Source of the DNA: Hyphomicrobium sp.
GTDB taxonomy: Bacteria > Pseudomonadota > Alphaproteobacteria > Rhizobiales > Hyphomicrobiaceae
Length of the DNA: 64,000 bases
Reading direction: 5' to 3'
Assembly: GCF_019753045.1 (NCBI RefSeq)
Contig: NZ_JAIELN010000002.1
Span: 1-64,000 of the forward strand
The position numbers and the translations under genes are program-made. This document shows, piece by piece, positions 1 through 64,000 of the stretch (positions within the stretch are counted from its first letter, which is position 1; each line of letters starts with the position of its first letter). Below the pieces are notes generated by a model that did not search any database, was not told the origin of the DNA, and worked only from the letters and a program-made list of their open reading frames with translations.

Positions 1-219
1 CAACTCCTCGCGCACCAGAAACCGGTGGTCGTTGTTGCACAGGAGGATCGGCCGCTCGAAACCCTGAGGTCCCGGCAGCCGCCCGAGCGCCGCGCCGAGG
101 AACGACGAGCTTTGACCGTTGAAGAACCGGATGAACTGCTTCGGATACATCGCCCGCGACAGCGGCCATAACCGCGTCCCCGACCCGCCCGACAGAATGA
201 CTGGGTAAATATTGCTCAT
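1..219 (-). CDS. manC: Mannose-1-phosphate guanylyltransferase (N-terminal 73 residues only)
   Basis: Start of a nucleotidyltransferase that makes GDP-mannose from mannose-1-phosphate and GTP for cell-surface polysaccharide. The ATG is at 219 and the gene runs off the left edge. The first residues are MSNIYPVILSGGSGTRLWPL, which contains the GGSGTRLWP nucleotide-binding signature of the ManC/GMP family, followed by a YPKQF segment. A GGGGGAT Shine-Dalgarno-like stretch precedes the start. Whether the missing C-terminus carries the type II phosphomannose isomerase domain cannot be seen. It would fit with the chain-length protein at 6.2-7.8 kb as part of a polysaccharide pathway. Confidence 0.9.
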   Translation of the reverse strand, partial: MSNIYPVILSGGSGTRLWPLSRAMYPKQFIRFFNGQSSSFLGAALGRLPGPQGFERPILLCNNDHRFLVREEL

Positions 220-397
220 CGAGAAACGGTATCCCCCAATATCAAAGGTCAACGTCTATGTAGCGCACAAACGGCCTTCAGGGACATTCGCGCAAATTAA
301 TAGGAAATCCACGCGACGAACGAACGCCAATCGGACGAAACGTGTACGGCCCAAATGCGACAGCCGTGCAGAAGCGCCCGTGCAAAACTTGAACCAA

Positions 398-2395
398 TCA
401 GCCTAGCGGACGCGTCAGGCGTTCGCGCAGCGACCTGAGGGATTCCGCCGACGTGGATGATTTGCTGCCCTGATGCGAAGCTGTGGCAGGGGCCGAGCCC
501 GAGGGGTTACCCGAAGGCAGGGCCGGCGGCACCTCGCGGCGGGGCAGCGGCATGCTCGGCCGTGGAACGGCGGACGTGGTCCCGTAAGGCGTCGGCGCCA
601 ACGGCATTTTATGCCCCGGAGCGCTGGCATCGTGAGCGGCGTCATGAGCGTCCGGCGCCGCGCCCGCATGCGCGTTGCCGTGAAAGCCGAGAGCATCCGC
701 CATCATTGCGAGATGCTGCGATCCATCGTTGTTTGCCGGTATGCCCGAGGCGCGCCACCGCTCGACGATTTGATCGAGGAAGCCATCGTCGCCGAGAGAC
801 TTCTGCCACCGCTCCGAGAAGTTCGCAGTCGATGACTTCGGCAGGCAGCGCTTCGGCAGTTCGTCGAACTTGATCCGTACCGGCAACGCCATGCCGTCGC
901 CGAACGCGATCGCTTCGCGCTGCCCGAGGGACGGCAGGAATTCCAAAAGCCCGGCACCGGTGTCGGCGACCGCCGAGGAGACGATCTCCTGGTCGCGGTC
1001 GTTCGACATGCGAAGAGCAAAGACCGTGTTGCACTGGGAAAGAATGGTCGGATCGATTTCCGCCGGGCGCTGCGTGACGATGCAAAGCGAGGCGCCGTAT
1101 TTCCGGCCTTCCTTGGCGATCTTGGCGATCGCGCGCTTGCAAGGCTCGAAGCCGAGCGTCGAGTTCACGGGAACGTAGCGATGCGCTTCTTCGCAGACGA
1201 GCGTCACCGGCACCTGGCCCTCGCTCCATAGCGCGAAGTCGAACGTCATGCGGCACAGAACCGAAACGACGACGTTGACGACTTCCGACGGGATGCCGGT
1301 CAGCTCGAGGATCGTGATCGGCTTGTGGTTGACGGGAACCCGGAAAATTCGGCCGAGCACCTGGGTCATGCCGTCATAAACGGTGAGCGATCCGAACATG
1401 AACGCGTAGCGACCGTCTTGCGAGATCGTCTCGATCCGGTGCTTGAGAATCCGGTACGGCGCAAGGTCTTTTCTGTTTTCGAGTTTGCCGAGCCGTTCGT
1501 CGATCAGCAGCAGCAAGTCGGAAATGCGATAGGGAACGGGCGTGTCGACCGTGTAGCGGCTCGCGTCCGAGTAGCCGCGGCGGAGCTTCGCAGGCTCACC
1601 CGCGCGGCCGCTATTGTAGCGCGCCTTGGCAATCGGGATCACTTCCTGAAGGATCTCGATCTCGGCTTTGCGGTCGCTGTCGCCGACGAGAACTTCTTGC
1701 AGTTCCTCGAACGTCAGCAGCCAGTAAGGCAGCTGCATGTTCCGCGGCGAGATCACCTCGGCCCATTCGCTGAATGCCGTCGCATATTCGTTGTGAGGAT
1801 CGAGCAGCACGATGTGCGCGTTCGGGTTCTTTTCGACGATCGATCTGAGGATCAGCGCCGTCGTGCACGATTTGCCGGTTCCCGTAGTGCCGAGTATCGC
1901 GAAATGCTTGCCGAGCAGTTCGTCGACGCGCACCATCGCGGGGATCGTGCTGTCCTGGCGGATCGTGCCGACACGCACCATTGCTCCGCTATCGCCGCAG
2001 AACGTTGCTTCGAGCTCTGTCCGCAATGCGAGGCGAACCCGGTCGCCGAGCGCCGGATAGCCGGTGACGCCACGGTTGAATTTCGGCGTCTTGCTTTCGC
2101 CGGCGGTCGTCAATTCGCCGACGAGACCGAGTTCTGCGATCCAGACCTCGCTGTCGCCATCGCGTTGCGACGGGACAGGAACGCTCAACGCCGAAACAAT
2201 GGCGAGCACGGTCGTGCGGCTGGTTTCGATCGCGAGCAGGGTTCCCATTTCGGGCCGGCCATCCGGCGAACGGGCGCGCAGGTCGCCGGCGCCGTCGAGC
2301 AAGACGATCGCCTTCGATCCAGTGACCGAAACGATACGCCCGATCGAGGTATCGGAGCCGCCATTCATCTGACTTGAGGTACTTGTGCCAGCCAT
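398..2395 (-). CDS. HerA-type DUF87 ATPase (hexameric helicase/translocase family)
   Basis: Predicted HerA/FtsK-superfamily ATPase of 665 residues. The N-terminus (about 15-150) resembles a HAS-barrel domain. A Walker A motif GTTGTGKS lies at 169-176, a Walker B-like VCEEAHRY near residue 400, and an FALRMSN segment after it suits an arginine finger. The last roughly 100 residues are His/Ala/Pro/Ser-rich and probably disordered. The ATG at 2395 is preferred; a TTG at 2434 would extend the protein by 13 residues into the upstream kinase gene. Only about 22 bases separate it from that kinase on the same strand, so they are probably co-transcribed. HerA usually works with the NurA nuclease, but no nuclease is next to it here. 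The cellular role is unknown. Confidence 0.85.
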   Translation of the reverse strand: MAGTSTSSQMNGGSDTSIGRIVSVTGSKAIVLLDGAGDLRARSPDGRPEMGTLLAIETSRTTVLAIVSALSVPVPSQRDGDSEVWIAELGLVGELTTAGESKTPKFNRGVTGYPALGDRVRLALRTELEATFCGDSGAMVRVGTIRQDSTIPAMVRVDELLGKHFAILGTTGTGKSCTTALILRSIVEKNPNAHIVLLDPHNEYATAFSEWAEVISPRNMQLPYWLLTFEELQEVLVGDSDRKAEIEILQEVIPIAKARYNSGRAGEPAKLRRGYSDASRYTVDTPVPYRISDLLLLIDERLGKLENRKDLAPYRILKHRIETISQDGRYAFMFGSLTVYDGMTQVLGRIFRVPVNHKPITILELTGIPSEVVNVVVSVLCRMTFDFALWSEGQVPVTLVCEEAHRYVPVNSTLGFEPCKRAIAKIAKEGRKYGASLCIVTQRPAEIDPTILSQCNTVFALRMSNDRDQEIVSSAVADTGAGLLEFLPSLGQREAIAFGDGMALPVRIKFDELPKRCLPKSSTANFSERWQKSLGDDGFLDQIVERWRASGIPANNDGSQHLAMMADALGFHGNAHAGAAPDAHDAAHDASAPGHKMPLAPTPYGTTSAVPRPSMPLPRREVPPALPSGNPSGSAPATASHQGSKSSTSAESLRSLRERLTRPLG

Positions 2396-2417
2396 AGTGA
2401 TCCGGATCTCGGTCCTG

Positions 2418-3293
2418 TTAAGCGCCGTTGGCAATCATTTGCGTAGAGTCGACCGCGCTCACATTGTCCCGCGTCGGAAGGCTGATGATGACCTCCGTGC
2501 CGGTACCTTTATTCGAACGGAGTTCAAGTGAACCCCCGTGCAGCTCGACAAGCGCTTTGGCGATCGGCAAGCCGAGACCGGCGCCCTCCCTCCAGCGCGA
2601 GCGGCCTGCGTCGACCTGCCCGAACGGCGTCATGGCGATAGCGATTTCTTCGTCCGTCATGCCGACGCCGCTGTCGCGGATGGCGATGATGACGCCGCCG
2701 CTGCTGGTCCGCAGCGCGCTGACGTCCACCGTGCCGTCTGCCGGCGTGAACTTGAGAGCGTTGGCAATGATGTTCGTGAAGATCTGACGCAACTTCTCGG
2801 CGTCGCCGCGGATGGGGCGCAAATCGGGTGCAATGCCGAAGCGCAAATCCACATGCGCTTCGCTTGCCATCGTCCGGAACGACGTGATGCAGCCGGCGAG
2901 AATTTCGCCGACATTCACCTCGCGCGCATCGAGCGAATATTTCCCGCTCTGAATTTTGGAGATATCGAGAATATCGTTGATGACCGAGAGGAGGTGCCCC
3001 GCGGCATCCTGAATGAGCGTCGCGTATTCGACGATCTCTTTGTCCGGCAAGCGGCGCTGCTGATGCTGCGTCAGAAGCTTCGAAAAGCCGATGACGGTAT
3101 TGAGCGGCGTTCTGAGCTCATGGCTCATGTTTGCGATGAATTCGGATTTTACTTTGCCGGCAAGCTCCGCTTCGATGCGCGCGGATTGCTCGGCGACGCG
3201 CGCGCGATGACGCAGAACGGCATCGCTCAACAGCGACGCATACTCGTTCATCAGGGAGTTGGATTTGGCCGTTCCAACTGATCCAAACATCAT
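2418..3293 (-). CDS. Soluble sensor histidine kinase
   Basis: Two-component histidine kinase of 291 residues. The H-box NMSHELRTPLN puts the phospho-accepting His at residue 58. The N-box (NIIANALKF), G1 (DSGVG) and G2 (GAGLGL) of the HATPase_c domain follow in normal order. There is no membrane segment and no recognisable PAS or other sensor domain. Residues 1-50 look like a helical, possibly coiled-coil, lead-in. It should therefore be a cytoplasmic kinase that takes its input from a partner. No response regulator is adjacent; the next gene in the operon is the HerA-type ATPase. The start ATG at 3293 is followed by a second Met, and either could be used. Confidence 0.88.
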   Translation of the reverse strand: MMFGSVGTAKSNSLMNEYASLLSDAVLRHRARVAEQSARIEAELAGKVKSEFIANMSHELRTPLNTVIGFSKLLTQHQQRRLPDKEIVEYATLIQDAAGHLLSVINDILDISKIQSGKYSLDAREVNVGEILAGCITSFRTMASEAHVDLRFGIAPDLRPIRGDAEKLRQIFTNIIANALKFTPADGTVDVSALRTSSGGVIIAIRDSGVGMTDEEIAIAMTPFGQVDAGRSRWREGAGLGLPIAKALVELHGGSLELRSNKGTGTEVIISLPTRDNVSAVDSTQMIANGA

Positions 3294-3514
3294 ATTGCAG
3301 CCTAACGCAGTGCTGAAAGCAGTTTCAATCTAGGGGCGAGTAGCTAACTCAAGGTTAATTCAAAGCCCCACCGCTTTCGGGCTGCGGCTGCAACTCGAAT
3401 GACTTCAGAAAACTGACAATTCCGCGCATCTCCCCCGCAGGGGCGCGAGTCCCGGAAGAGTTGTCGCACGGGTAGCGCGATCTACTGGATCTATTGCAAG
3501 CGCAACAGAACCTC

Positions 3515-4258
3515 TTACCGCATGATGAATTTGAAGGGCTGGGTGAACGCCAGCGGCTTTACACTCACTTCCGGCGGGATCGGCGGGAAGGGTGCTGCGC
3601 GGTCGATAGCCGCCGTCGCGGCGTCGTCGAGAAGCTTCGAGCCAGAGCTTGTCGCAATTTCCTTGGAGAGCAGGGCCCCATCGACGCCGATCGTGAATCT
3701 CATAATGACGGTGCCGGCAACGGTCGTACGGGGATTTACCTTGGCACGCTGCACATGGTCGTTGATCTTGCCGAGATAGAGACCGAACTCCCGGGCGTTG
3801 CCGCCCGACTTCGCTTCGCCCGAGCTCTGCTCGGTCACGATCGCGACCTGCTCGGGCTGCGACTTCGTCTCGACAACCTGCGGCTCCGGCGGCTTAGTCT
3901 CCGGCGGCGGCGGTTCCTCGGTCTTTACGACGTCCGCCTCGACATCGCTGGCGTCGGACGTGATGACGTCGCGAAGCTCGTCCGGTTTGACTTCTTCCGG
4001 AGGCTTGGACTGCTGCTCCTGGACAGGAACGATCTCGGTCGTCTCGATGGTCTCCATCGCATCGCCGAGCTTCGATATGCCCTCCGTCGCGATGCCTTGC
4101 TGGACGAGCACGATGTCCGTGCCTTTGCCGAGGTCGAGGGCCTCCATGTCGGAATTTTGCAAATCAGGCAGCATCGCATAGCCGATCGTGCCGTGGATCA
4201 GCACGGACAGAAGAATGGCGGTCGCTCGCAACACGTTCATTCCGGCGGCTCTGGGCAT
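3515..4258 (-). CDS. tonB: TonB energy transducer
   Basis: Periplasm-spanning protein that carries proton-motive energy from ExbB-ExbD to outer-membrane receptors. Of 247 residues, 8-30 form the membrane anchor and contain the TonB signature S-x3-H (S18, H22). A long Pro/Glu/Lys-rich stretch (PPPPETKPPEPQ) spans the periplasm. The C-terminus has the TonB fold, beginning near VNPRTTVAGTVIMRF and ending in a Pro-rich PPIPPEV segment. The start overlaps the exbD stop (TAATG), so the two are translationally coupled. It is the last gene of exbB-exbD-tonB. No receptor gene is nearby, so the substrate cannot be told. Confidence 0.88.
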   Translation of the reverse strand: MPRAAGMNVLRATAILLSVLIHGTIGYAMLPDLQNSDMEALDLGKGTDIVLVQQGIATEGISKLGDAMETIETTEIVPVQEQQSKPPEEVKPDELRDVITSDASDVEADVVKTEEPPPPETKPPEPQVVETKSQPEQVAIVTEQSSGEAKSGGNAREFGLYLGKINDHVQRAKVNPRTTVAGTVIMRFTIGVDGALLSKEIATSSGSKLLDDAATAAIDRAAPFPPIPPEVSVKPLAFTQPFKFIMR

Positions 4259-4707
4259 TAGTTCTTTACGGCTTCTCCGGATGGCGAAGGCTGGGAGAGA
4301 AGGGACACACGCGCGTAACCAGACTCACCGACGCGCCCCAAAAGTTCCATCACATCGCCATAGGCAATTTTTCGATCCGCGCGCACGTACACGACGCCGT
4401 CGCCCTCGCTCGACTTGATCTGCATGAGGCGTGACACGAGCGTATCGCGCGTCACTTCCTCATCGCGGATGTAGAGCTTCCCGTCGGGGGCAAGCGAAAC
4501 GACCATCGGCTTTTTCTGCGCGCCGAGTTTCGACGCCGATGTCTTCGGCAGATCGAGCGGCACGCCCTGAACCATCAGGGGCGCAGCGACCATGAAGATG
4601 ATCAACAGCACGAGCATCACGTCGACGAACGGCGTAACGTTGATCTCGGCTAGAGGCTTGTAGCTGTCGCCGTCTTCGCCCGACGAGCTGCCAACGGACA
4701 TTCCCAT
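4258..4707 (-). CDS. exbD: ExbD biopolymer transport protein
   Basis: Membrane partner of ExbB in the proton-driven TonB motor, 149 residues. A single transmembrane helix (about 24-45) begins with the family hallmark [15 protein letters not shown], in which D29 corresponds to the essential membrane Asp. The periplasmic C-terminal domain continues with the typical LDLPKTSA and VYVRADRKI segments. It overlaps exbB by the TGATG arrangement at 4707 and tonB at 4258. TolR is the close alternative; the following TonB-like gene and the lack of TolA, TolB or Pal favour ExbD. Confidence 0.9.
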
Positions 4708-5372
4708 CAGTTCACACCCTCAACGCCGCGGCGGGAAAGCGTACGCGCCAAACCGACGATGGCGGGCGCAACCCGTTCCGACGCACGGCCGAGTGCGACC
4801 GTGATCTGGTTGTAGAAAATAACGGCCGGGATAGCAGCTGCGAGGCCGACGGCCGTTGCGAACAACGCTTCCGCGATGCCGGGCGCGACAACGGCCAAGC
4901 TCGTATCTTTCTGCTGAGCGATTGCCGTGAACGAATTCATGATGCCCCAGACGGTGCCGAACAATCCGATGAACGGCGCGGCCGATCCGAGCGTCGCAAG
5001 AAACGGCAAGCCCTGTTCGATGCTCTTCAGCTTACGTTTGACGGCGGCGCGCATGGCGACTTCGAGACGGTCGCGCACTTCGCCGGCTGAAGCCGCGTCC
5101 GCGCCCTCGGCCCACTCCGTGCGGGCAGCGTCGCCTACGGCACCGACCAGGCTGTTTGCACGGCCCGAAGGAAGGGTACCGGATTTGCCGTTGGCTTCGA
5201 GAACGCGGATCTCGCGATTGACCAACCACACGCGAATGAACTTCTCGAACGCCATCGCCCAGCAAACCACAGAGGCCAGCAACAGCCCGATGATGATGGA
5301 CTTCACGACGATATCGGCATGTTGGAAGAGGCCGAGGATCGATAAATCTCTTCCGATAATTTCTTCAGTCAT
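4707..5372 (-). CDS. exbB: ExbB/TolQ-type proton channel protein
   Basis: Inner-membrane proton channel subunit of the TonB motor, 221 residues of the MotA/TolQ/ExbB family. Three hydrophobic segments are visible (about 18-38, 133-160 and 170-195). The conserved [20 protein letters not shown] region and the following GIMNSF and [11 protein letters not shown] motifs are intact. It is the first gene of exbB-exbD-tonB and lies 15 bases downstream of the secreted-protein gene ending at 5388, so that gene may belong to the same transcript. I call ExbB rather than TolQ from context. Confidence 0.9.
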
Positions 5373-5387
5373 CAGGCAGTCACCGGG

Positions 5388-5846
5388 TTACTTGGAAAGT
5401 TGGACGTTTGTGAGGGTCGAGGTCTTAAGGTTTTCGAGGCATCCCGAAACGGGCCCGGCTTCGGCCTTGCAATCCATGACGTCGTTGATCAGCAATGAGC
5501 CGATCTTATCGCACTGAATTCCATCGATCTCGAAGAGCTTCACGGATTTCTTTTTGGGCCGGAGCGGCGCCAGATCGATCGAAAAACGCCGCCCGATGAC
5601 GCCATCGGTTTGAAACAGCACGAGGTCGATCTTGAACGACTGATAGGTCGTCTCGCTCGGGTTATTGACGACCATATAGGCGCGGCAACCCTTCTCGGAA
5701 CTCTCGAGTTTGTTCAACTCGACGTGGGTCGCGGGCGCTGTCGAAGCCGGAGTAGCAGCCGGATCGGCAACAGCGTGTGTCGCCGCTGCACCGACCGACA
5801 GAACGAGCGCATATGCAAGGCAGTGACGCTTGAAAGCTCTGATCAC
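5388..5846 (-). CDS. Small secreted protein of unknown function
   Basis: Predicted exported protein of 152 residues. I start it at the GTG at 5846, which has a good ribosome-binding site (AGAAGG, about 7 bases upstream). That gives a clear signal peptide with a basic start, a hydrophobic core ALVLSVGAAATHA and likely cleavage near AVADPA. Upstream in-frame codons to 6161 do not look like protein. The mature part holds four Cys (KGCRAY, GIQCDK, MDCKAE, SGCLEN), which suits two disulfides in the periplasm. It shares strand and close spacing with exbB-exbD-tonB, which suggests but does not prove a link to envelope transport. No family is recognised with confidence. Confidence 0.75.
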   Translation of the reverse strand: MIRAFKRHCLAYALVLSVGAAATHAVADPAATPASTAPATHVELNKLESSEKGCRAYMVVNNPSETTYQSFKIDLVLFQTDGVIGRRFSIDLAPLRPKKKSVKLFEIDGIQCDKIGSLLINDVMDCKAEAGPVSGCLENLKTSTLTNVQLSK

Positions 5847-6203
5847 GCGATGACCTTCTCTTAGCGAAAGAATGTCGGATTTCCGGAAACGCGTGTAGCG
5901 ATTTTGCTGTTCGGTTACCAGTGTGAAATTCGTAAGTATTCGCTGATTGAGGCCCCCATGACGCTCTGATTTAGAACCATTTTCAGGTCGCGCTATGGCG
6001 AACGGCAAAAATGGTTTTTGCGATTGCATTGCGTCGAGAATTCTTCCCGAGGTGTATGGGAAAGAATTCCCGTGCGTGCCATGAACGCGGTTTGTCCGAC
6101 GAAACGTTCGCCACGACGCCGAGCAACAGCCGACTATCGATACGCAAGAAAAGAAAACCACAGCGGGAGGTTGTTTCGTGCGTGGCGAGCGCCGGCCGGA
6201 TCG
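5847..6203. other. 357-base intergenic stretch with two nested inverted repeats
   Basis: No credible gene lies between the secreted-protein start (5846) and the chain-length protein stop (6204), both on the minus strand. The stretch holds the leader and promoter of the downstream operon. It also holds two hairpins: AACCATTTT at 5975-5983 with AAAATGGTT at 6008-6016, and GAATTCTTCCC at 6038-6048 with GGGAAAGAATTC at 6058-6069. Neither is followed by a convincing T-run on the minus strand. Confidence 0.6.
5975..6069. repeat. Two adjacent imperfect/perfect inverted repeats
   Basis: The first pair has perfect 9-base arms (5975-5983 and 6008-6016) around a 24-base loop. The second has 11-base arms with one bulged A (6038-6048 and 6058-6069) around a 9-base loop. 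They could act as transcript 3' end structures for the chain-length protein gene or as a processing site before the exbB-exbD-tonB leader. Confidence 0.6.
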
Positions 6204-7829
6204 TCAGGCGGCGCGAGGCATCGACGGCATGCGCGCGGCTCGGCGGATCTCATCGAAAATCGCGGCGAAGCTCATGACGCCGACGGATTGCTCCTCGGCG
6301 ACGTCCGTCAGCACAGCGCCGACGACTTTCTTCTGGTTGGCCTCGAGCAACGTCAGCGCTTTTTTAGCGAGCGATCTCGGAGTCCGGTGCCAGGCGGTCA
6401 GAAATACGATTTCGTCGGCGAGCTCCGCGAGTACGCGAGCGTCCGAGATCGGCAGCAAAGGCGGCGCGGACAATACGATGATGGGAAACCGCGACTTGAG
6501 ACCGGCGATCGACCGCGAAAATTCCAGTGACCGAATGGCTGTCGCCACCGCGAGGGGGATCGGCGTGGGGCCGGACGCCGGCAGGAAATGCAAGCCGGTG
6601 AGATTATCGCGCAAGATCACGTCCTCGATCGGCGCGCGCGCAGCGATCTGATCGAGAAGCCCGCTGGAATTCCGTGGCGTCAGTTCGCGCGTCAGGCTCT
6701 TACCTCGAAAATCGCAGTCGACCAGCAGGGTCTCTTGCGCGGAGACCGCGAAGTAATGAGCGATATTCGACGCGAAACTCTCCGAGCCTTCGTCGGGCAA
6801 GGCGGACGCAACCAAGATCACGCGTGACGCTTCATCTGTTTTACGCTGTCCAAGCTCACGGCAGACCTTTCGCACGGCCTCCGCGTAGACGCATTGAGGT
6901 TCGGCGACGATCATCCGCGCGCCCCGCACATTCGCTTTCGGATCGGAATGCGCAGTCATCGCCGGAATGGAGATCATGTGCGGGCAGGCGAGGGTTTTCT
7001 CGACCTTTCGCGTCTGACGTAGGGCTTCCCGCTCAAGCCAGAGCGCGAGCAGAAGCGCCATCAACAATGTCGATCCGGCGGTGATCGCAACGATGCGAAC
7101 ACGCCTCGGTCCTGCCGGGCGGTTCGGTGCACCGGCAGCCGCCACAATGCGCGGTCCGGCGAGCGGACTGCTCAGCCCATACTTGCCGATGAGGGTTGCA
7201 AACATGCGCTCGGAAGCGGTTAGTTCGCCCGACTTGGCGGGAACTGCAGGATCCGCGGCGACCGGCGACCGCTGTTGCGCAAGGTATTGGGTTGCGATCG
7301 CATTCGCGATACGAGCGGACTTCTCCGCATTTCTCGTCGTGACCTGCACGGTGACGAGGAACGTGCTGCGGACGCGGCTGATGCTCAGCCTGTCGATTAT
7401 CGCCTCGCGCAGAGCTTCGCCCGGCGCCGGACGCGTCACCAATCCGGTGAGGTACGATAAGAGCGAACGTCTGTTGAGTTCAGGATCGTTCGACAGTTGA
7501 AGCTCGGTGATAACGGCGTCGATGATCCGGGCCGACCGCATGAAGTCCATTTGCTTCTCGATCTCCCGGCGCTCGGCTTCGGAAGCGAGCGTATCGGCCG
7601 GGGCAGGAATATTGGCGGCCTTGCTTGCAGGTCTCTGCTGCGGGTCCGTCTGAATGAGAGCCGAAGCTGTATACCGGTCGGGAATGACGGCCACGACGGC
7701 CATGGCGAAGAGCGCGGTAAGGACCGGCAAAACCACGACGGCCTTGGCGCGCTTGACGATGGCCGATCGGGCGCCGGGGAAGCCGAGTCCCATGCCGCGC
7801 CGTGCTGGTGATGCCGTTTCCTGGCTCAT
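6204..7829 (-). CDS. Wzz/Wzc-like polysaccharide chain-length protein with degenerate BY-kinase domain
   Basis: Polysaccharide co-polymerase of 541 residues. Membrane segments at about 30-49 and 246-264 flank a short periplasmic Wzz-type domain, and a cytoplasmic BY-kinase-like domain fills 330-541. The kinase fold keeps the Walker A-prime motif LLVDCDFR (368-375), but the Walker A region reads PDEGSES (345-351), where the family has a G-K-S/T core, so the catalytic Lys is missing. The Walker B position reads IIVLSAPP (450-457) without its usual Asp, and there is no C-terminal Tyr cluster. It is probably a structural regulator of export rather than an active kinase. I chose the ATG at 7829 (MSQETASP); in-frame codons to 7898 look non-coding. 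Confidence 0.85.
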   Translation of the reverse strand: MSQETASPARRGMGLGFPGARSAIVKRAKAVVVLPVLTALFAMAVVAVIPDRYTASALIQTDPQQRPASKAANIPAPADTLASEAERREIEKQMDFMRSARIIDAVITELQLSNDPELNRRSLLSYLTGLVTRPAPGEALREAIIDRLSISRVRSTFLVTVQVTTRNAEKSARIANAIATQYLAQQRSPVAADPAVPAKSGELTASERMFATLIGKYGLSSPLAGPRIVAAAGAPNRPAGPRRVRIVAITAGSTLLMALLLALWLEREALRQTRKVEKTLACPHMISIPAMTAHSDPKANVRGARMIVAEPQCVYAEAVRKVCRELGQRKTDEASRVILVASALPDEGSESFASNIAHYFAVSAQETLLVDCDFRGKSLTRELTPRNSSGLLDQIAARAPIEDVILRDNLTGLHFLPASGPTPIPLAVATAIRSLEFSRSIAGLKSRFPIIVLSAPPLLPISDARVLAELADEIVFLTAWHRTPRSLAKKALTLLEANQKKVVGAVLTDVAEEQSVGVMSFAAIFDEIRRAARMPSMPRAA

Positions 7830-7981
7830 CGTCCCGTAGTGCCCGTGAAGTCCGGGCGCTGTGAATATTCGCCCGCGTGCCCGGCAATGCCGAATCACTC
7901 GCTATTGTCAGGATCAATTATGAACAGGGCTTTATTGGTTAAGTTATTACCGCCGGCCGCTGCATCTGCACCGAAATCGCA

Positions 7982-8359
7982 CTAGCGCAGCGAGAGTTTC
8001 GCGCCGCCTTCGTGGACATCGTAGGCGCACCGCGCGCTGCGGCCGCCGGCCGACGACGTCAGAATGAGATGTGGATCGCGGTAGCGCTGGCTCCACAGCG
8101 GGTTCTGCGTATCCCAAATCGCGACGTCGATATCGGGATTGCCGATCACGGCCTCGATTTGTGAAGGGGCCGCCCATTGAGCCGGCGCCTCGTCGCGAGT
8201 CCCCGTGGCGCGCTTTGGAGCATTTCGGCGGCAGACCTCGATGGCGCGCTCGCGATAGGCTTCGACAACCGCTTCGCTCATGGCGGCCCGATAGGCGCGG
8301 TCCTGAAACCAGACCTTCGCGCCCGCAAGCACCACCAAACCAAGCAAGATTGTACGCAT
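7982..8359 (-). CDS. Small membrane-anchored or exported protein, unknown function
   Basis: Predicted 125-residue protein. The first 14 residues (MRTILLGLVVLAGA) form a short hydrophobic anchor or signal, followed by a basic helix and a globular part with Cys at CRRN and CAYD. No family is recognised. An overlapping minus-strand frame (7947-8522) is Arg-rich and lacks a plausible start or hydrophobic segment, so I prefer this one. It is transcribed away from hydroxypyruvate reductase across an intergenic region that contains a 14-base palindrome. Confidence 0.65.
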   Translation of the reverse strand: MRTILLGLVVLAGAKVWFQDRAYRAAMSEAVVEAYRERAIEVCRRNAPKRATGTRDEAPAQWAAPSQIEAVIGNPDIDVAIWDTQNPLWSQRYRDPHLILTSSAGGRSARCAYDVHEGGAKLSLR

Positions 8360-8385
8360 GACGTTTGCCTAAGGCCCGAAGGCGC

Positions 8386-8399
8386 GCCAATCGATTGGC
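8386..8399. promoter_or_regulatory. Perfect 14-base palindrome in divergent promoter region
   Basis: GCCAATCGATTGGC at 8386-8399 reads the same on both strands with no spacer. It lies 27 bases upstream of the minus-strand small-protein start (8359) and 170 bases upstream of hydroxypyruvate reductase (8569). The symmetry suits a dimeric regulator, but no regulator is identified. Confidence 0.45.
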
Positions 8400-8568
8400 C
8401 GGCCCATGATATCCGGCCCGCATTCTGGGCCCGTCTTGGTGAAAAAAGCGTTTCGCTTCGGCCGGTTGCGGTGCAGCGCAGCGGCGTAGCGGGCTTGTCA
8501 GACCCCGCTCGGTGGGGCACAAGCGGTGCCTGCGATCAACGTCCGATCTCCCGGAGAACCCTCACCTC

Positions 8569-9537
8569 ATGTCGAAAAAGAAGATCCTGATTACCTGGCC
8601 TCTGCCTGAAGCCGCCATGGCCCGCGCCCGAGAGACTTATGATGTTATCGCGCACGGCGACAACCCGAAGATCACCGTCGACGAGATGCTCGAGACGGCG
8701 AAGTCGGTGGACGCCATTCTGTTGACTCTCAACGAGAAGTGCCCGGCGCCGGTGATCGAAAAGATCCCCGAGAACATCAAGTGCATCTCGACGTTCTCGA
8801 TCGGCTTCGATCACATCGATCTCGAAGCTTGCAAGAAGCGTGGCATTAAGGTCGGCAACGCGCCGCACGGCGTCACAGTGGCGACGGCGGAAATCGCCAT
8901 GCTTCTTCTACTTGGCGCCGCCCGTCGCGCCGGAGAAGGCGAGAAGATGATCCGCACGCGCTCCTGGCCCGGCTGGCAGCCGCTGCAACTTGTCGGTCAG
9001 CGCCTCGACAACAAGAAGCTCGGCATTTACGGCTTCGGCAAGATCGGCCAGGCCCTCGCGCAGCGTGCGCGCGGCTTTGACATGGAAATCCACTACTACG
9101 ACATCTATCGCGCCAAGCCCGAGGTAGAGGCGAAGTACAACGCCACCTATCACGACAGCCTCGACAGTCTCTTGAAGGTCTCGCAGTTCTTCTCGATCAA
9201 CGCGCCTTCGACGCCGGAGACGCGCTACTTCTTCAACAAGGACGTGATCGAGAAGCTGCCGCAAGGCGCCATCGTCGTGAACACGGCGCGCGGCGACCTC
9301 GTCAAGGACGAGGACATGATCGCGGCGCTGAAGTCGGGACGCCTGGCTTACGCTGGCCTCGATGTCTTCGCCGGCGAGCCGAAGATCAACGAAGGCTATT
9401 ACGATCTTCCGAACACGTTCCTGTTCCCGCATCTGGGATCGGCGGCGATCGAAGCGCGCAATCAGATGGGCTTCGAAGCGCTCGACAACATCGATGCCTT
9501 CTTCGCCGGCAAGGACATGCCCTTCAAGCTGGCGTAA
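8569..9537 (+). CDS. hprA: NAD(P)H-dependent hydroxypyruvate reductase / D-glycerate dehydrogenase
   Basis: Reduces hydroxypyruvate to D-glycerate; in serine-cycle methylotrophs this follows serine-glyoxylate aminotransferase. It is a D-2-hydroxyacid dehydrogenase of 322 residues, the usual length. The Rossmann motif is GFGKIG in the LGIYGFGKIGQAL segment. The catalytic triad is visible as Arg in NTARGDL, Glu in AGEPKINE and His in PHLGSAA. The ATG at 8569 follows GGAGAA with a 10-base gap and gives MSKKKILITWPLP; an in-frame start at 8512 adds an implausible leader. A strong terminator follows. The sga gene lies 3.1 kb downstream, so the two are not in one operon here. Confidence 0.92.
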   Translation: MSKKKILITWPLPEAAMARARETYDVIAHGDNPKITVDEMLETAKSVDAILLTLNEKCPAPVIEKIPENIKCISTFSIGFDHIDLEACKKRGIKVGNAPHGVTVATAEIAMLLLLGAARRAGEGEKMIRTRSWPGWQPLQLVGQRLDNKKLGIYGFGKIGQALAQRARGFDMEIHYYDIYRAKPEVEAKYNATYHDSLDSLLKVSQFFSINAPSTPETRYFFNKDVIEKLPQGAIVVNTARGDLVKDEDMIAALKSGRLAYAGLDVFAGEPKINEGYYDLPNTFLFPHLGSAAIEARNQMGFEALDNIDAFFAGKDMPFKLA

Positions 9538-9558
9538 GATCGTTTCATCGCGACATTC

Positions 9559-9592
9559 AAAATGGCCGGGCTCGCCCCGGCCATTTTTTTTG
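9559..9592 (+). terminator. Rho-independent terminator after hprA
   Basis: Perfect 10-base stem AATGGCCGGG (9561-9570) and CCCGGCCATT (9576-9585) around a 5-base loop, followed directly by a run of T. It ends the hydroxypyruvate reductase transcript. Confidence 0.93.
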
Positions 9593-9673
9593 TGCGTTGT
9601 CATCCTCTGCTTTGCGTCGACGGCGACAGCGCAGCAATCGGCTTTACCGCTTTCGGGGTTGACATCTGCTCCA

Positions 9674-9698
9674 TCATGTAACATATGAAGTTACATGA
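9674..9698. promoter_or_regulatory. 25-base palindromic operator overlapping the Rrf2 gene start
   Basis: TCATGTAAC (9674-9682), a 7-base spacer, then GTTACATGA (9690-9698): perfect 9-base arms. The regulator's ATG (9695-9697) sits inside the right arm, so a bound dimer would block promoter escape or translation start. This is a strong candidate autoregulatory site. Confidence 0.7.
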
Positions 9699-10159
9699 AA
9701 CGAGATAGCAAGCTCTCGGGCATTCTTCATGTCCTCCTCCACATGGCGGAGGCAAAAGCGCCGGTTACATCCGAAGAAATGGCGAAGGCTATGCAGACGA
9801 ACCCCGTAGTCGTCCGCAGGATCATGGCTGGGCTGCGCGAGGCAGGTTTCGTCCGCTCCGGGAAAGGTCATGGCGGCGGCTGGACCATCGCCCGCGAGCT
9901 TTCCGCGATCACGCTGCGCGATATCTACGTCGCGGTGGGGTCGCCGGAGCTTTTCGCGATGGGCAATCGAACGGAATCACCCGGATGCATCGTGGAGCAG
10001 GCCGTGAATGCAGCGCTGGATGGCGCTTTCCGTGATGCTGAAACGCTTCTTCTTGACCGGTTCGCCGAGGTAACGCTGGCCGATCTCAGCGCCGACTTTC
10101 ATGCTCGCATGCTCGCGAGCGGTAAAACAATCGATTTGGGTACGATCCATGCAGCATGA
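9695..10159 (+). CDS. Rrf2 family transcriptional regulator
   Basis: DNA-binding regulator of 154 residues. Residues 1-60 form the Rrf2 winged helix, with a recognition helix around NPVVVRRIMAGLREAGFV and the wing GKGHGGGW. IscR and NsrR use three Cys to bind an Fe-S cluster; only one Cys (in PGCIVEQ) is seen here, so it probably senses by another route, perhaps Cys oxidation. It overlaps the following flavin oxidoreductase gene by 11 bases, which makes that gene its likely target. A palindrome covers its start codon. No convincing Shine-Dalgarno sequence precedes the ATG, so translation may be leaderless or weak. Confidence 0.85.
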   Translation: MKRDSKLSGILHVLLHMAEAKAPVTSEEMAKAMQTNPVVVRRIMAGLREAGFVRSGKGHGGGWTIARELSAITLRDIYVAVGSPELFAMGNRTESPGCIVEQAVNAALDGAFRDAETLLLDRFAEVTLADLSADFHARMLASGKTIDLGTIHAA

Positions 10160-11057
10160 CGCTATCATCATCGGCGGTAGTTTTGCCGGACTGTCTGCAG
10201 CCATTCAAATAGCGCGAGGGCGCCGATCGGTTTGCGTTATCGACGCCGGCAGGCCCCGTAATCGTTTCTCCGATGCAGCACACGGCGTCTTCGGTCAGGA
10301 CGGAAATAATCCGCTCACGATGATTGCTGCGGCTCGTGCTCAGGTGCAGCGCTATCCAACTGTGCGAACGCTCTTCGACGAAGCGAGCGGTGCGCGCGCC
10401 GTCGCTGGCGGTTTCGAGGTGACGCTCAAGGGTGGCGCAACACTGACGGCAACGAAGCTATTGCTCGCGTTCGGTCTTTCAGACACGCTGCCGGAGTTGC
10501 CCGGCTTGGCCGAGCGTTGGGGTAAGAGCGTGCTCCATTGCCCTTATTGTCATGGTTTCGAATATGCGGGGCGCCGCCTCGGAGTTCTCCGGACCATGCC
10601 GATGTCATCGCATCAGGCACTTTTCATTGCCGAATGGGGCCCCACGACCTTCTACCTCAACGGCGGTGAATCTCTTGACGAGCAAACCCTGGCGAAGCTC
10701 GCGCAGCGCGGCGTAGCAATCGAGCCAGCGCGGATTGTCGGTCTGGAAGGCGAGAATTACGCATTGTCGTCTTTGCATCTTGAAGATGGACGAAGCGCGG
10801 CGATCGACGCCCTCTACCTCGCGCCGCGGTCACGATTGAACAGCCCGATTGCCGAGCAGCTCGGCTGCGCTGTGGACGAGACGCCTCTCGGATCCATCAT
10901 ACGTACGGACGCCGAAAAGCAGACCACCGTGCCGGGCGTCTACGCCGCGGGAGATATCGCGCGCATGCCGCACAACGCGAACTGGGCGGTCGCCGATGGC
11001 ATTACCGCGGGCGTCTTCTTGCATCAATCGTTGGTTTTCGCGCCGCTGGCCGCTTGA
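10149..11057 (+). CDS. NAD(P)/FAD-dependent disulfide oxidoreductase (thioredoxin reductase-like)
   Basis: Flavoprotein of 302 residues related to thioredoxin reductase. The N-terminal FAD site is IIIGGSFAGLSAA, the redox pair is C-P-Y-C in HCPYCHGFE, and the C-terminal FAD-binding motif is GVYAAGDIAR. The usual second GxGxxG NADPH motif is weak; the region after the CxxC pair reads GRRLGVLRT. I start it at the ATG at 10149, inside the end of the Rrf2 gene, because MQHDAIIIGG begins the Rossmann fold. The pairing with an Rrf2 regulator suggests a redox or electrophile-response unit. Its acceptor protein is unknown. Confidence 0.85.
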   Translation: MQHDAIIIGGSFAGLSAAIQIARGRRSVCVIDAGRPRNRFSDAAHGVFGQDGNNPLTMIAAARAQVQRYPTVRTLFDEASGARAVAGGFEVTLKGGATLTATKLLLAFGLSDTLPELPGLAERWGKSVLHCPYCHGFEYAGRRLGVLRTMPMSSHQALFIAEWGPTTFYLNGGESLDEQTLAKLAQRGVAIEPARIVGLEGENYALSSLHLEDGRSAAIDALYLAPRSRLNSPIAEQLGCAVDETPLGSIIRTDAEKQTTVPGVYAAGDIARMPHNANWAVADGITAGVFLHQSLVFAPLAA

Positions 11058-11069
11058 ACGCGTCTTCCG

Positions 11070-12413
11070 TTATGGCTTCGGGCCCCGTTCTTTCATCAGC
11101 CACGCCGCGACGCGCAGCAGCCGTGCATCTTCACCGCGTGCACCGACAAGCTGCACGCCGAGGGGAAGACCATCGATTTCGAGCAGCGGCAGCGAGATGC
11201 AGGGCATCTCGAGGTAGGTCCAAAGCCCGTTGAACATCGGACTGCCGGTGCCGCCGAGCCCGACTGGTGCAACGCCCGCCGCGGCAGGCGTGAGGATTGC
11301 GTCGTAGGTATCGAGGATCGGTCGCAGCGCCCCGTAAAGAACATTCTGCTTCTTCCGCGCGGCGTCATAGTCCGCCTGTGAAAACGTCCGCCCCTCTGCA
11401 ATGATTTCCTTGAGCTTCGCCGACACGCGATCCGGATTGGCATCGGCGATTGGGCCGTAATTCCGCGCGATGTCGGAAAACTGCACGATCTGCTGGAGAC
11501 GCAGGATCTCGTCGAACTCCGGCGGCAACGGCATTTCAGCAATTCCAAAGCGCGAAGCGAACCCTTCGAACGCCGCGCGCATCGCCTCGTCGCCTTGCGG
11601 CCACGCAGGCGTTTTCACGAATGCCAGACGCGGAGCCTGCAACTCGGATGATTTTAGAGCTGCCAAAAGCGAAGGCTTCGCCCCCGCCGTCATGTCGCCG
11701 TCGGCAGCATCGAAGTCGCTCATGCAATCGAACAAGAGCGCGATGTCTTCGACCGATCGCGCGTAGCCGCCGATTGTGTCGAGCGGAGGCGATTGCGCCA
11801 GAACGCCAGTGCGGGACGTATATCCGAACGTCGGCTTGAAGCCGATGACGCCGCAATAGGATGCGGGCCGGATGACGGAACCCGCTGTCTGCGTGCCAAG
11901 TGCAAGAGGCGCTTGCCCGTCCGCGACGGCCGCCGCCGATCCCGACGAAGAGCCGCCCGGTGTACGCTCCGGATCATGCGGATTACGCGTTTTGCCAGGA
12001 CCGAAGAATGCTAGCTCCGTCGTCACCGTTTTGCCGAGCACGATCGCGCCCGCGGCTTTGAGCTGCGAAACGACGAATGCGTCATCTGATGGTTGCCGCC
12101 CCGCGAAGACTTCCGACCCGAGTTCCGTCGGATAGTCCTTGGTGTCGATGATATCCTTCACGCCGACAGGAATTCCCGCGAGCGGCGGCATAGCTTCTCC
12201 GCGCGCGCGCCGCGCGTCGCTGGCGCGAGCAGCTTCGAGCGCCTTGCCCGCGTCGAAGTGCGCCCAGGCGCCAACATCTTTGTCGCGTTCGGCGATCCGT
12301 GCGATGTATGTGCCCACAAGATCCGCCGACGTAATATCTCGCGCGATCAGCAGGTCCCGCGCTTCGGAAGCCGTAAGGCGTTCGAGATTCGTGCTGAAAT
12401 TCGGCTTACTCAC
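11070..12413 (-). CDS. Amidase signature family enzyme
   Basis: Serine amidase of 447 residues. The Ser-cisSer-Lys triad is visible: Lys86 in VGVKDIID, the Gly/Ser-rich motif PGGSSSGSAAAV at 152-163, and the nucleophile Ser179 in GTQTAGSVIRPA. The substrate is not predictable. It has the length of stand-alone amidases and there are no gatB or gatC neighbours, so it is not called GatA. The start is GTG at 12413 after a GGAAGGG ribosome-binding site. It converges on the oxidoreductase gene (12-base gap) and diverges from the aminotransferase gene. Confidence 0.87.
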   Translation of the reverse strand: MSKPNFSTNLERLTASEARDLLIARDITSADLVGTYIARIAERDKDVGAWAHFDAGKALEAARASDARRARGEAMPPLAGIPVGVKDIIDTKDYPTELGSEVFAGRQPSDDAFVVSQLKAAGAIVLGKTVTTELAFFGPGKTRNPHDPERTPGGSSSGSAAAVADGQAPLALGTQTAGSVIRPASYCGVIGFKPTFGYTSRTGVLAQSPPLDTIGGYARSVEDIALLFDCMSDFDAADGDMTAGAKPSLLAALKSSELQAPRLAFVKTPAWPQGDEAMRAAFEGFASRFGIAEMPLPPEFDEILRLQQIVQFSDIARNYGPIADANPDRVSAKLKEIIAEGRTFSQADYDAARKKQNVLYGALRPILDTYDAILTPAAAGVAPVGLGGTGSPMFNGLWTYLEMPCISLPLLEIDGLPLGVQLVGARGEDARLLRVAAWLMKERGPKP

Positions 12414-12647
12414 TGGGTCGCCCTTCCGTCTCGGTCGATTGTGCGGCCTTCGCGGCGTGGCAAGGCTGCGGGTGTGTCAATATCGCGGCCTTTACGGGAA
12501 AGAAGCATTTTTTCTCAGCTGCGGCGCTGCCGAGACAAAAAGCGCCGCGGATCGGCCCAAATCGGCGTCCCAAACAATTGTATCCGGAGCGGTTCAGTAC
12601 TAGGACACCCCCGGAGCTGAATAAAAAGATCCTTGAGGACTATTATA

Positions 12648-13850
12648 ATGACGAGAGAAAATCGCCGTCCTGGCCGCCACTTTTTGCAGATCCCGGGGCC
12701 GACGCCCGTGCCGGAGCGCATTTTGGCGGCAATGTCGCGTCAGATTCTCGATCATCGCGGCCTTGAGTTCGGCCAGCTCGGCAGACGCGTTCTGAGCGGC
12801 ATCAAAGGCATATTCAAGACCCAGAGCCACGTCATTATCTATCCGGCGTCGGGATCCGGCGCTTGGGAAGCGAGCCTCACCAACACGCTGTCGCCGGGCG
12901 ACAAGGTGCTGATGTGCGAGACGGGCCAGTTCGCCGTGCTGTGGGAAGCCATGGCGCGCCGCCTCGGTCTCGAGACCGAAGTCATCCCGACCGACTGGCG
13001 CATCGCCGCCGACGCCAATCTCATCGAGAAGCGGCTCAAGGCCGACACCGGCCACAAGATCAAGGCCGTTTGCGTCGTCCATAACGAGACGTCGACGGGC
13101 TGCCTCTCGCGGCTCGATGAAGTTCGCAAGGCGCTGGATGCCGCGAAGCATCCGGCACTGCTCATGGTCGACGCGATCTCGTCGCTCGGTGCGGCCGATC
13201 TCCGTCACGACGAGTGGGGCATCGACGTCACCGTCGCCGGTTCGCAGAAAGGCATGATGCTGCCGCCGGGATTGTCGTTCACGGCGATCAGCGCCAAGGC
13301 GCTCGAAGCGTCGAAGACAGCTCAACTCAAGAAGTCGTATTTCGCATGGGACGAGATGCTGGCGTTGAACGCGACGGGCTACTTCCCCTACACCCCGGCG
13401 ACCGGCCTGCTTTACGGTCTCGCCGAGGCGATCGACATGATCAACGAGGAAGGCCTCGAGAACGTCTTCGCGCGTCATCAGCGTCTGTCGGAAGCGACGC
13501 GGCGCGCGGTTCAGGCATGGGGCTTCGAGATCCAATGCCGCGATCCGAAGTACTATTCGCCCGCCGTGACGACGGTCGTCATGCCGGAAGGCCACAACGC
13601 CGATGCCTATCGCAAGCTCGTGCTCGACAACTTCAACATGTCGCTCGGAACCGGGTTGAACAAGATCGCGGGCAAGGCTTTCCGCATCGGCCATCTCGGT
13701 GACACCAACGAGCTGACGGTTCTCGGCGCGCTGACCGGCGTCGAGATGGGCTTTGAGCTTGCGGGCGTTCCGCATAAGAAGGGCGGCGTTACCGCTGCGA
13801 TGAGCTACATCGCCGAAACGGCAAACGCTGTGAAGGCGGCCGCTGCCTAA
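12648..13850 (+). CDS. sgaA: Serine--glyoxylate aminotransferase
   Basis: PLP enzyme that transfers the amino group of serine to glyoxylate, giving hydroxypyruvate and glycine; a central step of the serine cycle. It has 400 residues. The N-terminal GRHFLQIPGPTPVPERIL segment and the PLP-lysine K201 in VAGSQKGMMLPPG are typical of the class V alanine-glyoxylate aminotransferase family. The ATG at 12648 has GAGGA 8 bases upstream. The upstream 234-base region shared with the divergent amidase contains two CCGGAGC copies (12584-12590 and 12611-12617). The enzyme's product is the substrate of hprA at 8.6 kb. Confidence 0.93.
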   Translation: MTRENRRPGRHFLQIPGPTPVPERILAAMSRQILDHRGLEFGQLGRRVLSGIKGIFKTQSHVIIYPASGSGAWEASLTNTLSPGDKVLMCETGQFAVLWEAMARRLGLETEVIPTDWRIAADANLIEKRLKADTGHKIKAVCVVHNETSTGCLSRLDEVRKALDAAKHPALLMVDAISSLGAADLRHDEWGIDVTVAGSQKGMMLPPGLSFTAISAKALEASKTAQLKKSYFAWDEMLALNATGYFPYTPATGLLYGLAEAIDMINEEGLENVFARHQRLSEATRRAVQAWGFEIQCRDPKYYSPAVTTVVMPEGHNADAYRKLVLDNFNMSLGTGLNKIAGKAFRIGHLGDTNELTVLGALTGVEMGFELAGVPHKKGGVTAAMSYIAETANAVKAAAA

Positions 13851-13860
13851 GCGGGCCTGA

Positions 13861-13893
13861 TCAAACAAGATCGGCCAATTCAAACAAGATCGG
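13861..13893. repeat. 14-base direct repeat, period 19, between sgaA and ligase ends
   Basis: TCAAACAAGATCGG occurs at 13861-13874 and again at 13880-13893. The second copy forms the stop codon and last codons of the ligase gene on the minus strand, so this is a short local duplication at its 3' end. Confidence 0.75.
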
Positions 13894-15784
13894 ACGGTGC
13901 CGCCGAGTTCTGAGCGGCACCGCCCCCAACGATCCGCAGCACCGTATCGAGTGTATCCGCTTCAGCCGCGGGCTTATCCCAGCGGATGCGGTGAATGCGC
14001 GGAAACCGCATCGCGACGCCCGATTTATGCCGCGTCGACTCTTGCACCGCGTCGAACGCGACCTCGAACACAAGTTCCGGCTCGACGGCGCGAACCGGGC
14101 CGAACGTCTCGGTCGTATGCCCTCTGATCCACTTGTCGAGCTCCAACAGCTCTTCGTCCGTAAATCCCGAATAGGCTTTGCCGACGGGCACGAGCTGCCG
14201 TTCGCCGTTCTCGTCCGTGCGCCAGACCCCGAATGTGTAATCGGAATAGTAGGACGAGCGCTTGCCGGAGCCGCGCTGCGCGTACATCAGCACGCAGTCG
14301 AGCGTTAGCGCGGCGCGTTTCCACTTGAACCATTCGCCTTTGACCCGGCCGGCCTGATAGGGGCTCGCGCGTCGCTTCAGCATAAGTCCTTCGATGCCTT
14401 CAGCCCGCGCCGACGACCACAGCACGCCGAGTTCGTCGAACGATTTGAATGGAACGAGCTCCGAGACATCCGTCAGCCGCGGATGATGCTTCGCATACCA
14501 GGCTTCGAGGCGAAGGCGCCGCTCGCTGAACGAAAGCCCGCGAAGATCTTCCTCCCCATCGAACAGAAGATCGTAGAGACGCACGTGCGGAGGATACGAC
14601 GACATCATCTTCGCCGTGACCGACTTGCGATTGAGACGCTGCTGCAAGTCATTGAACGGCGCGATTTTATCGTCGCGCATGATCAGCAACTCGCCATCCA
14701 CCACGCAGTCGTGTCCTTGGAACGCCGATCGGATTTCCGGAAAGGCCCCGGAAATATCGTCCCCCTGCCGCGAGAACATGCGGACATCGCCGCCGCGCGC
14801 TGCGACCTGGACGCGGATACCGTCCCATTTCCATTCGGCGGAGAAGTCTTCCGGAGAAAGGCGCGGCCAGTCTTCCTCCTCGATCGGATGCGCGAGCATG
14901 ACGGGGCGAAAAACCGGCTTCGCGCCGGGATCGGGACGCTCCGCCTTGCCATCGAGCCACTGGAAGAGTTCGAGATACGGCGGCTCGAGCGCATGCCATA
15001 CCTCCTCAATCTCGGAAACGTCGCGGGCGTAGCTTTCGGCGAGCGCGGTACGCGCAAGACGAGCCGAAACGCCGACGCGTGGCGCACCGCCGATGAGTTT
15101 CAGAAGAGCCCATCGCCCGGTCGCATCGAGCTGATCGAGAAGACGGCCGAGACGCTCGGTGCGCTCTGCCGTCGTGCCGTCCGCCATCGCGTCGATCACC
15201 GCGCCGAGCGAGAGTTCAGGCGGCTCTCCGGAATTGTGCCCCAGATCACCCCACCCCCGACCCCTCCCCGTCGAGGGGAGGAGAGAAGCGCGTTCCCTCT
15301 CCCCGTCCTTCACGGGGAGAGGGTTAGGGTGAGGGGCGGCAACATTCGACGGCGCTTCGGTCTGCCCCTCACCCCTAACCCCTCCCCCTTGCGGGGAGGG
15401 GTTAGGGGTGGGGGTAAGATCGAGGGCGAGCTGCTTCGGCTTTTCCTTTTCGCCATCACCCCATGTGTGTTGTTCCCCTCCCACTGGCGGGGCAGGGGGA
15501 AGAACAGATCGATCATCAGGCCAGAGCAGAGCCACCGTTTCCGCCGTGTCGCCGACGTAATCGCGCGACAGCCGGTAAAGCGTCGGATCGATGAAGCGGG
15601 TAACGAGATCGCTCAACATCCGCCTGAGCGGCAAGCGGATCGGCACGCCATCCGTCAAAGCGGAGAGCGCCCAGCCACGGTCGGGATCGGGCGCTGTCCG
15701 GAAATAGTGCCCGAGCAGCGCGACCTTGCGATTGCGGCTCTGCGTGTAGACGAGGCAGTCGAGGAGACGGGCGAACGCGCGCAT
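13880..15784 (-). CDS. ATP-dependent DNA ligase with in-frame palindromic repeat insert
   Basis: Seals DNA nicks using ATP. It has 634 residues. The adenylation motif I EWKWDGIR gives the AMP-accepting Lys at 319; the nucleotidyltransferase and OB domains follow (motif V-type FKWKRAALTLD). Residues 1-90 and 185-300 are the N-terminal DNA-binding domain. Residues about 95-182 are a Pro/Gly-rich insert (NPSPQGGGVRGEG, NPLPVKDGERE) translated from palindromic DNA at 15247-15505. Without it the protein would be about 545 residues, close to the usual length. Start MRAFARLLD at 15784 lies 2 bases after the exonuclease stop; the frame extends upstream to 16057 but that part is antisense-like Arg-rich sequence. 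Confidence 0.9.
   Translation of the reverse strand: MRAFARLLDCLVYTQSRNRKVALLGHYFRTAPDPDRGWALSALTDGVPIRLPLRRMLSDLVTRFIDPTLYRLSRDYVGDTAETVALLWPDDRSVLPPAPPVGGEQHTWGDGEKEKPKQLALDLTPTPNPSPQGGGVRGEGQTEAPSNVAAPHPNPLPVKDGERERASLLPSTGRGRGWGDLGHNSGEPPELSLGAVIDAMADGTTAERTERLGRLLDQLDATGRWALLKLIGGAPRVGVSARLARTALAESYARDVSEIEEVWHALEPPYLELFQWLDGKAERPDPGAKPVFRPVMLAHPIEEEDWPRLSPEDFSAEWKWDGIRVQVAARGGDVRMFSRQGDDISGAFPEIRSAFQGHDCVVDGELLIMRDDKIAPFNDLQQRLNRKSVTAKMMSSYPPHVRLYDLLFDGEEDLRGLSFSERRLRLEAWYAKHHPRLTDVSELVPFKSFDELGVLWSSARAEGIEGLMLKRRASPYQAGRVKGEWFKWKRAALTLDCVLMYAQRGSGKRSSYYSDYTFGVWRTDENGERQLVPVGKAYSGFTDEELLELDKWIRGHTTETFGPVRAVEPELVFEVAFDAVQESTRHKSGVAMRFPRIHRIRWDKPAAEADTLDTVLRIVGGGAAQNSAAPSDLV
15247..15505. 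repeat. Cluster of GC-rich palindromic elements inside the ligase gene
   Basis: Four related hairpins lie in 260 bases: CTCCCC/GGGGAG near 15263-15279; 11-base arms 15295-15305 and 15313-15323; 18-base perfect arms 15370-15387 and 15393-15410 with a 5-base loop; and a weaker one near 15474-15502. They share the CCCCTCACCC/TAACCCCTCCCC theme of dispersed alphaproteobacterial intergenic palindromes. All are read through in frame as ligase residues. Confidence 0.85.
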
Positions 15785-15786
15785 CG

Positions 15787-16806
15787 CTATTCGGCCTCCT
15801 CGCCATATCCGACGAGCGCGAGCGCGCGAGCCTTCCGGCCGAGTGTGCCGAGGTAATGGACGAGCGCATCCTCGCGGCCATGCGTCACCCAGATCTCTTC
15901 GGCTTCCGTTTCGATGACCGTCTGAATGAGCTCCGGCCAGTCGACGTGATCGGAGACGACGAGCGGCAACTCGACGCCAAGCTGACGGGCACGGCCGCGT
16001 ACGCGCATCCAACCGCTCGCGAAAGCGTTGACCGGATCGCCGAACCGCCGCGACCATCGATCACCGAGCGCGGAAGGAGGACACATGACGATGCCGCCGC
16101 GCATCGACTTCGGATCGGTGCCCGCAACCGGCAGCAGCTCGCCGAGATCCACGCCGAGCTTCTGATAAAGCTCCGTCAGCGCGACCACCGCGCCATGCAG
16201 GTAGATTGGCTTGTCATAGCCGGCATCGCGAACGACGCGGATCATCCGCTGGCACTTGCCGAGATTGTAGGCGCCGATGAGGTGTGTCCGGTCCGGTTCT
16301 GCGCGGAGAGAGGAAAGTAGCTTCTCGGCTTCGTGCTGCGCCTTCTCGTGGCGGAAAACCGGGAGTGCAAACGTCGCTTCGGTCACGAACACATCGCACG
16401 TGACGAGTTCGAAGGGAGCGCATGTCGGATCGCTCGCACGCTTGTAGTCGCCGGAAACGACGGCGCGCCGCCCGGCCCATTCGATGACGACTTGCGCCGA
16501 CCCAAGAATATGCCCGGCCGGCACCAGCCGCACCTTGACGCCGTTGATGTCGATGGTTTCCCCGATGGCGAGCGGCTGGAATGCGCCGGCACAATCCTCG
16601 CCGTAGCGCACCTTCATGATTTCGATGGTTTCGGACGTTGCGAGCACCGCGCGGTGGCCCGCGCGCGCATGGTCGCTGTGCCCATGCGTAATAACAGCGC
16701 GATCGACCGCCCGGCCCGGATCGATATAAAAATCGCCGGGCTCGCAATAGATGCCGGACCCGACAGGGTACAGCCAGCTGTCGACGGGAGGTGCGAGCGA
16801 GATCAT
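15787..16806 (-). CDS. Ligase-associated DNA exonuclease (metallo-beta-lactamase fold, SNM1/CPSF-like)
   Basis: Predicted metal-dependent nuclease of 339 residues. The metal-binding motif HGHSDHARAGH follows the first strands, and PAGHILGSAQV supplies the next metal-ligand His; VSGDYKR carries the metal-bridging Asp. These are the motifs of the beta-CASP/SNM1 nucleases that are commonly encoded with an ATP-dependent ligase and a Lhr-type helicase. The ligase follows after 2 bases, so the pair is an operon. The helicase and phosphoesterase of the larger cassette are not in this window. The role in DNA damage repair is from family knowledge. Confidence 0.88.
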   Translation of the reverse strand: MISLAPPVDSWLYPVGSGIYCEPGDFYIDPGRAVDRAVITHGHSDHARAGHRAVLATSETIEIMKVRYGEDCAGAFQPLAIGETIDINGVKVRLVPAGHILGSAQVVIEWAGRRAVVSGDYKRASDPTCAPFELVTCDVFVTEATFALPVFRHEKAQHEAEKLLSSLRAEPDRTHLIGAYNLGKCQRMIRVVRDAGYDKPIYLHGAVVALTELYQKLGVDLGELLPVAGTDPKSMRGGIVMCPPSALGDRWSRRFGDPVNAFASGWMRVRGRARQLGVELPLVVSDHVDWPELIQTVIETEAEEIWVTHGREDALVHYLGTLGRKARALALVGYGEEAE

Positions 16807-16855
16807 GAACCATTAAACGCACGTAACTGCGAAGCAGCCACGTACAGAATGACGT

Positions 16856-17062
16856 TCACGCGATGATATCGGGAAGCAGCTTATCCTCGATCTGCGTGAT
16901 CCGGTCCTTCAGAACAAGCTTCTTCTTTTTCAGCCGCTTGATCAGAAGTTGGTCAGCCGAAGCGTCACCTTCAAGAGCGGCGATTTCGCAGTCGAGCTTC
17001 CGGTGCTCGCCCCGCAAAGTTACCAGCTCTTCTCTGAGCTCGCGTTCGTCGCGCCGCTCCAT
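16856..17062 (-). CDS. DUF465 (YdcH-like) small helical protein
   Basis: 68-residue highly charged protein of the DUF465 family, which forms short antiparallel helices. The Lys-rich IKRLKKKKLVLKDRITQIED segment is the family core. Start ATG at 17062 (MERRDERELR) is chosen for its AGGGAATC ribosome-binding site; the frame extends to 17119 without support. A second DUF465 gene lies 250 bases away on the opposite strand. The molecular function of the family is unknown. Confidence 0.8.
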   Translation of the reverse strand: MERRDERELREELVTLRGEHRKLDCEIAALEGDASADQLLIKRLKKKKLVLKDRITQIEDKLLPDIIA

Positions 17063-17311
17063 AACGATTCCCTGCCCACTGCCCAGTCCAATCGCAGCCT
17101 TTTGGGTGATTGCCCTCAATATGGCAACAGGGCAAAAGCGCGATCCAGGCCGATCTTTCTAATCCTATGAATTTATTTCACGATTCTCTAAGGCCAGTTT
17201 TTGGCTCCGCAACAAATGTCAAACATCGCAGCTTAGCCGCGAGAGACGTTGGACAACGCCAAAAACGTGTGGCACGATTTCAACGTCTGCAATCTCTTTA
17301 GGAGGCAACTG

Positions 17312-17488
17312 ATGACGATTACGGCTCATCTGGCTGAACTCGCGGAGAAGCATCGGGCTCTCGAACAAAAAATCCACCAAGCGGCTGCGAGCCCCGGATC
17401 TGACGACATCGAAATCCGTAGATTGAAACAAGAGAAACTGAAGCTCAAGGACGAGATGGAGCGGATAAGACGAGATACGCGCCACTAG
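17312..17488 (+). CDS. DUF465 (YdcH-like) small helical protein, second copy
   Basis: 58-residue charged helical protein with the DUF465 core IRRLKQEKLKLKDEMERIR. It is divergently arranged with the DUF465 gene at 16856-17062, and the two share the spacing of the RLKxxKLxLKD motif, so they are likely paralogues. The ATG at 17312 has an excellent TTTAGGAGG ribosome-binding site. A rho-independent terminator follows. Function unknown. Confidence 0.85.
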   Translation: MTITAHLAELAEKHRALEQKIHQAAASPGSDDIEIRRLKQEKLKLKDEMERIRRDTRH

Positions 17489-17521
17489 CGCGACTCGCCC
17501 GCAAAATTTCCTCTTTCCCAG

Positions 17522-17566
17522 GCCCTGTCACCGGAGCGGACATCAGTCTCCGGGCGGGGCTTTTAT
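17522..17566 (+). terminator. Rho-independent terminator after DUF465 gene
   Basis: Inner stem CCGGAG (17531-17536) and CTCCGG (17548-17553) with outer GCCC/GGGC pairing, then TTTTAT. It lies 33 bases after the DUF465 stop. Confidence 0.75.
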
Positions 17567-17684
17567 ATTTTTAGCCGATTTTAAGTCACCCAACGCCCGT
17601 CATCGTCGAACGGCGAGCCTGTGAGGCGTTCGAAAGAGACAGCAGAAGTCGAGCTGCTTGACGCGTGGTTCCATCGCCTGTATT

Positions 17685-17705
17685 TAACCGATTGGTTATT
17701 TAACC
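17685..17705. promoter_or_regulatory. Candidate ArsR-family operator
   Basis: TAACC (17685-17689), GATT, GGTTA (17694-17698) is a perfect inverted repeat, and a third TAACC half-site sits at 17701-17705, three bases from the regulator's ATG. The position and A/T-rich symmetry suit autorepression by the ArsR protein encoded next. Confidence 0.6.
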
Positions 17706-17707
17706 TA

Positions 17708-18076
17708 ATGGATAAATATATGGCTCCAGACAGACTGAGTGAAACCTTCGCAGCGCTCGCCGATCCCACGCGGCGGGCGATCCTGGCGCGGCTGGCTCTT
17801 GGCGAAACGTCTGTCACCGACCTCGCCGAACCGTTCGAGATGAGCCTTCCGGCCGTCTCGAAGCATCTCAAGGTTCTGGAGCGGGCGGGGCTCATCGCGC
17901 GCGGGCGCGAGGCGCAATGGCGGCCCTGCCGGTTGGAACCGGGGCCGCTGAAGGAAGTCGACAACTGGGTCGAGCACTACCGGAAGTTCTGGGAGCAGAG
18001 CTTCGATCGGCTGGACGAGTATCTACGTGTGTTGCAGGCGAAGGAGAAAAAAGGTGGTCGCAAAAAACCGAAGTGA
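17708..18076 (+). CDS. ArsR/SmtB-type transcriptional repressor
   Basis: Winged-helix regulator of 122 residues: LADPTRRAILARL, then the recognition region MSLPAVSKHLKVLERAGLI. It lacks the CxC metal site of ArsR/SmtB and belongs to the metal-independent subgroup found next to AHSA1/SRPBCC genes. The ATG at 17708 gives MDKYMAPDRL; the frame continues upstream to 17621 through the operator, which is unlikely to be coding. No good ribosome-binding site is seen. It overlaps the AHSA1 gene by 23 bases. Confidence 0.88.
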   Translation: MDKYMAPDRLSETFAALADPTRRAILARLALGETSVTDLAEPFEMSLPAVSKHLKVLERAGLIARGREAQWRPCRLEPGPLKEVDNWVEHYRKFWEQSFDRLDEYLRVLQAKEKKGGRKKPK

Positions 18077-19067
18077 TGCGAGCGAAGCCGACCGGGAAAT
18101 TGTCGCCACGCGCGTCTTCGACGCCCCGCGCGAACTCGTGTTCGAGGCATTCAAGGATCCTCATCACATAAGCAATTGGTGGGGCCCGAACGGTTTCACG
18201 ACGACGACATACAAGATGGACGTTCGTCCTGGCGGCGAATGGCTGTTCACGATGCACGGGCCCGACGGCACGGATTATCCGAAACGCGTGCGTTACACCG
18301 AAGTGAAAGTGCCGGAACTTCTCACCTACGATCACGACGCTGGCGCGGACAGGCCCGACTTCGAGCCGTTCAAAGTCTGGATCACGTTCGAAACGGAAAA
18401 GCGCAAAACGCGCGTCACGCTGCGCCTGCTCGTAGCAACGCGTGAACGCCGCGACGAGATGGCGAAGTTCGGTGCCGTCGAGGGTGCACACCAGACGCTC
18501 GCCCGCCTCGATGTCCATTTGGCTCGAAGGGAAGGAAACGCCGTGAGTAAAAGTACCGAAAATCGGAAAGTGGAGCCGTTTGTCATTTCGCGCATCTTCG
18601 ATGCGCCGCGCGACCTCGTCTACAAAGTCTTCACCGAGCCGGAGCATATGAAGCATTGGTGGGGGCCGAAGGGCTTCAAGGTCATCGCCGCAAAGATGGA
18701 CCTGCGTCCGGGCGGCATGTTCCACTACGGCATGCACGCGCCCGATGGCTCCGCGATGTGGGGACGCTTCGTCTATCGCGAAATCTCAGCGCCCGAGCGC
18801 ATTGTCTTGATAAACTCATTCTCGGATGCGGAGGGTGGTCTCACGCGCCACCCGATGAGCCCGGGTTGGCCTTTGGAATTGTTGTCGCTCTTCACATTCG
18901 AAGAACTCGACGATGGCCGCACGAAGCTCACAGTTTCCTGGACTCCGTACAACGCGAGCGACGAAGAGAGCGAAACCTTCGATAAGGGTCGCCCGAGCAT
19001 GACGCAGGGCTGGTCCGGCACGCTCGAGCAGCTGGAAGCTTATTTGGCGCACATTCAGAAGCGCTGA
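18054..19067 (+). CDS. Tandem AHSA1/SRPBCC (START-like) domain protein, two domains fused
   Basis: 337 residues holding two copies of the AHSA1 (Aha1 C-terminal-like, START/SRPBCC) fold: about 8-158 and 172-334. Each begins with the same pattern (TRVFDAPRELVFEAF and SRIFDAPRDLVYKVF) and has WWGP followed by MDxRPGG. This fold binds small hydrophobic ligands. Such domains are normally separate genes after an ArsR regulator. Here the frame is open across the joint. An AAGGA and GTG at 18543 inside the gene look like a second translation start, so the second domain may also be made alone. The start GTG at 18054 has AAGGAG 7 bases upstream. Ligand unknown. Confidence 0.82.
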   Translation: MVAKNRSDASEADREIVATRVFDAPRELVFEAFKDPHHISNWWGPNGFTTTTYKMDVRPGGEWLFTMHGPDGTDYPKRVRYTEVKVPELLTYDHDAGADRPDFEPFKVWITFETEKRKTRVTLRLLVATRERRDEMAKFGAVEGAHQTLARLDVHLARREGNAVSKSTENRKVEPFVISRIFDAPRDLVYKVFTEPEHMKHWWGPKGFKVIAAKMDLRPGGMFHYGMHAPDGSAMWGRFVYREISAPERIVLINSFSDAEGGLTRHPMSPGWPLELLSLFTFEELDDGRTKLTVSWTPYNASDEESETFDKGRPSMTQGWSGTLEQLEAYLAHIQKR

Positions 19068-19076
19068 CTGTGAGCC

Positions 19077-19111
19077 CCGATCATCCTCGGCTTCGTGCCG
19101 AGGATGATCGG
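19077..19111. terminator. 14-base perfect hairpin between convergent genes
   Basis: CCGATCATCCTCGG (19077-19090), a 7-base loop, then its exact complement (19098-19111) and TTTC. It lies between the AHSA1 protein stop and the catalase-like stop and could serve both strands. Confidence 0.75.
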
Positions 19112-19122
19112 TTTCAAGCGAT

Positions 19123-20109
19123 TTACTGTTGTGGCGCTTCCCGGCGCGAAAACGATACGGCGTAAGCCTGCGAGCGCATCGGGAAGATCGTATCGTTCGC
19201 CGGCCCTTCGATGCCATCGACGACGTTGGTCGGATCGAAGATGGCCTCATCGCATGTCTTCGCATCTTCGAAATCGGTGATCGAGATCGTGCCGAGATTG
19301 ACGGACTTGCGCTTGTCTTCCGGCCAGAAGGCAGTCGGATCGTCAAGCGGATCGCCGTCCTCGCCGAGGATCGCCGTCAGAGTGTATTGCACCGGCCCCT
19401 TGGCGAGACGGTCCTTGAGTTCAGGCCGGTAGAAGTCGGGGTCCTTCTTCTTTGCCTCGTCATCCGAGATGCCGACCTCGCCGCCGACCGGCAGCGCCTT
19501 GTACTTGAAGATCTGCTTCTTGCCGTCCGCGTTCGTGAACGTGAACGCGTGAATGCCCCAGTAGTTGACGGTTCCGTAGCTCGCCGGCACCGGTCGCGCG
19601 TTGAGCCACTCGCCCTGCCGCGTCGAGTTCGGGTTGTCCTTGAAGTACGCGCCGATCTTGTCCTTGTCCTTCGTCGCGACGGTCGTCAGCAGCTTCAAGA
19701 ATTGATCCGGATCTTTCGCGACGAAGACGGGCGCCGAGATCATCAGCAGATCCGTGTTGTTGCCTTTGCCGAGATCGAAATGCATCGCGATCCCGCGCAC
19801 GTTGTCTTTCTGGCCATTGGGTGCATCCGGGTCTCCGCCGCCCATAGAGAACCGCCCAATGACGCCGACCGGCGTCTTCGAATTGAAATGCGGCGCTTTG
19901 GTGAGGCTCGGAGCCTCTGCCGACGGCACGAAGTTGCCCTTGACGCAGATGCCGTGCGTGTGCGCGGCGCGCACGCCCGGATGTTTGCCGAAAACGGCAT
20001 TGAGCGCATTCACGAGACTTTCCGCGTCGGCCTCGGCATAGGCACGAGCCATCGGGACACAGATAACCGCCGCGGCGGCCAGGGCGGCAACGAGCCGGTT
20101 GGAAACCAT
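19123..20109 (-). CDS. Exported catalase-related peroxidase
   Basis: Small haem catalase-family protein of 328 residues with a signal peptide (hydrophobic LVAALAAAAVICV, cleavage near ARAYAEA). The distal catalytic His fits H50 in GVRAAHTHG; downstream GRFSMGGGDPDAP and GIAMHFDLG match the catalase core. It is much shorter than typical monofunctional catalases and belongs to the periplasmic catalase-like peroxidase group. The ATG at 20109 has GGAG 9 bases upstream; two earlier in-frame Met codons lack this. It should remove peroxide in the periplasm. The proximal haem-ligand Tyr motif is not clearly seen by eye. Confidence 0.82.
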   Translation of the reverse strand: MVSNRLVAALAAAAVICVPMARAYAEADAESLVNALNAVFGKHPGVRAAHTHGICVKGNFVPSAEAPSLTKAPHFNSKTPVGVIGRFSMGGGDPDAPNGQKDNVRGIAMHFDLGKGNNTDLLMISAPVFVAKDPDQFLKLLTTVATKDKDKIGAYFKDNPNSTRQGEWLNARPVPASYGTVNYWGIHAFTFTNADGKKQIFKYKALPVGGEVGISDDEAKKKDPDFYRPELKDRLAKGPVQYTLTAILGEDGDPLDDPTAFWPEDKRKSVNLGTISITDFEDAKTCDEAIFDPTNVVDGIEGPANDTIFPMRSQAYAVSFSRREAPQQ

Positions 20110-20364
20110 CGAGAGACACTCCATTGCAAGATTTGTAGTCCGCACGTGCGTACGTCGAAGGACGCTATTGTGTTACAAGTATTATGAATTTTAGAAGTCG
20201 GAATCGGCCGAACGAAAGACAGATGAGCGGACGGACGCTCACGGCTCTAAGGCATAGGTCGTATATGGACGATCTGACAATATCTGAATTGAACCAGGGT
20301 GACCGGCGGCTAAAGCATAACGGTCAGGTTGCAGCCGAGTGGGCTTTGCTTGACGGTTTCCCAC

Positions 20365-20396
20365 GAAGAAAAACCGCCGAGGGCTTGCCCCGGCGG
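20365..20396 (-). terminator. Rho-independent terminator after DUF1236 gene
   Basis: On the minus strand CCGCCG-GGG, loop CAAG, CCC-T-CGGCGG (20396 down to 20374), then a T-rich run (20373 down to 20365). It lies 30 bases beyond the DUF1236 stop. Confidence 0.88.
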
Positions 20397-20426
20397 TGAG
20401 CTGACTTTCGTTGTCTGTGCGGAAGA

Positions 20427-21200
20427 TTACGCGACGACGATGATATCGACGACTTCCAGCGTATCCGGATCGACAATCGCGACGTGATCCTCATCGATCA
20501 TGAAATACCGATACTCGCGATATTCCGGGACGATCGTCACAATGTCCGCAGGCACCGCATAAATGTGAACCGTACGCGGTATCACGACGCCGACATTCAC
20601 GGCGACGCCGATGTTCCGCGCGGGCGACACGCGATGGGATGCGAAAGCAGACCTGACGCGCGTTTTCTGTTCGGGGCTGACGCTCGTGATCGAGCCCTTC
20701 GGGCCCGCTTTGCCTTCTGCACCCTCACTCGCGCCGGTGGAAGACCTGTCGTTCTTTGACTTCTCGGCGGCGCCGTACTTGTCGCCGCGCTCGTTGCGGT
20801 CTTCACGGTCTGCCCGGTCGCTCGCCTTGCCCTTCGCGTTGCGATCCTCATCCTTTGCCTGCCGGTCCTTGCCCTGCAGTTCGCGATCGGATGCATGCTG
20901 ACGATCGGATTTAGCGCGGTCGCGAGATCCCTCTTCAGAGGCGGAATTCCTTTTCGCGGATCCCGGCTCGAGATCCCGCGAACCGCGGTCTTCCTTCATT
21001 TGGCCGCCGAATTCCTTCGACGATCCGCCGCTTTCCTTCATCGAGCCGCCCGGCATCGACGATCCGCCGGAACGCTCCATCGCCGCGCCGCCGCCGGCAC
21101 CACCGCCAGGCGATGACGGACCTGCGCCGTTGTTCGGATCTGCCAACGCGAACGTTGAACCTGCAATAAGTGCTAAGGCAGTGATCGAATACTTCAGCAT
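20427..21200 (-). CDS. DUF1236 secreted protein, Gly/Ser/Lys-rich
   Basis: 257 residues. A signal peptide (LKYSITALALIAGSTFALA) leads to a long low-complexity segment rich in Gly, Ser, Met, then Lys, Asp and Arg (about 25-165). The C-terminal DUF1236 domain follows (SPEQKTRVRSAF, then VPEYREYRYFMIDEDHVAIVD). Such proteins are common in Hyphomicrobiales and are thought to act in the envelope; the function is unknown. Start ATG at 21200 follows AGGAGAG. A GGAAC-N16-CGTT promoter lies about 57 bases upstream, so it should be induced by the general stress sigma factor EcfG. Confidence 0.85.
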   Translation of the reverse strand: MLKYSITALALIAGSTFALADPNNGAGPSSPGGGAGGGAAMERSGGSSMPGGSMKESGGSSKEFGGQMKEDRGSRDLEPGSAKRNSASEEGSRDRAKSDRQHASDRELQGKDRQAKDEDRNAKGKASDRADREDRNERGDKYGAAEKSKNDRSSTGASEGAEGKAGPKGSITSVSPEQKTRVRSAFASHRVSPARNIGVAVNVGVVIPRTVHIYAVPADIVTIVPEYREYRYFMIDEDHVAIVDPDTLEVVDIIVVA

Positions 21201-21256
21201 TATTATGTCTCTCCTACGTTGATGACAGGTCGCGACTGCCCCGCGATTGGGTGATC

Positions 21257-21281
21257 AACGTGTTGAGAGGCGTGCCGTTCC
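21257..21281 (-). promoter_or_regulatory. EcfG (general stress) sigma factor promoter
   Basis: On the minus strand the -35 element GGAAC (21281-21277) and -10 element CGTT (21260-21257) are separated by exactly 16 bases, matching the alphaproteobacterial EcfG consensus. It faces the DUF1236 gene. Confidence 0.8.
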
Positions 21282-21495
21282 GGCTCATTCGGTCGCGATG
21301 TGGGGAGACATAGCCGGCAAGAAATGTCGCCAGCTGGCAAGCCATTGCGTGGAACGAAATTATTGCGACGCCAATACTGCGCCGCACAAGGAATATGCGT
21401 GAAAAAAGGGCATCAATTATTGGAGCGTTGCTTCGAACTGTTCTTGTACGAGGCGGTCACTCATCATACGATTCTTGTATTCGAGGTTTTTCAAC

Positions 21496-21807
21496 ATGGT
21501 GACTGCAATGACGGACACTGCAACCGCCACTCGTGAATCGGAAACAGCGACCCGCGACCTCACCAAAGCGGAAGTAGACCGCTTTCTTTTCGGAAAGCAC
21601 ATCACGTCCTGTCCGGTCTGCGGCCGCTTCCGCTCCAATTGCGACGTCGACATCCATATGCTGACCTGCGAGCGCAAGTCGTCTTCAAGCACCGCGCCCG
21701 TCAATGTGCTGATGATCGTCTGCCAGAACTGCGGAGCGATACAATTCCACGACCGCTCGGTCATCGCCCATTGGCTCGATTGCCAGCACAAGGTCTGGGT
21801 GAAGTAG
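21496..21807 (+). CDS. Small Cys-rich, probably zinc-binding protein
   Basis: 103-residue protein with no recognised family. It has a CPVC pair, a Cys eight residues later (SNCDVD), HMLTCE, then CQNC and a final HWLDCQH. Seven Cys plus several His suggest one or two zinc sites, or a zinc-ribbon fold. The first 30 residues are Thr/Ala-rich and probably disordered. The ATG at 21496 follows GAGG by 9 bases; another Met at 21508 is possible. It lies tail-to-tail with PHB depolymerase (50-base gap). Confidence 0.7.
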   Translation: MVTAMTDTATATRESETATRDLTKAEVDRFLFGKHITSCPVCGRFRSNCDVDIHMLTCERKSSSSTAPVNVLMIVCQNCGAIQFHDRSVIAHWLDCQHKVWVK

Positions 21808-21857
21808 AGGTAGGAAGCCGGCCTCGCGATCCGCGCCGGCCTGCGGGCGGCTAGGCG

Positions 21858-23072
21858 CTATTCCATGGACAAAACGAAGTTCCGCACCGCGGGATAGATT
21901 TCAGTCTCCCACCGCTTGCCGTTGAACGTGCCGTAGTGCCCGACGTTGGCCTGCAGGTGGTGCCGCTTCAGATGCGGGCGAAGCGATTGACAGAGGTCAT
22001 GCGCCGCCGCCGTTTGCCCGAGCGCGCAAATATCGTCCCGCCCGCCTTCGACCGTCAGCAACGCCGTCTTGTGGATCTTGGCGGGATCGACCTTCCGGCC
22101 GTGGTAGGTGAAATTCCCCGTGGCCAGATCGGCCCGCTGAAAAATCCGGTCGATCGTCTCGAGGTAGAATTCCTCGGTAAGATCGAGCACGGCGAAATAT
22201 TCGTCGTAAAATGTCTTGATCTTCTCGGCTTCGGCAAGCTCGCCGTTCACGAGATGCTCGTAAAGCTTCTGATGCTGCGTGCGGTGACGGTCCATGTTCA
22301 TCGCCAGAAAGCTGAACAGCTGAACGAACCCGGGATAGACCCGTCGACCGGCGCCCTTGTAGCGGCTCGGAACGCGCGCCGTAACGTGCGCCTTGAACCA
22401 GGTAATCGATTTCTCCATCGCCAGCTTGTTGACGGCGGTCGGGCTTTCGCGCGTGTCGATGGGGCCTGCCATCAGCGTCATCGAGCGCGGCGTGGCCGGA
22501 TGCTTGTCTTCCGACATGATCGAGACGGCGACGAGTGCCTGCACGCATGGCTGACAAACGGCGAGGAGATGCGCGCCCGGACCGATCTCTTCGACGAAGC
22601 GGATGAGGTAGTCCACATACTCGTCGACACCGAACCGGCCGGCTTCGAGAGGCACGTCACGGGCATTGGCCCAGTCGGTAATGTAGACATCGTGATCGCG
22701 GAGCAGCGTCGCGCAGGTCTTGGCGAGCAGCGTCGCGAAATGCCCCGAAAGCGGTGCGACGACGAGGACTTTGGGCTGCGCGGCGTCGACGTCTTTCCGG
22801 AAATGCAAAAGGTTACCGAAGGGCAGGCTGAGCGCCACCTCCTCGACGACCGGAACGTCGCGGTTGCCGACGCGCACAGTTGAAATGCCGAAGTCGGGGC
22901 GCGAGTGGGTCAGTTGGAACCGAGAAATCATCTCGAATCCGGCCGTGAAATGCAGCTTCAGAGTATCGAAGGTCGGCGAAAGCCGGTGCTCCATCGCAGC
23001 CTTCGAATGCCGGGCGGCCTCCCGGAAAGGCGCCCAGAGGTCATCCTGAAACTGGTAGGCTTGGTAAAGCAT
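21858..23072 (-). CDS. phaZ: Intracellular polyhydroxyalkanoate depolymerase
   Basis: Breaks down stored polyhydroxybutyrate granules in the cytoplasm. 404 residues, typical of the PhaZ family. The nucleophile is Cys173 in AVCQPCV, the Cys-type lipase box of intracellular depolymerases; Asp lies in VEGGRDDICA and His in VGHYGTFNG. There is no signal peptide. The ATG at 23072 gives the family's usual start MLYQAYQ; the frame continues upstream to 23381 but is Arg/Ser-rich and overlaps the divergent GST gene region. Its presence implies the host stores PHB. No phasin or synthase gene is nearby. Confidence 0.92.
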   Translation of the reverse strand: MLYQAYQFQDDLWAPFREAARHSKAAMEHRLSPTFDTLKLHFTAGFEMISRFQLTHSRPDFGISTVRVGNRDVPVVEEVALSLPFGNLLHFRKDVDAAQPKVLVVAPLSGHFATLLAKTCATLLRDHDVYITDWANARDVPLEAGRFGVDEYVDYLIRFVEEIGPGAHLLAVCQPCVQALVAVSIMSEDKHPATPRSMTLMAGPIDTRESPTAVNKLAMEKSITWFKAHVTARVPSRYKGAGRRVYPGFVQLFSFLAMNMDRHRTQHQKLYEHLVNGELAEAEKIKTFYDEYFAVLDLTEEFYLETIDRIFQRADLATGNFTYHGRKVDPAKIHKTALLTVEGGRDDICALGQTAAAHDLCQSLRPHLKRHHLQANVGHYGTFNGKRWETEIYPAVRNFVLSME

Positions 23073-23197
23073 CGCGTGAAAAGTCCCCCTCGCGCCGGTG
23101 TGAAAAACCGATGCGACTGAAAAACTTAGTGCATATTTCGCTGCGCTGCGAGAGGATTGTGGCCGCAGGTTAACAGCGTAAAGGAGTGAGTTCGTCG

Positions 23198-23857
23198 ATG
23201 TCGAATGCAACGCTGACGATCTCGTCGAAGAATTACTCGTCCTGGTCGCTGCGCGGCTGGTTGCTTTGCCGCATGGCAGGGCTCGACTTCGATGAAGAGA
23301 CGGTCGCGACGGACGATGTCGAGGCCCGGCAGGAGCTGTTGCTGCTCTCGCCGTCGGTTCGCAGCGTGCCACGGCTGACAAACGGCAACGTGACTGTATG
23401 GGACACCCTCGCCATCGCGGAATACATGGCGGAGATCGCGCCGAATGCGGGGCTGCTTCCCGCCGATCAGGCAGCGCGCGCCCATTGCCGCGCTGTGTCG
23501 GGCGAAATGCACTCCGGCTTCTATAACCTCCGTTCCGCGCTGCCGATGAACCTCAAGGCGCGCCACGCCTCCTTCAAGATTTTTTCGGGCGCGCGCCCGG
23601 ATGTCGAGCGCATCAAAACCATTTGGACGGAGTGCCTGGAGAAGTACGGCGGCCCTTATCTCTTCGGGCCGAAGCCGACTGTCGCCGACGCGATGTACGC
23701 GCCGGTCTGCACCCGCTTTCGCACGTACGCGGTGCCGCTCGACCCAGCCCTGTCGGCCTATTGCGAAACCATCTTCCACTGGTCGCTGATGCAGGAGTGG
23801 ACGCAAGGCGCCCTCATCGAACCGGACGAGATCGTCGAACTCGAAGTCGAGTTCTGA
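23198..23857 (+). CDS. Glutathione S-transferase
   Basis: 219-residue GST. The N-terminal thioredoxin-fold domain has SSKNYSSWSLRGWLL, in which Ser residues are placed for glutathione activation as in the zeta/beta-like bacterial groups, and the cis-Pro region reads RSVPRLTNG. The helical C-terminal domain follows (PYLFGPKPTVADAMYAPV, the GST N-capping motif). The ATG at 23198 follows AAGGAG by 11 bases. It is divergent from phaZ with 125 bases between them. Substrate unknown. Glutathione itself is made by gshA at 61-62.5 kb. Confidence 0.88.
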   Translation: MSNATLTISSKNYSSWSLRGWLLCRMAGLDFDEETVATDDVEARQELLLLSPSVRSVPRLTNGNVTVWDTLAIAEYMAEIAPNAGLLPADQAARAHCRAVSGEMHSGFYNLRSALPMNLKARHASFKIFSGARPDVERIKTIWTECLEKYGGPYLFGPKPTVADAMYAPVCTRFRTYAVPLDPALSAYCETIFHWSLMQEWTQGALIEPDEIVELEVEF

Positions 23858-23878
23858 ATCCTCTCATCTAATTGCCGA

Positions 23879-24021
23879 CGATATTCCCCCTTATTAACAC
23901 CTGCCTTTCGCGCTTGGGTTGAATAACCCCGAGGGAGGCGCATAGTTACGCGTAGTCTTCGCTGCGTGGGGGCGGTCGCACCGGCCGGATGCGCAGAAGT
24001 TGGGTTGACGGGGGAATATCG
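23879..24021. repeat. 12-base perfect inverted repeat, 119-base spacing
   Basis: CGATATTCCCCC at 23879-23890 and GGGGGAATATCG at 24010-24021 are exact complements. They bracket most of the leader of the acyltransferase gene and no gene lies between them. Confidence 0.65.
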
Positions 24022-24056
24022 AAACATGTCGTCTCGTGCGGCGCGCGTGAACGCGC

Positions 24057-25997
24057 TTGTCTGAAGTCAGCATTCGCCGGGATCTCACCTATCGCCGCGA
24101 TCTCGACGGCCTTAGGGGTATCGCAGTAGCAGCCGTCGTGGCCTATCACCTCGGCTTTCCGTTCACATCGGGCGGCTTCGTCGGCGTCGACGTTTTCTTC
24201 GTGCTATCCGGATTTCTGATCACGTCCATTATTGCTTCCGAACTGGAAGCGGGCACGTTCAGCATTGCGGGCTTCTACGATCGGCGCATCCGCAGGATCG
24301 TCCCGGCGCTCGTTTTCGTTTGCGCCGCGACGACCATCTTGGCGCTCGCGTTTCTCCTGCCAGAAGAATTGAAGCAGTTCGCGTCGAGCCTGGTCGCGAC
24401 GGCGTTATCCGTCAGCAATGTCTGGTGTCTTTTACATTCGGGCTATTTCGATCAGGCAGCCGAAACGCAGCCCCTGTTCCACACCTGGAGCCTCGGCGTC
24501 GAAGAGCAGTTCTATATTATCTTCCCGCTTCTTTTGATGGCCGCCTTTAAACGGTGGAGAGGCCGGATCCGCACCGTCATCTGGCTGTTGTTTGCGGGCT
24601 CGTTGCTCTTGAGCGTGGTTCGTCTCGCCGACCATCCTCAAAGCACGTTCTTCCTGCTCCCCACACGTGCCTGGGAACTGCTGGCAGGAAGCATCGTCGC
24701 ACTCGGGTTCATCCCAAAGCCCACATCCCGGCTGCTGCGCGATGCAGCCGCTGCGCTGGGGTTGCTCGCCATCGCGATTGCCGTTGTCGGCTACACGTCG
24801 AAAACACCATTTCCGGGATTGGCCGCGCTCCTTCCATGCATCGGAGCCGCCGTCGTTATTTGGGCAGGGCAGGGAGAGAACACGCCCGCGCGGTTGCTGA
24901 GGGCGAGGCCGCTCGTCGCGCTCGGGCTGATTTCCTACAGCCTCTATCTCTGGCATTGGCCGCTGATCGTGTTCGCAAACCTGCTGAACGTCGAGGCGCT
25001 CACCGAACTTCAGAAATTCGCCGTCGTAGGAACGTCGATCCTCTTGTCGGCGCTCACGTGGCGCTTCATCGAGCAGCCGTTCAGGCGGCGAGGTGCGGGC
25101 GGCATCACGCGGCCAGCCATACTTTGGAGCGGTAGCATTGGCCTGGGAAGCCTCGTTGCCGTCGCGCTCATTCTCATTTCATTGCAAGGCATCCCAACTC
25201 GCTTTTCGCAGCAGGTTCTCGATCTCGCCGCCGCGGAAAGCGACTCCAGTCCGTGGCGCACCAAATGCCATGCCGGGGTACTGGCGAAAGGCAATTACGA
25301 CGACACATGCATTTTTGGCGAGGACGTTCCGCCGAAAACCATTGTCTATGCCGATAGCCACGGCGTCGAGTTCAGTGTCGTGCTCGGATCGCTCGCGAAA
25401 TCGAGGAACGAAAGCGTTCGCCAAGTCACGGCCTCCGGATGTCCGCCCGTGGCTGATCTGCTGCCCAACGGCGAAGCGTGCGCGCGCTACAATAGGGACA
25501 TGATCGCGAAGCTCGTCACGATCCCACCGGCGACGATCATCATCGCCGCGAATTCCCACGCGTGGACGAATGAGAGCCCTGAACAATATTGGAAGGGGCT
25601 GCGAAACTCACTTGGCGCATTGAGCGGTGCCGGACACCGGCTGATCCTGTTGGGTCCAATTCCGCATCTTCCCAACCACATGCCGGCCCCGGCGACTGTC
25701 GCCCGATGGACCAGCCGAGGCAACGATCCGGCAGACTTCAGATTCTCGCCGGACGAACGCTTCTCTGTCCTCGACGCGAACTTGCGAAGAATCGCCTCGG
25801 AGGTAAACGCAACCTATGTTCCGGTCGCGCCCGCACTTTGTAGCGACGGGCGCTGCAGCGCTTACCTCGAGGAAGCCGTGCTCTATTTCGACGACAACCA
25901 TTTGTCCGTCAGGGGAGCCAACGTCTTGGCGAAGAAATTGCTCGCGCCGCTCCTCTGGCCAGAAAATCGATTGGCTGGCGCTCAATCAGAGCCGTGA
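24057..25997 (+). CDS. Acyltransferase 3 family membrane protein with SGNH domain (OafA-like)
   Basis: O-acyltransferase of 646 residues that should modify a surface sugar. Residues 10-375 form the multi-helix AT3 domain, with the family's RRDLDGLRG start and catalytic-type His31 in VVAYHLGF. Residues 400-640 form an SGNH hydrolase-like domain: Ser434 in YADSHG, Asn in AANSHAW, and D612-x-x-H615 in FDDNHLS. The start is a TTG at 24057 because an in-frame stop lies just upstream and no ATG precedes the conserved N-terminus. There is no obvious ribosome-binding site. It probably acetylates exopolysaccharide or O-antigen; no glycosyltransferase gene is adjacent. Confidence 0.85.
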   Translation: MSEVSIRRDLTYRRDLDGLRGIAVAAVVAYHLGFPFTSGGFVGVDVFFVLSGFLITSIIASELEAGTFSIAGFYDRRIRRIVPALVFVCAATTILALAFLLPEELKQFASSLVATALSVSNVWCLLHSGYFDQAAETQPLFHTWSLGVEEQFYIIFPLLLMAAFKRWRGRIRTVIWLLFAGSLLLSVVRLADHPQSTFFLLPTRAWELLAGSIVALGFIPKPTSRLLRDAAAALGLLAIAIAVVGYTSKTPFPGLAALLPCIGAAVVIWAGQGENTPARLLRARPLVALGLISYSLYLWHWPLIVFANLLNVEALTELQKFAVVGTSILLSALTWRFIEQPFRRRGAGGITRPAILWSGSIGLGSLVAVALILISLQGIPTRFSQQVLDLAAAESDSSPWRTKCHAGVLAKGNYDDTCIFGEDVPPKTIVYADSHGVEFSVVLGSLAKSRNESVRQVTASGCPPVADLLPNGEACARYNRDMIAKLVTIPPATIIIAANSHAWTNESPEQYWKGLRNSLGALSGAGHRLILLGPIPHLPNHMPAPATVARWTSRGNDPADFRFSPDERFSVLDANLRRIASEVNATYVPVAPALCSDGRCSAYLEEAVLYFDDNHLSVRGANVLAKKLLAPLLWPENRLAGAQSEP

Positions 25998-26010
25998 AGC
26001 CGCGAAAGCC

Positions 26011-27636
26011 TCACGCCTCTTTCGCCAGCTCGCGCAGTTTGAATTTCTGGATCTTGCCGGTCGACGTCTTCGGGACTTCAGCGAAGACGATATGACGGGG
26101 AACCTTGTAACGCGCGAGACCCGCTCTGCACCATTCGAGAATCTCATCGACCGTCGCCGTCGCTCCCGGTCGAAGTTCGACGAAGGCGCAGGGCGTCTCG
26201 CCCCACTTTTCGTCAGGCTTCGCGACGACCGCACAGAATGCGACGGCGGGATGCTTGTAGAGCACTTCCTCGACCTCGATCGACGAGATGTTTTCGCCGC
26301 CCGAGATGATGATGTCCTTCGAGCGATCCTTGAGCTGAATGTAGCCGTCGGGATGCATGACGCCGAGGTCGCCCGAATGGAACCATCCGCCCGCGAACGC
26401 TTCGTCCGTGGCTTTCGGATTCTTGAGGTAGCCTTTCATCACGATGTTGCCGCGGAACATGACCTCGCCCAGCGTCTCGCCGTCCGCCGGAACTTTCTTC
26501 ATCGTCTCGGCGTCGAGCACCGTCAGGTCTTCGAGCGCGACGTAGCGAATGCCCTGGCGGATGCGCTTGGCGCCACGTTCGAGCGGCGGCAGGGCGTCCC
26601 AAGACTCGTCCCATTCGTTGATCGTCGCCGGACCGTAAGTCTCCGTCAGCCCGTAAAGATGCGTCAGCTGGAAACCGGCCTCCGCCATTGCGGCCATGAC
26701 CGACGCGGGCGGTGGCGCAGCGGCATGGTTGAACGCAACGACTTGTCCGATTTTCTGCTTCTCGTCGTCCGTTGCGTTGAGAAGCGTCGACATGACGATC
26801 GGCGCACCCGACAGGTGCGAAACGTTATGCCTGACGATGGAATCGTACATCGCCTTGGCGCGCACCCACCGGAGACAAACGTGCGTGCCTTGGAGCATCG
26901 TCACCGTCCAGGGGAAGCACCAGCCGTTGCAGTGGAACATCGGCAGCGTCCAGAGGTACACGGGAAAGCGCGTCATGCCGGTTGAAATGGTGTTCGCGTA
27001 GCACATCAGCGCCGCGCCGCGGTGATGATAGACAACGCCCTTCGGGTTGCCCGTCGTGCCGGATGTGTAATTGAGCGAGATCGCTTCCCACTCGTCGCGT
27101 GGCCACCGCCATTCGAAATTCGGATCGCCCTTGGCGACGAACGCTTCGTAATCCTCGGTCGATAGCGCTTCGCCCGTCTGCGGAAATTCCGGATCGTTGT
27201 AGTCGATGACGATCGGCTTCACGGTTGCGAGCTCGAGAGCCGCCTTTACGACAGACGAGAACTCACGGTCGGTAATCAGCACCTTCGTTCCGGCATGATC
27301 GAGCTGGAACGCGATGATCGCCGGGTCGAGCCGCGTGTTGATCGTGTGAAGAACGGCGCCCGTCATTGGTACGCCGTAGTGGGCTTCCAGCATCGGCGGC
27401 GTATTCGCCAACATCACGGATACGGTATCGCCGGTTCCGATGGAGCGCGTGGCGAGAGCCGATGCGAGCTGACGGCAGCGGGCGTAGAATTCCGCGTACG
27501 TCACACGCGCGTTGCCGTGAATGATGGCCGTGTGGTTCGGAGCGGCAAGCGCCGAACGGGAAAGGAATGACAGGGGCGTCAGCGGTTGAAAGTTTGCCGC
27601 GTTCTTATCGAGATGCTGCTCAAATGGGTTCGTCAC
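26011..27636 (-). CDS. AMP-forming acyl-CoA synthetase (DmdB/AlkK-like)
   Basis: Activates a carboxylic acid to its CoA thioester through an acyl-adenylate. 541 residues. The P-loop YTSGTTGNPKGV, the LYGLTETYGP motif, the GWFHSGDLGVM hinge-region motif and the C-terminal Lys in STGKIQKFK are all intact. Length and the N-terminal NPFEQHLDKNAANF resemble medium-chain and 3-methylmercaptopropionate-CoA ligases (DmdB), but the substrate is not decided. The GTG at 27636 is preferred; the frame extends to 27864 through Arg-rich non-coding sequence. It converges on the acyltransferase with a 13-base gap. Confidence 0.9.
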   Translation of the reverse strand: MTNPFEQHLDKNAANFQPLTPLSFLSRSALAAPNHTAIIHGNARVTYAEFYARCRQLASALATRSIGTGDTVSVMLANTPPMLEAHYGVPMTGAVLHTINTRLDPAIIAFQLDHAGTKVLITDREFSSVVKAALELATVKPIVIDYNDPEFPQTGEALSTEDYEAFVAKGDPNFEWRWPRDEWEAISLNYTSGTTGNPKGVVYHHRGAALMCYANTISTGMTRFPVYLWTLPMFHCNGWCFPWTVTMLQGTHVCLRWVRAKAMYDSIVRHNVSHLSGAPIVMSTLLNATDDEKQKIGQVVAFNHAAAPPPASVMAAMAEAGFQLTHLYGLTETYGPATINEWDESWDALPPLERGAKRIRQGIRYVALEDLTVLDAETMKKVPADGETLGEVMFRGNIVMKGYLKNPKATDEAFAGGWFHSGDLGVMHPDGYIQLKDRSKDIIISGGENISSIEVEEVLYKHPAVAFCAVVAKPDEKWGETPCAFVELRPGATATVDEILEWCRAGLARYKVPRHIVFAEVPKTSTGKIQKFKLRELAKEA

Positions 27637-27946
27637 GATTAGTGCCCCGGGTTCCTGCCTAGTTTCAAGCTCTCGTCTGGCGAAAGCATTTTTATGCGGC
27701 GACGCTAGCGAAACCAGATACAGCCGACAATGCCGGATTTGAGACCGCGACGATCTCCGCCGGTCAAGTTTGGAGCAGGCCGCCTCGACGGCCCGGGCCG
27801 AAATATCTGGATCCGCGGCCCGCCAGCGAGAGATCGAGCGGGAAGGCGGCCGCCCTCGATCCAATTCATGTCTCAGAAATTTAAGTTGATGTATAAAGCG
27901 TCATGCTTTAAGGTTTTTGCATGAGATTTCGCGGAAGGGTCAGCGC
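27637..27946. other. 310-base intergenic region between divergent genes
   Basis: No gene is seen. It holds a hairpin with GATCGAG (27832-27838) and CTCGATC (27855-27861) arms around a NotI-type GGCGGCCGCC palindrome (27845-27854), then an AT-rich promoter-like part from 27870 to 27920 and the TAAAGC palindrome just before the XRE gene. Confidence 0.55.
27894..27910. promoter_or_regulatory. 17-base palindrome upstream of XRE regulator
   Basis: TAAAGC (27894-27899), GTCAT spacer, GCTTTA (27905-27910). It lies 37 bases before the XRE start in an AT-rich promoter-like stretch, suitable for autoregulation. Confidence 0.55.
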
Positions 27947-28264
27947 TTGATTACTGCCGCGCAAATGCGCGCTGCGCGTGCGCTCCTCGGTATCGATCAG
28001 CAGACGCTGGCGCATCGCGCCGGTGTTTCATTGCCTACGATCCAGCGCATGGAAGCAAGCGAAGGCAACGTTCGCGGCGTCGTCGATACGCTGACGAAGG
28101 TCGTTGCCGCTTTCGACGCGGCCGGCATCGAGCTGATCGGCGAGAATATGCCGAGCGTGGGTCAAGGACGCGGCGTGCGCTTCAGGGAACGCATTCCGCT
28201 CAGGACTTCAGCACCGGCCTTGGCGCAAGGGCGTAGGAAGAAGAGCCTGTTCACGCGCTCATAA
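27947..28264 (+). CDS. XRE family transcriptional regulator
   Basis: 105-residue helix-turn-helix protein: MRAARALLGIDQQTLAHRAGVSLPTIQRMEAS is the lambda-repressor-type HTH, here starting almost at the N-terminus. The C-terminal tail is basic and Ser-rich. I start it at the TTG at 27947, which has GGAAGGG 7 bases upstream; a TTG at 27917 is an alternative. It precedes the SulP transporter by 73 bases on the same strand and likely controls it. The ligand is unknown. Confidence 0.82.
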   Translation: MITAAQMRAARALLGIDQQTLAHRAGVSLPTIQRMEASEGNVRGVVDTLTKVVAAFDAAGIELIGENMPSVGQGRGVRFRERIPLRTSAPALAQGRRKKSLFTRS

Positions 28265-28337
28265 CGCTTTGACCACTGCGACGACGACCGCCGACGATTT
28301 GGCCGACGATCTCGCCGCTCCATAATGGGAACGGAGA

Positions 28338-30080
28338 ATGGATACGTTGGCAAGACGCGAAGCGACTCGGTCCCGTCCGAGTCTTGCTGAACTGTTTACG
28401 CCAAAGCTCGTTACGGTTCTGCGAGAGGGCTATCGCTTAAGGGATTTGCGCGCCGATACGATCTCCGGCTTGACGGTCGCGATCGTGGCGCTTCCGCTGT
28501 CGATGGCAATTGCCATCGGCTCCGGTCTATCGCCGGAAAAGGGTCTGTTTACCGCAATCGTTGGCGGCTTCCTAATTTCGGCACTCGGAGGCAGCCGATA
28601 CCAGATCGGCGGCCCGGCGGGAGCCTTTATCGTTCTGATCGCGACGATCGTCGAGCAACGAGGCTACGACGGCTTGGTTCTCGCGACGATGATGGCCGGC
28701 TTGATAATGATGGTTGCAGGGTCCCTGCGCCTCGGGACCTACATCAAATACATCCCATTCCCGGTGACGGTCGGATTCACTGCCGGCATAGCCGTGATTA
28801 TCTTTGCAAGCCAGATCAAAGACCTGCTCGGCCTCGACATGGCGCATGAACCGGCGCAGCTTTTCCCGAAGCTTGCCGCGATCGCTTCGAACCTCGGAAC
28901 ATTCAAGCCAGCAACGATCACGATCTCTCTGCTCTCGATAGCGATTATCGTTGGGCTTCGCCGCATCAAGCCCAAATGGCCGGGAATGCTCATCGCAGTC
29001 GGCGTCACCACGACCGTCGCCTGGGCTTTGGGTTTGGACGTGACGACGATCGGCTCACGGTTCGGCGAAGTGCCGCGGATGCTGCCCGCGCCGCATTTGC
29101 CGGCCTTCGATCTAGCCAAGTTGCAGGCCGCATTGCCCGACGCGATATCGATCGCATTGCTTGGCTCCATCGAGAGCCTGCTTTCTGCCGTCGTCGCCGA
29201 CGGTATGACCGGACGCAGGCATCGTTCGAACTGTGAGTTGGTGGCTCAAGGTGTCGCCAACGTCGCCGCTGTCACATTCGGCGGTATGTGCGTGACGGGT
29301 ACGATCGCTCGGACAGCGACAAACGTCCGGGCAGGCGCGCATGGACCCGTCTCGGGTATCCTGCATGCGCTGTTCATCCTGCTCTTCATGCTGGTGGCGG
29401 CGCCACTCGCCGCATACATCCCGCTTGCGAGCCTCGGCGGTGTTCTCGCCGTGGTCGCCTGGAACATGGCCGAGAAGGAAGAATTCGCAACGCTTCTGAG
29501 ATCGTCCTGGGGCGATGCGGCCGTTCTGCTGGCAACGTTCCTGCTGACGATCTTCGTCGACCTGACAACGGCGATCTCGGTCGGCGTTACGCTCGGGGCA
29601 TTCCTCTTTCTGCATCGGATGGCAGAAGCGGTTGAAGTCGAGACCGGGCGAACCTTCGTCGCCGGCGACGTGGCGGATACGTCGGAATCGGAACAGCCTT
29701 CAGGTCAGCCCGCAGGTGCCGACAGTGACGTCATGGTCTACAGGATTTCAGGCGCATTCTTCTTCGGCGCGACAGCATCAGTCAGCGCGGTTCTCGACCG
29801 GATCGGTGCTCATCCGAAGGCGTTCATTCTCGACTTTGCGGACGTGCCGATCGTTGATAGCACCGCCGCCCGCACCCTCGAGACTTTCGCTAACAAGCTC
29901 AATCGGGGCGGCACAAAACTATACTTCACGTCCGCGACCAGGAGCGTTCGCCGGACGCTCCTAGCGGCGGGTTTGAGAAAGCCACTCGTGCAATATGCGG
30001 CTCGAATCGAGGACGCCGTCGCGATGAGTCGCGGAGAAAGACCGGACCGTCGCAACGTCGAGAATTACTCTTCGTCCTGA
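28338..30080 (+). CDS. SulP family anion transporter with STAS domain
   Basis: Membrane permease for sulfate or another inorganic anion, or bicarbonate. 580 residues: an 11-14 helix SulP domain (about 40-430) with the YQIGGPAGAF and GGMCVTGTIARTATN motifs, then a cytoplasmic STAS domain (about 465-570) with ILDFADVPIVDSTAARTLE. The ATG at 28338 follows GGGAACGGAG. An XRE regulator is immediately upstream. The 3' end overlaps that of the convergent trcR gene by 16 bases. Substrate unknown; sulfate and bicarbonate are the main options in the family. Confidence 0.9.
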   Translation: MDTLARREATRSRPSLAELFTPKLVTVLREGYRLRDLRADTISGLTVAIVALPLSMAIAIGSGLSPEKGLFTAIVGGFLISALGGSRYQIGGPAGAFIVLIATIVEQRGYDGLVLATMMAGLIMMVAGSLRLGTYIKYIPFPVTVGFTAGIAVIIFASQIKDLLGLDMAHEPAQLFPKLAAIASNLGTFKPATITISLLSIAIIVGLRRIKPKWPGMLIAVGVTTTVAWALGLDVTTIGSRFGEVPRMLPAPHLPAFDLAKLQAALPDAISIALLGSIESLLSAVVADGMTGRRHRSNCELVAQGVANVAAVTFGGMCVTGTIARTATNVRAGAHGPVSGILHALFILLFMLVAAPLAAYIPLASLGGVLAVVAWNMAEKEEFATLLRSSWGDAAVLLATFLLTIFVDLTTAISVGVTLGAFLFLHRMAEAVEVETGRTFVAGDVADTSESEQPSGQPAGADSDVMVYRISGAFFFGATASVSAVLDRIGAHPKAFILDFADVPIVDSTAARTLETFANKLNRGGTKLYFTSATRSVRRTLLAAGLRKPLVQYAARIEDAVAMSRGERPDRRNVENYSSS

Positions 30081-30799
30081 TCCTTGTCCTTGGGCGTCAT
30101 GCCCTTGAGCTTCGCGAGAACACGCGCCTGCTCTTGCTCGGGCGTTTCTTCGGCAGCCTCTTCTGGGCCCTTCGGCGCCAGGATCTCGGCGCGTGCGGTG
30201 GTTTCCGACGTCGGGAGCAGCGTTCCGGCCCTCTCCTCGTCGCCCGCCTCCTTGCGGTCGCCGCCCGCGCGGCGGGCCGCCTTCTTCACCTCGGCATCGA
30301 GGTCGACCTGCGAGCAGAGGCCGAGCGTCACCGGGTCCTGGGGCGTCAGCTGGGCAGAGTTCCAATGCGTCCTGTCACGGATCTGAGCGATCGTCGGCTT
30401 GGTCGTGCCGACAAGGCGCATGATTTGGCTGTCCTTGAGTTCCGGATGGTTGCGAAGAATCCACAGAACCGCGTTCGGCCGGTCGTGACGGCGAGAGACG
30501 GGCGTGTAGCGCGGACCTTTGCGCGTCTGCGGAAGCGGCGGCAGCTGCACCTTGCTTTCCGCGAGCTGCAGTTTGTATTTCCCGTCCTTCTCGGCCCGCG
30601 CGATCTCTTCGCGCGTCAGCTGCCCGTTTGTGACGGGGTCCATGCCTTTGATGCCCTGAGCCACCTCGCCATCGGCAATACCCTTGACCTCGAGCGGATG
30701 GAGACCACAGAACTCAGCGATCTGGTCAAATGAGAGCGCCGTGTTTTCCACCAGCCAAACGGCGGTGGCTTTCGGCATAAGGGGGCGGCGGTCGCTCAT
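30065..30799 (-). CDS. trcR: TrcR-type cell-cycle regulator (DUF1013)
   Basis: 244-residue cytoplasmic protein of DUF1013, found across Alphaproteobacteria; the Rhodobacter member TrcR is described as a cell-cycle transcriptional regulator. The conserved block MPKATAVWLVENTALSFDQI and LRNHPELKDSQIMRLVGTTK are present. The last 80 residues are acidic and Lys-rich. The ATG at 30799 follows AGAGGAC. A small hairpin (30817-30839) lies in the leader. Confidence 0.88.
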   Translation of the reverse strand: MSDRRPLMPKATAVWLVENTALSFDQIAEFCGLHPLEVKGIADGEVAQGIKGMDPVTNGQLTREEIARAEKDGKYKLQLAESKVQLPPLPQTRKGPRYTPVSRRHDRPNAVLWILRNHPELKDSQIMRLVGTTKPTIAQIRDRTHWNSAQLTPQDPVTLGLCSQVDLDAEVKKAARRAGGDRKEAGDEERAGTLLPTSETTARAEILAPKGPEEAAEETPEQEQARVLAKLKGMTPKDKDQDEE

Positions 30800-30816
30800 G
30801 GGTGTCCTCTTTCGGT

Positions 30817-30839
30817 CTTTCGCCGGGGGTCAGCGAAAG
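30817..30839 (-). promoter_or_regulatory. Hairpin in the trcR leader
   Basis: CTTTCGC (30817-30823) and GCGAAAG (30833-30839) form a perfect 7-base stem with a 9-base loop, 18 bases upstream of the trcR start. It may affect translation or mRNA stability. Confidence 0.45.
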
Positions 30840-31036
30840 CGAGTAAAACGGTAAATAAAGGGAATAGCCCTGTATAACGCTTCAGGAGGCGGTCACGCAA
30901 GGCTCAAAGCCACGGCAACTGCAACAAGGCCGCAGCCAGATCGGCAGCGCCGCGGTTGCGGCCTGTGTTTATGACGGGTTAATGTCCCCGAAAAAAGCCC
31001 GTTCGTGGATCGGGCCATAACGTGCAGGGACGCTTG

Positions 31037-31474
31037 ATGCTCGCAACCGCCGGCCGGACCAAATATTTCGAGGACTTAGAAGTCGGGCAGGAAGCCTCGA
31101 TGTCGAGGATCGTGGGCGAGGCGGATATCGTCGCCTACGCAGCCCTGTCGGGTGACTACAACCCCGTACATCTCGACGCCGAGTACGCCGCCAAGACGAT
31201 CTTCAAGGAGCGTATCGCCCACGGCATTCTTTCCGCTGGCTACATCTCGGCCATCTTCGGAATGAAACTTCCGGGTCCCGGCGCAATTTACGTCTCTCAG
31301 TCGCTGTTCTTCAAAGGCCCGGTCAAGATCGACGATCGCGTCGAAACCCTCGTCAGGCTCGTCGAGCTGATACCCGACAAGAAGCGGGCACGGTTCGAGT
31401 GCCTCTGCACTGTCGCCGGCAAACCCGTCTTGACGGGCGAAGCGGTGTTGATGGTTCCCCCCCGCCCGCGATAA
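31037..31474 (+). CDS. MaoC family (hot-dog fold) dehydratase
   Basis: 145-residue MaoC-like enoyl-CoA hydratase. The hydratase motif A-LSGDYNPVHLD carries the catalytic Asp and His, and FKERIAHGILSAGY completes the site. It probably hydrates a short enoyl-CoA, such as crotonyl-CoA in PHB or ethylmalonyl-CoA metabolism, but the substrate cannot be read from sequence. The ATG at 31037 has CAGGGA upstream. It is followed 48 bases later by ribF on the same strand. Confidence 0.85.
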   Translation: MLATAGRTKYFEDLEVGQEASMSRIVGEADIVAYAALSGDYNPVHLDAEYAAKTIFKERIAHGILSAGYISAIFGMKLPGPGAIYVSQSLFFKGPVKIDDRVETLVRLVELIPDKKRARFECLCTVAGKPVLTGEAVLMVPPRPR

Positions 31475-31522
31475 TCGAAGATACGTTCGCAGATCTCGGA
31501 GACCGGCGAAGCCGCGCCAGAC

Positions 31523-32449
31523 ATGCACGTCATTCATGGTCACAAGCATGTTTTGCCGGAGTTTCGGGGCTCCGCCATCGCCATCGGAAATTTCGATGGC
31601 GTTCATCGCGGACATCGCGCGCTGATCACCGAGGCCCAGACGCAAGCGCGGAAAGCCAAGGCGCCATCATCGGTGATGATCTTCGAACCGCATCCACGCG
31701 AGTTCTTTCAGCCGAACGAGGCGCACTTCCGTCTGACCCCGTTGAAACGGAAGCTCGTCCTCCTCGAGATGCTTGGCGTCGACATTGCCGTCGTTGAGCC
31801 ATTCAACGCCGAGCTCGCAGCGCTGACCGCCGAACATTTCATCGAGCGTGTGCTCGTCGCGGGGCTTGGCGTCGCCCACGTCGTCATCGGCTACGATTTC
31901 TATTTCGGCCATAATCGCGGCGGCAACCCCGAGCTGATGGTTCGCGCCGGAGAAGAACTTGGTTTTGGAGTGACCGTCATGCCCCCGATAGCGGAAGCAG
32001 GCGAACCGTTTTCATCATCCGCGGTAAGGCTCTATCTCGCCCAGGGCGATGTGAAGGGTGCAGCCCACGTGCTCGGCTCCCACTGGCGCGTCGCGGGCCG
32101 GGTGGTCGGCGGCGCCAAACGCGGAACGGACATGGGCTATCCGACCGCCAACCTGCCGATGCCGAAGGGCACGACACTCGGCCACGGCATATACGCGGTC
32201 CGGGCGTATTTCGACGGCGTGCCCCACGATGCGGCGGCCTATCTTGGTACGCGCCCGACATTCGATGACGGCATGCCCGTCCTCGAAGTTTACTTGTTCG
32301 AATTCAGCGGCGACCTTTACGGCCGCGAAATGGAGGTCGAATTCATCGACTTCATTCGCGGCGACCGCAAATTCCGCTCGGTCGAGGAACTCGTTGCGCA
32401 GATGGACGAAGATATCGCCAAGGTGCAGGCGGTCTTGGCGAAGGCCTGA
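31523..32449 (+). CDS. ribF: Bifunctional riboflavin kinase / FMN adenylyltransferase
   Basis: Makes FMN and then FAD from riboflavin. 308 residues. The N-terminal adenylyltransferase domain has IAIGNFDGVHRGH, the nucleotidyl-transferase HxGH-type site, and VVIGYDFYFG. The C-terminal riboflavin kinase domain begins near residue 190 with RGTDMGYPTANLP. The usual bacterial neighbour order ribF-ileS-lspA is kept here. Confidence 0.95.
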   Translation: MHVIHGHKHVLPEFRGSAIAIGNFDGVHRGHRALITEAQTQARKAKAPSSVMIFEPHPREFFQPNEAHFRLTPLKRKLVLLEMLGVDIAVVEPFNAELAALTAEHFIERVLVAGLGVAHVVIGYDFYFGHNRGGNPELMVRAGEELGFGVTVMPPIAEAGEPFSSSAVRLYLAQGDVKGAAHVLGSHWRVAGRVVGGAKRGTDMGYPTANLPMPKGTTLGHGIYAVRAYFDGVPHDAAAYLGTRPTFDDGMPVLEVYLFEFSGDLYGREMEVEFIDFIRGDRKFRSVEELVAQMDEDIAKVQAVLAKA

Positions 32450-32618
32450 TATCCGTCATCCACGGATGGGCCGCGGGCCGGAACCGAATATTCAGCCGCC
32501 GGCGCAACTTACGCCGGGATACCCGTACGAAAAAGGCCGGTAACCCACCGCCTTTGCTAAGCCGCAGCGCAGTTGCTAGAACCCGCGCTGATTTCCTTTG
32601 GAATTGAAAGTTTACCCG

Positions 32619-35600
32619 ATGTCGAAAGACGCAAAGGCCGCCGGCAAGGCAGGCGCTGCAACCCAAGCTCCGGCGGCCGAGGGCGGCCGCGACTGGAGCA
32701 AGACGCTGTTCCTGCCCGCGACCGAATTCCCGATGCGCGCCGGTTTGCCCGAATTGGAGCCGAAGCTCCTGAAGCGCTGGGACGAGATCGGCCTCTATGA
32801 AAAGCTCCGATCGCAGTCAAAGGGCCGCGTGAAGTTCACGCTGCACGATGGGCCGCCCTACGCCAACGGCAACATCCACATCGGCCACGCGCTCAACAAG
32901 ATCCTGAAGGACCTGGTCGTCAAATCCCAGCAGATGCTCGGCCACGATTCCAACTACGTGCCGGGCTGGGATTGTCACGGCCTTCCGATCGAATGGAAAA
33001 TCGAGGAGCAGTATCGCGCCAAGGGCAAGGAGAAGCCGAACTTCTCCGATCCCGTCGCGATCAATGCCTTCCGCGATGAATGCCGTAAGTTTGCCGCTCA
33101 CTGGCTGAACATTCAGCGTGATGAGTTCAAGCGCCTCGGCGTCATCGGCGACTGGGAGCGTCCCTATTCGACGATGGACTACCGCGCCGAAAGCATCATC
33201 GCCCGCGAACTGATGAAGTTCGCTGCGTCCGGCCAGCTCTATCGCGGTTCGAAGCCCGTGATGTGGAGCGTCGTCGAAAAGACCGCGCTCGCCGAAGCCG
33301 AGGTCGAATACCAGGACTATCAGTCCGATATGATCTGGGTGAAGTTCCCCGCGAAGCCGCGGCCCGTTAGCGAAGAGCCCGCTGAAAAGGACATCCCGCC
33401 GGAGATCCATCCCGAGCAGACGCCTGAAGACCTCGACGGTGCTTCCGTCGTCATCTGGACGACGACTCCCTGGACGATCCCGGGGAACCGCGCGATCAGC
33501 TTCTCGTCGCGCATCGAGTATGGCCTCTACGAGGTCACGGAAGCGCCCGAAAACAATTGGGCGAAGAAGGGCGATCGCTACATCCTCGCCGACAAGCTCG
33601 CAGCCGACGTTATGAAGGCGGCGAAGGTCGAAGCCTATGAGAGACGTGAAGCAGTCTCCAATTTCGAGCTTAGCCATCTCGTCTGCGAGCATCCGCTGCG
33701 CGATCTCGGATACACATTCGACGTGCCGCTGCTCGACGGCGATCACGTGACCGACGATACAGGTACGGGCTTCGTCCACACTGCGCCCGGCCACGGCGCC
33801 GACGACTACGTCATCTGGATCAAGAACCAGAAAGCGCTGCGCAATCGCGACATCGACACGACCGTGCCGTTCACCGTCGACGCCGACGGCGTCATGACGA
33901 AGGCAGCGCCCGGCTTCGAAGGCAAGCGCGTGCTGAAGGAGAACGGCGACAAAGGCGACGCCAACGACGCCGTCATCAAAGCGCTGGCGGAAGCCGGCAA
34001 CATCATCGCGCGCGGCCGCCTGAAGCATCAGTATCCGCACTCGTGGCGTTCGAAGAAGCCGGTCATCTTCCGGAACACGCCGCAGTGGTTCATCGCGATG
34101 GATAAACCGCTCGCGTCGGGCGGCCGGCTCTCCGAAGAAGAGTCGCCCGACGCAATCAAGAGAGGCCATAATTCGCCGACACTCCGCCAGATCGCGCTCG
34201 ATGAAATCAAGCGCGTCGCGTGGGTGCCGGAAGCGGGCGAGAACCGAATCAACGGCATGATCGAGAACCGGCCCGATTGGGTCGTATCGCGGCAGCGCGC
34301 CTGGGGCGTGCCGATCACCGTCTTCCGCAATATCGAAACCGATCAGGTCATCCCCGGCCCAGACTTTGAAAAGTCCGATGAGCTGATCGCGCGCATCCAA
34401 AAGGCGTTTGCCGAAAAGGGAGCCGACGTCTGGTTCGAGGAGGGCGCGAAGGAACGCTTCCTCAAAGGCTTTGTCCCTGCCAAAGACCTGAAGAAGTGGG
34501 AGCAGGTCAAAGACGTGCTCGACGTCTGGTTCGATTCAGGTTCGACGCACGCCTTCACGCTGGAAGACCCGACGGCCTTCCCGGGCTTCAAAGGCCTGAA
34601 GCGCAAACGCGACGGCGGCCAGGACCGGGTCATGTACCTCGAAGGTTCCGATCAGCATCGCGGCTGGTTCCACTCGTCGCTTCTCGAGAGCTGCGGCACG
34701 CGCGGAGAAGCGCCCTACGACATCGTCGTGACTCACGGCTTCGTCCTCGACGAGAAGGGACAGAAGATGTCGAAGTCGCTCGGCAACGTCGTTGCGCCGC
34801 AAGACGTGATGGCGAAGTCCGGCGCTGACATACTGCGGCTCTGGGTTGCGGCTTCCGATTATTCCGATGATCTCCGCATCGGCGGTGAAATCCTGAAGAC
34901 GTTCTCCGAGACGTACCGCAAGCTGAGGAACACGCTGCGGTGGATGCTCGGCGCGCTCGCGCATTTCGATGGCGACACTCAATCCCCGAAGAGCATGCCC
35001 GAGCTCGAGCGCCTGATGCTGCACCGTCTTGCCGAACTCGATCACGAGATCCGCAAAGCCTACGAGCATTACGACTATCGCAAGATCGTCGGTCTGCTGT
35101 CGCAGTTCATGAACACCGAGCTGTCGGCGTTCTATTTCGATGTTCGCAAGGACACGCTCTACTGTGAGCCGCCCTCGAGCCCCAAGCGCAAGTCGGCGCT
35201 GACCGTCATCGACATAATGTGTGACGCCCTGATCAAATGGCTCGCGCCGATCCTCTCGTTTACCAGCGAGGAAGCGTGGTTGCAGTATCGGCCGGAGGGC
35301 ACTGCAAGCGTGCACCTGCTGCCCTTCCCGAAGATCCCGCGCGAATGGCGCGACGATAATCTCGCGGCGAAGTGGGATCGGGTGCGCGAAGTCAGAAGCG
35401 TCGTAACGGGCGCACTCGAAATCGCACGCGCGGAAAAGAAAATCGGCTCGTCTCTCGAAGCGGCGCCTGAAGTCTACGTCACCGATCCCGATCTGATGTC
35501 GGGTCTCGACGGTGTCGACATGGCGGAAGTCTGCATCACGTCGGATATCGCGATCTCCGACAAACCAGCGCCGGAAGGCGCGTTCACGCTTCCGAACGAG

Positions 35601-35756
35601 CCGGGCGTCGGGGTCGTCGTTAAACTCGCGGAAGGTAAGAAGTGCGCGCGGTCGTGGCGCATCACCAAGGACGTCGGCTCGGATCCCGACTATCCCGAGC
35701 TGTCGGCTCGCGATGCGGCGGCAATGCGTGAAATAGATTCCGGAGCGACGGCATGA
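32619..35756 (+). CDS. ileS: Isoleucyl-tRNA synthetase
   Basis: Charges tRNA-Ile. Class I synthetase of 1045 residues. The HIGH motif occurs in [12 protein letters not shown] and KMSKS in [10 protein letters not shown]. The editing (CP1) domain has [15 protein letters not shown] and the catalytic-type [12 protein letters not shown]. The anticodon-binding domain follows. There is no clear C-terminal zinc finger, as in many alphaproteobacterial IleRS. The ATG at 32619 (MSKDAKAAG) is preferred to a TTG 21 bases earlier. Its stop overlaps the lspA start (ATGA). Confidence 0.96.
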
Positions 35757-36262
35757 GCGAGTTGGCTGAAACGCGACGCCTCATCTGGAGCAGATGGGCA
35801 GCGCTCGCGCTCACCATCGCGCTCGCGACGATCGCCGTCGACCAGGCGCACAAGTTCTGGATGCTGGATGTCTACGGCATCGAGGCGAAGGGCCGCGTCG
35901 TGGTCACGCCCTTTCTCGATTTGGTCTTCGTGAAGAACATCGGCGTCAGCTATTCGCTGTTCAATCAGGAAAGCCGCGAGGGCCAATATCTATTGGTCGC
36001 CTTCGCGATCGTGGCGAGCGCCGGTCTCTGGTTGTGGCTCAACTGGTCGCAGGGAAGCCGGCTCATGGCGATCAGCCTGGGCCTGATCATCGGCGGCGCC
36101 ATCGGCAACGCGATTGACCGGCTACGGATTGGGGGCGTCGCCGATTTCTTCTCGCTCCACGCTTACGGCTTCCATTGGTACGTCTTCAACATTGCCGATG
36201 TGGCCATCGTTGCTGGCGTCATTGGCCTGTTGTATGAGTCTTTGAGGGGCGAGTCGCATTAG
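35753..36262 (+). CDS. lspA: Lipoprotein signal peptidase (signal peptidase II)
   Basis: Cuts signal peptides from lipoproteins in the inner membrane. 169 residues with four membrane helices. The two catalytic Asp are in [15 protein letters not shown] and FNIADVAI. It overlaps the ileS stop by ATGA, so translation is coupled. The next gene encodes a lipoprotein, a plausible substrate. Confidence 0.95.
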
Positions 36263-36324
36263 CGCCGTAAAGTCGGCTTATCCGGGCTCGGGGGCGTGTC
36301 GGTTAATGGCACGAGCAAATAAGC

Positions 36325-36801
36325 ATGTCGTTGAAATTGGGTCGAAAAATCGGTCTCTGCGTCACGGTCTCGCTGTTCTTGGCAGGCTGCGGCGGTATTG
36401 ATGGCGTTCAGCTGAACGGCAAAGTTTTCGACGCCATGGGCTTGAACGGCGACAGCGGACCCAAGGGCGATCCCAAGATGGCGGCCCGGCAGCCGCTGGT
36501 GGTTCCCCCCGGCCTCGAGGCCCTACCGCCGCCGGGCAGCGGCAAGGTGGATCAGCCTTCGCTCGCCGAAATTCAAGATCCCGACAAAAAGCTGAAGGTC
36601 TCGCAAGCTGATCTCGAGAGACAGCAGGCTGAGTACTGCAGGAAGAACTACGAAGAACCGAAGGCCCGAGGTGATGACTCAGCCGATGCGGCTTCGGGCC
36701 CGCTCGGCTCTTGCAAGCCGTCGATCTTCAATGCCGTCAAGAAATGGACGACCGGCTCGACCAATGCCGACGACTCCGACGACGATTCCCAAACTCAGTG
36801 A
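36325..36801 (+). CDS. Predicted lipoprotein of unknown function
   Basis: 158 residues. A signal peptide with the lipobox LAGC gives lipidation at Cys21. The mature protein is Pro/Gly-rich then acidic, with PPGLEALPPPGSG, a Gln/Glu-rich helix (LKVSQADLERQQAEYC), and an Asp-rich tail. No family is recognised. It follows lspA, its processing enzyme, by 62 bases. Confidence 0.78.
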   Translation: MSLKLGRKIGLCVTVSLFLAGCGGIDGVQLNGKVFDAMGLNGDSGPKGDPKMAARQPLVVPPGLEALPPPGSGKVDQPSLAEIQDPDKKLKVSQADLERQQAEYCRKNYEEPKARGDDSADAASGPLGSCKPSIFNAVKKWTTGSTNADDSDDDSQTQ

Positions 36802-37053
36802 ATTCGGCTCAACGGCCCCATAACGAAATCTTTTCTGTCGCACAAAAGTGCTGATTGCGCCGCATGTTAACGGCCGCAGATGAACGCCTTGTCATTTGAC
36901 TTTCATTCCCTAACTGCCGCTCACTGGCGGTACATTTCGCACGCGGGCGTCCTATTCCATTTTAGCTAAAGTAAATCCCCGGCTACTGGGTTCGGTTTAG
37001 GATGAAAAACGTCACGCTGCGCTTTATCGTTTACGGTTCGAAGGATCGCCATA

Positions 37054-38469
37054 ATGCGTCTTGCGACGTGCTTCCGGTCTAGCCTCTTAACCTCATTGGC
37101 AGTGCTCATGCTCGCAGTGAATCCACAAGCTCACGCCGCCGACGGCGCCACCCGCGCCGCCGAGTTCAAACTGTCGAACGGCATGGATGTCGTCGTCATT
37201 CCCGACCACCGGTCGCCCGTCGTGACCCACATGGTCTGGTACAGGGTCGGCGCGGCCGACGAGGTGCGCGGAACCTCCGGCATCGCGCACTTCCTCGAAC
37301 ACCTGATGTTCAAGTCGACCGACAAGATTCCCGTCGGCGAGTTCTCCAAGATCGTCGGCCGGCTCGGTGGCCAGGACAACGCTTTCACCGGCAACGATGC
37401 GACGGCGTACTTTCAGCGCGTCGCCAAGGACCGCCTCGGCAAGATGATGGAGATGGAAGCCGACCGCATGGTCAACCTTCGTCTCGACGAGAAGGAAGTT
37501 CTGACCGAGCGCGACGTCATTCTCGAGGAACGCCGTTCGCGCATCGAGAACAACCCTTCGTCTATCCTCGATGAGCAGATGAATGCGGCGCTCTATCTGA
37601 ACCATCCGTACGGCAAGCCGGTCATCGGCTGGTACCACGAGATGGCAAAGCTCTCGCGCCAGAACGCGCTCGATTTCTACAAGCACTACTACGCGCCGAA
37701 TAACGCCATTCTCGTCGTTTCAGGCGATGTGACCGTCGATGAGGTCAAGAAGCTCGCCGACGAAACGTACGGCAAGATTCCTTCGAACCCGACCGTTACC
37801 ACCACTCGCAACCGCCCGACCGACCCGCCGCAGCTCGTGCCGCGCCGGTTAACGCTGAAGGATCCCCGCGCCGGCAACTATTCGTTCCAGCGCTACTATC
37901 AGGCGCCGAGCTACGTCACGGCCAAGCCCGGTGAAGCCGAAGCGCTCGATATCCTGATGAAGATCGCGGGTTCTGGATCGACGAGCCGCATCTACAAGAA
38001 GCTCGTCGTTGAACAGAAGCTCGCTTCGAGTGCCGGCGGCGACTACTCGGGCTACGGCCTCGATGGCGGAACGATCTCGCTCTACGCGGTCGCAGCCGAC
38101 GGCGTGCCGCTCGAGAAGGTCGAGGCTGCCTCCGACGAGGTTCTGGCCGACATCGTGAAGAACGGTGTGACGGAACAGGAATTGACGCGCGCCAAGAACA
38201 GCTATCTGGCCGACTACGTCTACGACAGCGACAACCAGGCGACGCTGGCGCGCCGTTACGGTTGGAATCTCGCCGTCGGCCGGACCGTAGCGGACGTCGA
38301 GGCTTGGCCCGCCAATATCTCGAAAGTGACGGCGGAGGACGTCAAGAAAGCCGCCGCCAAGTATCTCGACCTCAACGATTCCGTGACAGGTTATCTCGTT
38401 CCCGATCAGTCGGGCGTCGCGCAAGTTGAAGATCTTTCTGCCCCATCACCGTCCGGCGAATTGAGGTGA
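37054..38469 (+). CDS. M16 family zinc metallopeptidase, catalytic subunit (periplasmic)
   Basis: 471 residues. A signal peptide (SLAVLMLAVNPQAHA) is followed by the inverted zinc motif HFLEH (H79, E82, H83) and a distal Glu region EERRSRIENNP. This is the active member of a two-gene M16 pair; the next gene lacks the motif. Such pairs form heterodimers. The ATG at 37054 has AAGGAT upstream. Substrates are unknown; periplasmic peptide clearance is likely. Confidence 0.9.
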   Translation: MRLATCFRSSLLTSLAVLMLAVNPQAHAADGATRAAEFKLSNGMDVVVIPDHRSPVVTHMVWYRVGAADEVRGTSGIAHFLEHLMFKSTDKIPVGEFSKIVGRLGGQDNAFTGNDATAYFQRVAKDRLGKMMEMEADRMVNLRLDEKEVLTERDVILEERRSRIENNPSSILDEQMNAALYLNHPYGKPVIGWYHEMAKLSRQNALDFYKHYYAPNNAILVVSGDVTVDEVKKLADETYGKIPSNPTVTTTRNRPTDPPQLVPRRLTLKDPRAGNYSFQRYYQAPSYVTAKPGEAEALDILMKIAGSGSTSRIYKKLVVEQKLASSAGGDYSGYGLDGGTISLYAVAADGVPLEKVEAASDEVLADIVKNGVTEQELTRAKNSYLADYVYDSDNQATLARRYGWNLAVGRTVADVEAWPANISKVTAEDVKKAAAKYLDLNDSVTGYLVPDQSGVAQVEDLSAPSPSGELR

Positions 38470-38474
38470 CATTG

Positions 38475-39893
38475 ATGATAGGTTCTTATCGTGCGGCCGC
38501 CGAGCTTGTTCGCAAGGCAGTCCGCCCCAACATAGCCTTGGCTATTCCTGCTCTGGCATTGTTGTTTACCGCATCCGTCAGTCACCCAGCAGCCGCAATG
38601 AACATACAGCAGATAAAATCCCCCGGCGGAATTGAAGCTTGGCTCGTCGAAGAGCACAGCGTTCCACTGATTTCGATGCGGTATGCCTTCGACGGCGGCA
38701 ACAGCCAGGACCCGCCAGGGAAGCCCGGCCTCGCCAACTTCCTCACCGCGATGATGGATGAGGGCGCTGGCGACATCAAATCCCAGGAATATCAGGAGCG
38801 CATGGAAGATATCGCCATGCGTATGAGCTACGACGACAGCAAGGACTCGCTTTACGGGTCGTTCGAGACACTATCGGCGAACCGCGACAAGGCTGTCGAG
38901 CTGCTGAAACTTTCGGTCCAGAAGCCGCGCTTCGACACCGACGCTATTGAGCGCATCCGCCAGCAGCTGACGGCCAATCTGATCTACGCCGACAAGGACC
39001 CCGAGAAGGTCGCGATGCGCGAATGGTACGCGCAGGCCTTTGCCGGACATCCCTACGCGCGCCCTTCGAACGGCACGGTAGACTCCGTCGCGAAAATCAC
39101 GCGTGACGATCTCCTCGATTATCACAAGCGGACGTTCGCGCGCGACAACCTGAAGATCGTCGCCGTGGGCGACATTACGGCCGCCGAACTCGGCAAGCTC
39201 ATTGACGATGTCTTCGGGCCCCTGCCGGCGAAAGCCGATCTCTTCCCCGTCGCACAGACGGAACCGGCGAAGGGCGGAAGCCAGAAGATCGTCGAGATGG
39301 GCGTGCCGCAGTCGGTCGCCGTGTTCGGGCTCGGCGCCATGCCGCGCAAGGACCCGGACTTCATCACGGCATTCGTCGTCAACCACATCCTCGGCGGCGG
39401 CGGCTTCTCCGCCAAGCTGATGGAAGAGGTGCGCGAGAAACGCGGACTTGCCTATTCCGTGTACACCTACGTCCAGCCCTACCAGCAGACATCCATTCTC
39501 GTCGGCAGCGTCGCGACGAAGAACGCGTCGATGGGTGAGAGCCTCGCCATCATCCGCAACGAGTTGAAGAAGATGGCGGAGAATGGTCCGAGCAAGGAGG
39601 ATCTCCAGGCGGCCAAGGATTATCTCACCGGCTCGTACGCGTTGCGCTTCGACACGAACTCGAAGATCGCCTCTCAGCTCTTAGGGCTGATGCAGGAAGG
39701 CTTCGGCCCGGACTACGTCGAAAACCGCAACAAGCTCATCAACGCGGTGACTGTCGAGGATGCCAAGCGGGTCGCCGCGAGGCTGCTGAAGCCGGACGAT
39801 CTCGTCGTCACGATCGTCGGCAAGCCGACCGGCATGAAATCGGCGTCGCCCGCAGCGTTGCAACCGGTCCTGGCCGCACCCGATCGCGGCTAG
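38475..39893 (+). CDS. M16 family peptidase, non-catalytic partner
   Basis: 472 residues with a signal peptide-like N-terminus (ALAIPALALLFTASVSHPAAA). The position of HxxEH reads ANFLTAMMDEG, so the zinc ligands are missing, while the C-terminal M16 half is intact (GGGGFSAKLMEEVREKRGLAYSV). It is the structural partner of the gene before it, 5 bases upstream. The ATG at 38475 has GAGGTGA; an earlier GTG at 38466 overlaps the previous stop. Confidence 0.9.
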   Translation: MIGSYRAAAELVRKAVRPNIALAIPALALLFTASVSHPAAAMNIQQIKSPGGIEAWLVEEHSVPLISMRYAFDGGNSQDPPGKPGLANFLTAMMDEGAGDIKSQEYQERMEDIAMRMSYDDSKDSLYGSFETLSANRDKAVELLKLSVQKPRFDTDAIERIRQQLTANLIYADKDPEKVAMREWYAQAFAGHPYARPSNGTVDSVAKITRDDLLDYHKRTFARDNLKIVAVGDITAAELGKLIDDVFGPLPAKADLFPVAQTEPAKGGSQKIVEMGVPQSVAVFGLGAMPRKDPDFITAFVVNHILGGGGFSAKLMEEVREKRGLAYSVYTYVQPYQQTSILVGSVATKNASMGESLAIIRNELKKMAENGPSKEDLQAAKDYLTGSYALRFDTNSKIASQLLGLMQEGFGPDYVENRNKLINAVTVEDAKRVAARLLKPDDLVVTIVGKPTGMKSASPAALQPVLAAPDRG

Positions 39894-40003
39894 GGTCGCT
39901 TCGCCGCCCGGCAAGCTCTTTGTCAGCTTCTTTCTGCGCTCTTGGCCGCACATCTGAAATCGGCTAGGCCGGACGGGATTTGAACAAGGAGCGTTGAGCG
40001 GCG

Positions 40004-41359
40004 ATGCAAGACGGGCACCGGCACGACGGACGTACGTTTCAGCAGAGCATCGCAGGATGCCTCGAAGGCGTGATAGGCGAATACGGCCTCGCGCCTTCTG
40101 AGCATTCGGCATGGCTCGATCGCATCGGCCCCCAAGTCGAAGCCCTGAAGGATGATTATCGGACCGGCAAGCTCCCGCTTCTTCGGATCGCCGACGACGA
40201 TCAGGACATCGCCGACGCCGAGGCGGCATACGCACGGCTGAGCCAGGGCGCGAAAACGATCGTGTTCTTCGGGACCGGCGGATCGAGCCTCGGCGGCGAA
40301 CTGTTCGCTCAATTCGCGGGATGGAATATCGCCGGCGTCGCTTTGCCCGGACAGCGTACGAGGCCCCGCACCCGCTTTTACGCCAACCTCGACGGCGGCA
40401 CGCTGCAAAGCGTCCTCCAGTCGCTCGATCTCCCATCCACGCGTTTCATCGTGACGTCGAAGTCCGGCGGCACTGCGGAGACATTGGCGCAGGCCATCGC
40501 GGCGCTGACGGCCGTCAAAGAGGTAGGTCTCGAAGCCGAGATTCCGAAACTCTTCCTCGGCATCACCGAGCCCGACAAGCCCGGCAAAGCGAACGGCCTC
40601 AGAACGCTGTTCTCGAAATTCGGCATTCCGATGCTGGAGCATCACACCGGCATCGGCGGCCGCTTCTCGTGCCTGACCAACGTCGGCCTGATGCCAGCCA
40701 TCGCGCGTGGCCTCGATCCCCGCGCCATCCGTGCGGGAGCGAAGGGCGTCGTCGATGCGCTGCTCGCGTCCAGCAAGCCGCAGGACTTTGCGCCCGCCGT
40801 CGGAGCCGCGACCGCAGTAGCGCTTTCGAAAGAGAAGGGCGTCTCGACGCTCGTCATGATGCCCTACAACGACAGGCTCGGACGCCTCGCCGCTTGGTTC
40901 GTACAACTTTGGGCGGAAAGCCTGGGCAAGGGCGGGGAAGGCACGACGCCGCTCGGCGCGCTCGGTCCGCTCGATCAGCACAGCCAGCTGCAGCTCTTCA
41001 TGGACGGCCCGCGCGACCATTATCTGACGGTCGTTCGCGTCGCGAGCCAGGGCGTTGGCCCGCGCATCGATCCTGATCTCGCGCGCATCGCTGGCGCCGA
41101 TATGCTCGGCGGCCACACCGTCGGCGATATCGTCGCCGCCCAATCGCACGCCGTTCCTGAGGCGCTGGCCCGCGCCGGGCGTCCGGTGCGAACAATCGAC
41201 ATTGCAAAACTCGACGAAAAAACCATCGGCGCGCTGGCGATGCACTTTATGATCGAAACGATTCTCGCGGGTCGCCTGCTGGGCGTCGATCCCTTCGATC
41301 AGCCGGCAGTCGAGCTTGCGAAAATCTTGACGAAGGAGCGCCTCGCGAAAGGCGCTTGA
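40004..41359 (+). CDS. pgi: Glucose-6-phosphate isomerase
   Basis: Interconverts glucose-6-phosphate and fructose-6-phosphate. 451 residues, shorter than the roughly 540 of the E. coli type. It has two SIS-fold domains: FFGTGGSSLGGELF and VTSKSGGTAETLAQA for phosphosugar binding, and LGPLDQHSQLQL, DGPRDH in the C-terminal half, as in GPI proteins. The ATG at 40004 has AGGAGCG upstream. mutL follows after 29 bases. Confidence 0.87.
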   Translation: MQDGHRHDGRTFQQSIAGCLEGVIGEYGLAPSEHSAWLDRIGPQVEALKDDYRTGKLPLLRIADDDQDIADAEAAYARLSQGAKTIVFFGTGGSSLGGELFAQFAGWNIAGVALPGQRTRPRTRFYANLDGGTLQSVLQSLDLPSTRFIVTSKSGGTAETLAQAIAALTAVKEVGLEAEIPKLFLGITEPDKPGKANGLRTLFSKFGIPMLEHHTGIGGRFSCLTNVGLMPAIARGLDPRAIRAGAKGVVDALLASSKPQDFAPAVGAATAVALSKEKGVSTLVMMPYNDRLGRLAAWFVQLWAESLGKGGEGTTPLGALGPLDQHSQLQLFMDGPRDHYLTVVRVASQGVGPRIDPDLARIAGADMLGGHTVGDIVAAQSHAVPEALARAGRPVRTIDIAKLDEKTIGALAMHFMIETILAGRLLGVDPFDQPAVELAKILTKERLAKGA

Positions 41360-41388
41360 GCAAGCGCTTTCGATAGGGGACGGACGGG

Positions 41389-43218
41389 GTGGCGATCCGG
41401 CAGCTTTCGCCAGAGACGGTCAACCGCATCGCAGCGGGCGAAGTCGTCGAGCGCCCGGCGAGCGTCGTCAAGGAACTCGTCGAGAACGCGATCGACGCGG
41501 GCGCGACGCAGATCGAGATCGTCATCTCGGGCGGCGGCCTTTCGCTCATCCGCGTGACGGACGACGGCTCCGGCATGACGCCGGAAGATCTCGTCCTCGC
41601 CGTCGAGCGTCACGCAACCTCGAAGCTCGATGAAGAAGATCTCTTCGACATTCGCTGCCTCGGCTTTCGCGGCGAAGCCCTGCCGTCCATCGGCTCGATC
41701 GCCCGCCTCGAAATCCGATCGCGGCCTGCGGATGCAAACCAGGGCGCGGCCGTCACCGTCACACGCGGATCGAAAGCACCGGTCGGCCCGGCCGCCGTCA
41801 ATCGCGGTACGGTCGTCGAAGTGCGCGATCTCTTTTCCGCGACGCCCGCCCGCCTCAAATTTTTGAAGTCCGAACGCGCCGAAGCCATGGCGGTGACGGA
41901 CGTCGTGCGACGCCTCGCGATGGCCCATCCCGATATCGGCTTTACGCTGCAGACGGGCGAAAAGAAGCCAGCGGTCTTCGCGCGCGGCGATCGATCCTCC
42001 GCCGCTTGGCTGGAGCGGATCGGCGCCATCATGGGGCGCGAGTTCATGGATGACGCGCTCGAAGTATCGGGTGCGGGAAACGGCGCGTCCGCGCCGATGC
42101 GCGTGTTCGGCTTCGCCGGTCTGCCGACGCTTCACCGGCAGGACAGCACGCAGCAGTTCCTCTTTGTCAATGGCCGCCCGGTGAAGGACAAGCTGCTGAT
42201 CGGCGCCGTCCGCGCCGCATACGGCGATCTCATCCCGCGCGGCCGCTCGCCGCTTCTCGCGCTGTTTCTCGATGTCGCGCCATCCGACGTCGACGTGAAC
42301 GTGCATCCCGCCAAGGCGGAGGTTCGGTTTCGCGACGCCGGGCGCGTGCGAGCGCTGATGGTGCGGGCGCTTTCCGATGCTCTTGCGACAGCCGGTCATA
42401 GAGCGTCCGCGCAAGGCGGTGTGCTGACGGTTGAAAGCTTTGCAGCAGGTATCTTGCCGAGCGCGGCAATGTCTCCGCCGCCTTCATCGAATACAAACGG
42501 CCAATGGGTGCCGCCGCGAGCCTCGCCAGTCGTCTCCGGAAGCTTTGCTGCAGGAACGCAGACACCGTTTGCCGTGTTCGACGCACCGAGCGCGGATGCG
42601 CGGACGTTCACCGAGCCGGTGGCCGAGCAGACCATCGACAAGCCGCTCGGTGCAGTCAGAGCGCAGGTCCACGAAAACTATATCGTTGCCCAGACGCGCG
42701 ACGGGCTGGTCATCGTCGATCAGCACGCTGCGCACGAACGCCTCGTCTACGAGAAGCTTAAGGCGGCGCTCGCCGATGGAGGCGTCGCGCGGCAAGGGCT
42801 TCTGATTCCGGCCATCGTCGAACTCGATGATGACGATGCGGTCACCCTCGTCGCGCGCAGCGACGAGCTGACGGAGCTTGGCCTCGTGATCGAAAGCTTT
42901 GGGGAAGGTGCAGTCGCGGTTCGTGAAGTTCCTGCACTTCTCGGCGAAACGGACGTCGAGGGCCTCGTCAAGGATCTCGCAGCGGAGCTTCGCAGCGACG
43001 GGACGGCGCGGGCGCTGAAAGACCGCCTCGACAGCGTGGCGTCACGCATGGCTTGCCACGGTAGTGTCCGTTCGGGACGCAGGCTGACGGTCGAAGAGAT
43101 GAACGCGCTGCTGCGCCAGATGGAGGCGACGCCCTATTCAGGCCAGTGCAACCACGGCCGCCCGACATACGTGGCGCTGAAGCTTACCGACATCGAGCGC
43201 CTGTTCGGGCGGAGATAA
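41389..43218 (+). CDS. mutL: DNA mismatch repair protein MutL (endonuclease type)
   Basis: Couples mismatch recognition by MutS to strand incision. 609 residues. The GHKL ATPase motifs are ELVENAIDAGA, DDGSGM and GFRGEALPSI. The C-terminal endonuclease motif DQHA-x2-E-x4-E is present at about 444-455 (DQHAAHERLVYE), with ACHGSV and GQCNHGRPT, so this MutL should nick DNA itself. The start is a GTG at 41389. A proline/serine linker (about 345-400) joins the two halves. It converges on bfr. Confidence 0.95.
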   Translation: MAIRQLSPETVNRIAAGEVVERPASVVKELVENAIDAGATQIEIVISGGGLSLIRVTDDGSGMTPEDLVLAVERHATSKLDEEDLFDIRCLGFRGEALPSIGSIARLEIRSRPADANQGAAVTVTRGSKAPVGPAAVNRGTVVEVRDLFSATPARLKFLKSERAEAMAVTDVVRRLAMAHPDIGFTLQTGEKKPAVFARGDRSSAAWLERIGAIMGREFMDDALEVSGAGNGASAPMRVFGFAGLPTLHRQDSTQQFLFVNGRPVKDKLLIGAVRAAYGDLIPRGRSPLLALFLDVAPSDVDVNVHPAKAEVRFRDAGRVRALMVRALSDALATAGHRASAQGGVLTVESFAAGILPSAAMSPPPSSNTNGQWVPPRASPVVSGSFAAGTQTPFAVFDAPSADARTFTEPVAEQTIDKPLGAVRAQVHENYIVAQTRDGLVIVDQHAAHERLVYEKLKAALADGGVARQGLLIPAIVELDDDDAVTLVARSDELTELGLVIESFGEGAVAVREVPALLGETDVEGLVKDLAAELRSDGTARALKDRLDSVASRMACHGSVRSGRRLTVEEMNALLRQMEATPYSGQCNHGRPTYVALKLTDIERLFGRR

Positions 43219-43228
43219 ACGAAGCGGC

Positions 43229-43313
43229 GCTTGCGGCCGGCTGCGCGGAGCGCAGTCGCAAGCGGCAAACCAAACGGCGCTGGCGACGCGCGGAACCCGT
43301 GTCGCCAGCGCCG
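43229..43313. terminator. Two strong hairpins between convergent mutL and bfr
   Basis: First hairpin: GCTTGCG (43229-43235), inner CTGCGC/GCGCAG, CGCAAGC (43257-43263). Second: 13-base perfect arms 43275-43287 and 43301-43313. Neither has a T-run, but together they suit bidirectional ending of both transcripts. Confidence 0.6.
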
Positions 43314-43318
43314 AACAA

Positions 43319-43804
43319 TCAGTCGGATTCGTCGCCGCTCTCGGCATTGAGCTGGCTGTAGAGCGCGACGCCGATAGAGTTCAGAAGCTCAAGCTGCGTC
43401 TCGAGGAAGTCGATGTGGCTCTCCTCGTCCTTCAGGAGTTCGTCGAACAGCATCATCGACACGTAATCGCCAAGGTTGAAGCAGATCTCTCGCGACGTCT
43501 TATAGTAGTCGCGGGCGATGTTCTCGCCCTTGAGATCGCATTCGAGAACTTCCTTGATGTTCTCGCCGATCATCAGCGGCGCGACGTACTGCAGGTTCGG
43601 ATGGCCTTCGAGGAAGATGATGCGATCGATGAGCCGATCGGCATGGTGCATTTCCTCGATGGATTCCTTGCGCTCTTTCTTGGCGAGCTTTTTGTAGCCC
43701 CAGTTATCGAGAAGCCGGAAGTGCAACCAATATTGGTTTACGGCACCCAGCTCGAGTTTCAGCGCCTCGTTTAACCGGGTGATGACTTCGTCGTTGCCCT
43801 TCAT
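43319..43804 (-). CDS. bfr: Bacterioferritin
   Basis: Haem-containing iron storage shell protein of 161 residues. The ferroxidase ligands are in [17 protein letters not shown] and DEESHIDF. The haem-binding Met is at 52 exactly as in E. coli Bfr. Start MKGNDEV at 43804 has GGAGCG upstream; the frame continues to 43870 without support. A bacterioferritin-associated ferredoxin-like gene lies upstream on the same strand (143-base gap), which fits iron release. Confidence 0.95.
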
Positions 43805-43855
43805 GTGCCGCTCCAAAAATCTGCCTGATGCTCCCGGCCTCGAAGTCCGGAAGCA

Positions 43856-43884
43856 TTCTAAAGTAGACAAGTAGCGGATTAGAA
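43856..43884. promoter_or_regulatory. TTCTAA/TTAGAA inverted repeat upstream of bfr
   Basis: TTCTAA (43856-43861) and TTAGAA (43879-43884) are complementary, with 17 bases between them, in the bfr promoter region. The TTAGAA half-site resembles the motif bound by Irr in Alphaproteobacteria, but the spacing is not the usual compact one, so regulation by Irr is a guess. Confidence 0.35.
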
Positions 43885-43947
43885 CGGGCTTAACTAGAGG
43901 ATTTCCGCCAAGTTGGACGGAAGAAATAGATAAAGTTTTTCAGAGCC

Positions 43948-44295
43948 CTACGCGATGGCGCGTTGTGGCTTCCGGCCCCGCCGCGCAATTTCTGCATTAA
44001 TGCGTTGCTGCCGCTGCATCCGCCGTTCTTCGATGCGGATGAGTTTGGCGCGTGCTTCGGCAAGAACGAACGGGCAAACGCGCGTTGTCTTCTCTAAGCG
44101 GTCCATGGCCTCATAAATGACCGCGACCGTTACAGGCGCACACGTGCAGCAGTTCATCTTTTTGTTGAGGTGCCGGAATACGACGCCCGGCGTCGGCAAG
44201 AGGCCGGGGCCCGCCCTCATGATTTCGGAGACGGCGATATCAATATCGCGGTCAGATATTACGGCGCACGAGCAGACTATCAATTTCGGCTCCAA
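43948..44295 (-). CDS. Bacterioferritin-associated ferredoxin-like [2Fe-2S] protein
   Basis: 115-residue BFD-like protein. The cluster ligands appear as CSC (residues 8 and 10) and CCTC (49-52), the C-x-C and C-x2-C pattern of the family, though the loop between is longer than in E. coli Bfd. Residues 75-115 add a basic helical tail that Bfd lacks. It likely reduces iron in bacterioferritin, which is the next gene on this strand. The start is a TTG at 44295, directly after an in-frame stop; it has no clear ribosome-binding site. Confidence 0.82.
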   Translation of the reverse strand: MEPKLIVCSCAVISDRDIDIAVSEIMRAGPGLLPTPGVVFRHLNKKMNCCTCAPVTVAVIYEAMDRLEKTTRVCPFVLAEARAKLIRIEERRMQRQQRINAEIARRGRKPQRAIA

Positions 44296-44568
44296 TCAAA
44301 CGGGGTTCAAGGCCCCGGCATCGGACACCCGGTAGGGATATCGAGCGTTAGTTGGTCAAAAAAGTATACTTTCGTCAAGCACCCTTTTTTACCTATTGGA
44401 CATAGTACGCCGAGCGAGAGGAATCAAAGTAATCTGAGTAAATTCGCGGTGTGGAGGTAGACTTTACCTGCGGCGGGGCGTCGCCGCCACGTGGTCCGGG
44501 CAGTGATTTCCGGGGTGAAGCCGGCAGTACTCGTGGTTTCCAGATTGGTCCGACTTAGGATTAAGCCG

Positions 44569-45852
44569 TTGCCAGAGCCTGCCTTGAGCTCAGCGAGCCT
44601 TCGGACCCCGGCAGATCAAACGGGCGGCGTCATCGCCATCGGCGTCCTGTTCTTCATCTTTGGCTTCGTGACGTGGCTCAACGGGCCGTTGATCACCTTC
44701 GTCAAGCTCGCGTTCAATCTCGATGATGTGAACGCCTTCCTCGTGCCGATGGCGTTCTATCTCTCGTATTTCTTCCTTGCGCTCCCCGCGTCGGCGATTT
44801 TGCGTCGAACGGGCATGAAGCAAGGCATGGCGATCGGCCTCTTCGTCATGGCGGCGGGATCCATCCTGTTCGGTGAGTTCACGACGATGCGCCAGTATTC
44901 CGGCACGCTTGCCGGGCTCTTCGTCATCGGAGCGGGACTGTCGCTTCTTCAGACGGCGTCCAACCCGTACGTCTGCATCTTGGGCCCGCACGAGACGGCC
45001 GCGCGCCGCGTCGCCCTCATGGGCATCTGCCATAAGTTCGCGGGCGTAATCGCGCCCATCTTTTTCGCGGCATTGGTGCTGAAGGGCGTCGATAGCTTCG
45101 AGGCTGACGTGGCGAGCGCGCCGACCGCTGAGGCTCGCGAAGCAATGCTCGATGCTTTCGCTGCCCGCGTGCACGCGCCCTACATGCTGATGGCGGCACT
45201 GCTCGCATTGCTGGGCTTGTGGATTGCTCGCTCGAAGCTGCCCGACCTCAAAGCCGCTCCCGCCGACGCGGATGGCCCGAGAAGTGGTCCCGATGCTTCG
45301 AGCATATTCGCGTTTCCGCACCTCTGGCTCGGCGTGCTCTGCCTCTTCCTCTACGTCGGCGTCGAGGTGATGGCCGCGGACGCGATCGGTCTCTATGGAG
45401 CGGGTTTCGGCCTGCCGCTCGACGCAACGCGACTGTTCACATCGTACACGCTCTTCGCGATGCTCGTCGGATACGTTGCTGGACTGCTCGTCATTCCACG
45501 CATCTTCTCCCAGCAAACATACCTCGCAATCTCGGCGGCGCTCGGCATCGTGCTGACGATCGGCGCATACCTCACGACGGGATACGCCTCGGTCGCATTC
45601 ATCGCCGCTCTCGGCTTCGCCAATGCAATGATGTGGCCTGCGATCTTTCCGCTCGCGATACGGGGGCTCGGTTCTCATACCGAGACGGGCTCGGCGCTCC
45701 TGATCATGGCCATCTGCGGCGGCGCGCTGATGCCGTACGCCTTCGGGCTATTGAAGGAGCACGTCGATTTCCAGCTCGCGTACGCGCTGCTCGCCATGCC
45801 GAGTTACCTCTACATTTTTTATTTTGGCGCAAAGGGATGGCGCGCTGAATAA
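44569..45852 (+). CDS. Sugar MFS transporter (FucP/GluP family)
   Basis: Twelve-helix proton-sugar symporter of 427 residues. The FucP-type signatures GFVTWLNGPLITFVKLAFNL and LQTASNPYVCILGP are present. The start is the TTG at 44569, with AGGA 8 bases upstream (giving MPEPALSS); the frame goes back to 44491. The 273 bases before it are AT-rich, hold no other gene, and contain the promoter region shared with the BFD-like gene. Glucose, galactose or fucose are candidate substrates. The stop codon overlaps the first repeat before DUF2239. Confidence 0.88.
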   Translation: MPEPALSSASLRTPADQTGGVIAIGVLFFIFGFVTWLNGPLITFVKLAFNLDDVNAFLVPMAFYLSYFFLALPASAILRRTGMKQGMAIGLFVMAAGSILFGEFTTMRQYSGTLAGLFVIGAGLSLLQTASNPYVCILGPHETAARRVALMGICHKFAGVIAPIFFAALVLKGVDSFEADVASAPTAEAREAMLDAFAARVHAPYMLMAALLALLGLWIARSKLPDLKAAPADADGPRSGPDASSIFAFPHLWLGVLCLFLYVGVEVMAADAIGLYGAGFGLPLDATRLFTSYTLFAMLVGYVAGLLVIPRIFSQQTYLAISAALGIVLTIGAYLTTGYASVAFIAALGFANAMMWPAIFPLAIRGLGSHTETGSALLIMAICGGALMPYAFGLLKEHVDFQLAYALLAMPSYLYIFYFGAKGWRAE

Positions 45853-45897
45853 TTTTACCCGGGTATATTGACCGCGAATTTTATCCGGGTAATATTG
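45851..45897. promoter_or_regulatory. Tandem CCGGGTA sites upstream of DUF2239
   Basis: Two near-identical 20-21 base copies: AATTTTACCCGGGTATATTG (45851-45870) and AATTTTATCCGGGTAATATTG (45877-45897), 26 bases apart start to start. Each is centred on CCGGGTA, and the first core TACCCGGGTA is a perfect palindrome. The A/T flanks match too, so this looks like a duplicated operator. Confidence 0.65.
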
Positions 45898-45923
45898 TCT
45901 CCAACTGATGCTGGAGCAAGAAA

Positions 45924-46520
45924 ATGGACAATAACTTCACCGCGTTCGATGGCCGCCGTCGCTTTGTCTCGGGTTCGCGTGCCGAGGTGATCGCGGCAAT
46001 TCGAACGCGCTCCGCCAAACAGCCGGACATGTCGCTGCTGATCTTCGATGACAGCACCGGCAACCAGATTGATTTCGATTTGCGGGAATCGGCGGATATC
46101 CCCGTCGCGCGTCTTCAGAAGTCTCCATCGTCATCGACGGGCGCAGAAGAGGCGCGCAGCCCTGGACGGCCGAAACTCGGAGTGGTGCCTCGCGAAGTGA
46201 CGCTGTTGCCTCGCCATTGGGAGTGGTTGGCCGCGCAGCCGGGCGGCGCGTCGGTAACGCTACGCAAACTTGTCGACGACGCGCGCCGCAAGAATGCCGA
46301 TGCGGAAATCATTCGCACGGCCAGGGAGCGGGCTTATCGCTTTATGTCGGCGATGGCAGGAAACCTCGCGGGCTTCGAAGAAGCGACGCGCGCGCTCTTC
46401 GCCGGTGACCGCCAGCAGTTCGAAAAACTCACCGCGAAATGGTCGGCCGATGTTCGCGATTACACGCACAGTCTGGCCGACGGCGCTTTCGGGCCCGAAG
46501 CGGAAAATGCGGTTCGGTAA
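45924..46520 (+). CDS. DUF2239 family protein
   Basis: 198-residue protein of DUF2239, unknown function. The N-terminal TAFDGRRRFVSGSRAEVI and VVPREVTLLPRHWEWLAAQPGGASV segments are typical. The C-terminal part is helical (KLVDDARRKNADAE). The ATG at 45924 has GGAGCAAG 7 bases upstream. Two copies of a palindromic site lie before it. It ends 9 bases from the convergent rsmD stop. Confidence 0.83.
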   Translation: MDNNFTAFDGRRRFVSGSRAEVIAAIRTRSAKQPDMSLLIFDDSTGNQIDFDLRESADIPVARLQKSPSSSTGAEEARSPGRPKLGVVPREVTLLPRHWEWLAAQPGGASVTLRKLVDDARRKNADAEIIRTARERAYRFMSAMAGNLAGFEEATRALFAGDRQQFEKLTAKWSADVRDYTHSLADGAFGPEAENAVR

Positions 46521-46529
46521 GCTGGCGGC

Positions 46530-47096
46530 TTAGCTCGGCTCGCCGAACCTCAGGATCGTGATCTCGGTATCACCGTAGGTGCGGGCATCGAGCACCGTGA
46601 AACCATCGCAGAACGTCAGCGGCACGCCCGCGCGTTCTTCGAGCACTGCAATCGCGCCGGGCTTCAGCCAGTTGCCCTGCGCGAGCGCATCGAGCGCCTT
46701 TTCGCCTAAGCCTTTGCCGTATGGCGGATCGAGAAACGCGAGATCGTACGGTTCCATATTGCCGGCTGGACCAAGGTCCGTCGCATCGCGGCGGAAGATG
46801 CGCGTCTCGCCAGTCAGCCCCAGATTTTCGACGTTCGTGCGAATAAGCGCACGTGCGTCCGGCGCTTCCTCGACGAAGAGACAGTAGGCAGCGCCACGCG
46901 AGACGGCTTCGATGCCGAGCGCGCCCGTACCGGCGAAGAGATCGATGACGCGCGCGCCGTTGAGCGAGAAATTCTCGATTCCATGCGCGAGAATATTGAA
47001 CAGGCTCTCCCGCACGCGATCCGACGTCGGGCGAATTTTCATGTCCTCGGGCGCTTGCAGAGCGCGGCCGCGGAACCGTCCGGCAACGACTCTCAT
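46530..47096 (-). CDS. rsmD: 16S rRNA (guanine-966-N2)-methyltransferase RsmD
   Basis: Methylates G966 of 16S rRNA with S-adenosylmethionine. 188 residues. The SAM site is VIDLFAGTGALGIEA and the catalytic motif is DPPYGKG. Start ATG at 47096 overlaps the rluB-like stop (TGATG), so the two are translationally coupled; a TTG just before is possible. Confidence 0.93.
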   Translation of the reverse strand: MRVVAGRFRGRALQAPEDMKIRPTSDRVRESLFNILAHGIENFSLNGARVIDLFAGTGALGIEAVSRGAAYCLFVEEAPDARALIRTNVENLGLTGETRIFRRDATDLGPAGNMEPYDLAFLDPPYGKGLGEKALDALAQGNWLKPGAIAVLEERAGVPLTFCDGFTVLDARTYGDTEITILRFGEPS

Positions 47097-47959
47097 CAAT
47101 CGTCCGCCTCGCTCGCAGCCTTGCCGCGTGCATGCCGCGCCTTCCGCTCCGCCTGACTCTCTGAAAATCCGAGCGCTTCGGAAGCCTTCGGTCCTAGCTG
47201 CTGAACGAGGATGCGCCGCCGCACGGCCTCGACCGCACCGGGGGCGAGATCGAGAAGCTGGAATGGTCCGAAGGACACGCGAATGAGGCGATTGACCGTG
47301 AGTCCCAGGTGCGAGAGCACCTTTCTCACCTCACGATTTTTGCCTTCGCGGATCGAGATCGAAAGCCAGGTGTTCGCGCCCTGCACGCTATCGACCGAGG
47401 CCTCGATAGGCCCGTAAGCGACGCCCTCGACAGTGACGCCGTCCTTGAGCTTGGCAAGGTCGGCCGGCGAAACGCGGCCCTTTGCGCGCACGCGATACCG
47501 GCGCACCCAGCCGTTCGCGGGAAGCTCCAGATGGCGGGCAAGCGCGCCGTCGTTGGTCAGCAGCAGCAGCCCTTCGGTATTGAAATCGAGCCGTCCGACG
47601 GAGATGACGCGCGGCATCTCGGGCGGCATCTTATCGAAAACCGTCGGCCGGCCTTCCGGATCGGAATGCGTAGTGACGATGCCTTTCGGCTTATGATAAC
47701 GCCAGAGCTGCGGCGGTTCGGCGGTTGGCAGCGGCTTGCCGTCGACGAACACCTTGTCGGCCGGCCCGACTTCCACGGCCGGGGTTCTGAGCAGCTTGCC
47801 GTTGACGCTGACGCGGCCATCGGCGATCCAGCGTTCGGCCTCGCGGCGCGAGCAGAGCCCGGCGCGGGCCATGGCTTTGGCGATGCGCATCGGCGCATCC
47901 CGCTTCTCAGGCGCGGGAGCGGCAGGTTCGGCGACTTTGGATTTTGGTGGTTTGGCCAT
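47096..47959 (-). CDS. rRNA pseudouridine synthase (RluB/RsuA family)
   Basis: 287 residues. The S4 RNA-binding domain (AMARAGLCSRREAERWIADGRVSVNG) is followed by the RsuA-type catalytic domain with the Asp in GRLDFNTEGLLLLT. A Lys/Ala-rich N-terminal stretch and a basic C-terminal tail flank the core. It makes pseudouridine in rRNA; RluB-like 23S specificity is likely but not certain. It is divergent from tadA with 35 bases between starts. Confidence 0.9.
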   Translation of the reverse strand: MAKPPKSKVAEPAAPAPEKRDAPMRIAKAMARAGLCSRREAERWIADGRVSVNGKLLRTPAVEVGPADKVFVDGKPLPTAEPPQLWRYHKPKGIVTTHSDPEGRPTVFDKMPPEMPRVISVGRLDFNTEGLLLLTNDGALARHLELPANGWVRRYRVRAKGRVSPADLAKLKDGVTVEGVAYGPIEASVDSVQGANTWLSISIREGKNREVRKVLSHLGLTVNRLIRVSFGPFQLLDLAPGAVEAVRRRILVQQLGPKASEALGFSESQAERKARHARGKAASEADD

Positions 47960-47994
47960 CGGTAACACTGGGCTTTCGGGAGCGAAGCGAGCTT

Positions 47995-48456
47995 ATGACA
48001 TCGAAGGACGCCGTAAGCCATATGTCCCATGCGCTAGAAGAGGCGAAAGCGGCGGCCGGGCGCGGCGAGGTGCCGGTCGGTGCCGTCATAGTCTCTGCCG
48101 AGGGCAGGGTTCTGGCGTCGGCAGGAAACCGGACGCGAGAGCTTTGCGATCCGACGGCCCACGCCGAAATTCTGGCGATTCGGGCGGCTTGCACCGAACT
48201 GGCGGACGAGCGCCTCGTCGGCTGCAGTCTCTATGTCACGCTCGAACCATGCCCGATGTGCGCGGCTGCGATCTCCTTTGCGCGCCTCAAGCGCCTTTAC
48301 TATGCCGCGAGCGATCCGAAGGGTGGCGGCATCGAGCAAGGCGCCCGCGTCTTCAGCCAGCCGACCTGTCATCACGCCCCCGAAATATATCCGGGCATCG
48401 GCGAAGCCGAGGCGAGCTTCCTGCTGAAAGACTTCTTCGAACAGCGCCGCTCGTAG
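47995..48456 (+). CDS. tadA: tRNA-specific adenosine deaminase TadA
   Basis: Converts A34 to inosine in tRNA-Arg. 153 residues of the cytidine deaminase superfamily: zinc motifs HAEILAIR and PCPMCAAA, with EVPVGAVIV before them. The ATG at 47995 is chosen over a Met 51 bases upstream that would overlap the divergent gene's coding start. General cytosine/adenosine deaminases are the alternative, but length and neighbours favour TadA. Confidence 0.9.
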   Translation: MTSKDAVSHMSHALEEAKAAAGRGEVPVGAVIVSAEGRVLASAGNRTRELCDPTAHAEILAIRAACTELADERLVGCSLYVTLEPCPMCAAAISFARLKRLYYAASDPKGGGIEQGARVFSQPTCHHAPEIYPGIGEAEASFLLKDFFEQRRS

Positions 48457-48528
48457 CGCTCGGCGGCCGGCTCCCCGCAAGGGAATCGAGCGCCAGCAAA
48501 AAAACTGTCGCCGAGCGCAAAATAAAAG

Positions 48529-49521
48529 CTACTCAGCCTCGCGGCGTTTGCGGGGACGCGGAAGCAGCCTGCGCTTCGGCCGCTTAGCGATCGCGATGAC
48601 CTTCTGGTCCTGATCAGCACTTTCGAGAATGGGTAAAGTCTCGACCGATAGAACGCGCGAGAGCTGCTGCTTCAGCCGCTCTTTCGCAGGTTGCGCGGCC
48701 GCGAGAATGTCGTCGCATTTCAGGAAGTCGAGAACTTGAAATTGGCTCGTTCCGGCGCGGATGAAAATATCCGGCTGCTTGGCTCTGAGCTTTTCCTTGA
48801 CGATCGTGTGCTCGAACAGAAATGCGCTCGAAAAGAGCGCCGCGAGCGCCGTCGGAGCAGCGCGCTTGGCATCCGCGACGGGCGAGCCGGAGACGTCGAT
48901 GGCAACGACGATATCGGTTTCTGGCAGTAGCAGATCGAACGGCAACGGGTTCGTCAAGCCGCCGTCGATCAGTGCACGCCCTTCGACAACGACGGGCTGA
49001 AAGAGGACAGGCAGCGCCATGCTCGCGGCGACCGCACTCCGGAGCGGCCCCTCGGTGAACACTTTCGGTTCCTGATCGTAGAAATCGGACGCGACGACCT
49101 TCAGCGGAATTTCGCAATCGGCGAAGGTATCCTTCACCTCTTTCGGGAGAATGAGGTCGAGAACGTTGAACGGGTCGAGAATGGCGTTCCGCGCGCCAAA
49201 GACGCTGAGCAGCCGTTGAAAGGGCTGCTCTGTTTTCGTGAAGAGATCGCGGATCAGACCGAAGCGCTGCGAAAGGATGAACCGCGTGTGGTCGCGCAAC
49301 TCGAGGCCCGACATTCCTGATGCATAAGCTGCGCCGTAAACCGCGCCGATCGAGGTTCCTGCAATGACGTCGGGCTTGATGCCAAGTTCGTCGAAAGCCT
49401 CGATCATGGCGACATGGGCGAGACCGCGCGCCCCGCCGCCGCCAAGTGCGAGCCCGATCGTCGGCCGCTTGGCCGGACGGGACCCATTCAACGGCGATGC
49501 TTTGGGCGTCTCGACGGTCAT
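48529..49521 (-). CDS. Patatin-like phospholipase family protein (RssA type)
   Basis: Lipid acyl hydrolase of 330 residues. The oxyanion motif LGGGGARGLAH, the nucleophile Ser in AGTSIGAV and the dyad Asp in DGGLTNP are all intact. No signal peptide is seen, so it should be cytoplasmic or membrane-associated. The C-terminal 25 residues are strongly basic (KRPKRRLLPRPRKRR), which suits membrane or nucleic-acid contact. It is convergent with tadA and followed upstream by purD on the same strand. Confidence 0.88.
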   Translation of the reverse strand: MTVETPKASPLNGSRPAKRPTIGLALGGGGARGLAHVAMIEAFDELGIKPDVIAGTSIGAVYGAAYASGMSGLELRDHTRFILSQRFGLIRDLFTKTEQPFQRLLSVFGARNAILDPFNVLDLILPKEVKDTFADCEIPLKVVASDFYDQEPKVFTEGPLRSAVAASMALPVLFQPVVVEGRALIDGGLTNPLPFDLLLPETDIVVAIDVSGSPVADAKRAAPTALAALFSSAFLFEHTIVKEKLRAKQPDIFIRAGTSQFQVLDFLKCDDILAAAQPAKERLKQQLSRVLSVETLPILESADQDQKVIAIAKRPKRRLLPRPRKRREAE

Positions 49522-49562
49522 GCGTTGCCGGTATCCCGTTGTTCGCTAGAGCATAAGGATGC

Positions 49563-50840
49563 TCACGTCTCGTTTCGCTGCAACGCGCGCCAGCCGATGT
49601 CCTTGCGGTAGAAGCCGCCTGGCCAATCGATCTTCGCAATCGCCGCGTAGGCGGCGTCGCGCGCCTCCGCGATCGTCTTGCCGCGGCCGGTGACGTTTAG
49701 CACGCGACCGCCGTCCGCAATAAGACGCGCGCCGTCGCGGCGCGTGCCGGCGTGGAAGATCTCCACGTTCGGGGTCGCCTGTGCGAGTTCCAGGCCCTTG
49801 ATCTCCGTGCCTTTTTGAGGTGTGCCGGGATATCCGTTGGCGGCCATCACGACCGTCAACGCCGCGTCGTCGCTCCAGCGGAGATCGAAGTTTGAAAGCA
49901 CGCCGTCGGTCGTCGCGATGAGGGCCGCAAGCAGATCCGATTTGAGCCGCATCATCAAAACCTGCGTTTCGGGATCGCCGAAGCGGACGTTGTATTCGAT
50001 GAGCTTTGGACCGGACGACGTGATCATCAGTCCGGCGAACAGCACGCCCTTGAACGGCGTGCCGCGCGCGGCCATTTCCTTGATCGTCGGCTCGATGATT
50101 TCCCGCATCACGCGGTCGCTCATCTCCGGCGTGATGATAGGCGCTGGCGAATATGCGCCCATGCCGCCGGTGTTCGGTCCCGTATCGCCGTCGCCGACGC
50201 GCTTGTGATCCTGAGCCGACACGAGCGGCAATGCATGGACACCGTCGCACAATGCAAAGAAGCTCGCTTCTTCGCCTTCGAGGAATTCCTCGATGACGAC
50301 TTCGGCTCCAGCCGAGCCGAACGCGCCGGAGAGGCACGCATCGACGGCGGCCTCCGCTTCTTCGCGCGTCGTGGCGATGATGACGCCTTTGCCTGCCGCT
50401 AGGCCGTCCGCCTTCACGACGATAGGAAGGCTCTGCGCGGCGAGATACGTCTTTGCCGCCTGAGGGTCCATGAAACGGCCATAGGCGGCTGTCGGAATGC
50501 CGGCGGTCCGGCAAAGGTCTTTGGTGAAGCCCTTCGAACCTTCGAGGCGAGCGGCGCTCTTCGTCGGCCCGAAATAACGAATGCCAGCCGCACCGAGGGC
50601 ATCTCCGAGACCGGCGACGAGCGGCGCCTCGGGGCCGATAACGACGAGCTGGATGCGCTCATCGCGGCAGAATTGAATGATGCTGTCTTGGTTGGTCGGA
50701 TCGATGGGGATACATTGCGCCACGTCCGCGATGCCGGCGTTGCCGGGAGCGCAGAAGAGTTTTGTCAAAAGGGGGCTCGCGCTGAGCGCCCAGGCGAGAG
50801 CATGCTCGCGGCCGCCCGAGCCGAGGAGTAAGACGTTCAT
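49563..50840 (-). CDS. purD: Phosphoribosylamine--glycine ligase
   Basis: Second step of purine synthesis, joining phosphoribosylamine to glycine with ATP. 425 residues. The N-terminal start [16 protein letters not shown], the ATP-grasp region ([15 protein letters not shown]) and the C-terminal [15 protein letters not shown] segment are typical of PurD. Start ATG at 50840. It is divergent from xseA with 93 bases between, which contain an 11-base direct repeat. Confidence 0.95.
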
Positions 50841-50867
50841 CAGGTCGCCTGTTGCATTCCGTGTCTT

Positions 50868-50891
50868 GGTGTAGCATCCGGGTGTAGCATC
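50868..50891. repeat. 11-base direct repeat between purD and xseA
   Basis: GGTGTAGCATC occurs at 50868-50878 and 50881-50891, period 13, in the divergent promoter region. It could be a paired regulator site or a simple duplication. Confidence 0.55.
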
Positions 50892-50933
50892 GAACGTGAA
50901 ACAAGCAAGACCGCGAAACAGAACAGTAAGCTA

Positions 50934-52400
50934 TTGAATTCAATTCCCAACACCAGCGAAGCCCGCCCCGGCGCCAATGCCCCGGAGTTTTCGGTGTCCG
51001 AACTTTCGGGCGCGATTAAGCGCGCCCTCGAGGACGGCTTCGGCTATGTCCGCCTCAAGGGCGAGATCTCGGGTTATCGCGGGCCCCATGCGTCGGGACA
51101 CTGCTACTTTGCCCTCAAGGACGACAAGGCGAAGATAGAGGCCGTGATCTGGAAAGGATCGTTCGGCCGGCTCCGCTTCAAGCCCGAAGAGGGCATGGAA
51201 GTCATCGCCCAGGGAAAGATTACGACGTTCCCCGGCTCGTCGAAGTATCAAATCGTCATCGAGGCTTTGGAGCCCGCGGGCGCCGGCGCGCTGATGGCGC
51301 TGCTCGAAGAGCGCAAGCGCAAATTCGCGGCCGAAGGCCTGTTTGACGAAGCCCGCAAGAAGCCGCGTCCTTTCTTGCCGAAAGTTGTCGGCATCGTCAC
51401 GTCACCGACCGGCGCCGTCATTCGCGATATGCTGCACGGCTTCAACGAGCGCTATCCGGCATGTGTTCTTGTTTGGCCGGTGCGCGTGCAAGGCGAGGGA
51501 AGCGCGGCTGAAGTGGCCGCGGCGATCCGCGGATTCAATGCGCTCGAAACCGGCGGCAGAATTCCGCGACCGGACGTTCTGATCGTCGCGCGCGGCGGCG
51601 GCAGTCTCGAAGACCTCTGGAGTTTCAACGAAGAGATCGTTGTCAGAGCGGCTGCCGAGAGCCTCATTCCGCTGATTTCAGCCGTCGGTCATGAGACGGA
51701 TTGGACGCTCATCGATCTCGTCGCGGACGCCCGCGCGCCGACGCCGACCAAAGCCGCCGAATGGGCCGTGCCGAAGTATTCCGAGCTGATCGACGGGCTT
51801 GAAAAGCTCATGCTCCGCAAGCGCACGGCGGTCCGCCGCTCGCTGGAGGGCGCGAAAACGCACTTGAAGGCATCGTCGCGCGGCCTGCCGAAGCTGCAGG
51901 ATCTCGTCGCGCTGCCGCGCCAGCGCTTCGACGAGGCCGATCGCCGCCTTTCGCGTGCACTTCTCGCCAACACGCGCGCACATGCAACACGGCTGGCGCG
52001 CGTCAGCGGACGTTTGTCCCCGAGCCCGATACTCCAGAAACATTCCCGCTGCGCCGAGCGCCTTCAGACACTCGAACGCCGCGCCGGCCGCGCACTTCTT
52101 AACCGCGTGGCGGTCAGTCGCAGGGTTCTTGATGGTAAAGCGGCGCTGCTCAACTCGTTGGGCTATCACAGCATCCTGTCTCGCGGCTTTGCGCTCGTCA
52201 GGAACGAAGCCGGGCAAACCATCCGGCAGGCGGCCGCGGTCGTCGCCGGGTCGATGCTAAACATTGAATTGTCCGACGGGCAGATTGCAGCGAGAGCCGA
52301 AGGCCCGCTAAAATCCGAACCTCCTAAAGCCGATCAGGGAGCGGGTAAAACGCCGCGCCGAAAGCCGGGCGGACGCGGCGGACAAGGCTCACTTTTTTGA
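50934..52400 (+). CDS. xseA: Exodeoxyribonuclease VII large subunit
   Basis: Single-strand DNA exonuclease subunit. 488 residues. An N-terminal OB fold ([18 protein letters not shown]) precedes the catalytic domain ([44 protein letters not shown]) and a long helical region. The C-terminus is Lys/Arg/Gly-rich. The start is a TTG at 50934 with no better ATG before the conserved OB fold and no clear ribosome-binding site. The small subunit xseB is not here. Confidence 0.93.
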
Positions 52401-52452
52401 TACGCTTAGGCTAAATTGGAAATTGGCGCGCCGCCGGAAATGCGGCATTCAT

Positions 52453-52472
52453 ATCATCTGATGTCAGATGAT
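52453..52472. promoter_or_regulatory. Perfect 9-base-arm palindrome before the DUF2093 gene
   Basis: ATCATCTGA (52453-52461), TG, TCAGATGAT (52464-52472). It lies 37 bases upstream of the DUF2093 start. It could be an operator or the end hairpin of xseA; no T-run follows. Confidence 0.5.
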
Positions 52473-52508
52473 GCCCGGCATTAAAAGAACAGCACGGCTT
52501 GGAAGCTG

Positions 52509-52754
52509 ATGAATCGAATTGAGAAATTTTTTGGCCTGCGTAACGAGGCAAAGATTCGCTACCTGGATGGCGAGTTCGAAGTGATGTCTCCGGGAGATTT
52601 TGTGCGCTGTGCAGTAACGGCCCAGCCCATCGCGCTTCCCGATCTTCGTTATTGGAGCGTCGACGCACAGGAGGCATATGCCTCGGCGGAAATCTCCGCG
52701 CAGCGTTACCTTGAGCTTAACGCCATCGAACGATCGAACACGCCCTCTCGTTGA
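52509..52754 (+). CDS. DUF2093 domain protein
   Basis: 81-residue protein of DUF2093, typical of Alphaproteobacteria, unknown function. The family core (EAKIRYLDGEFEVMSPGDFV and LPDLRYWSVDAQEAYAS) is intact. The ATG at 52509 has TTGGAAG upstream. It is commonly found beside lpxK, as here, where the two converge with a 15-base gap. Confidence 0.85.
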   Translation: MNRIEKFFGLRNEAKIRYLDGEFEVMSPGDFVRCAVTAQPIALPDLRYWSVDAQEAYASAEISAQRYLELNAIERSNTPSR

Positions 52755-52769
52755 GCGCGGCGGCTCGCG

Positions 52770-53798
52770 TTAGCGAGCGATTGCATCACGGATCAGCCGG
52801 CGCATCACGTCGAGATCTCCGCCCTCGAGAGACGTTCTGATCAAGACCGTTTCCGCACGCTCTTTGAGTGCCCCGCGAGCGCCTGATGCTCCTGAAAGCC
52901 GCGCGATATCTTTTTCCGTCGTGACCAAGGCAGCACCGCCGTGTTCGGCTGCTTCGATCAGCTCGCGCGCCTCCACCTCGCTGAACATGTGGTGATCGGC
53001 GAATGCCCTTCGCGCAACGATGTCAGCTCCGAGTGACGAGAGCGTCGCGAAAAATCTATCCGGATTGGCAATGCCTGCAAACGCAAACACGCGCCGGCCG
53101 CGAAACTTTGCATTGTCGTCTTCGGCGCGCGTCTCAGCGGAAATGATCGGCGCACGCGACAATGCTTTGAGCTGGTTGGCGACGGAACGGCCCCCTGCTG
53201 CATCGCCTCCAGTAAGCACGATCAGGTTTGCAAGCGCCGTTTGAACATCGAGCGGTGCGCGCAAGGGTCCCGCAGGAATGACGAGCCCGTTGCCGACGCC
53301 GCGCTTCGCATCGACGAGTGCAATAGCAAGATCCTTCGCGAGCGCCGGATTTTGCAAGCCGTCATCCATGATGATGACGGCGCGCTTCGATGCCATGCCC
53401 TCGATCGCTTCAGCGCCTTTGCGGCGATCGCGCGAGACGACCGTCGGCGCAGCGCGGGCCAGAAGCAGCGGCTCGTCCCCTACCTCGCGCGCCGTATGGA
53501 GATCGGCAATGACGCGCACCGGACCCTCAAGACTTCCACCGTAACCGCGCGAGAGAAACCATGGCTCGCGATCTTCCTCCGCGACGAGCTTGGCAAGGAA
53601 CAAAGCAAGCGGAGTCTTGCCCGAGCCGCCGGCCGTGAAGTTTCCAACGCAGATAACGGGAAGGGCTGAGCGATAGGGATTTGCGTTTTGAATGCGGCGG
53701 CTTGCGATCCGGCCGACGAGGGTACCGATTGGAGAGAGAAGCGCCGTCTGCCATCCGCTGCCCGGCCCGTACCACCAGCTCGGTTCAGAGATGGGCAC
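52770..53798 (-). CDS. lpxK: Tetraacyldisaccharide 4'-kinase
   Basis: Phosphorylates the lipid A precursor at the 4' position on the cytoplasmic face of the inner membrane. 342 residues. The P-loop is in FTAGGSGKTPLALFLA, followed by SRGYGGSL and the family's MDDGLQNPALAKD. The start is GTG at 53798, 3 bases after the DUF374-WaaA stop, so the two are one operon. Confidence 0.95.
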   Translation of the reverse strand: MPISEPSWWYGPGSGWQTALLSPIGTLVGRIASRRIQNANPYRSALPVICVGNFTAGGSGKTPLALFLAKLVAEEDREPWFLSRGYGGSLEGPVRVIADLHTAREVGDEPLLLARAAPTVVSRDRRKGAEAIEGMASKRAVIIMDDGLQNPALAKDLAIALVDAKRGVGNGLVIPAGPLRAPLDVQTALANLIVLTGGDAAGGRSVANQLKALSRAPIISAETRAEDDNAKFRGRRVFAFAGIANPDRFFATLSSLGADIVARRAFADHHMFSEVEARELIEAAEHGGAALVTTEKDIARLSGASGARGALKERAETVLIRTSLEGGDLDVMRRLIRDAIAR

Positions 53799-53801
53799 GC
53801 A

Positions 53802-55805
53802 TCACGCTCGCTGTTTTTCAAGCAATGGCTGGATGGCGCCGAGCGTCTTGGCGAGGGCGCCGCCCATCGACTGAAGCGCCACGTCTGCTCCCTGCCGCAT
53901 GCGCTTGGCAGCGGCCTGATCGGCAAGCAGCAGCGTGACCTGCCGCGCGATGTCGTCGGACGATCTGACTTCGACGGCGCCGCCCTCGCGGAAGAGCGCC
54001 GCATACGCATCGCGGAAATTGTGCGTGAACGGACCAGTTAAAACACACGAGCCGAGACGAACGGCTTCGATTGGGTTTTGACCGCCATGCTCGACCAGCG
54101 ACCCGCCGACGAGCGAAACCGGCGACATCGAATAGAACGTTCCGAGTTCGCCAATCGTGTCAGCGACGTAGATCTCGGTATCGGTCTCGGGTGTGGAGGA
54201 GCGCGAGCGCAGCTGCGTTCTGAGCCCGAGCCCGCCGAGCGACGCGGCAAGCCCGCCGCCGCGTTCGGGATGACGCGGGACGATGATCGTCAGTAGACCT
54301 TCGATTTGGCGTCTCATCAGCGAATGCGCCGCGGCGATCACCGTGTCTTCGCCGGGATGGGTGCTGGCCGCGAGGAACAGCGGACGCTGGCCGACGGCAT
54401 TCTTCAGCGACGCCAGCAGATCCGCGTTGACCGGAGGCGGCGGTGAATCGATTTTCAAGTTACCGGCCGTGATGACGTTCGGAGCGCCGAGACGCTTCAT
54501 GGCCCGCGTTATCTGCGAATTCTGCGACAGCACGGCCGCGAAGCGTGAAAATAGCGGCCGGCCGACCGCCGCATATTTGCGCCAGCGGCTGATGCTGCGT
54601 GGCGACATCCGCGCATTGACGAGCACGAGAGGAATTCCCCGCTCCGCTGTTCCGAGAATGAGATTCGGCCAGATGTCGGATTCCGTAAAGATCGATATCG
54701 ACGGCTTCCAGTGATCGAGAAAGCGGGACACATAATGCGGAACGTCGAGAGGCACGTACTGATGCAATGCGCGTGGCGGCAAGCGATGCGCCGCAATCTC
54801 CGCTGATGTTTTCGTGCCCGTCGTCAGCAGAATGTGAATGTGCGGATTGGCGTCAAGCAGGCTGTCGATGAGCGGAAGAATGGCGTTCGTCTCGCCAACG
54901 CTTGCTGCATGAACCCACACCACCTGTCCCTCGGGACGTGGCCGCCCCGCAAAGCCCAATCGTTCGCCGCGGCGGTTCGGATCTTCTTTCCCCTGCTGTC
55001 CGCGCATGTTGAGAAACAGGGGCACCGCTGGCCGCAGCGCCGCCGTTCCGGCGCGATAGGTCTTGAGCAAGAGGCCAGGCGACGGCGCCGAGGCAGCCGC
55101 CAGCACATCGAGCGGTGTCGCTCGTTTGATATCGGCACCTGCAAGTTCGTACGCTCTGAGCGTCGCGGTGTTGAGCGCGGTTTCGAGCTCGACGCGTTTT
55201 GATTCCAGGAGCTCATCGTCCGCCGTGCTCGGAACATGAATTGGCTCGCCCACGACGGCGGCAAGTTTCGAGTACGGCAGATTGATTGTCAGCCTGCTCC
55301 AGGTATCGAACGACGCGAACCGTTTGGTTGCGAGCGCGACGGGTACGATAGGCCGCCCCGACATGCGCGCGATCATGACGATGCCCGCACCTGCCACACG
55401 CGCCGGTCCCGGCGGGACGTCGGCCGTCATCACGAGCGACGAGCCTTCGGACAGCGCCTGCAGCGATGCGCGGAGAGCCGCCGCGCCGCCGCGATCCTTC
55501 TTTCGCCAGCCGGCGCCGGCGCCGCGAATGAGTTGAACGTCGATGGCTTGTAATGTTTCGCTGATGATCTCGGCGTCGCCGTGCCGCGCGACCATGGCGG
55601 AGATCCTGACGTTTTCAGGACGAAGCGTCGCGATCATCATGAACTGGCCGTGCCAGCACGCCACGATGCAGGGGTGGGCATCGCTAAGCCGGTCCATCAG
55701 GTCCGGCGGCTCGTGAATAACCTGAGACGAATTGGCCACGTGGCGGATAAGGCGCGCCAGCGTCAATCCGCCAAGTCGCACAATCCTCTTCTTAAATTCT
55801 GCCAT
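53802..55805 (-). CDS. waaA: Fusion of DUF374 lysophospholipid acyltransferase-like domain and Kdo transferase WaaA
   Basis: 667 residues. Residues 1-225 are a DUF374 (LPLAT-like) domain with CWHGQFMM and TADVPPGPARVAGAG. Residues about 243-667 are a complete Kdo transferase: the KTYRAGTAALRPA start, R-x-GKEDPNRRGERLG, HAASVGE with catalytic-type Glu305, and the C-terminal GGSLVEHGGQNPIEA. WaaA adds Kdo to lipid A; DUF374 proteins belong to the glycerolipid acyltransferase clan and lie in the same gene cluster in relatives. Here the frame is continuous with only a short linker. It precedes lpxK. Start ATG at 55805. Confidence 0.9.
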   Translation of the reverse strand: MAEFKKRIVRLGGLTLARLIRHVANSSQVIHEPPDLMDRLSDAHPCIVACWHGQFMMIATLRPENVRISAMVARHGDAEIISETLQAIDVQLIRGAGAGWRKKDRGGAAALRASLQALSEGSSLVMTADVPPGPARVAGAGIVMIARMSGRPIVPVALATKRFASFDTWSRLTINLPYSKLAAVVGEPIHVPSTADDELLESKRVELETALNTATLRAYELAGADIKRATPLDVLAAASAPSPGLLLKTYRAGTAALRPAVPLFLNMRGQQGKEDPNRRGERLGFAGRPRPEGQVVWVHAASVGETNAILPLIDSLLDANPHIHILLTTGTKTSAEIAAHRLPPRALHQYVPLDVPHYVSRFLDHWKPSISIFTESDIWPNLILGTAERGIPLVLVNARMSPRSISRWRKYAAVGRPLFSRFAAVLSQNSQITRAMKRLGAPNVITAGNLKIDSPPPPVNADLLASLKNAVGQRPLFLAASTHPGEDTVIAAAHSLMRRQIEGLLTIIVPRHPERGGGLAASLGGLGLRTQLRSRSSTPETDTEIYVADTIGELGTFYSMSPVSLVGGSLVEHGGQNPIEAVRLGSCVLTGPFTHNFRDAYAALFREGGAVEVRSSDDIARQVTLLLADQAAAKRMRQGADVALQSMGGALAKTLGAIQPLLEKQRA

Positions 55806-56010
55806 GCGGCAATGGCTGCCTTATCGTTGTAACGCGAGAAAGTGCAGGACGAAGCTTGATTGTGTTTAGCCCCTTGCGGGTCGTTGCTATAGCTAATAAC
55901 TAGCAAGTTCAATCACGATGGACCGCGGCTTCTTGTGAACAACGAGTAGGATTAAAGCTGGCGCTATCCGCAAGGCTGCCCGCGAATCGGGAGCATCGAG
56001 ACAACTCCTG

Positions 56011-56748
56011 ATGGCAAGCCCTCTCAAAGAAGCAAAGCGTGGATTGCGCCGTACCAGCGGCGCACTTTTGCACAGTGCAGTGCATTCTCCCCCATCCTGG
56101 CTCGGGACGCGATTCGCATCGGCCCTTTGTTACGCCGAAATGCTGCTGATCGATTATGGCCTCGTACGGACCGTTTACAATAATCGCCATCGCGTGGGCA
56201 GGGATGCGTGGCGCTCAGCGCAGCCTGCGCCCCATCACATTGCCTGGGCCGGCAGGCGCGGCATAAAGACGGTTATCAATCTGCGCGGCGAGCAGTCCTA
56301 TGGCACGCGTTGGCTCGAGCAGCAGGCGTGCGCTCGCCATGGGCTCACGCTTGTCGATCTGACATTGAGATCGCGCGCCGCGCCCTCGCGCGCCGAGTTT
56401 CAGGCAATGAAGGATGTGCTGGCAAAAGCCGAATATCCCATCCTCGTTCACTGCAAATCGGGCGCCGACCGCGCCGGTTTGATGAGCGTGATGATCAGTC
56501 ATCTGCACGACGGGATGCCGATACGCGAGGCGTTGAAGCAGCTGTCCTTGCGCTACGGCCATGTCCGGAGCGCCGATACCGGAGTCCTGGACGCGGTCTT
56601 CCACCGCTATCTCGCTGACGAGGCCCGCACCGGCATCGCATTCTGGGATTGGGTCGAAACGGTCTACGATTCCCGCGAACTGAACTCGACGTTCAAGGCG
56701 CGCGGTTGGGCGAACCGGCTCGTCAACAACATCCTTAACCGCGAATAG
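56011..56748 (+). CDS. Dual-specificity/tyrosine phosphatase family protein
   Basis: 245-residue phosphatase. The CX5R loop is LVHCKSGADRAGLM, with the general-acid region and HIAWAGRRGIKTVINLRGE typical of DSP-like bacterial phosphatases. No signal peptide is certain, though residues 30-50 are moderately hydrophobic. It sits alone on the plus strand inside the lipid A cluster. Substrate, protein or lipid, is not known. Confidence 0.87.
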   Translation: MASPLKEAKRGLRRTSGALLHSAVHSPPSWLGTRFASALCYAEMLLIDYGLVRTVYNNRHRVGRDAWRSAQPAPHHIAWAGRRGIKTVINLRGEQSYGTRWLEQQACARHGLTLVDLTLRSRAAPSRAEFQAMKDVLAKAEYPILVHCKSGADRAGLMSVMISHLHDGMPIREALKQLSLRYGHVRSADTGVLDAVFHRYLADEARTGIAFWDWVETVYDSRELNSTFKARGWANRLVNNILNRE

Positions 56749-56796
56749 CCGAAGCCCGCCCCGCCCGGCCGTCTGTCGACTATTCAATCGGCTTCT

Positions 56797-58608
56797 TCAA
56801 TTAACGATCATCGTCTGAGGCCCGTGCGCAGAACGGTTTAGCCGAGCATAAGCGCCGTTGCGGTCGATCAACTCGAAATGTTTTCCGCGCTCAACGATGC
56901 GGCCGCCGTCCATCACGCAAATCATGTCGGCGTTCTGGATCGTCGAAAGCCGGTGCGCGATGACGAGCGTCGTGCGCGTGCGCGTGAACTTTGCAAGCGC
57001 CTCCTGGACGAGTTGTTCGCTTTCATTGTCGAGCGCGCTCGTCGCCTCGTCGAGCAGCAGGATCGGTGCGTCCTTCAGGATTGCCCGCGCAAGCGCGACG
57101 CGCTGGCGCTGCCCGCCCGAGAGGCGGCTGCCGCGATCTCCGATCATCGTTTGATAGCCGTGAGGCAGCGCCATGATGAAGTCGTGCGCCGCCGCCGCTT
57201 TCGCAGCCTCGATGATGTCTTCTGAACTCGCCCCAAGGCGCCCAAGCGCGATGTTCGCTTCGATTGTGTCGTCGAACAGTGTGATGTCCTGGCTGACGAT
57301 CGCGATCTGATCGCGCAGAGATGAGAGCGTGACATCCCGAACATCCTGGCCATCGATCAGGATCTGGCCTTCGGTAACATCGAAAAGCCTGGGCACAAGA
57401 TTGATGATCGTCGACTTGCCCGCGCCCGAACGGCCGACGAGGGCGACGGTCGATCCGCCTGGAACGTCGAGTGTGACGTCGTGCACGGCGCGTTCTTCCG
57501 ACGCCGCGTCGTAAGCGAACCCGACCTCGCGGAAAGAGATCTGGCCTTTCGAAACGCTGAGACGCTTCGCGTCCGGCTTGTCGCCGATCGTCGGCATCTC
57601 GTCGATTAAGCCATAGAAACTTTCAGCGGCAGCAAGGCCCTCTTGAAGCCGGCCGGCGAGGTTTCCGAGCGCGCGAATGGGCTGGGCCGCCATGAGCAAC
57701 GCGGTGATGAACCCCATGAAATCGCCGACGGTCGAGATGCCGTTGGAAATGCGCAAGTAGGCAAATCCGACGACGCCCGCGATCGCAATGCCGCCAAGCG
57801 CTTCGAGGATCGGATCCATCCGCGCCCGCGTCCGCACCGACTTCATCTTCAGCGAGTAGATCTGCTCGAAGCTGTTGTCGAGGCGGTCGGCCGCGTAATT
57901 CTCGAGCTGAAACGACTTGATCAAGCGCGCGCCCGCAAGCTTTTCCGCGAGGAGCGAGGTCATATCGCCGAGGCCGCTTTGCGTTTGCTTGGCGACACGG
58001 CGCAGCCGTTGACTGATTGCGGCGACAGGTAAAGCCGCAAGCGGATAGACGCTCAAGACTACGAGCGTCATCGCCCAGTCGAGGTAAAGCATCGCGATAA
58101 CGAGCGCGATGACCGAGAAGGTGTCGCGGAAAATCGAGTTCAGCGCCGCCATCATCGCGCCTTGCACGAAGCCGATGTCGTTCGTCAGCCGCGACATCAG
58201 CCGGCCGGGCGTCTCCCGCGACAGCCGGGCGAAATCGGCGCTGATGAGATGCCGGAACGCGAGCTTCTGCATGTCCGACGTGAGGCGCAGAATGAAGCGG
58301 TTCGTCGCGACGGCCTGCAGAAAAAGCAGTGTCGCGCGCGCAATCGTAATGCCGACGATCGCCGTCAGCACGAACGGCAGCGCGCCTTGCTGATTGCCCA
58401 TCAGCATGTCGAATGATTTCTTGATGACGGCCGGATAGCCGCCGGTCACCGCGGCAAGGCACGCCGTAAGAAAAAGTGTCCAGCCGAGTTCCCATCGACG
58501 CGGCCAAACCCAGTCGACGACGAAACGGCGAAGGAGCGCGCGCGAAGCTGCATCGAGCCGAAGCCGCGGCCTCGGCTTCTTTTCGGGTTTGAGAAGATTA
58601 GCCGTCAC
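56797..58608 (-). CDS. msbA: Lipid A export ABC transporter (MsbA-like), permease fused to ATPase
   Basis: 603 residues. An N-terminal six-helix ABC exporter domain (about 40-330) is followed by an ATPase with Walker A GRSGAGKST, signature LSGGQRQRVALARAI and Walker B ILLLDEATSALD. Its place in the Kdo/lipid A cluster suggests flipping of lipid A. The start is GTG at 58608 and overlaps the DUF4170 stop. Confidence 0.9.
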   Translation of the reverse strand: MTANLLKPEKKPRPRLRLDAASRALLRRFVVDWVWPRRWELGWTLFLTACLAAVTGGYPAVIKKSFDMLMGNQQGALPFVLTAIVGITIARATLLFLQAVATNRFILRLTSDMQKLAFRHLISADFARLSRETPGRLMSRLTNDIGFVQGAMMAALNSIFRDTFSVIALVIAMLYLDWAMTLVVLSVYPLAALPVAAISQRLRRVAKQTQSGLGDMTSLLAEKLAGARLIKSFQLENYAADRLDNSFEQIYSLKMKSVRTRARMDPILEALGGIAIAGVVGFAYLRISNGISTVGDFMGFITALLMAAQPIRALGNLAGRLQEGLAAAESFYGLIDEMPTIGDKPDAKRLSVSKGQISFREVGFAYDAASEERAVHDVTLDVPGGSTVALVGRSGAGKSTIINLVPRLFDVTEGQILIDGQDVRDVTLSSLRDQIAIVSQDITLFDDTIEANIALGRLGASSEDIIEAAKAAAAHDFIMALPHGYQTMIGDRGSRLSGGQRQRVALARAILKDAPILLLDEATSALDNESEQLVQEALAKFTRTRTTLVIAHRLSTIQNADMICVMDGGRIVERGKHFELIDRNGAYARLNRSAHGPQTMIVN

Positions 58609-58883
58609 GTGGCGGATGTTGCCGGCTGAGCAGACTTCACGCCATTCGGCTCGAGCAGCTTGTGCAGATGCACGATGAAATATCGCATCATCGCGTTGTC
58701 AACCGAGCGCTGAGCGGCGTTCTTCCAGGCCGAATAAGCCGACTGATAGTCCGGATAGATGCCGACGATATCAAGCCCCTCGAGATCGCGAAATTCGTGG
58801 CCCTCGAGCGTTTCGAGTTCGCCACCGAAAACGAGATGCAGCAGCTGCGGTTTTGAATCGGATAAAGATGGGGTCTGGGACAT
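58605..58883 (-). CDS. DUF4170 protein
   Basis: 92-residue protein of DUF4170, usually encoded beside Kdo/lipid A genes in Hyphomicrobiales. It has LLHLVFGGEL, VGIYPDYQSAYSAWKNAAQ and YFIVHLHKLLEP. Function unknown. Its stop overlaps the msbA start (GTGA), so the two are coupled. The 274 bases upstream (58884-59157) contain no recognisable gene. Confidence 0.88.
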   Translation of the reverse strand: MSQTPSLSDSKPQLLHLVFGGELETLEGHEFRDLEGLDIVGIYPDYQSAYSAWKNAAQRSVDNAMMRYFIVHLHKLLEPNGVKSAQPATSAT

Positions 58884-59157
58884 GGACGACTGTTCGTCTC
58901 CTGAACAAATGCTCCGGGCGATTTTTTAAAAAACCGCGTGTGTGACGGCCGTCAACGGCGCAAAGCGTCCTCTGGCCAGTCATGAATGGCATAACTTCCG
59001 CGTAAGCATTTGTTTACGCTATTTCTTAAGCTCATCGGAAGAGAATTCTGCCAAGATCTTATACAAAGCCACGGAAAGCGGCTCGGAAGTTCGACAGTGA
59101 GACGGAACAGCGCGGCACGGGACCTCTCGGGCCGCGTTCTCGTATGTGCTACCCGCC

Positions 59158-60126
59158 TTAACTGAGACCGGCGAACCACGACAGCGCCATATCCGCAACA
59201 AGGCCTACGAAGACGGCGAGGCCGACGTCCCGGTTTGACTTGAATCGCCAGAGACAGTTGGCGGAATTGTGAATATCGAGCGTTGCGACCTGCCACGACA
59301 TCTGCAGGAACACCAGGACGACGGCCAGGAAATAGACGAGGTGAGCGCCCGCAAGCGCGCCAGCCACGAGCCACAGAATGCCGGCGAGGCCGTACATCGC
59401 GCCGACGAACGAAACGGTGTCTTCGCCGAAATGCAGCGCCGTCGAGCCAAGCCCCAGAAGCGCATCGTCCTCTTTGTCCTGATGCGCGTAGATCGTGTCG
59501 TATCCGACCGTCCAGAACACACAGCCCGCGTAAAGGGCGAGCGCCGGTAGGCCGATTGATCCCTTGATTGCGGCCCAGCCGACGAGGGCGCCCCAGTTGA
59601 AAGCAAGGCCCAGCACCAGCTGCGGATACGATGTGAAGCGCTTCGCGAAAGGGTAGGCCGCAACGATGAAAAGCGAGGCGATAGCCAGCCAGATCGTAAA
59701 GCTGTTGAAGTTCAAGAGGACGACCAGCCCCGCGAGCGCCGTCGCTACGACGAAGCCAAGCGCGGCTTCCGGCGAAACCTGCCCCGATGGCAGAGGACGA
59801 TTGACTGTCCGCTCGACGCGGCCGTCGATGTCGCGGTCGACCCAGTCGTTATAGGCGCAACCGCAGGCGCGCATCGCGAGAGCGCCTATGGCGAAGAGCA
59901 CGAGATAGCCGATATCCGGAAGGTGATCGCCGGAGTTGACCTGGGCGAGCGTTTGCGACCACCAGCAGGGAAACAGCAACAGCCAAGTGCCGATCGGCCG
60001 GTCCAATCGCCCGAGCCGAAGGTACGGCTGCCACGAAGCCGGCGCCCATCGATCGACCCAGTTCGACGGCAGTGCATCCGCAACACGCAATGTCGGCTTG
60101 GGCGAAATCTCGGCACCCGTCGTCAA
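59158..60126 (-). CDS. ubiA: 4-hydroxybenzoate polyprenyltransferase
   Basis: Prenylates 4-hydroxybenzoate in ubiquinone synthesis; inner-membrane, several helices. 322 residues. The prenyl diphosphate motif is NDWVDRDIDG and the second Asp cluster is AHQDKEDDALLG. The start is the TTG at 60126 because GGAGAA lies 8 bases upstream; earlier in-frame codons up to 60234 are not supported. Confidence 0.92.
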   Translation of the reverse strand: MTTGAEISPKPTLRVADALPSNWVDRWAPASWQPYLRLGRLDRPIGTWLLLFPCWWSQTLAQVNSGDHLPDIGYLVLFAIGALAMRACGCAYNDWVDRDIDGRVERTVNRPLPSGQVSPEAALGFVVATALAGLVVLLNFNSFTIWLAIASLFIVAAYPFAKRFTSYPQLVLGLAFNWGALVGWAAIKGSIGLPALALYAGCVFWTVGYDTIYAHQDKEDDALLGLGSTALHFGEDTVSFVGAMYGLAGILWLVAGALAGAHLVYFLAVVLVFLQMSWQVATLDIHNSANCLWRFKSNRDVGLAVFVGLVADMALSWFAGLS

Positions 60127-60258
60127 ATGATGTTTCTCCGGCAACTTTCGCCAAGACCTATCCGGCCCGTCGTCGCGGCGCAATACGGCGAGACATAATA
60201 CCGGGTCATGGCTGCGACATACGTTTGACTGCAAGCGAGGCTTCGATAAGACCGCATC

Positions 60259-61005
60259 ATGGCTATCCGCGACCTGACTTCAGAGCGACTATTTGTCGAC
60301 GTCGATCTTGCCGCCGCCAAGCTCTTGGAGCTTGAGCCGCCGCAGGCACACTACCTGACCGGCGTCCTGCGCCTGCGGCCGGGAGCAAAGCTGTTGGTAT
60401 TCAACGGCCGCGACGGCGAGTGGGTTGCGACACTTGCCGAGACGCACAAGCGGCGCGTCACCCTCCAAGTCGAGGAGCAGACGCGTCCCCAGGAAAGTGG
60501 CCCCGACATCGACTATTTGTTCGCGCCGCTCAAACGGTCGCGGCTCGATTACATGGTGCAGAAAGCGACCGAAATGGGCGCCGCGCGCCTTAAGCCTGTC
60601 ATCACTGAAAGAACGGTCGCGGAAAGAGTTAACAGCGAGCGGATGCGCGCCAACGTGATCGAGGCGGCGGAGCAGTGCGGGATTTTGCAAGTACCGGCCG
60701 TCGAGCCGCCCGCAAAACTCGATGACGTTCTTGACGATTGGGACGATGCGCGACGCCTGATCTACTGCGACGAGCACGAGCAACTGTCTGACCCGATCAG
60801 GACTTTGGAGAAGCTCCCAGCCGGGCCCCTGGCCGTCCTTATCGGACCCGAGGGTGGCTTTTCCCCGCGCGAGCGCGAGCGCCTCGTCGGCAAGCCGTAT
60901 GTCGTGCCGCTGTCGCTCGGCCCGCGAATCATGCGCGCTGATACCGCAGCCGTCGCCGCGCTTGCGATCGTCAATGCCGTACTTGGAGATTGGCGCCGCC
61001 GCTAA
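60259..61005 (+). CDS. rsmE: 16S rRNA (uracil-1498-N3)-methyltransferase RsmE
   Basis: Methylates U1498 of 16S rRNA. 248 residues of the SPOUT family: a PUA-like N-terminus (VFNGRDGEW), then KRSRLDYMVQKATEMG and the C-terminal knot motif IGPEGGFSPRERE and LSLGPRIMRADTA. Divergent from ubiA with 132 bases between. Confidence 0.94.
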   Translation: MAIRDLTSERLFVDVDLAAAKLLELEPPQAHYLTGVLRLRPGAKLLVFNGRDGEWVATLAETHKRRVTLQVEEQTRPQESGPDIDYLFAPLKRSRLDYMVQKATEMGAARLKPVITERTVAERVNSERMRANVIEAAEQCGILQVPAVEPPAKLDDVLDDWDDARRLIYCDEHEQLSDPIRTLEKLPAGPLAVLIGPEGGFSPRERERLVGKPYVVPLSLGPRIMRADTAAVAALAIVNAVLGDWRRR

Positions 61006-61106
61006 CCCCATTGTCGGGGGCGCTTGCCGTTCAGGCCGGTCCTCGCCATAAGGCTGAAGCCGCGGGGTGCACCCGCGTCGGTTTGGCAAGGCTGGGTCGC
61101 TCGGGA

Positions 61107-62489
61107 ATGTCCACGCGAGAACAAGGCGCTGCGAGCGCGACGATCGAGACACGAGACGATCTCGTGCGCTGGATTGCGGCTGGCGAGAAGCCGAAAGCCG
61201 ATTGGCGTATCGGCACCGAGCACGAAAAGTTCGTCTTTCGCACCGTGACGTTGGATCCCGTGCCGTACGGCGGCTCCGACGGCATTCGCGCCCTGATGGA
61301 AGAGCTGATCCGCCGCTACGGCTGGGTCGCCATCAAGGAAGGCGAAAACGTCATTGCTCTGAAGCGCCCGGAGGGCGAGAAGGGCGGCACGATCAGCCTC
61401 GAACCGGGCGGCCAGTTCGAGCTTTCAGGCGCACCGGTCGAAACGCTGCATGAAACGGCAGCCGAAACCGACGAACATCTGCGCGAAGTCATCGACGTCG
61501 GCGAAGATCTCGCCATCGGTTTTCTCGGCGTCGGATTTTCGCCGAAGTGGCGGCTCGACCAAATCCCGCAGATGCCGAAGAAGCGCTATCAGGTGATGAC
61601 GCGCTATATGCCGACCGTCGGCAGCCGCGGTCTCGACATGATGTACCGGACCGCGACGATCCAGGTGAACCTCGATTTTTCGAGCGAAGCCGACATGGTG
61701 AAAAAGCTGCGCGTATCGCTCGCGCTGCAGCCGATAGCGACCGCGCTGTTCGCGTCGTCGCCGTTCGCCGAGGGTCGCCCCAACGGCTTCCAGTCGATGC
61801 GGAGCGAAGCCTGGCTCGACACCGACAAGCGCCGGACCGGTATGCTCCCATTCGCGTTCGAAGATGGCATGGGCTACGAGCGCTACGTCGATTACGCGCT
61901 CGATGTGCCGATGTATTTCGTCTACCGCGACGGCAATTACATTGATGTCGCCGGCTCGTCGTTTCGCGATTTTCTGGCAGGCCGCCTCAAGGGGCTGGAA
62001 GGCGAGCTGCCGACAGCCGATGACTGGTCGGACCACCTCACCACGCTCTTCCCCGAAGTCCGCCTCAAACGTTTTCTGGAAATGCGCGGCGCCGATGCCG
62101 GGCGCTGGGGAACGATCACGGCGCTCTCGGCTTTCTGGACCGGTATTCTTTACGACGGGGCCGCGCTGGATCAGGCTTGGACGCTGGTCCGCGACTGGAC
62201 CAACGAAGAGCGGGAAAATCTGCGGGCGGCCGTTCCGAAAACGGCACTCGCGACGCCTTTCCGGACGACGACGGCGGCCAACATCGCTCGCCAGGCGTTG
62301 CGCATTTCGCGACACGGTCTCAAGAACCGCGCCCGCATCAACGCCAAAAACCAGGACGAGACTGTATTTCTGGCCCCGCTCGAGAAGATCGCAGGCAACA
62401 GCCAGACCGTGGCGGACGAATTGTTGCAGCGTTACTCGGGGGAGTGGCGGGGCAACGTCGATCGGATCTTCGAGGAGTTTGCTTTCTGA
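61107..62489 (+). CDS. gshA: Glutamate--cysteine ligase (plant/alphaproteobacterial type)
   Basis: First step of glutathione synthesis. 460 residues, typical of the class II GCS2 enzymes. GTEHEKFVFR is the substrate-binding start and KKRYQVMTRYMPTVG, MYRTATIQVNLDFSSE complete the active site. The ATG at 61107 (MSTREQGA) is the family-like start; the frame runs back to 60990 over the end of rsmE. Confidence 0.94.
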   Translation: MSTREQGAASATIETRDDLVRWIAAGEKPKADWRIGTEHEKFVFRTVTLDPVPYGGSDGIRALMEELIRRYGWVAIKEGENVIALKRPEGEKGGTISLEPGGQFELSGAPVETLHETAAETDEHLREVIDVGEDLAIGFLGVGFSPKWRLDQIPQMPKKRYQVMTRYMPTVGSRGLDMMYRTATIQVNLDFSSEADMVKKLRVSLALQPIATALFASSPFAEGRPNGFQSMRSEAWLDTDKRRTGMLPFAFEDGMGYERYVDYALDVPMYFVYRDGNYIDVAGSSFRDFLAGRLKGLEGELPTADDWSDHLTTLFPEVRLKRFLEMRGADAGRWGTITALSAFWTGILYDGAALDQAWTLVRDWTNEERENLRAAVPKTALATPFRTTTAANIARQALRISRHGLKNRARINAKNQDETVFLAPLEKIAGNSQTVADELLQRYSGEWRGNVDRIFEEFAF

Positions 62490-62625
62490 TGGCGCCCATT
62501 GCCCTGCGAGCCTCCGGCCTCCAGTTCAAGCCCCGGTTCAGGCCATGTTCATGGTCGCGCGAGTAGCTTCCGCCGCTTGCCTAGGCTCAGCCGCCCAGCA
62601 CGGCCCGGGGATGAGGAGGCGGTAG

Positions 62626-63021
62626 GTGTTTCAGGCTGCATCAGTGTCGATAAAATCGTTTGGAATGGCCGCACTGGCTGTTCTGGCGGTGTTGGCTGTT
62701 GCCGCCGGAGACGCGAGCGCCGACCCCTGTGCCGATTCCTGCCGGTCTCAGCACAATTCCTGCCGGATGGCCGCAAAACTCCTTTATTCCGCACATTGCG
62801 ACGCTCAGTTGCAGAGCTGCATCACCCAATGCTTCTCGGGTGCGCGTTCCCGGGACCGCGACAACCGCAGTCCGCGCGACATCCCCCGAGGCATGAGCGA
62901 GCCGCGGGGAGTAGGCGGCGGCATGGGCGAGCCCCGCGATATGCGCGGGCCCCCGACCCGCGAGTTTCACGATCCGCGTGATCAGGGCGGCGGTCAGCGC
63001 TGGCCCGGAGACCGCCGCTGA
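62626..63021 (+). CDS. Small secreted Cys-rich and Arg/Gly/Pro-rich protein
   Basis: 131 residues. A signal peptide (MAALAVLAVLAVAAG) leads to a Cys-rich core (PCADSC, NSCRM, HCDAQLQSC, QC) with six Cys in regular spacing, then a disordered Arg/Gly/Pro tail with repeated MxEPRxx units. The GTG at 62626 has AGGAGG 6 bases upstream. No family is recognised. It follows gshA on the same strand by 136 bases. Confidence 0.75.
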   Translation: MFQAASVSIKSFGMAALAVLAVLAVAAGDASADPCADSCRSQHNSCRMAAKLLYSAHCDAQLQSCITQCFSGARSRDRDNRSPRDIPRGMSEPRGVGGGMGEPRDMRGPPTREFHDPRDQGGGQRWPGDRR

Positions 63022-63223
63022 AGAGTGCGCTTTCTTCACAGGCGCAACGACTGCGCCCATATTGCCGGTCACCGGCGCACGTGCGAGGATGATTAACGCC
63101 CGTGGCTACGCGCCGAGGTTGCCCGGCGTGATCGAATTTGGGCCGCCGCGTCTCTTGCTGACGTAAGCTGACGGCCCAAGAGCGAAACAGCCGACATGAC
63201 TATTGGCTTGGAGACTGAAGACG

Positions 63224-64000
63224 ATGCCGCATATCGAGCTGCCTGAGCCCGATGTTGGCGTCCTGCGGCGGCTACCCATTCTGATCGAAGGCCTGAAAAG
63301 CCGTGTCGGTCAGGATCTTCTGATCGTCGACGAAGATGGACGCCGGGCCTACGAGACGGATGCGTTCACGGCTTACCGCCGCGTACCCATGCTGGTCGTC
63401 CTGCCGCGCACGACCGAAGAAGTCTCGAAGATCTTGAAGTATTGCCACGAGAACGACGTCAAAGTCATTCCCCGCGGCGCAGGCACATCCCTGTGCGGCG
63501 GGTCGTTGCCGACAGAGGATGCAATCGTCCTCTGCATCTCGAAGATGAACCGCGTCATCGAGATCGATTATGCCAACCGCTTGGCGCGTCTCGAAGCCGG
63601 AATAACGAATCTCCAGATCACGGCGGAGGTCGCGGCGGGCGGCTTTTTCTATGCGCCCGATCCTTCATCGCAACTTGCGTGTACGCTCGCGGGCAATCTC
63701 GCGATGAATTCCGGCGGCGCGCACTGTCTGAAGTACGGAGTGACGACGCACAATGTCTTGGGCGTCAAAATGGTGCTGATCGACGGCACCGTCGTCGAGA
63801 TCGGCGGCTCGGCGCTGGAACGCAACGGCTACGACCTCTTGAGCTTGGTCATCGGTTCCGAGGGCCAGCTCGGCGTCATCACTGAAGCAACAGTGAAGCT
63901 CGTTCCGTCGCCGGAAGGCGCGCGGCCGATGATGATTGGATTTCGCTCGCCGGAAGCAGCGGGCAGTTGCGTCTCCGCGATCATAGCGGCCGGTATTATC
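63224..64000 (+). CDS. glcD: FAD-linked oxidase, GlcD-like (partial, C-terminus missing)
   Basis: Start of a D-2-hydroxyacid oxidase/dehydrogenase of the FAD-binding 4 family; 259 residues are seen. PRGAGTSLCGG is the pyrophosphate-binding motif and CTLAGNLAMNSGGAHCLKYG the following FAD contact. Glycolate oxidase subunit GlcD is the likely match and would give glyoxylate, the acceptor for SgaA, but D-lactate dehydrogenase is possible. The ATG at 63224 follows a GGAGACTG ribosome-binding site. It is cut by the window end. Confidence 0.87.
   Translation, partial: MPHIELPEPDVGVLRRLPILIEGLKSRVGQDLLIVDEDGRRAYETDAFTAYRRVPMLVVLPRTTEEVSKILKYCHENDVKVIPRGAGTSLCGGSLPTEDAIVLCISKMNRVIEIDYANRLARLEAGITNLQITAEVAAGGFFYAPDPSSQLACTLAGNLAMNSGGAHCLKYGVTTHNVLGVKMVLIDGTVVEIGGSALERNGYDLLSLVIGSEGQLGVITEATVKLVPSPEGARPMMIGFRSPEAAGSCVSAIIAAGII

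Follow-up and report, generated by a model that had tools for sequence, protein, structure and literature searches.

A BoxC repeat cluster in the reading frame of a Hyphomicrobium DNA ligase, with DUF559 genes as candidate partners of the repeats

The BoxC repeats of E. coli, also described as PIT or TM_ECO, are the closest match to the palindromes analysed here. According to PMC4666352, each repeat combines a hairpin (CCCTCTCCC-loop-GGGAGAGGG) with a third strand, which is either type A (TTAGGGTGAGGG) or type B (CCGGGGTGAGGG). Types A and B are also found as inverted pairs, and triplex formation by E. coli oligonucleotides has been published (PMC4666352). BoxC was already described in E. coli in the 1990s, but there is no agreement on its origin, and PMC4666352 reports finding no mobility activities in the surroundings of its E. 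coli copies. The repeats of the present genome share the hairpin, the third strands and the A/B inverted pairs with E. coli BoxC, whereas here a DUF559 gene adjoins copies. Unlike the E. coli copies described in PMC4666352, some copies here are translated inside genes.

Palindromes inside genes have been described for other repeat families. REPs of such families occur in DnaE2, uvrA, DnaE, a DNA ligase (Opitutus terrae) and tRNA synthetases, according to PMC3733652; thus the presence of palindromes in such genes is in itself no novelty. The intragenic GTAG/CGTC REPs resemble our case in occupying repair and replication genes, but they are a different repeat family, and the CGTC REPs are described there as unassociated with transposase genes (PMC3733652). 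Within one functional gene class these REPs lie at different sites, except in recB of two Xanthomonas (PMC3733652), whereas here the same ligase loop is the site in many species. In the REP-RAYT system (REPtron), a small enzyme gene is flanked by dispersed palindrome copies, which resembles the arrangement around DUF559 (PMC3733652). The REP-RAYT enzyme is an HUH tyrosine transposase, whereas the enzyme here is Vsr-like PD-(D/E)XK (PF04480, related to PDB 3hrl). Rickettsia palindromic elements, judged from their description in PMC3733652, are in-frame palindromes in protein genes as here, and RPE-4 and RPE-6 are classed there as CGTC REPs.

The best overall explanation of the present locus, to which we give a probability of about 0.68, is that a BoxC cluster inserted in frame in the ligase gene, that BoxC repeats are partners of DUF559 genes and that a DUF559 unit would be their autonomous form. 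The DUF559 partner gene is the new lead, palindromes in such genes being known for other REP families (PMC3733652).

Palindromes in the ligase gene

The window, that is, the whole stretch of DNA analysed, covers 64,000 nucleotides of a Hyphomicrobium sp. contig. It contains an ATP-dependent DNA ligase gene of 634 aa (TIGR04120) at 13880..15784 on the minus strand, with the ATG at 15784. The gene of a metallo-beta-lactamase-fold protein (15787..16806, minus strand) is located directly upstream. The ligase scores 732.7 bits against the NCBIfam model TIGR04120, "cisplatin damage response ATP-dependent DNA ligase" (cut-off 400), and the Pfam domains DNA_ligase_A_M and A_C are present. The palindromes fall in an expanded loop coded at 15227..15517 (approximately residues 90-186), and, like the gene, all the following features are read on the minus strand. 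In reading order, a degenerate BoxC-like imperfect hairpin comes first (approximately 15472-15505), followed by a QLALDL-coding stretch (15416..15433). Then come a BoxC-type copy coding TPTPNPSPQGGGVRGEG (15365..15413, with 18-bp perfect arms at 15370-15387/15393-15410) and a BoxC copy with the type A third strand TTAGGGTGAGGGG (15293..15341, with 12-bp perfect arms at 15295-15306/15312-15323), and these two copies form an inverted pair. A third BoxC-like copy coding LPSTGRGRGWGD (15249..15281, with 7-bp arms at 15263-15269/15275-15281) and a GHNSG-coding stretch (15227..15241) complete the loop. The ligase frame contains no stops across 15247-15505.

The repeats fold as a single strand at -153.5 kcal/mol, compared with a mean of -118.3 for the shuffles (z -6.3), and none of 200 dinucleotide shuffles was as low. 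Against 40 shuffles of codon order, which preserve the peptide composition, the z value is -7.2. The first-pass annotation had described four hairpins, one of them with 18-bp perfect arms, in an open ligase frame. This description holds: the palindromes and the frame were located, and the segment folds beyond its shuffles. An Rfam search of the ligase repeats gave no family at the gathering score; the 37 sub-threshold matches, most of them to microRNA models, appear to be chance matches.

Across the 4.52-Mb genome the core CCCCTCACCCNNACCC was counted 13 times and its reversed control 0 times, which indicates dispersed repeats and no local accident. A search of this kind had been proposed in the first-pass annotation, and the sites that we place inside genes are the ligase and dnaE2. 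Hairpins of the CCCTCTCCC type form 16 palindromes in the genome, and the reversed-pattern control gave 2. A third strand resembling GGGTGAGGG lies beside the stem in 13 of the 15 fetched copies, including two ligase copies, and by our rule is absent in the other two (L272 and L279). The ligase copy at 15293..15341 and the copy downstream of the DUF559 gene of this genome are identical in 47 of 49 alignment columns. Six sites carry an inverted pair, 110-121 bp long; the ligase pair is one of them, and 13 of the 36 frames across these pairs are open.

Two other origins of the repeats can be weighed against these results. The loop might be a Pro/Gly-rich low-complexity sequence grown by slippage, with the palindromes as a by-product of composition. 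Tandem LTPTAR repeats in the loop of one relative (L040) and a direct duplication in that of another (L111) are in line with slippage. However, the 47/49 identity to a copy elsewhere, the dispersed copies and the codon-shuffle z of -7.2 make this origin very improbable, and at the ligase locus it is refuted provided that the dispersed copies are related. An origin as GTAG or CGTC REPs, with RAYT tyrosine transposases moving them, is equally improbable. Such REPs have a similar size, inverted pairs and intragenic copies in repair genes, according to PMC3733652, but in 14 of the 15 fetched copies no GTAG or CGTC tag was found within 6 bases of the stem; the single match, GACG, lies beside L270. 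The same count qualifies the parallel with Rickettsia palindromic elements that had been drawn at the outset. As a kind of event the parallel fits, but the repeats themselves match E. coli BoxC.

Copies in other genes and the ligase loop in relatives

Besides the ligase, dnaE2 of this genome carries a BoxC pair in frame. In an alignment of 25 dnaE2 loci, two relatives (G016 and G004) share a similar insert, and G036 has a different BoxC-like insert in the same loop. Five loci (L214, L215, L217, L218 and L219) have a loop of 68-75 aa without BoxC peptides, and in several loci the loop is 47 aa. Judging by the flanking ORFs, we take the intergenic copies to lie at serS/surE, lexA/uvrA, rlmN/hslU, after trpF and at purC/purS. 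A further intergenic site is dnaN/DUF559/recF, where the names dnaN and recF are our presumption, and one more copy lies in a region without a gene name. Palindromes were also found at C4:53232, without a third strand, and at C24:1017. The serS-surE pair is present in this genome (G000), G003 and G017 and absent in G001, G014 and G016, with flanks too diverged for a target-site duplication to be read. We fetched 12 further places that match the peptide of the ligase loop. Six of these are in ORFs longer than 1000 aa, namely UvrA (G008, G018 and G011), DnaE and ValS (both G033) and a FAD-oxidase-like protein (G027). Two matches are in shorter, doubtful ORFs, and four are in no ORF of 150 aa.

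An AlphaFold2 model of the ligase was built from 33 aligned ligases (mean pLDDT 80.9). Residues 102-186, which are flanked by a helix that ends at residue 87 and another that starts at residue 193, have a pLDDT below 50. According to the model, the repeats would code a predicted disordered loop within a helical N-terminal region, and no folded domain.

The loop was measured between the anchors ALLWP and GRWALLKL in 110 ligase loci, comprising 30 from 60 related genomes and the best 80 of 593 in a named genome collection; the sample thus holds the most similar ligases and is no random draw. The length is bimodal: 62 loci have 40-46 aa and 47 have 53-183 aa, the remaining locus being partial. 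After seven duplicates and the partial locus had been dropped, 102 alphaproteobacterial ligases (59 short and 43 long) were placed on a quick tree, on which the direction of change was left uninferred. The loop state changed at least 8 times, and 7 of the changes are forced by starred branches. Strong folding, taken as z <= -4 relative to 40 codon shuffles per loop, was observed for 27 of the 43 long loops. These 27 fall in five groups: Hyphomicrobium, a clade that includes Bradyrhizobium, Methylobacterium and Chelatococcus, and three loci that stand alone (L055, L136 and L157). The other 16 long loops missed this threshold (L037, L038, L043, L045, L111, L120, L126, L134, L137, L139, L144, L153, L159, L163, L170 and L172).

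The relatives thus include short-loop ligases (40-46 aa) without the insert and ligases in which different palindromes occupy this position. This agrees with the earlier proposal of repeated in-frame insertion tolerated by the host, and the absence of the segment from relatives, which was to be looked for, was found. That proposal had been made to depend on two points, and most of it stands: not all relatives carry a non-palindromic insert, and the frame is intact here, but the expanded Hyphomicrobium loops L043 and L045 lack clear palindromes, and in G003 the frame is broken. The description of the ligase as essential-looking did not survive. The gene belongs to TIGR04120; among the 60 related genomes 46 gave a match and 14 gave none, the matches in G033 were weak and covered the loop but not the ligase domains, and in G003 stops lie in frame between the two ligase halves. 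The stops in G003 suggest that insertion is sometimes harmful, or that the G003 sequence has errors.

Very probably, the segment is a BoxC cluster that entered a loop of the ligase N-terminal region by insertion in frame. This reading follows from the near-identity with dispersed copies, the predicted disordered loop, and the relatives without an insert or with different palindromes.

The motif QLxLx[LF] is present in 14 of the 15 expanded Hyphomicrobium loops (the exception is the G003 fragment), in none of the 62 short loops and in none of the 28 other long loops. The repeats sit around this motif. QLALDL and the motif resemble beta-clamp hexapeptides. The loop might be selected for a function, either as a longer reach, as a clamp-binding tether or through an mRNA hairpin that tunes the ligase level, with BoxC kept because it is helpful. 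The motif count speaks for such a function, since only 31 of 7500 shuffled loops contain QLxLx[LF], as does GHNSG or GDNSG in 14 of the 15 Hyphomicrobium loops. The loops are also long throughout two large clades, and those of G001 and G019 retain repeat peptides, yet neither genome contains a copy of the 23-mer core. On the other hand, the L043 and L045 loops carry QLxLx[LF] without a strong palindrome, so that the motifs need not derive from the repeats. The arrangement of repeat peptides varies between Hyphomicrobium species, the frame is broken in G003, and clamp binding is presumed from the resemblance. We consider selection for loop function rather unlikely, and neutral tolerance of insertions in a predicted disordered loop explains most of the ligase case.

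DUF559 genes beside the repeats

The present genome contains a single match to DUF559 (PF04480), at G000:C22:15309-15629, and this gene sits between BoxC copies at 15201-15291 and 15682-15721. The protein is 41% identical to YcjD of E. coli; a relative has a solved structure (PDB 3hrl), the Pfam entry assigns no function, and PADLOC gave weak matches alone. DUF559 is present in 35 of the 60 related genomes. One DUF559 locus was taken from each of 30 relatives, and 23 of these loci are in genomes having the ligase-derived 23-mer. Within 500 bp of DUF559, the 23-mer gave 21 hits against 0.16 expected, at 11 of the 23 loci, whereas the outer flanks of the 23 loci gave 0 hits against 0.23 expected.

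The flanks of 14 DUF559 loci show further BoxC-like classes. A looser criterion, a hairpin with an arm of at least 6 containing CTCCC within 400 bp, was fixed after the flanks had been viewed, and it was then tested afresh on GIY-YIG control loci, on E. coli and on plasmids, as described below. The criterion was applied to 60 loci, comprising the 30 from relatives and the 30 best-scoring from a phylum-wide search of 299 genomes. CTCCC hairpins were detected at 59 of the 60 loci (the miss is L182) and on both sides of the gene at 32. Per kb there are 2.95 such hairpins near DUF559, 0.15 at greater distance and 0.03 in the surroundings of ligases. At GIY-YIG control loci of the same relatives such hairpins were found in 0 of 30, a rough match because the GIY-YIG domain is smaller. 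By our rule, a strict BoxC third strand is present at 33 of the 60 DUF559 loci. The hairpin count took the place of an earlier agnostic test for gapped inverted repeats, in which 14 of 57 DUF559 loci exceeded the 99th percentile of random windows; its penalties were weak and its discrimination poor.

In E. coli K-12 the DUF559 gene ycjD is located at 1351407-1351760, and a BoxC copy lies 167 bp away at 1351201-1351239. This copy is TM_ECO 9, number 9 in the published BoxC table (PMC4666352). The ycjD region is at least 80% covered at one place in 3362 of 5426 E. coli genomes. The fabI-sapF region of E. coli was considered as proof of excision and rejected; two strains without ycjD hold TetR and RND genes there.

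For plasmids, we chose 10 DUF559 records from 20 of the 38 records in a plasmid collection. CTCCC hairpins were found at seven of the 10 loci (three Deinococcus, Sinorhizobium, Sphingomonas, Azospirillum and Pseudanabaena), and no such hairpin was found at the other three, all cyanobacterial. On the Deinococcus plasmids DUF559 lies between genes of the hpa or paa cluster, and the positions differ in two species. In 11 of 12 aligned loci that we selected, inverted repeats of 23-114 bp surround DUF559 in units of 396-690 bp. Examples are L340 (53 bp, 51 identical), L342 (about 70 bp) and L344 (114 bp); L347 has hairpins, but no inverted repeat of the BoxC kind. An annotated protein of Pseudanabaena spans BoxC-like peptides, DUF559 and a methyltransferase domain, so that the whole unit is in frame inside a methyltransferase gene.

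Taken as a partnership of some kind, the relation between BoxC repeats and DUF559 genes is likely. It was reported nowhere in the literature that we searched under DUF559, Vsr, REP/RAYT, mobile elements, intrastrand triplex and CCTCTCCC/GGGAGAGG palindromes. Whether DUF559 would be the mobilising enzyme of BoxC is evenly balanced in our judgement. The hairpins could instead be terminators or autoregulatory sites, or the nuclease could guard against BoxC, with the repeats spread by another enzyme or by slippage during replication or repair. Association alone makes no distinction between mobilisation and regulation, and copies of the 23-mer persist in genomes without a DUF559 match (37 in G023, 47 in G033, 14 in G024 and 14 in G032). 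Conversely, 8 of the 35 genomes with DUF559 have no 23-mer, G001 included. The 23-mer is found in 27 of 35 genomes with DUF559 and in 9 of 25 without (Fisher p 0.003), a value to which we give little weight because the counts are uncorrected for kinship. In Caulobacter, the DUF559 protein VsrA is reported to be responsible for an SOS response in cells without a cytosine methyltransferase (PMC12907096), which also favours a role other than mobilisation. However, a link of this non-mobilising kind fits poorly with the hairpins that flank the gene on either side at 32 of the 60 loci, the long inverted repeats in several units, the 0 of 30 control loci with hairpins and the unit in frame inside another gene in Pseudanabaena. 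We therefore regard it as doubtful.

Proposed mechanism and significance

BoxC repeats are probably the non-autonomous progeny of a mobile unit that would code for DUF559. The mechanism would start from DUF559 genes, coding Vsr-like PD-(D/E)XK nucleases, that are placed beside or between inverted BoxC copies. The autonomous element may be the BoxC-DUF559-BoxC unit of approximately 400-690 bp. The nuclease would cut at BoxC or at hairpins resembling it, after which repair would copy a BoxC pair to a new site. Copies in genes would survive where a pair of 110-121 bp keeps the frame open and the protein accommodates a floppy loop. Such tolerance may apply to the ligase and, judging by their in-frame copies, to DnaE2, UvrA, DnaE and ValS, with disorder predicted for the ligase alone.

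Our widest reading is tentative, at somewhat less than an even chance. BoxC repeats would be the non-autonomous members of a transposon-like family that is widespread and has DUF559 as its enzyme, present in at least Pseudomonadota, Deinococcota and Cyanobacteriota. The family would insert at hairpins or loops, and it would have repeatedly rebuilt the loops of repair proteins (ligase, DnaE2, UvrA and DnaE).

The genes affected overlap with those listed for other REP families in PMC3733652, and thus the puzzle of palindromes gathering in repair genes is now testable. The ligase is a case of a repair enzyme in which one loop has repeatedly received new protein sequence from dispersed repeats. 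If DUF559 and BoxC are linked, each acquires a function that can be tested, and E. coli K-12 with ycjD is a ready model.

Ligase loops in related genomes

In the ATP-dependent DNA ligase locus of genome G003, in-frame stops are present within the loop (L039:1159-1700), and they separate the N-terminal part from the remainder. This ligase may be a pseudogene, a split gene or the product of a sequence error. In genome G007 (locus L040), the ligase loop contains a tandem LTPTAR repeat, flanked by a putative clamp-like motif (QLxLx[LF]) and a BoxC peptide. In the ligase of an Acetobacteraceae MAG (L111), VRSRSAAGAERESAG is present twice in the loop as a direct duplication. This loop has been enlarged through direct duplication, not through palindromes.

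DUF559 loci in E. coli and cyanobacteria

In two E. coli strains (L295 and L296), the DUF559 gene ycjD and its BoxC copy are both absent, and a TetR and efflux gene set adjoins fabI in their place. The DUF559 genes on three cyanobacterial plasmids (L338, L339 and L346) are without BoxC hairpins, and DUF1156 or PglX-type methyltransferase genes are found nearby. On a Pseudanabaena plasmid, an N6-methyltransferase gene (L343:373-3273) contains a BoxC-DUF559-BoxC unit that is read in frame, and additional BoxC-like peptides are found in this gene beyond the unit.

Units within gene clusters on other plasmids

On a Sphingomonas plasmid (L345), the arrangement is sufB, DUF559 and sufC, with BoxC-type hairpins on both sides of DUF559. 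On three Deinococcus plasmids (L340, L341 and L342), DUF559 units are located between hpa or paa cluster genes, and the unit positions differ between two species. The complementary arms of L340 and L342 run past the BoxC part, as if the unit had been inserted into a host palindrome.
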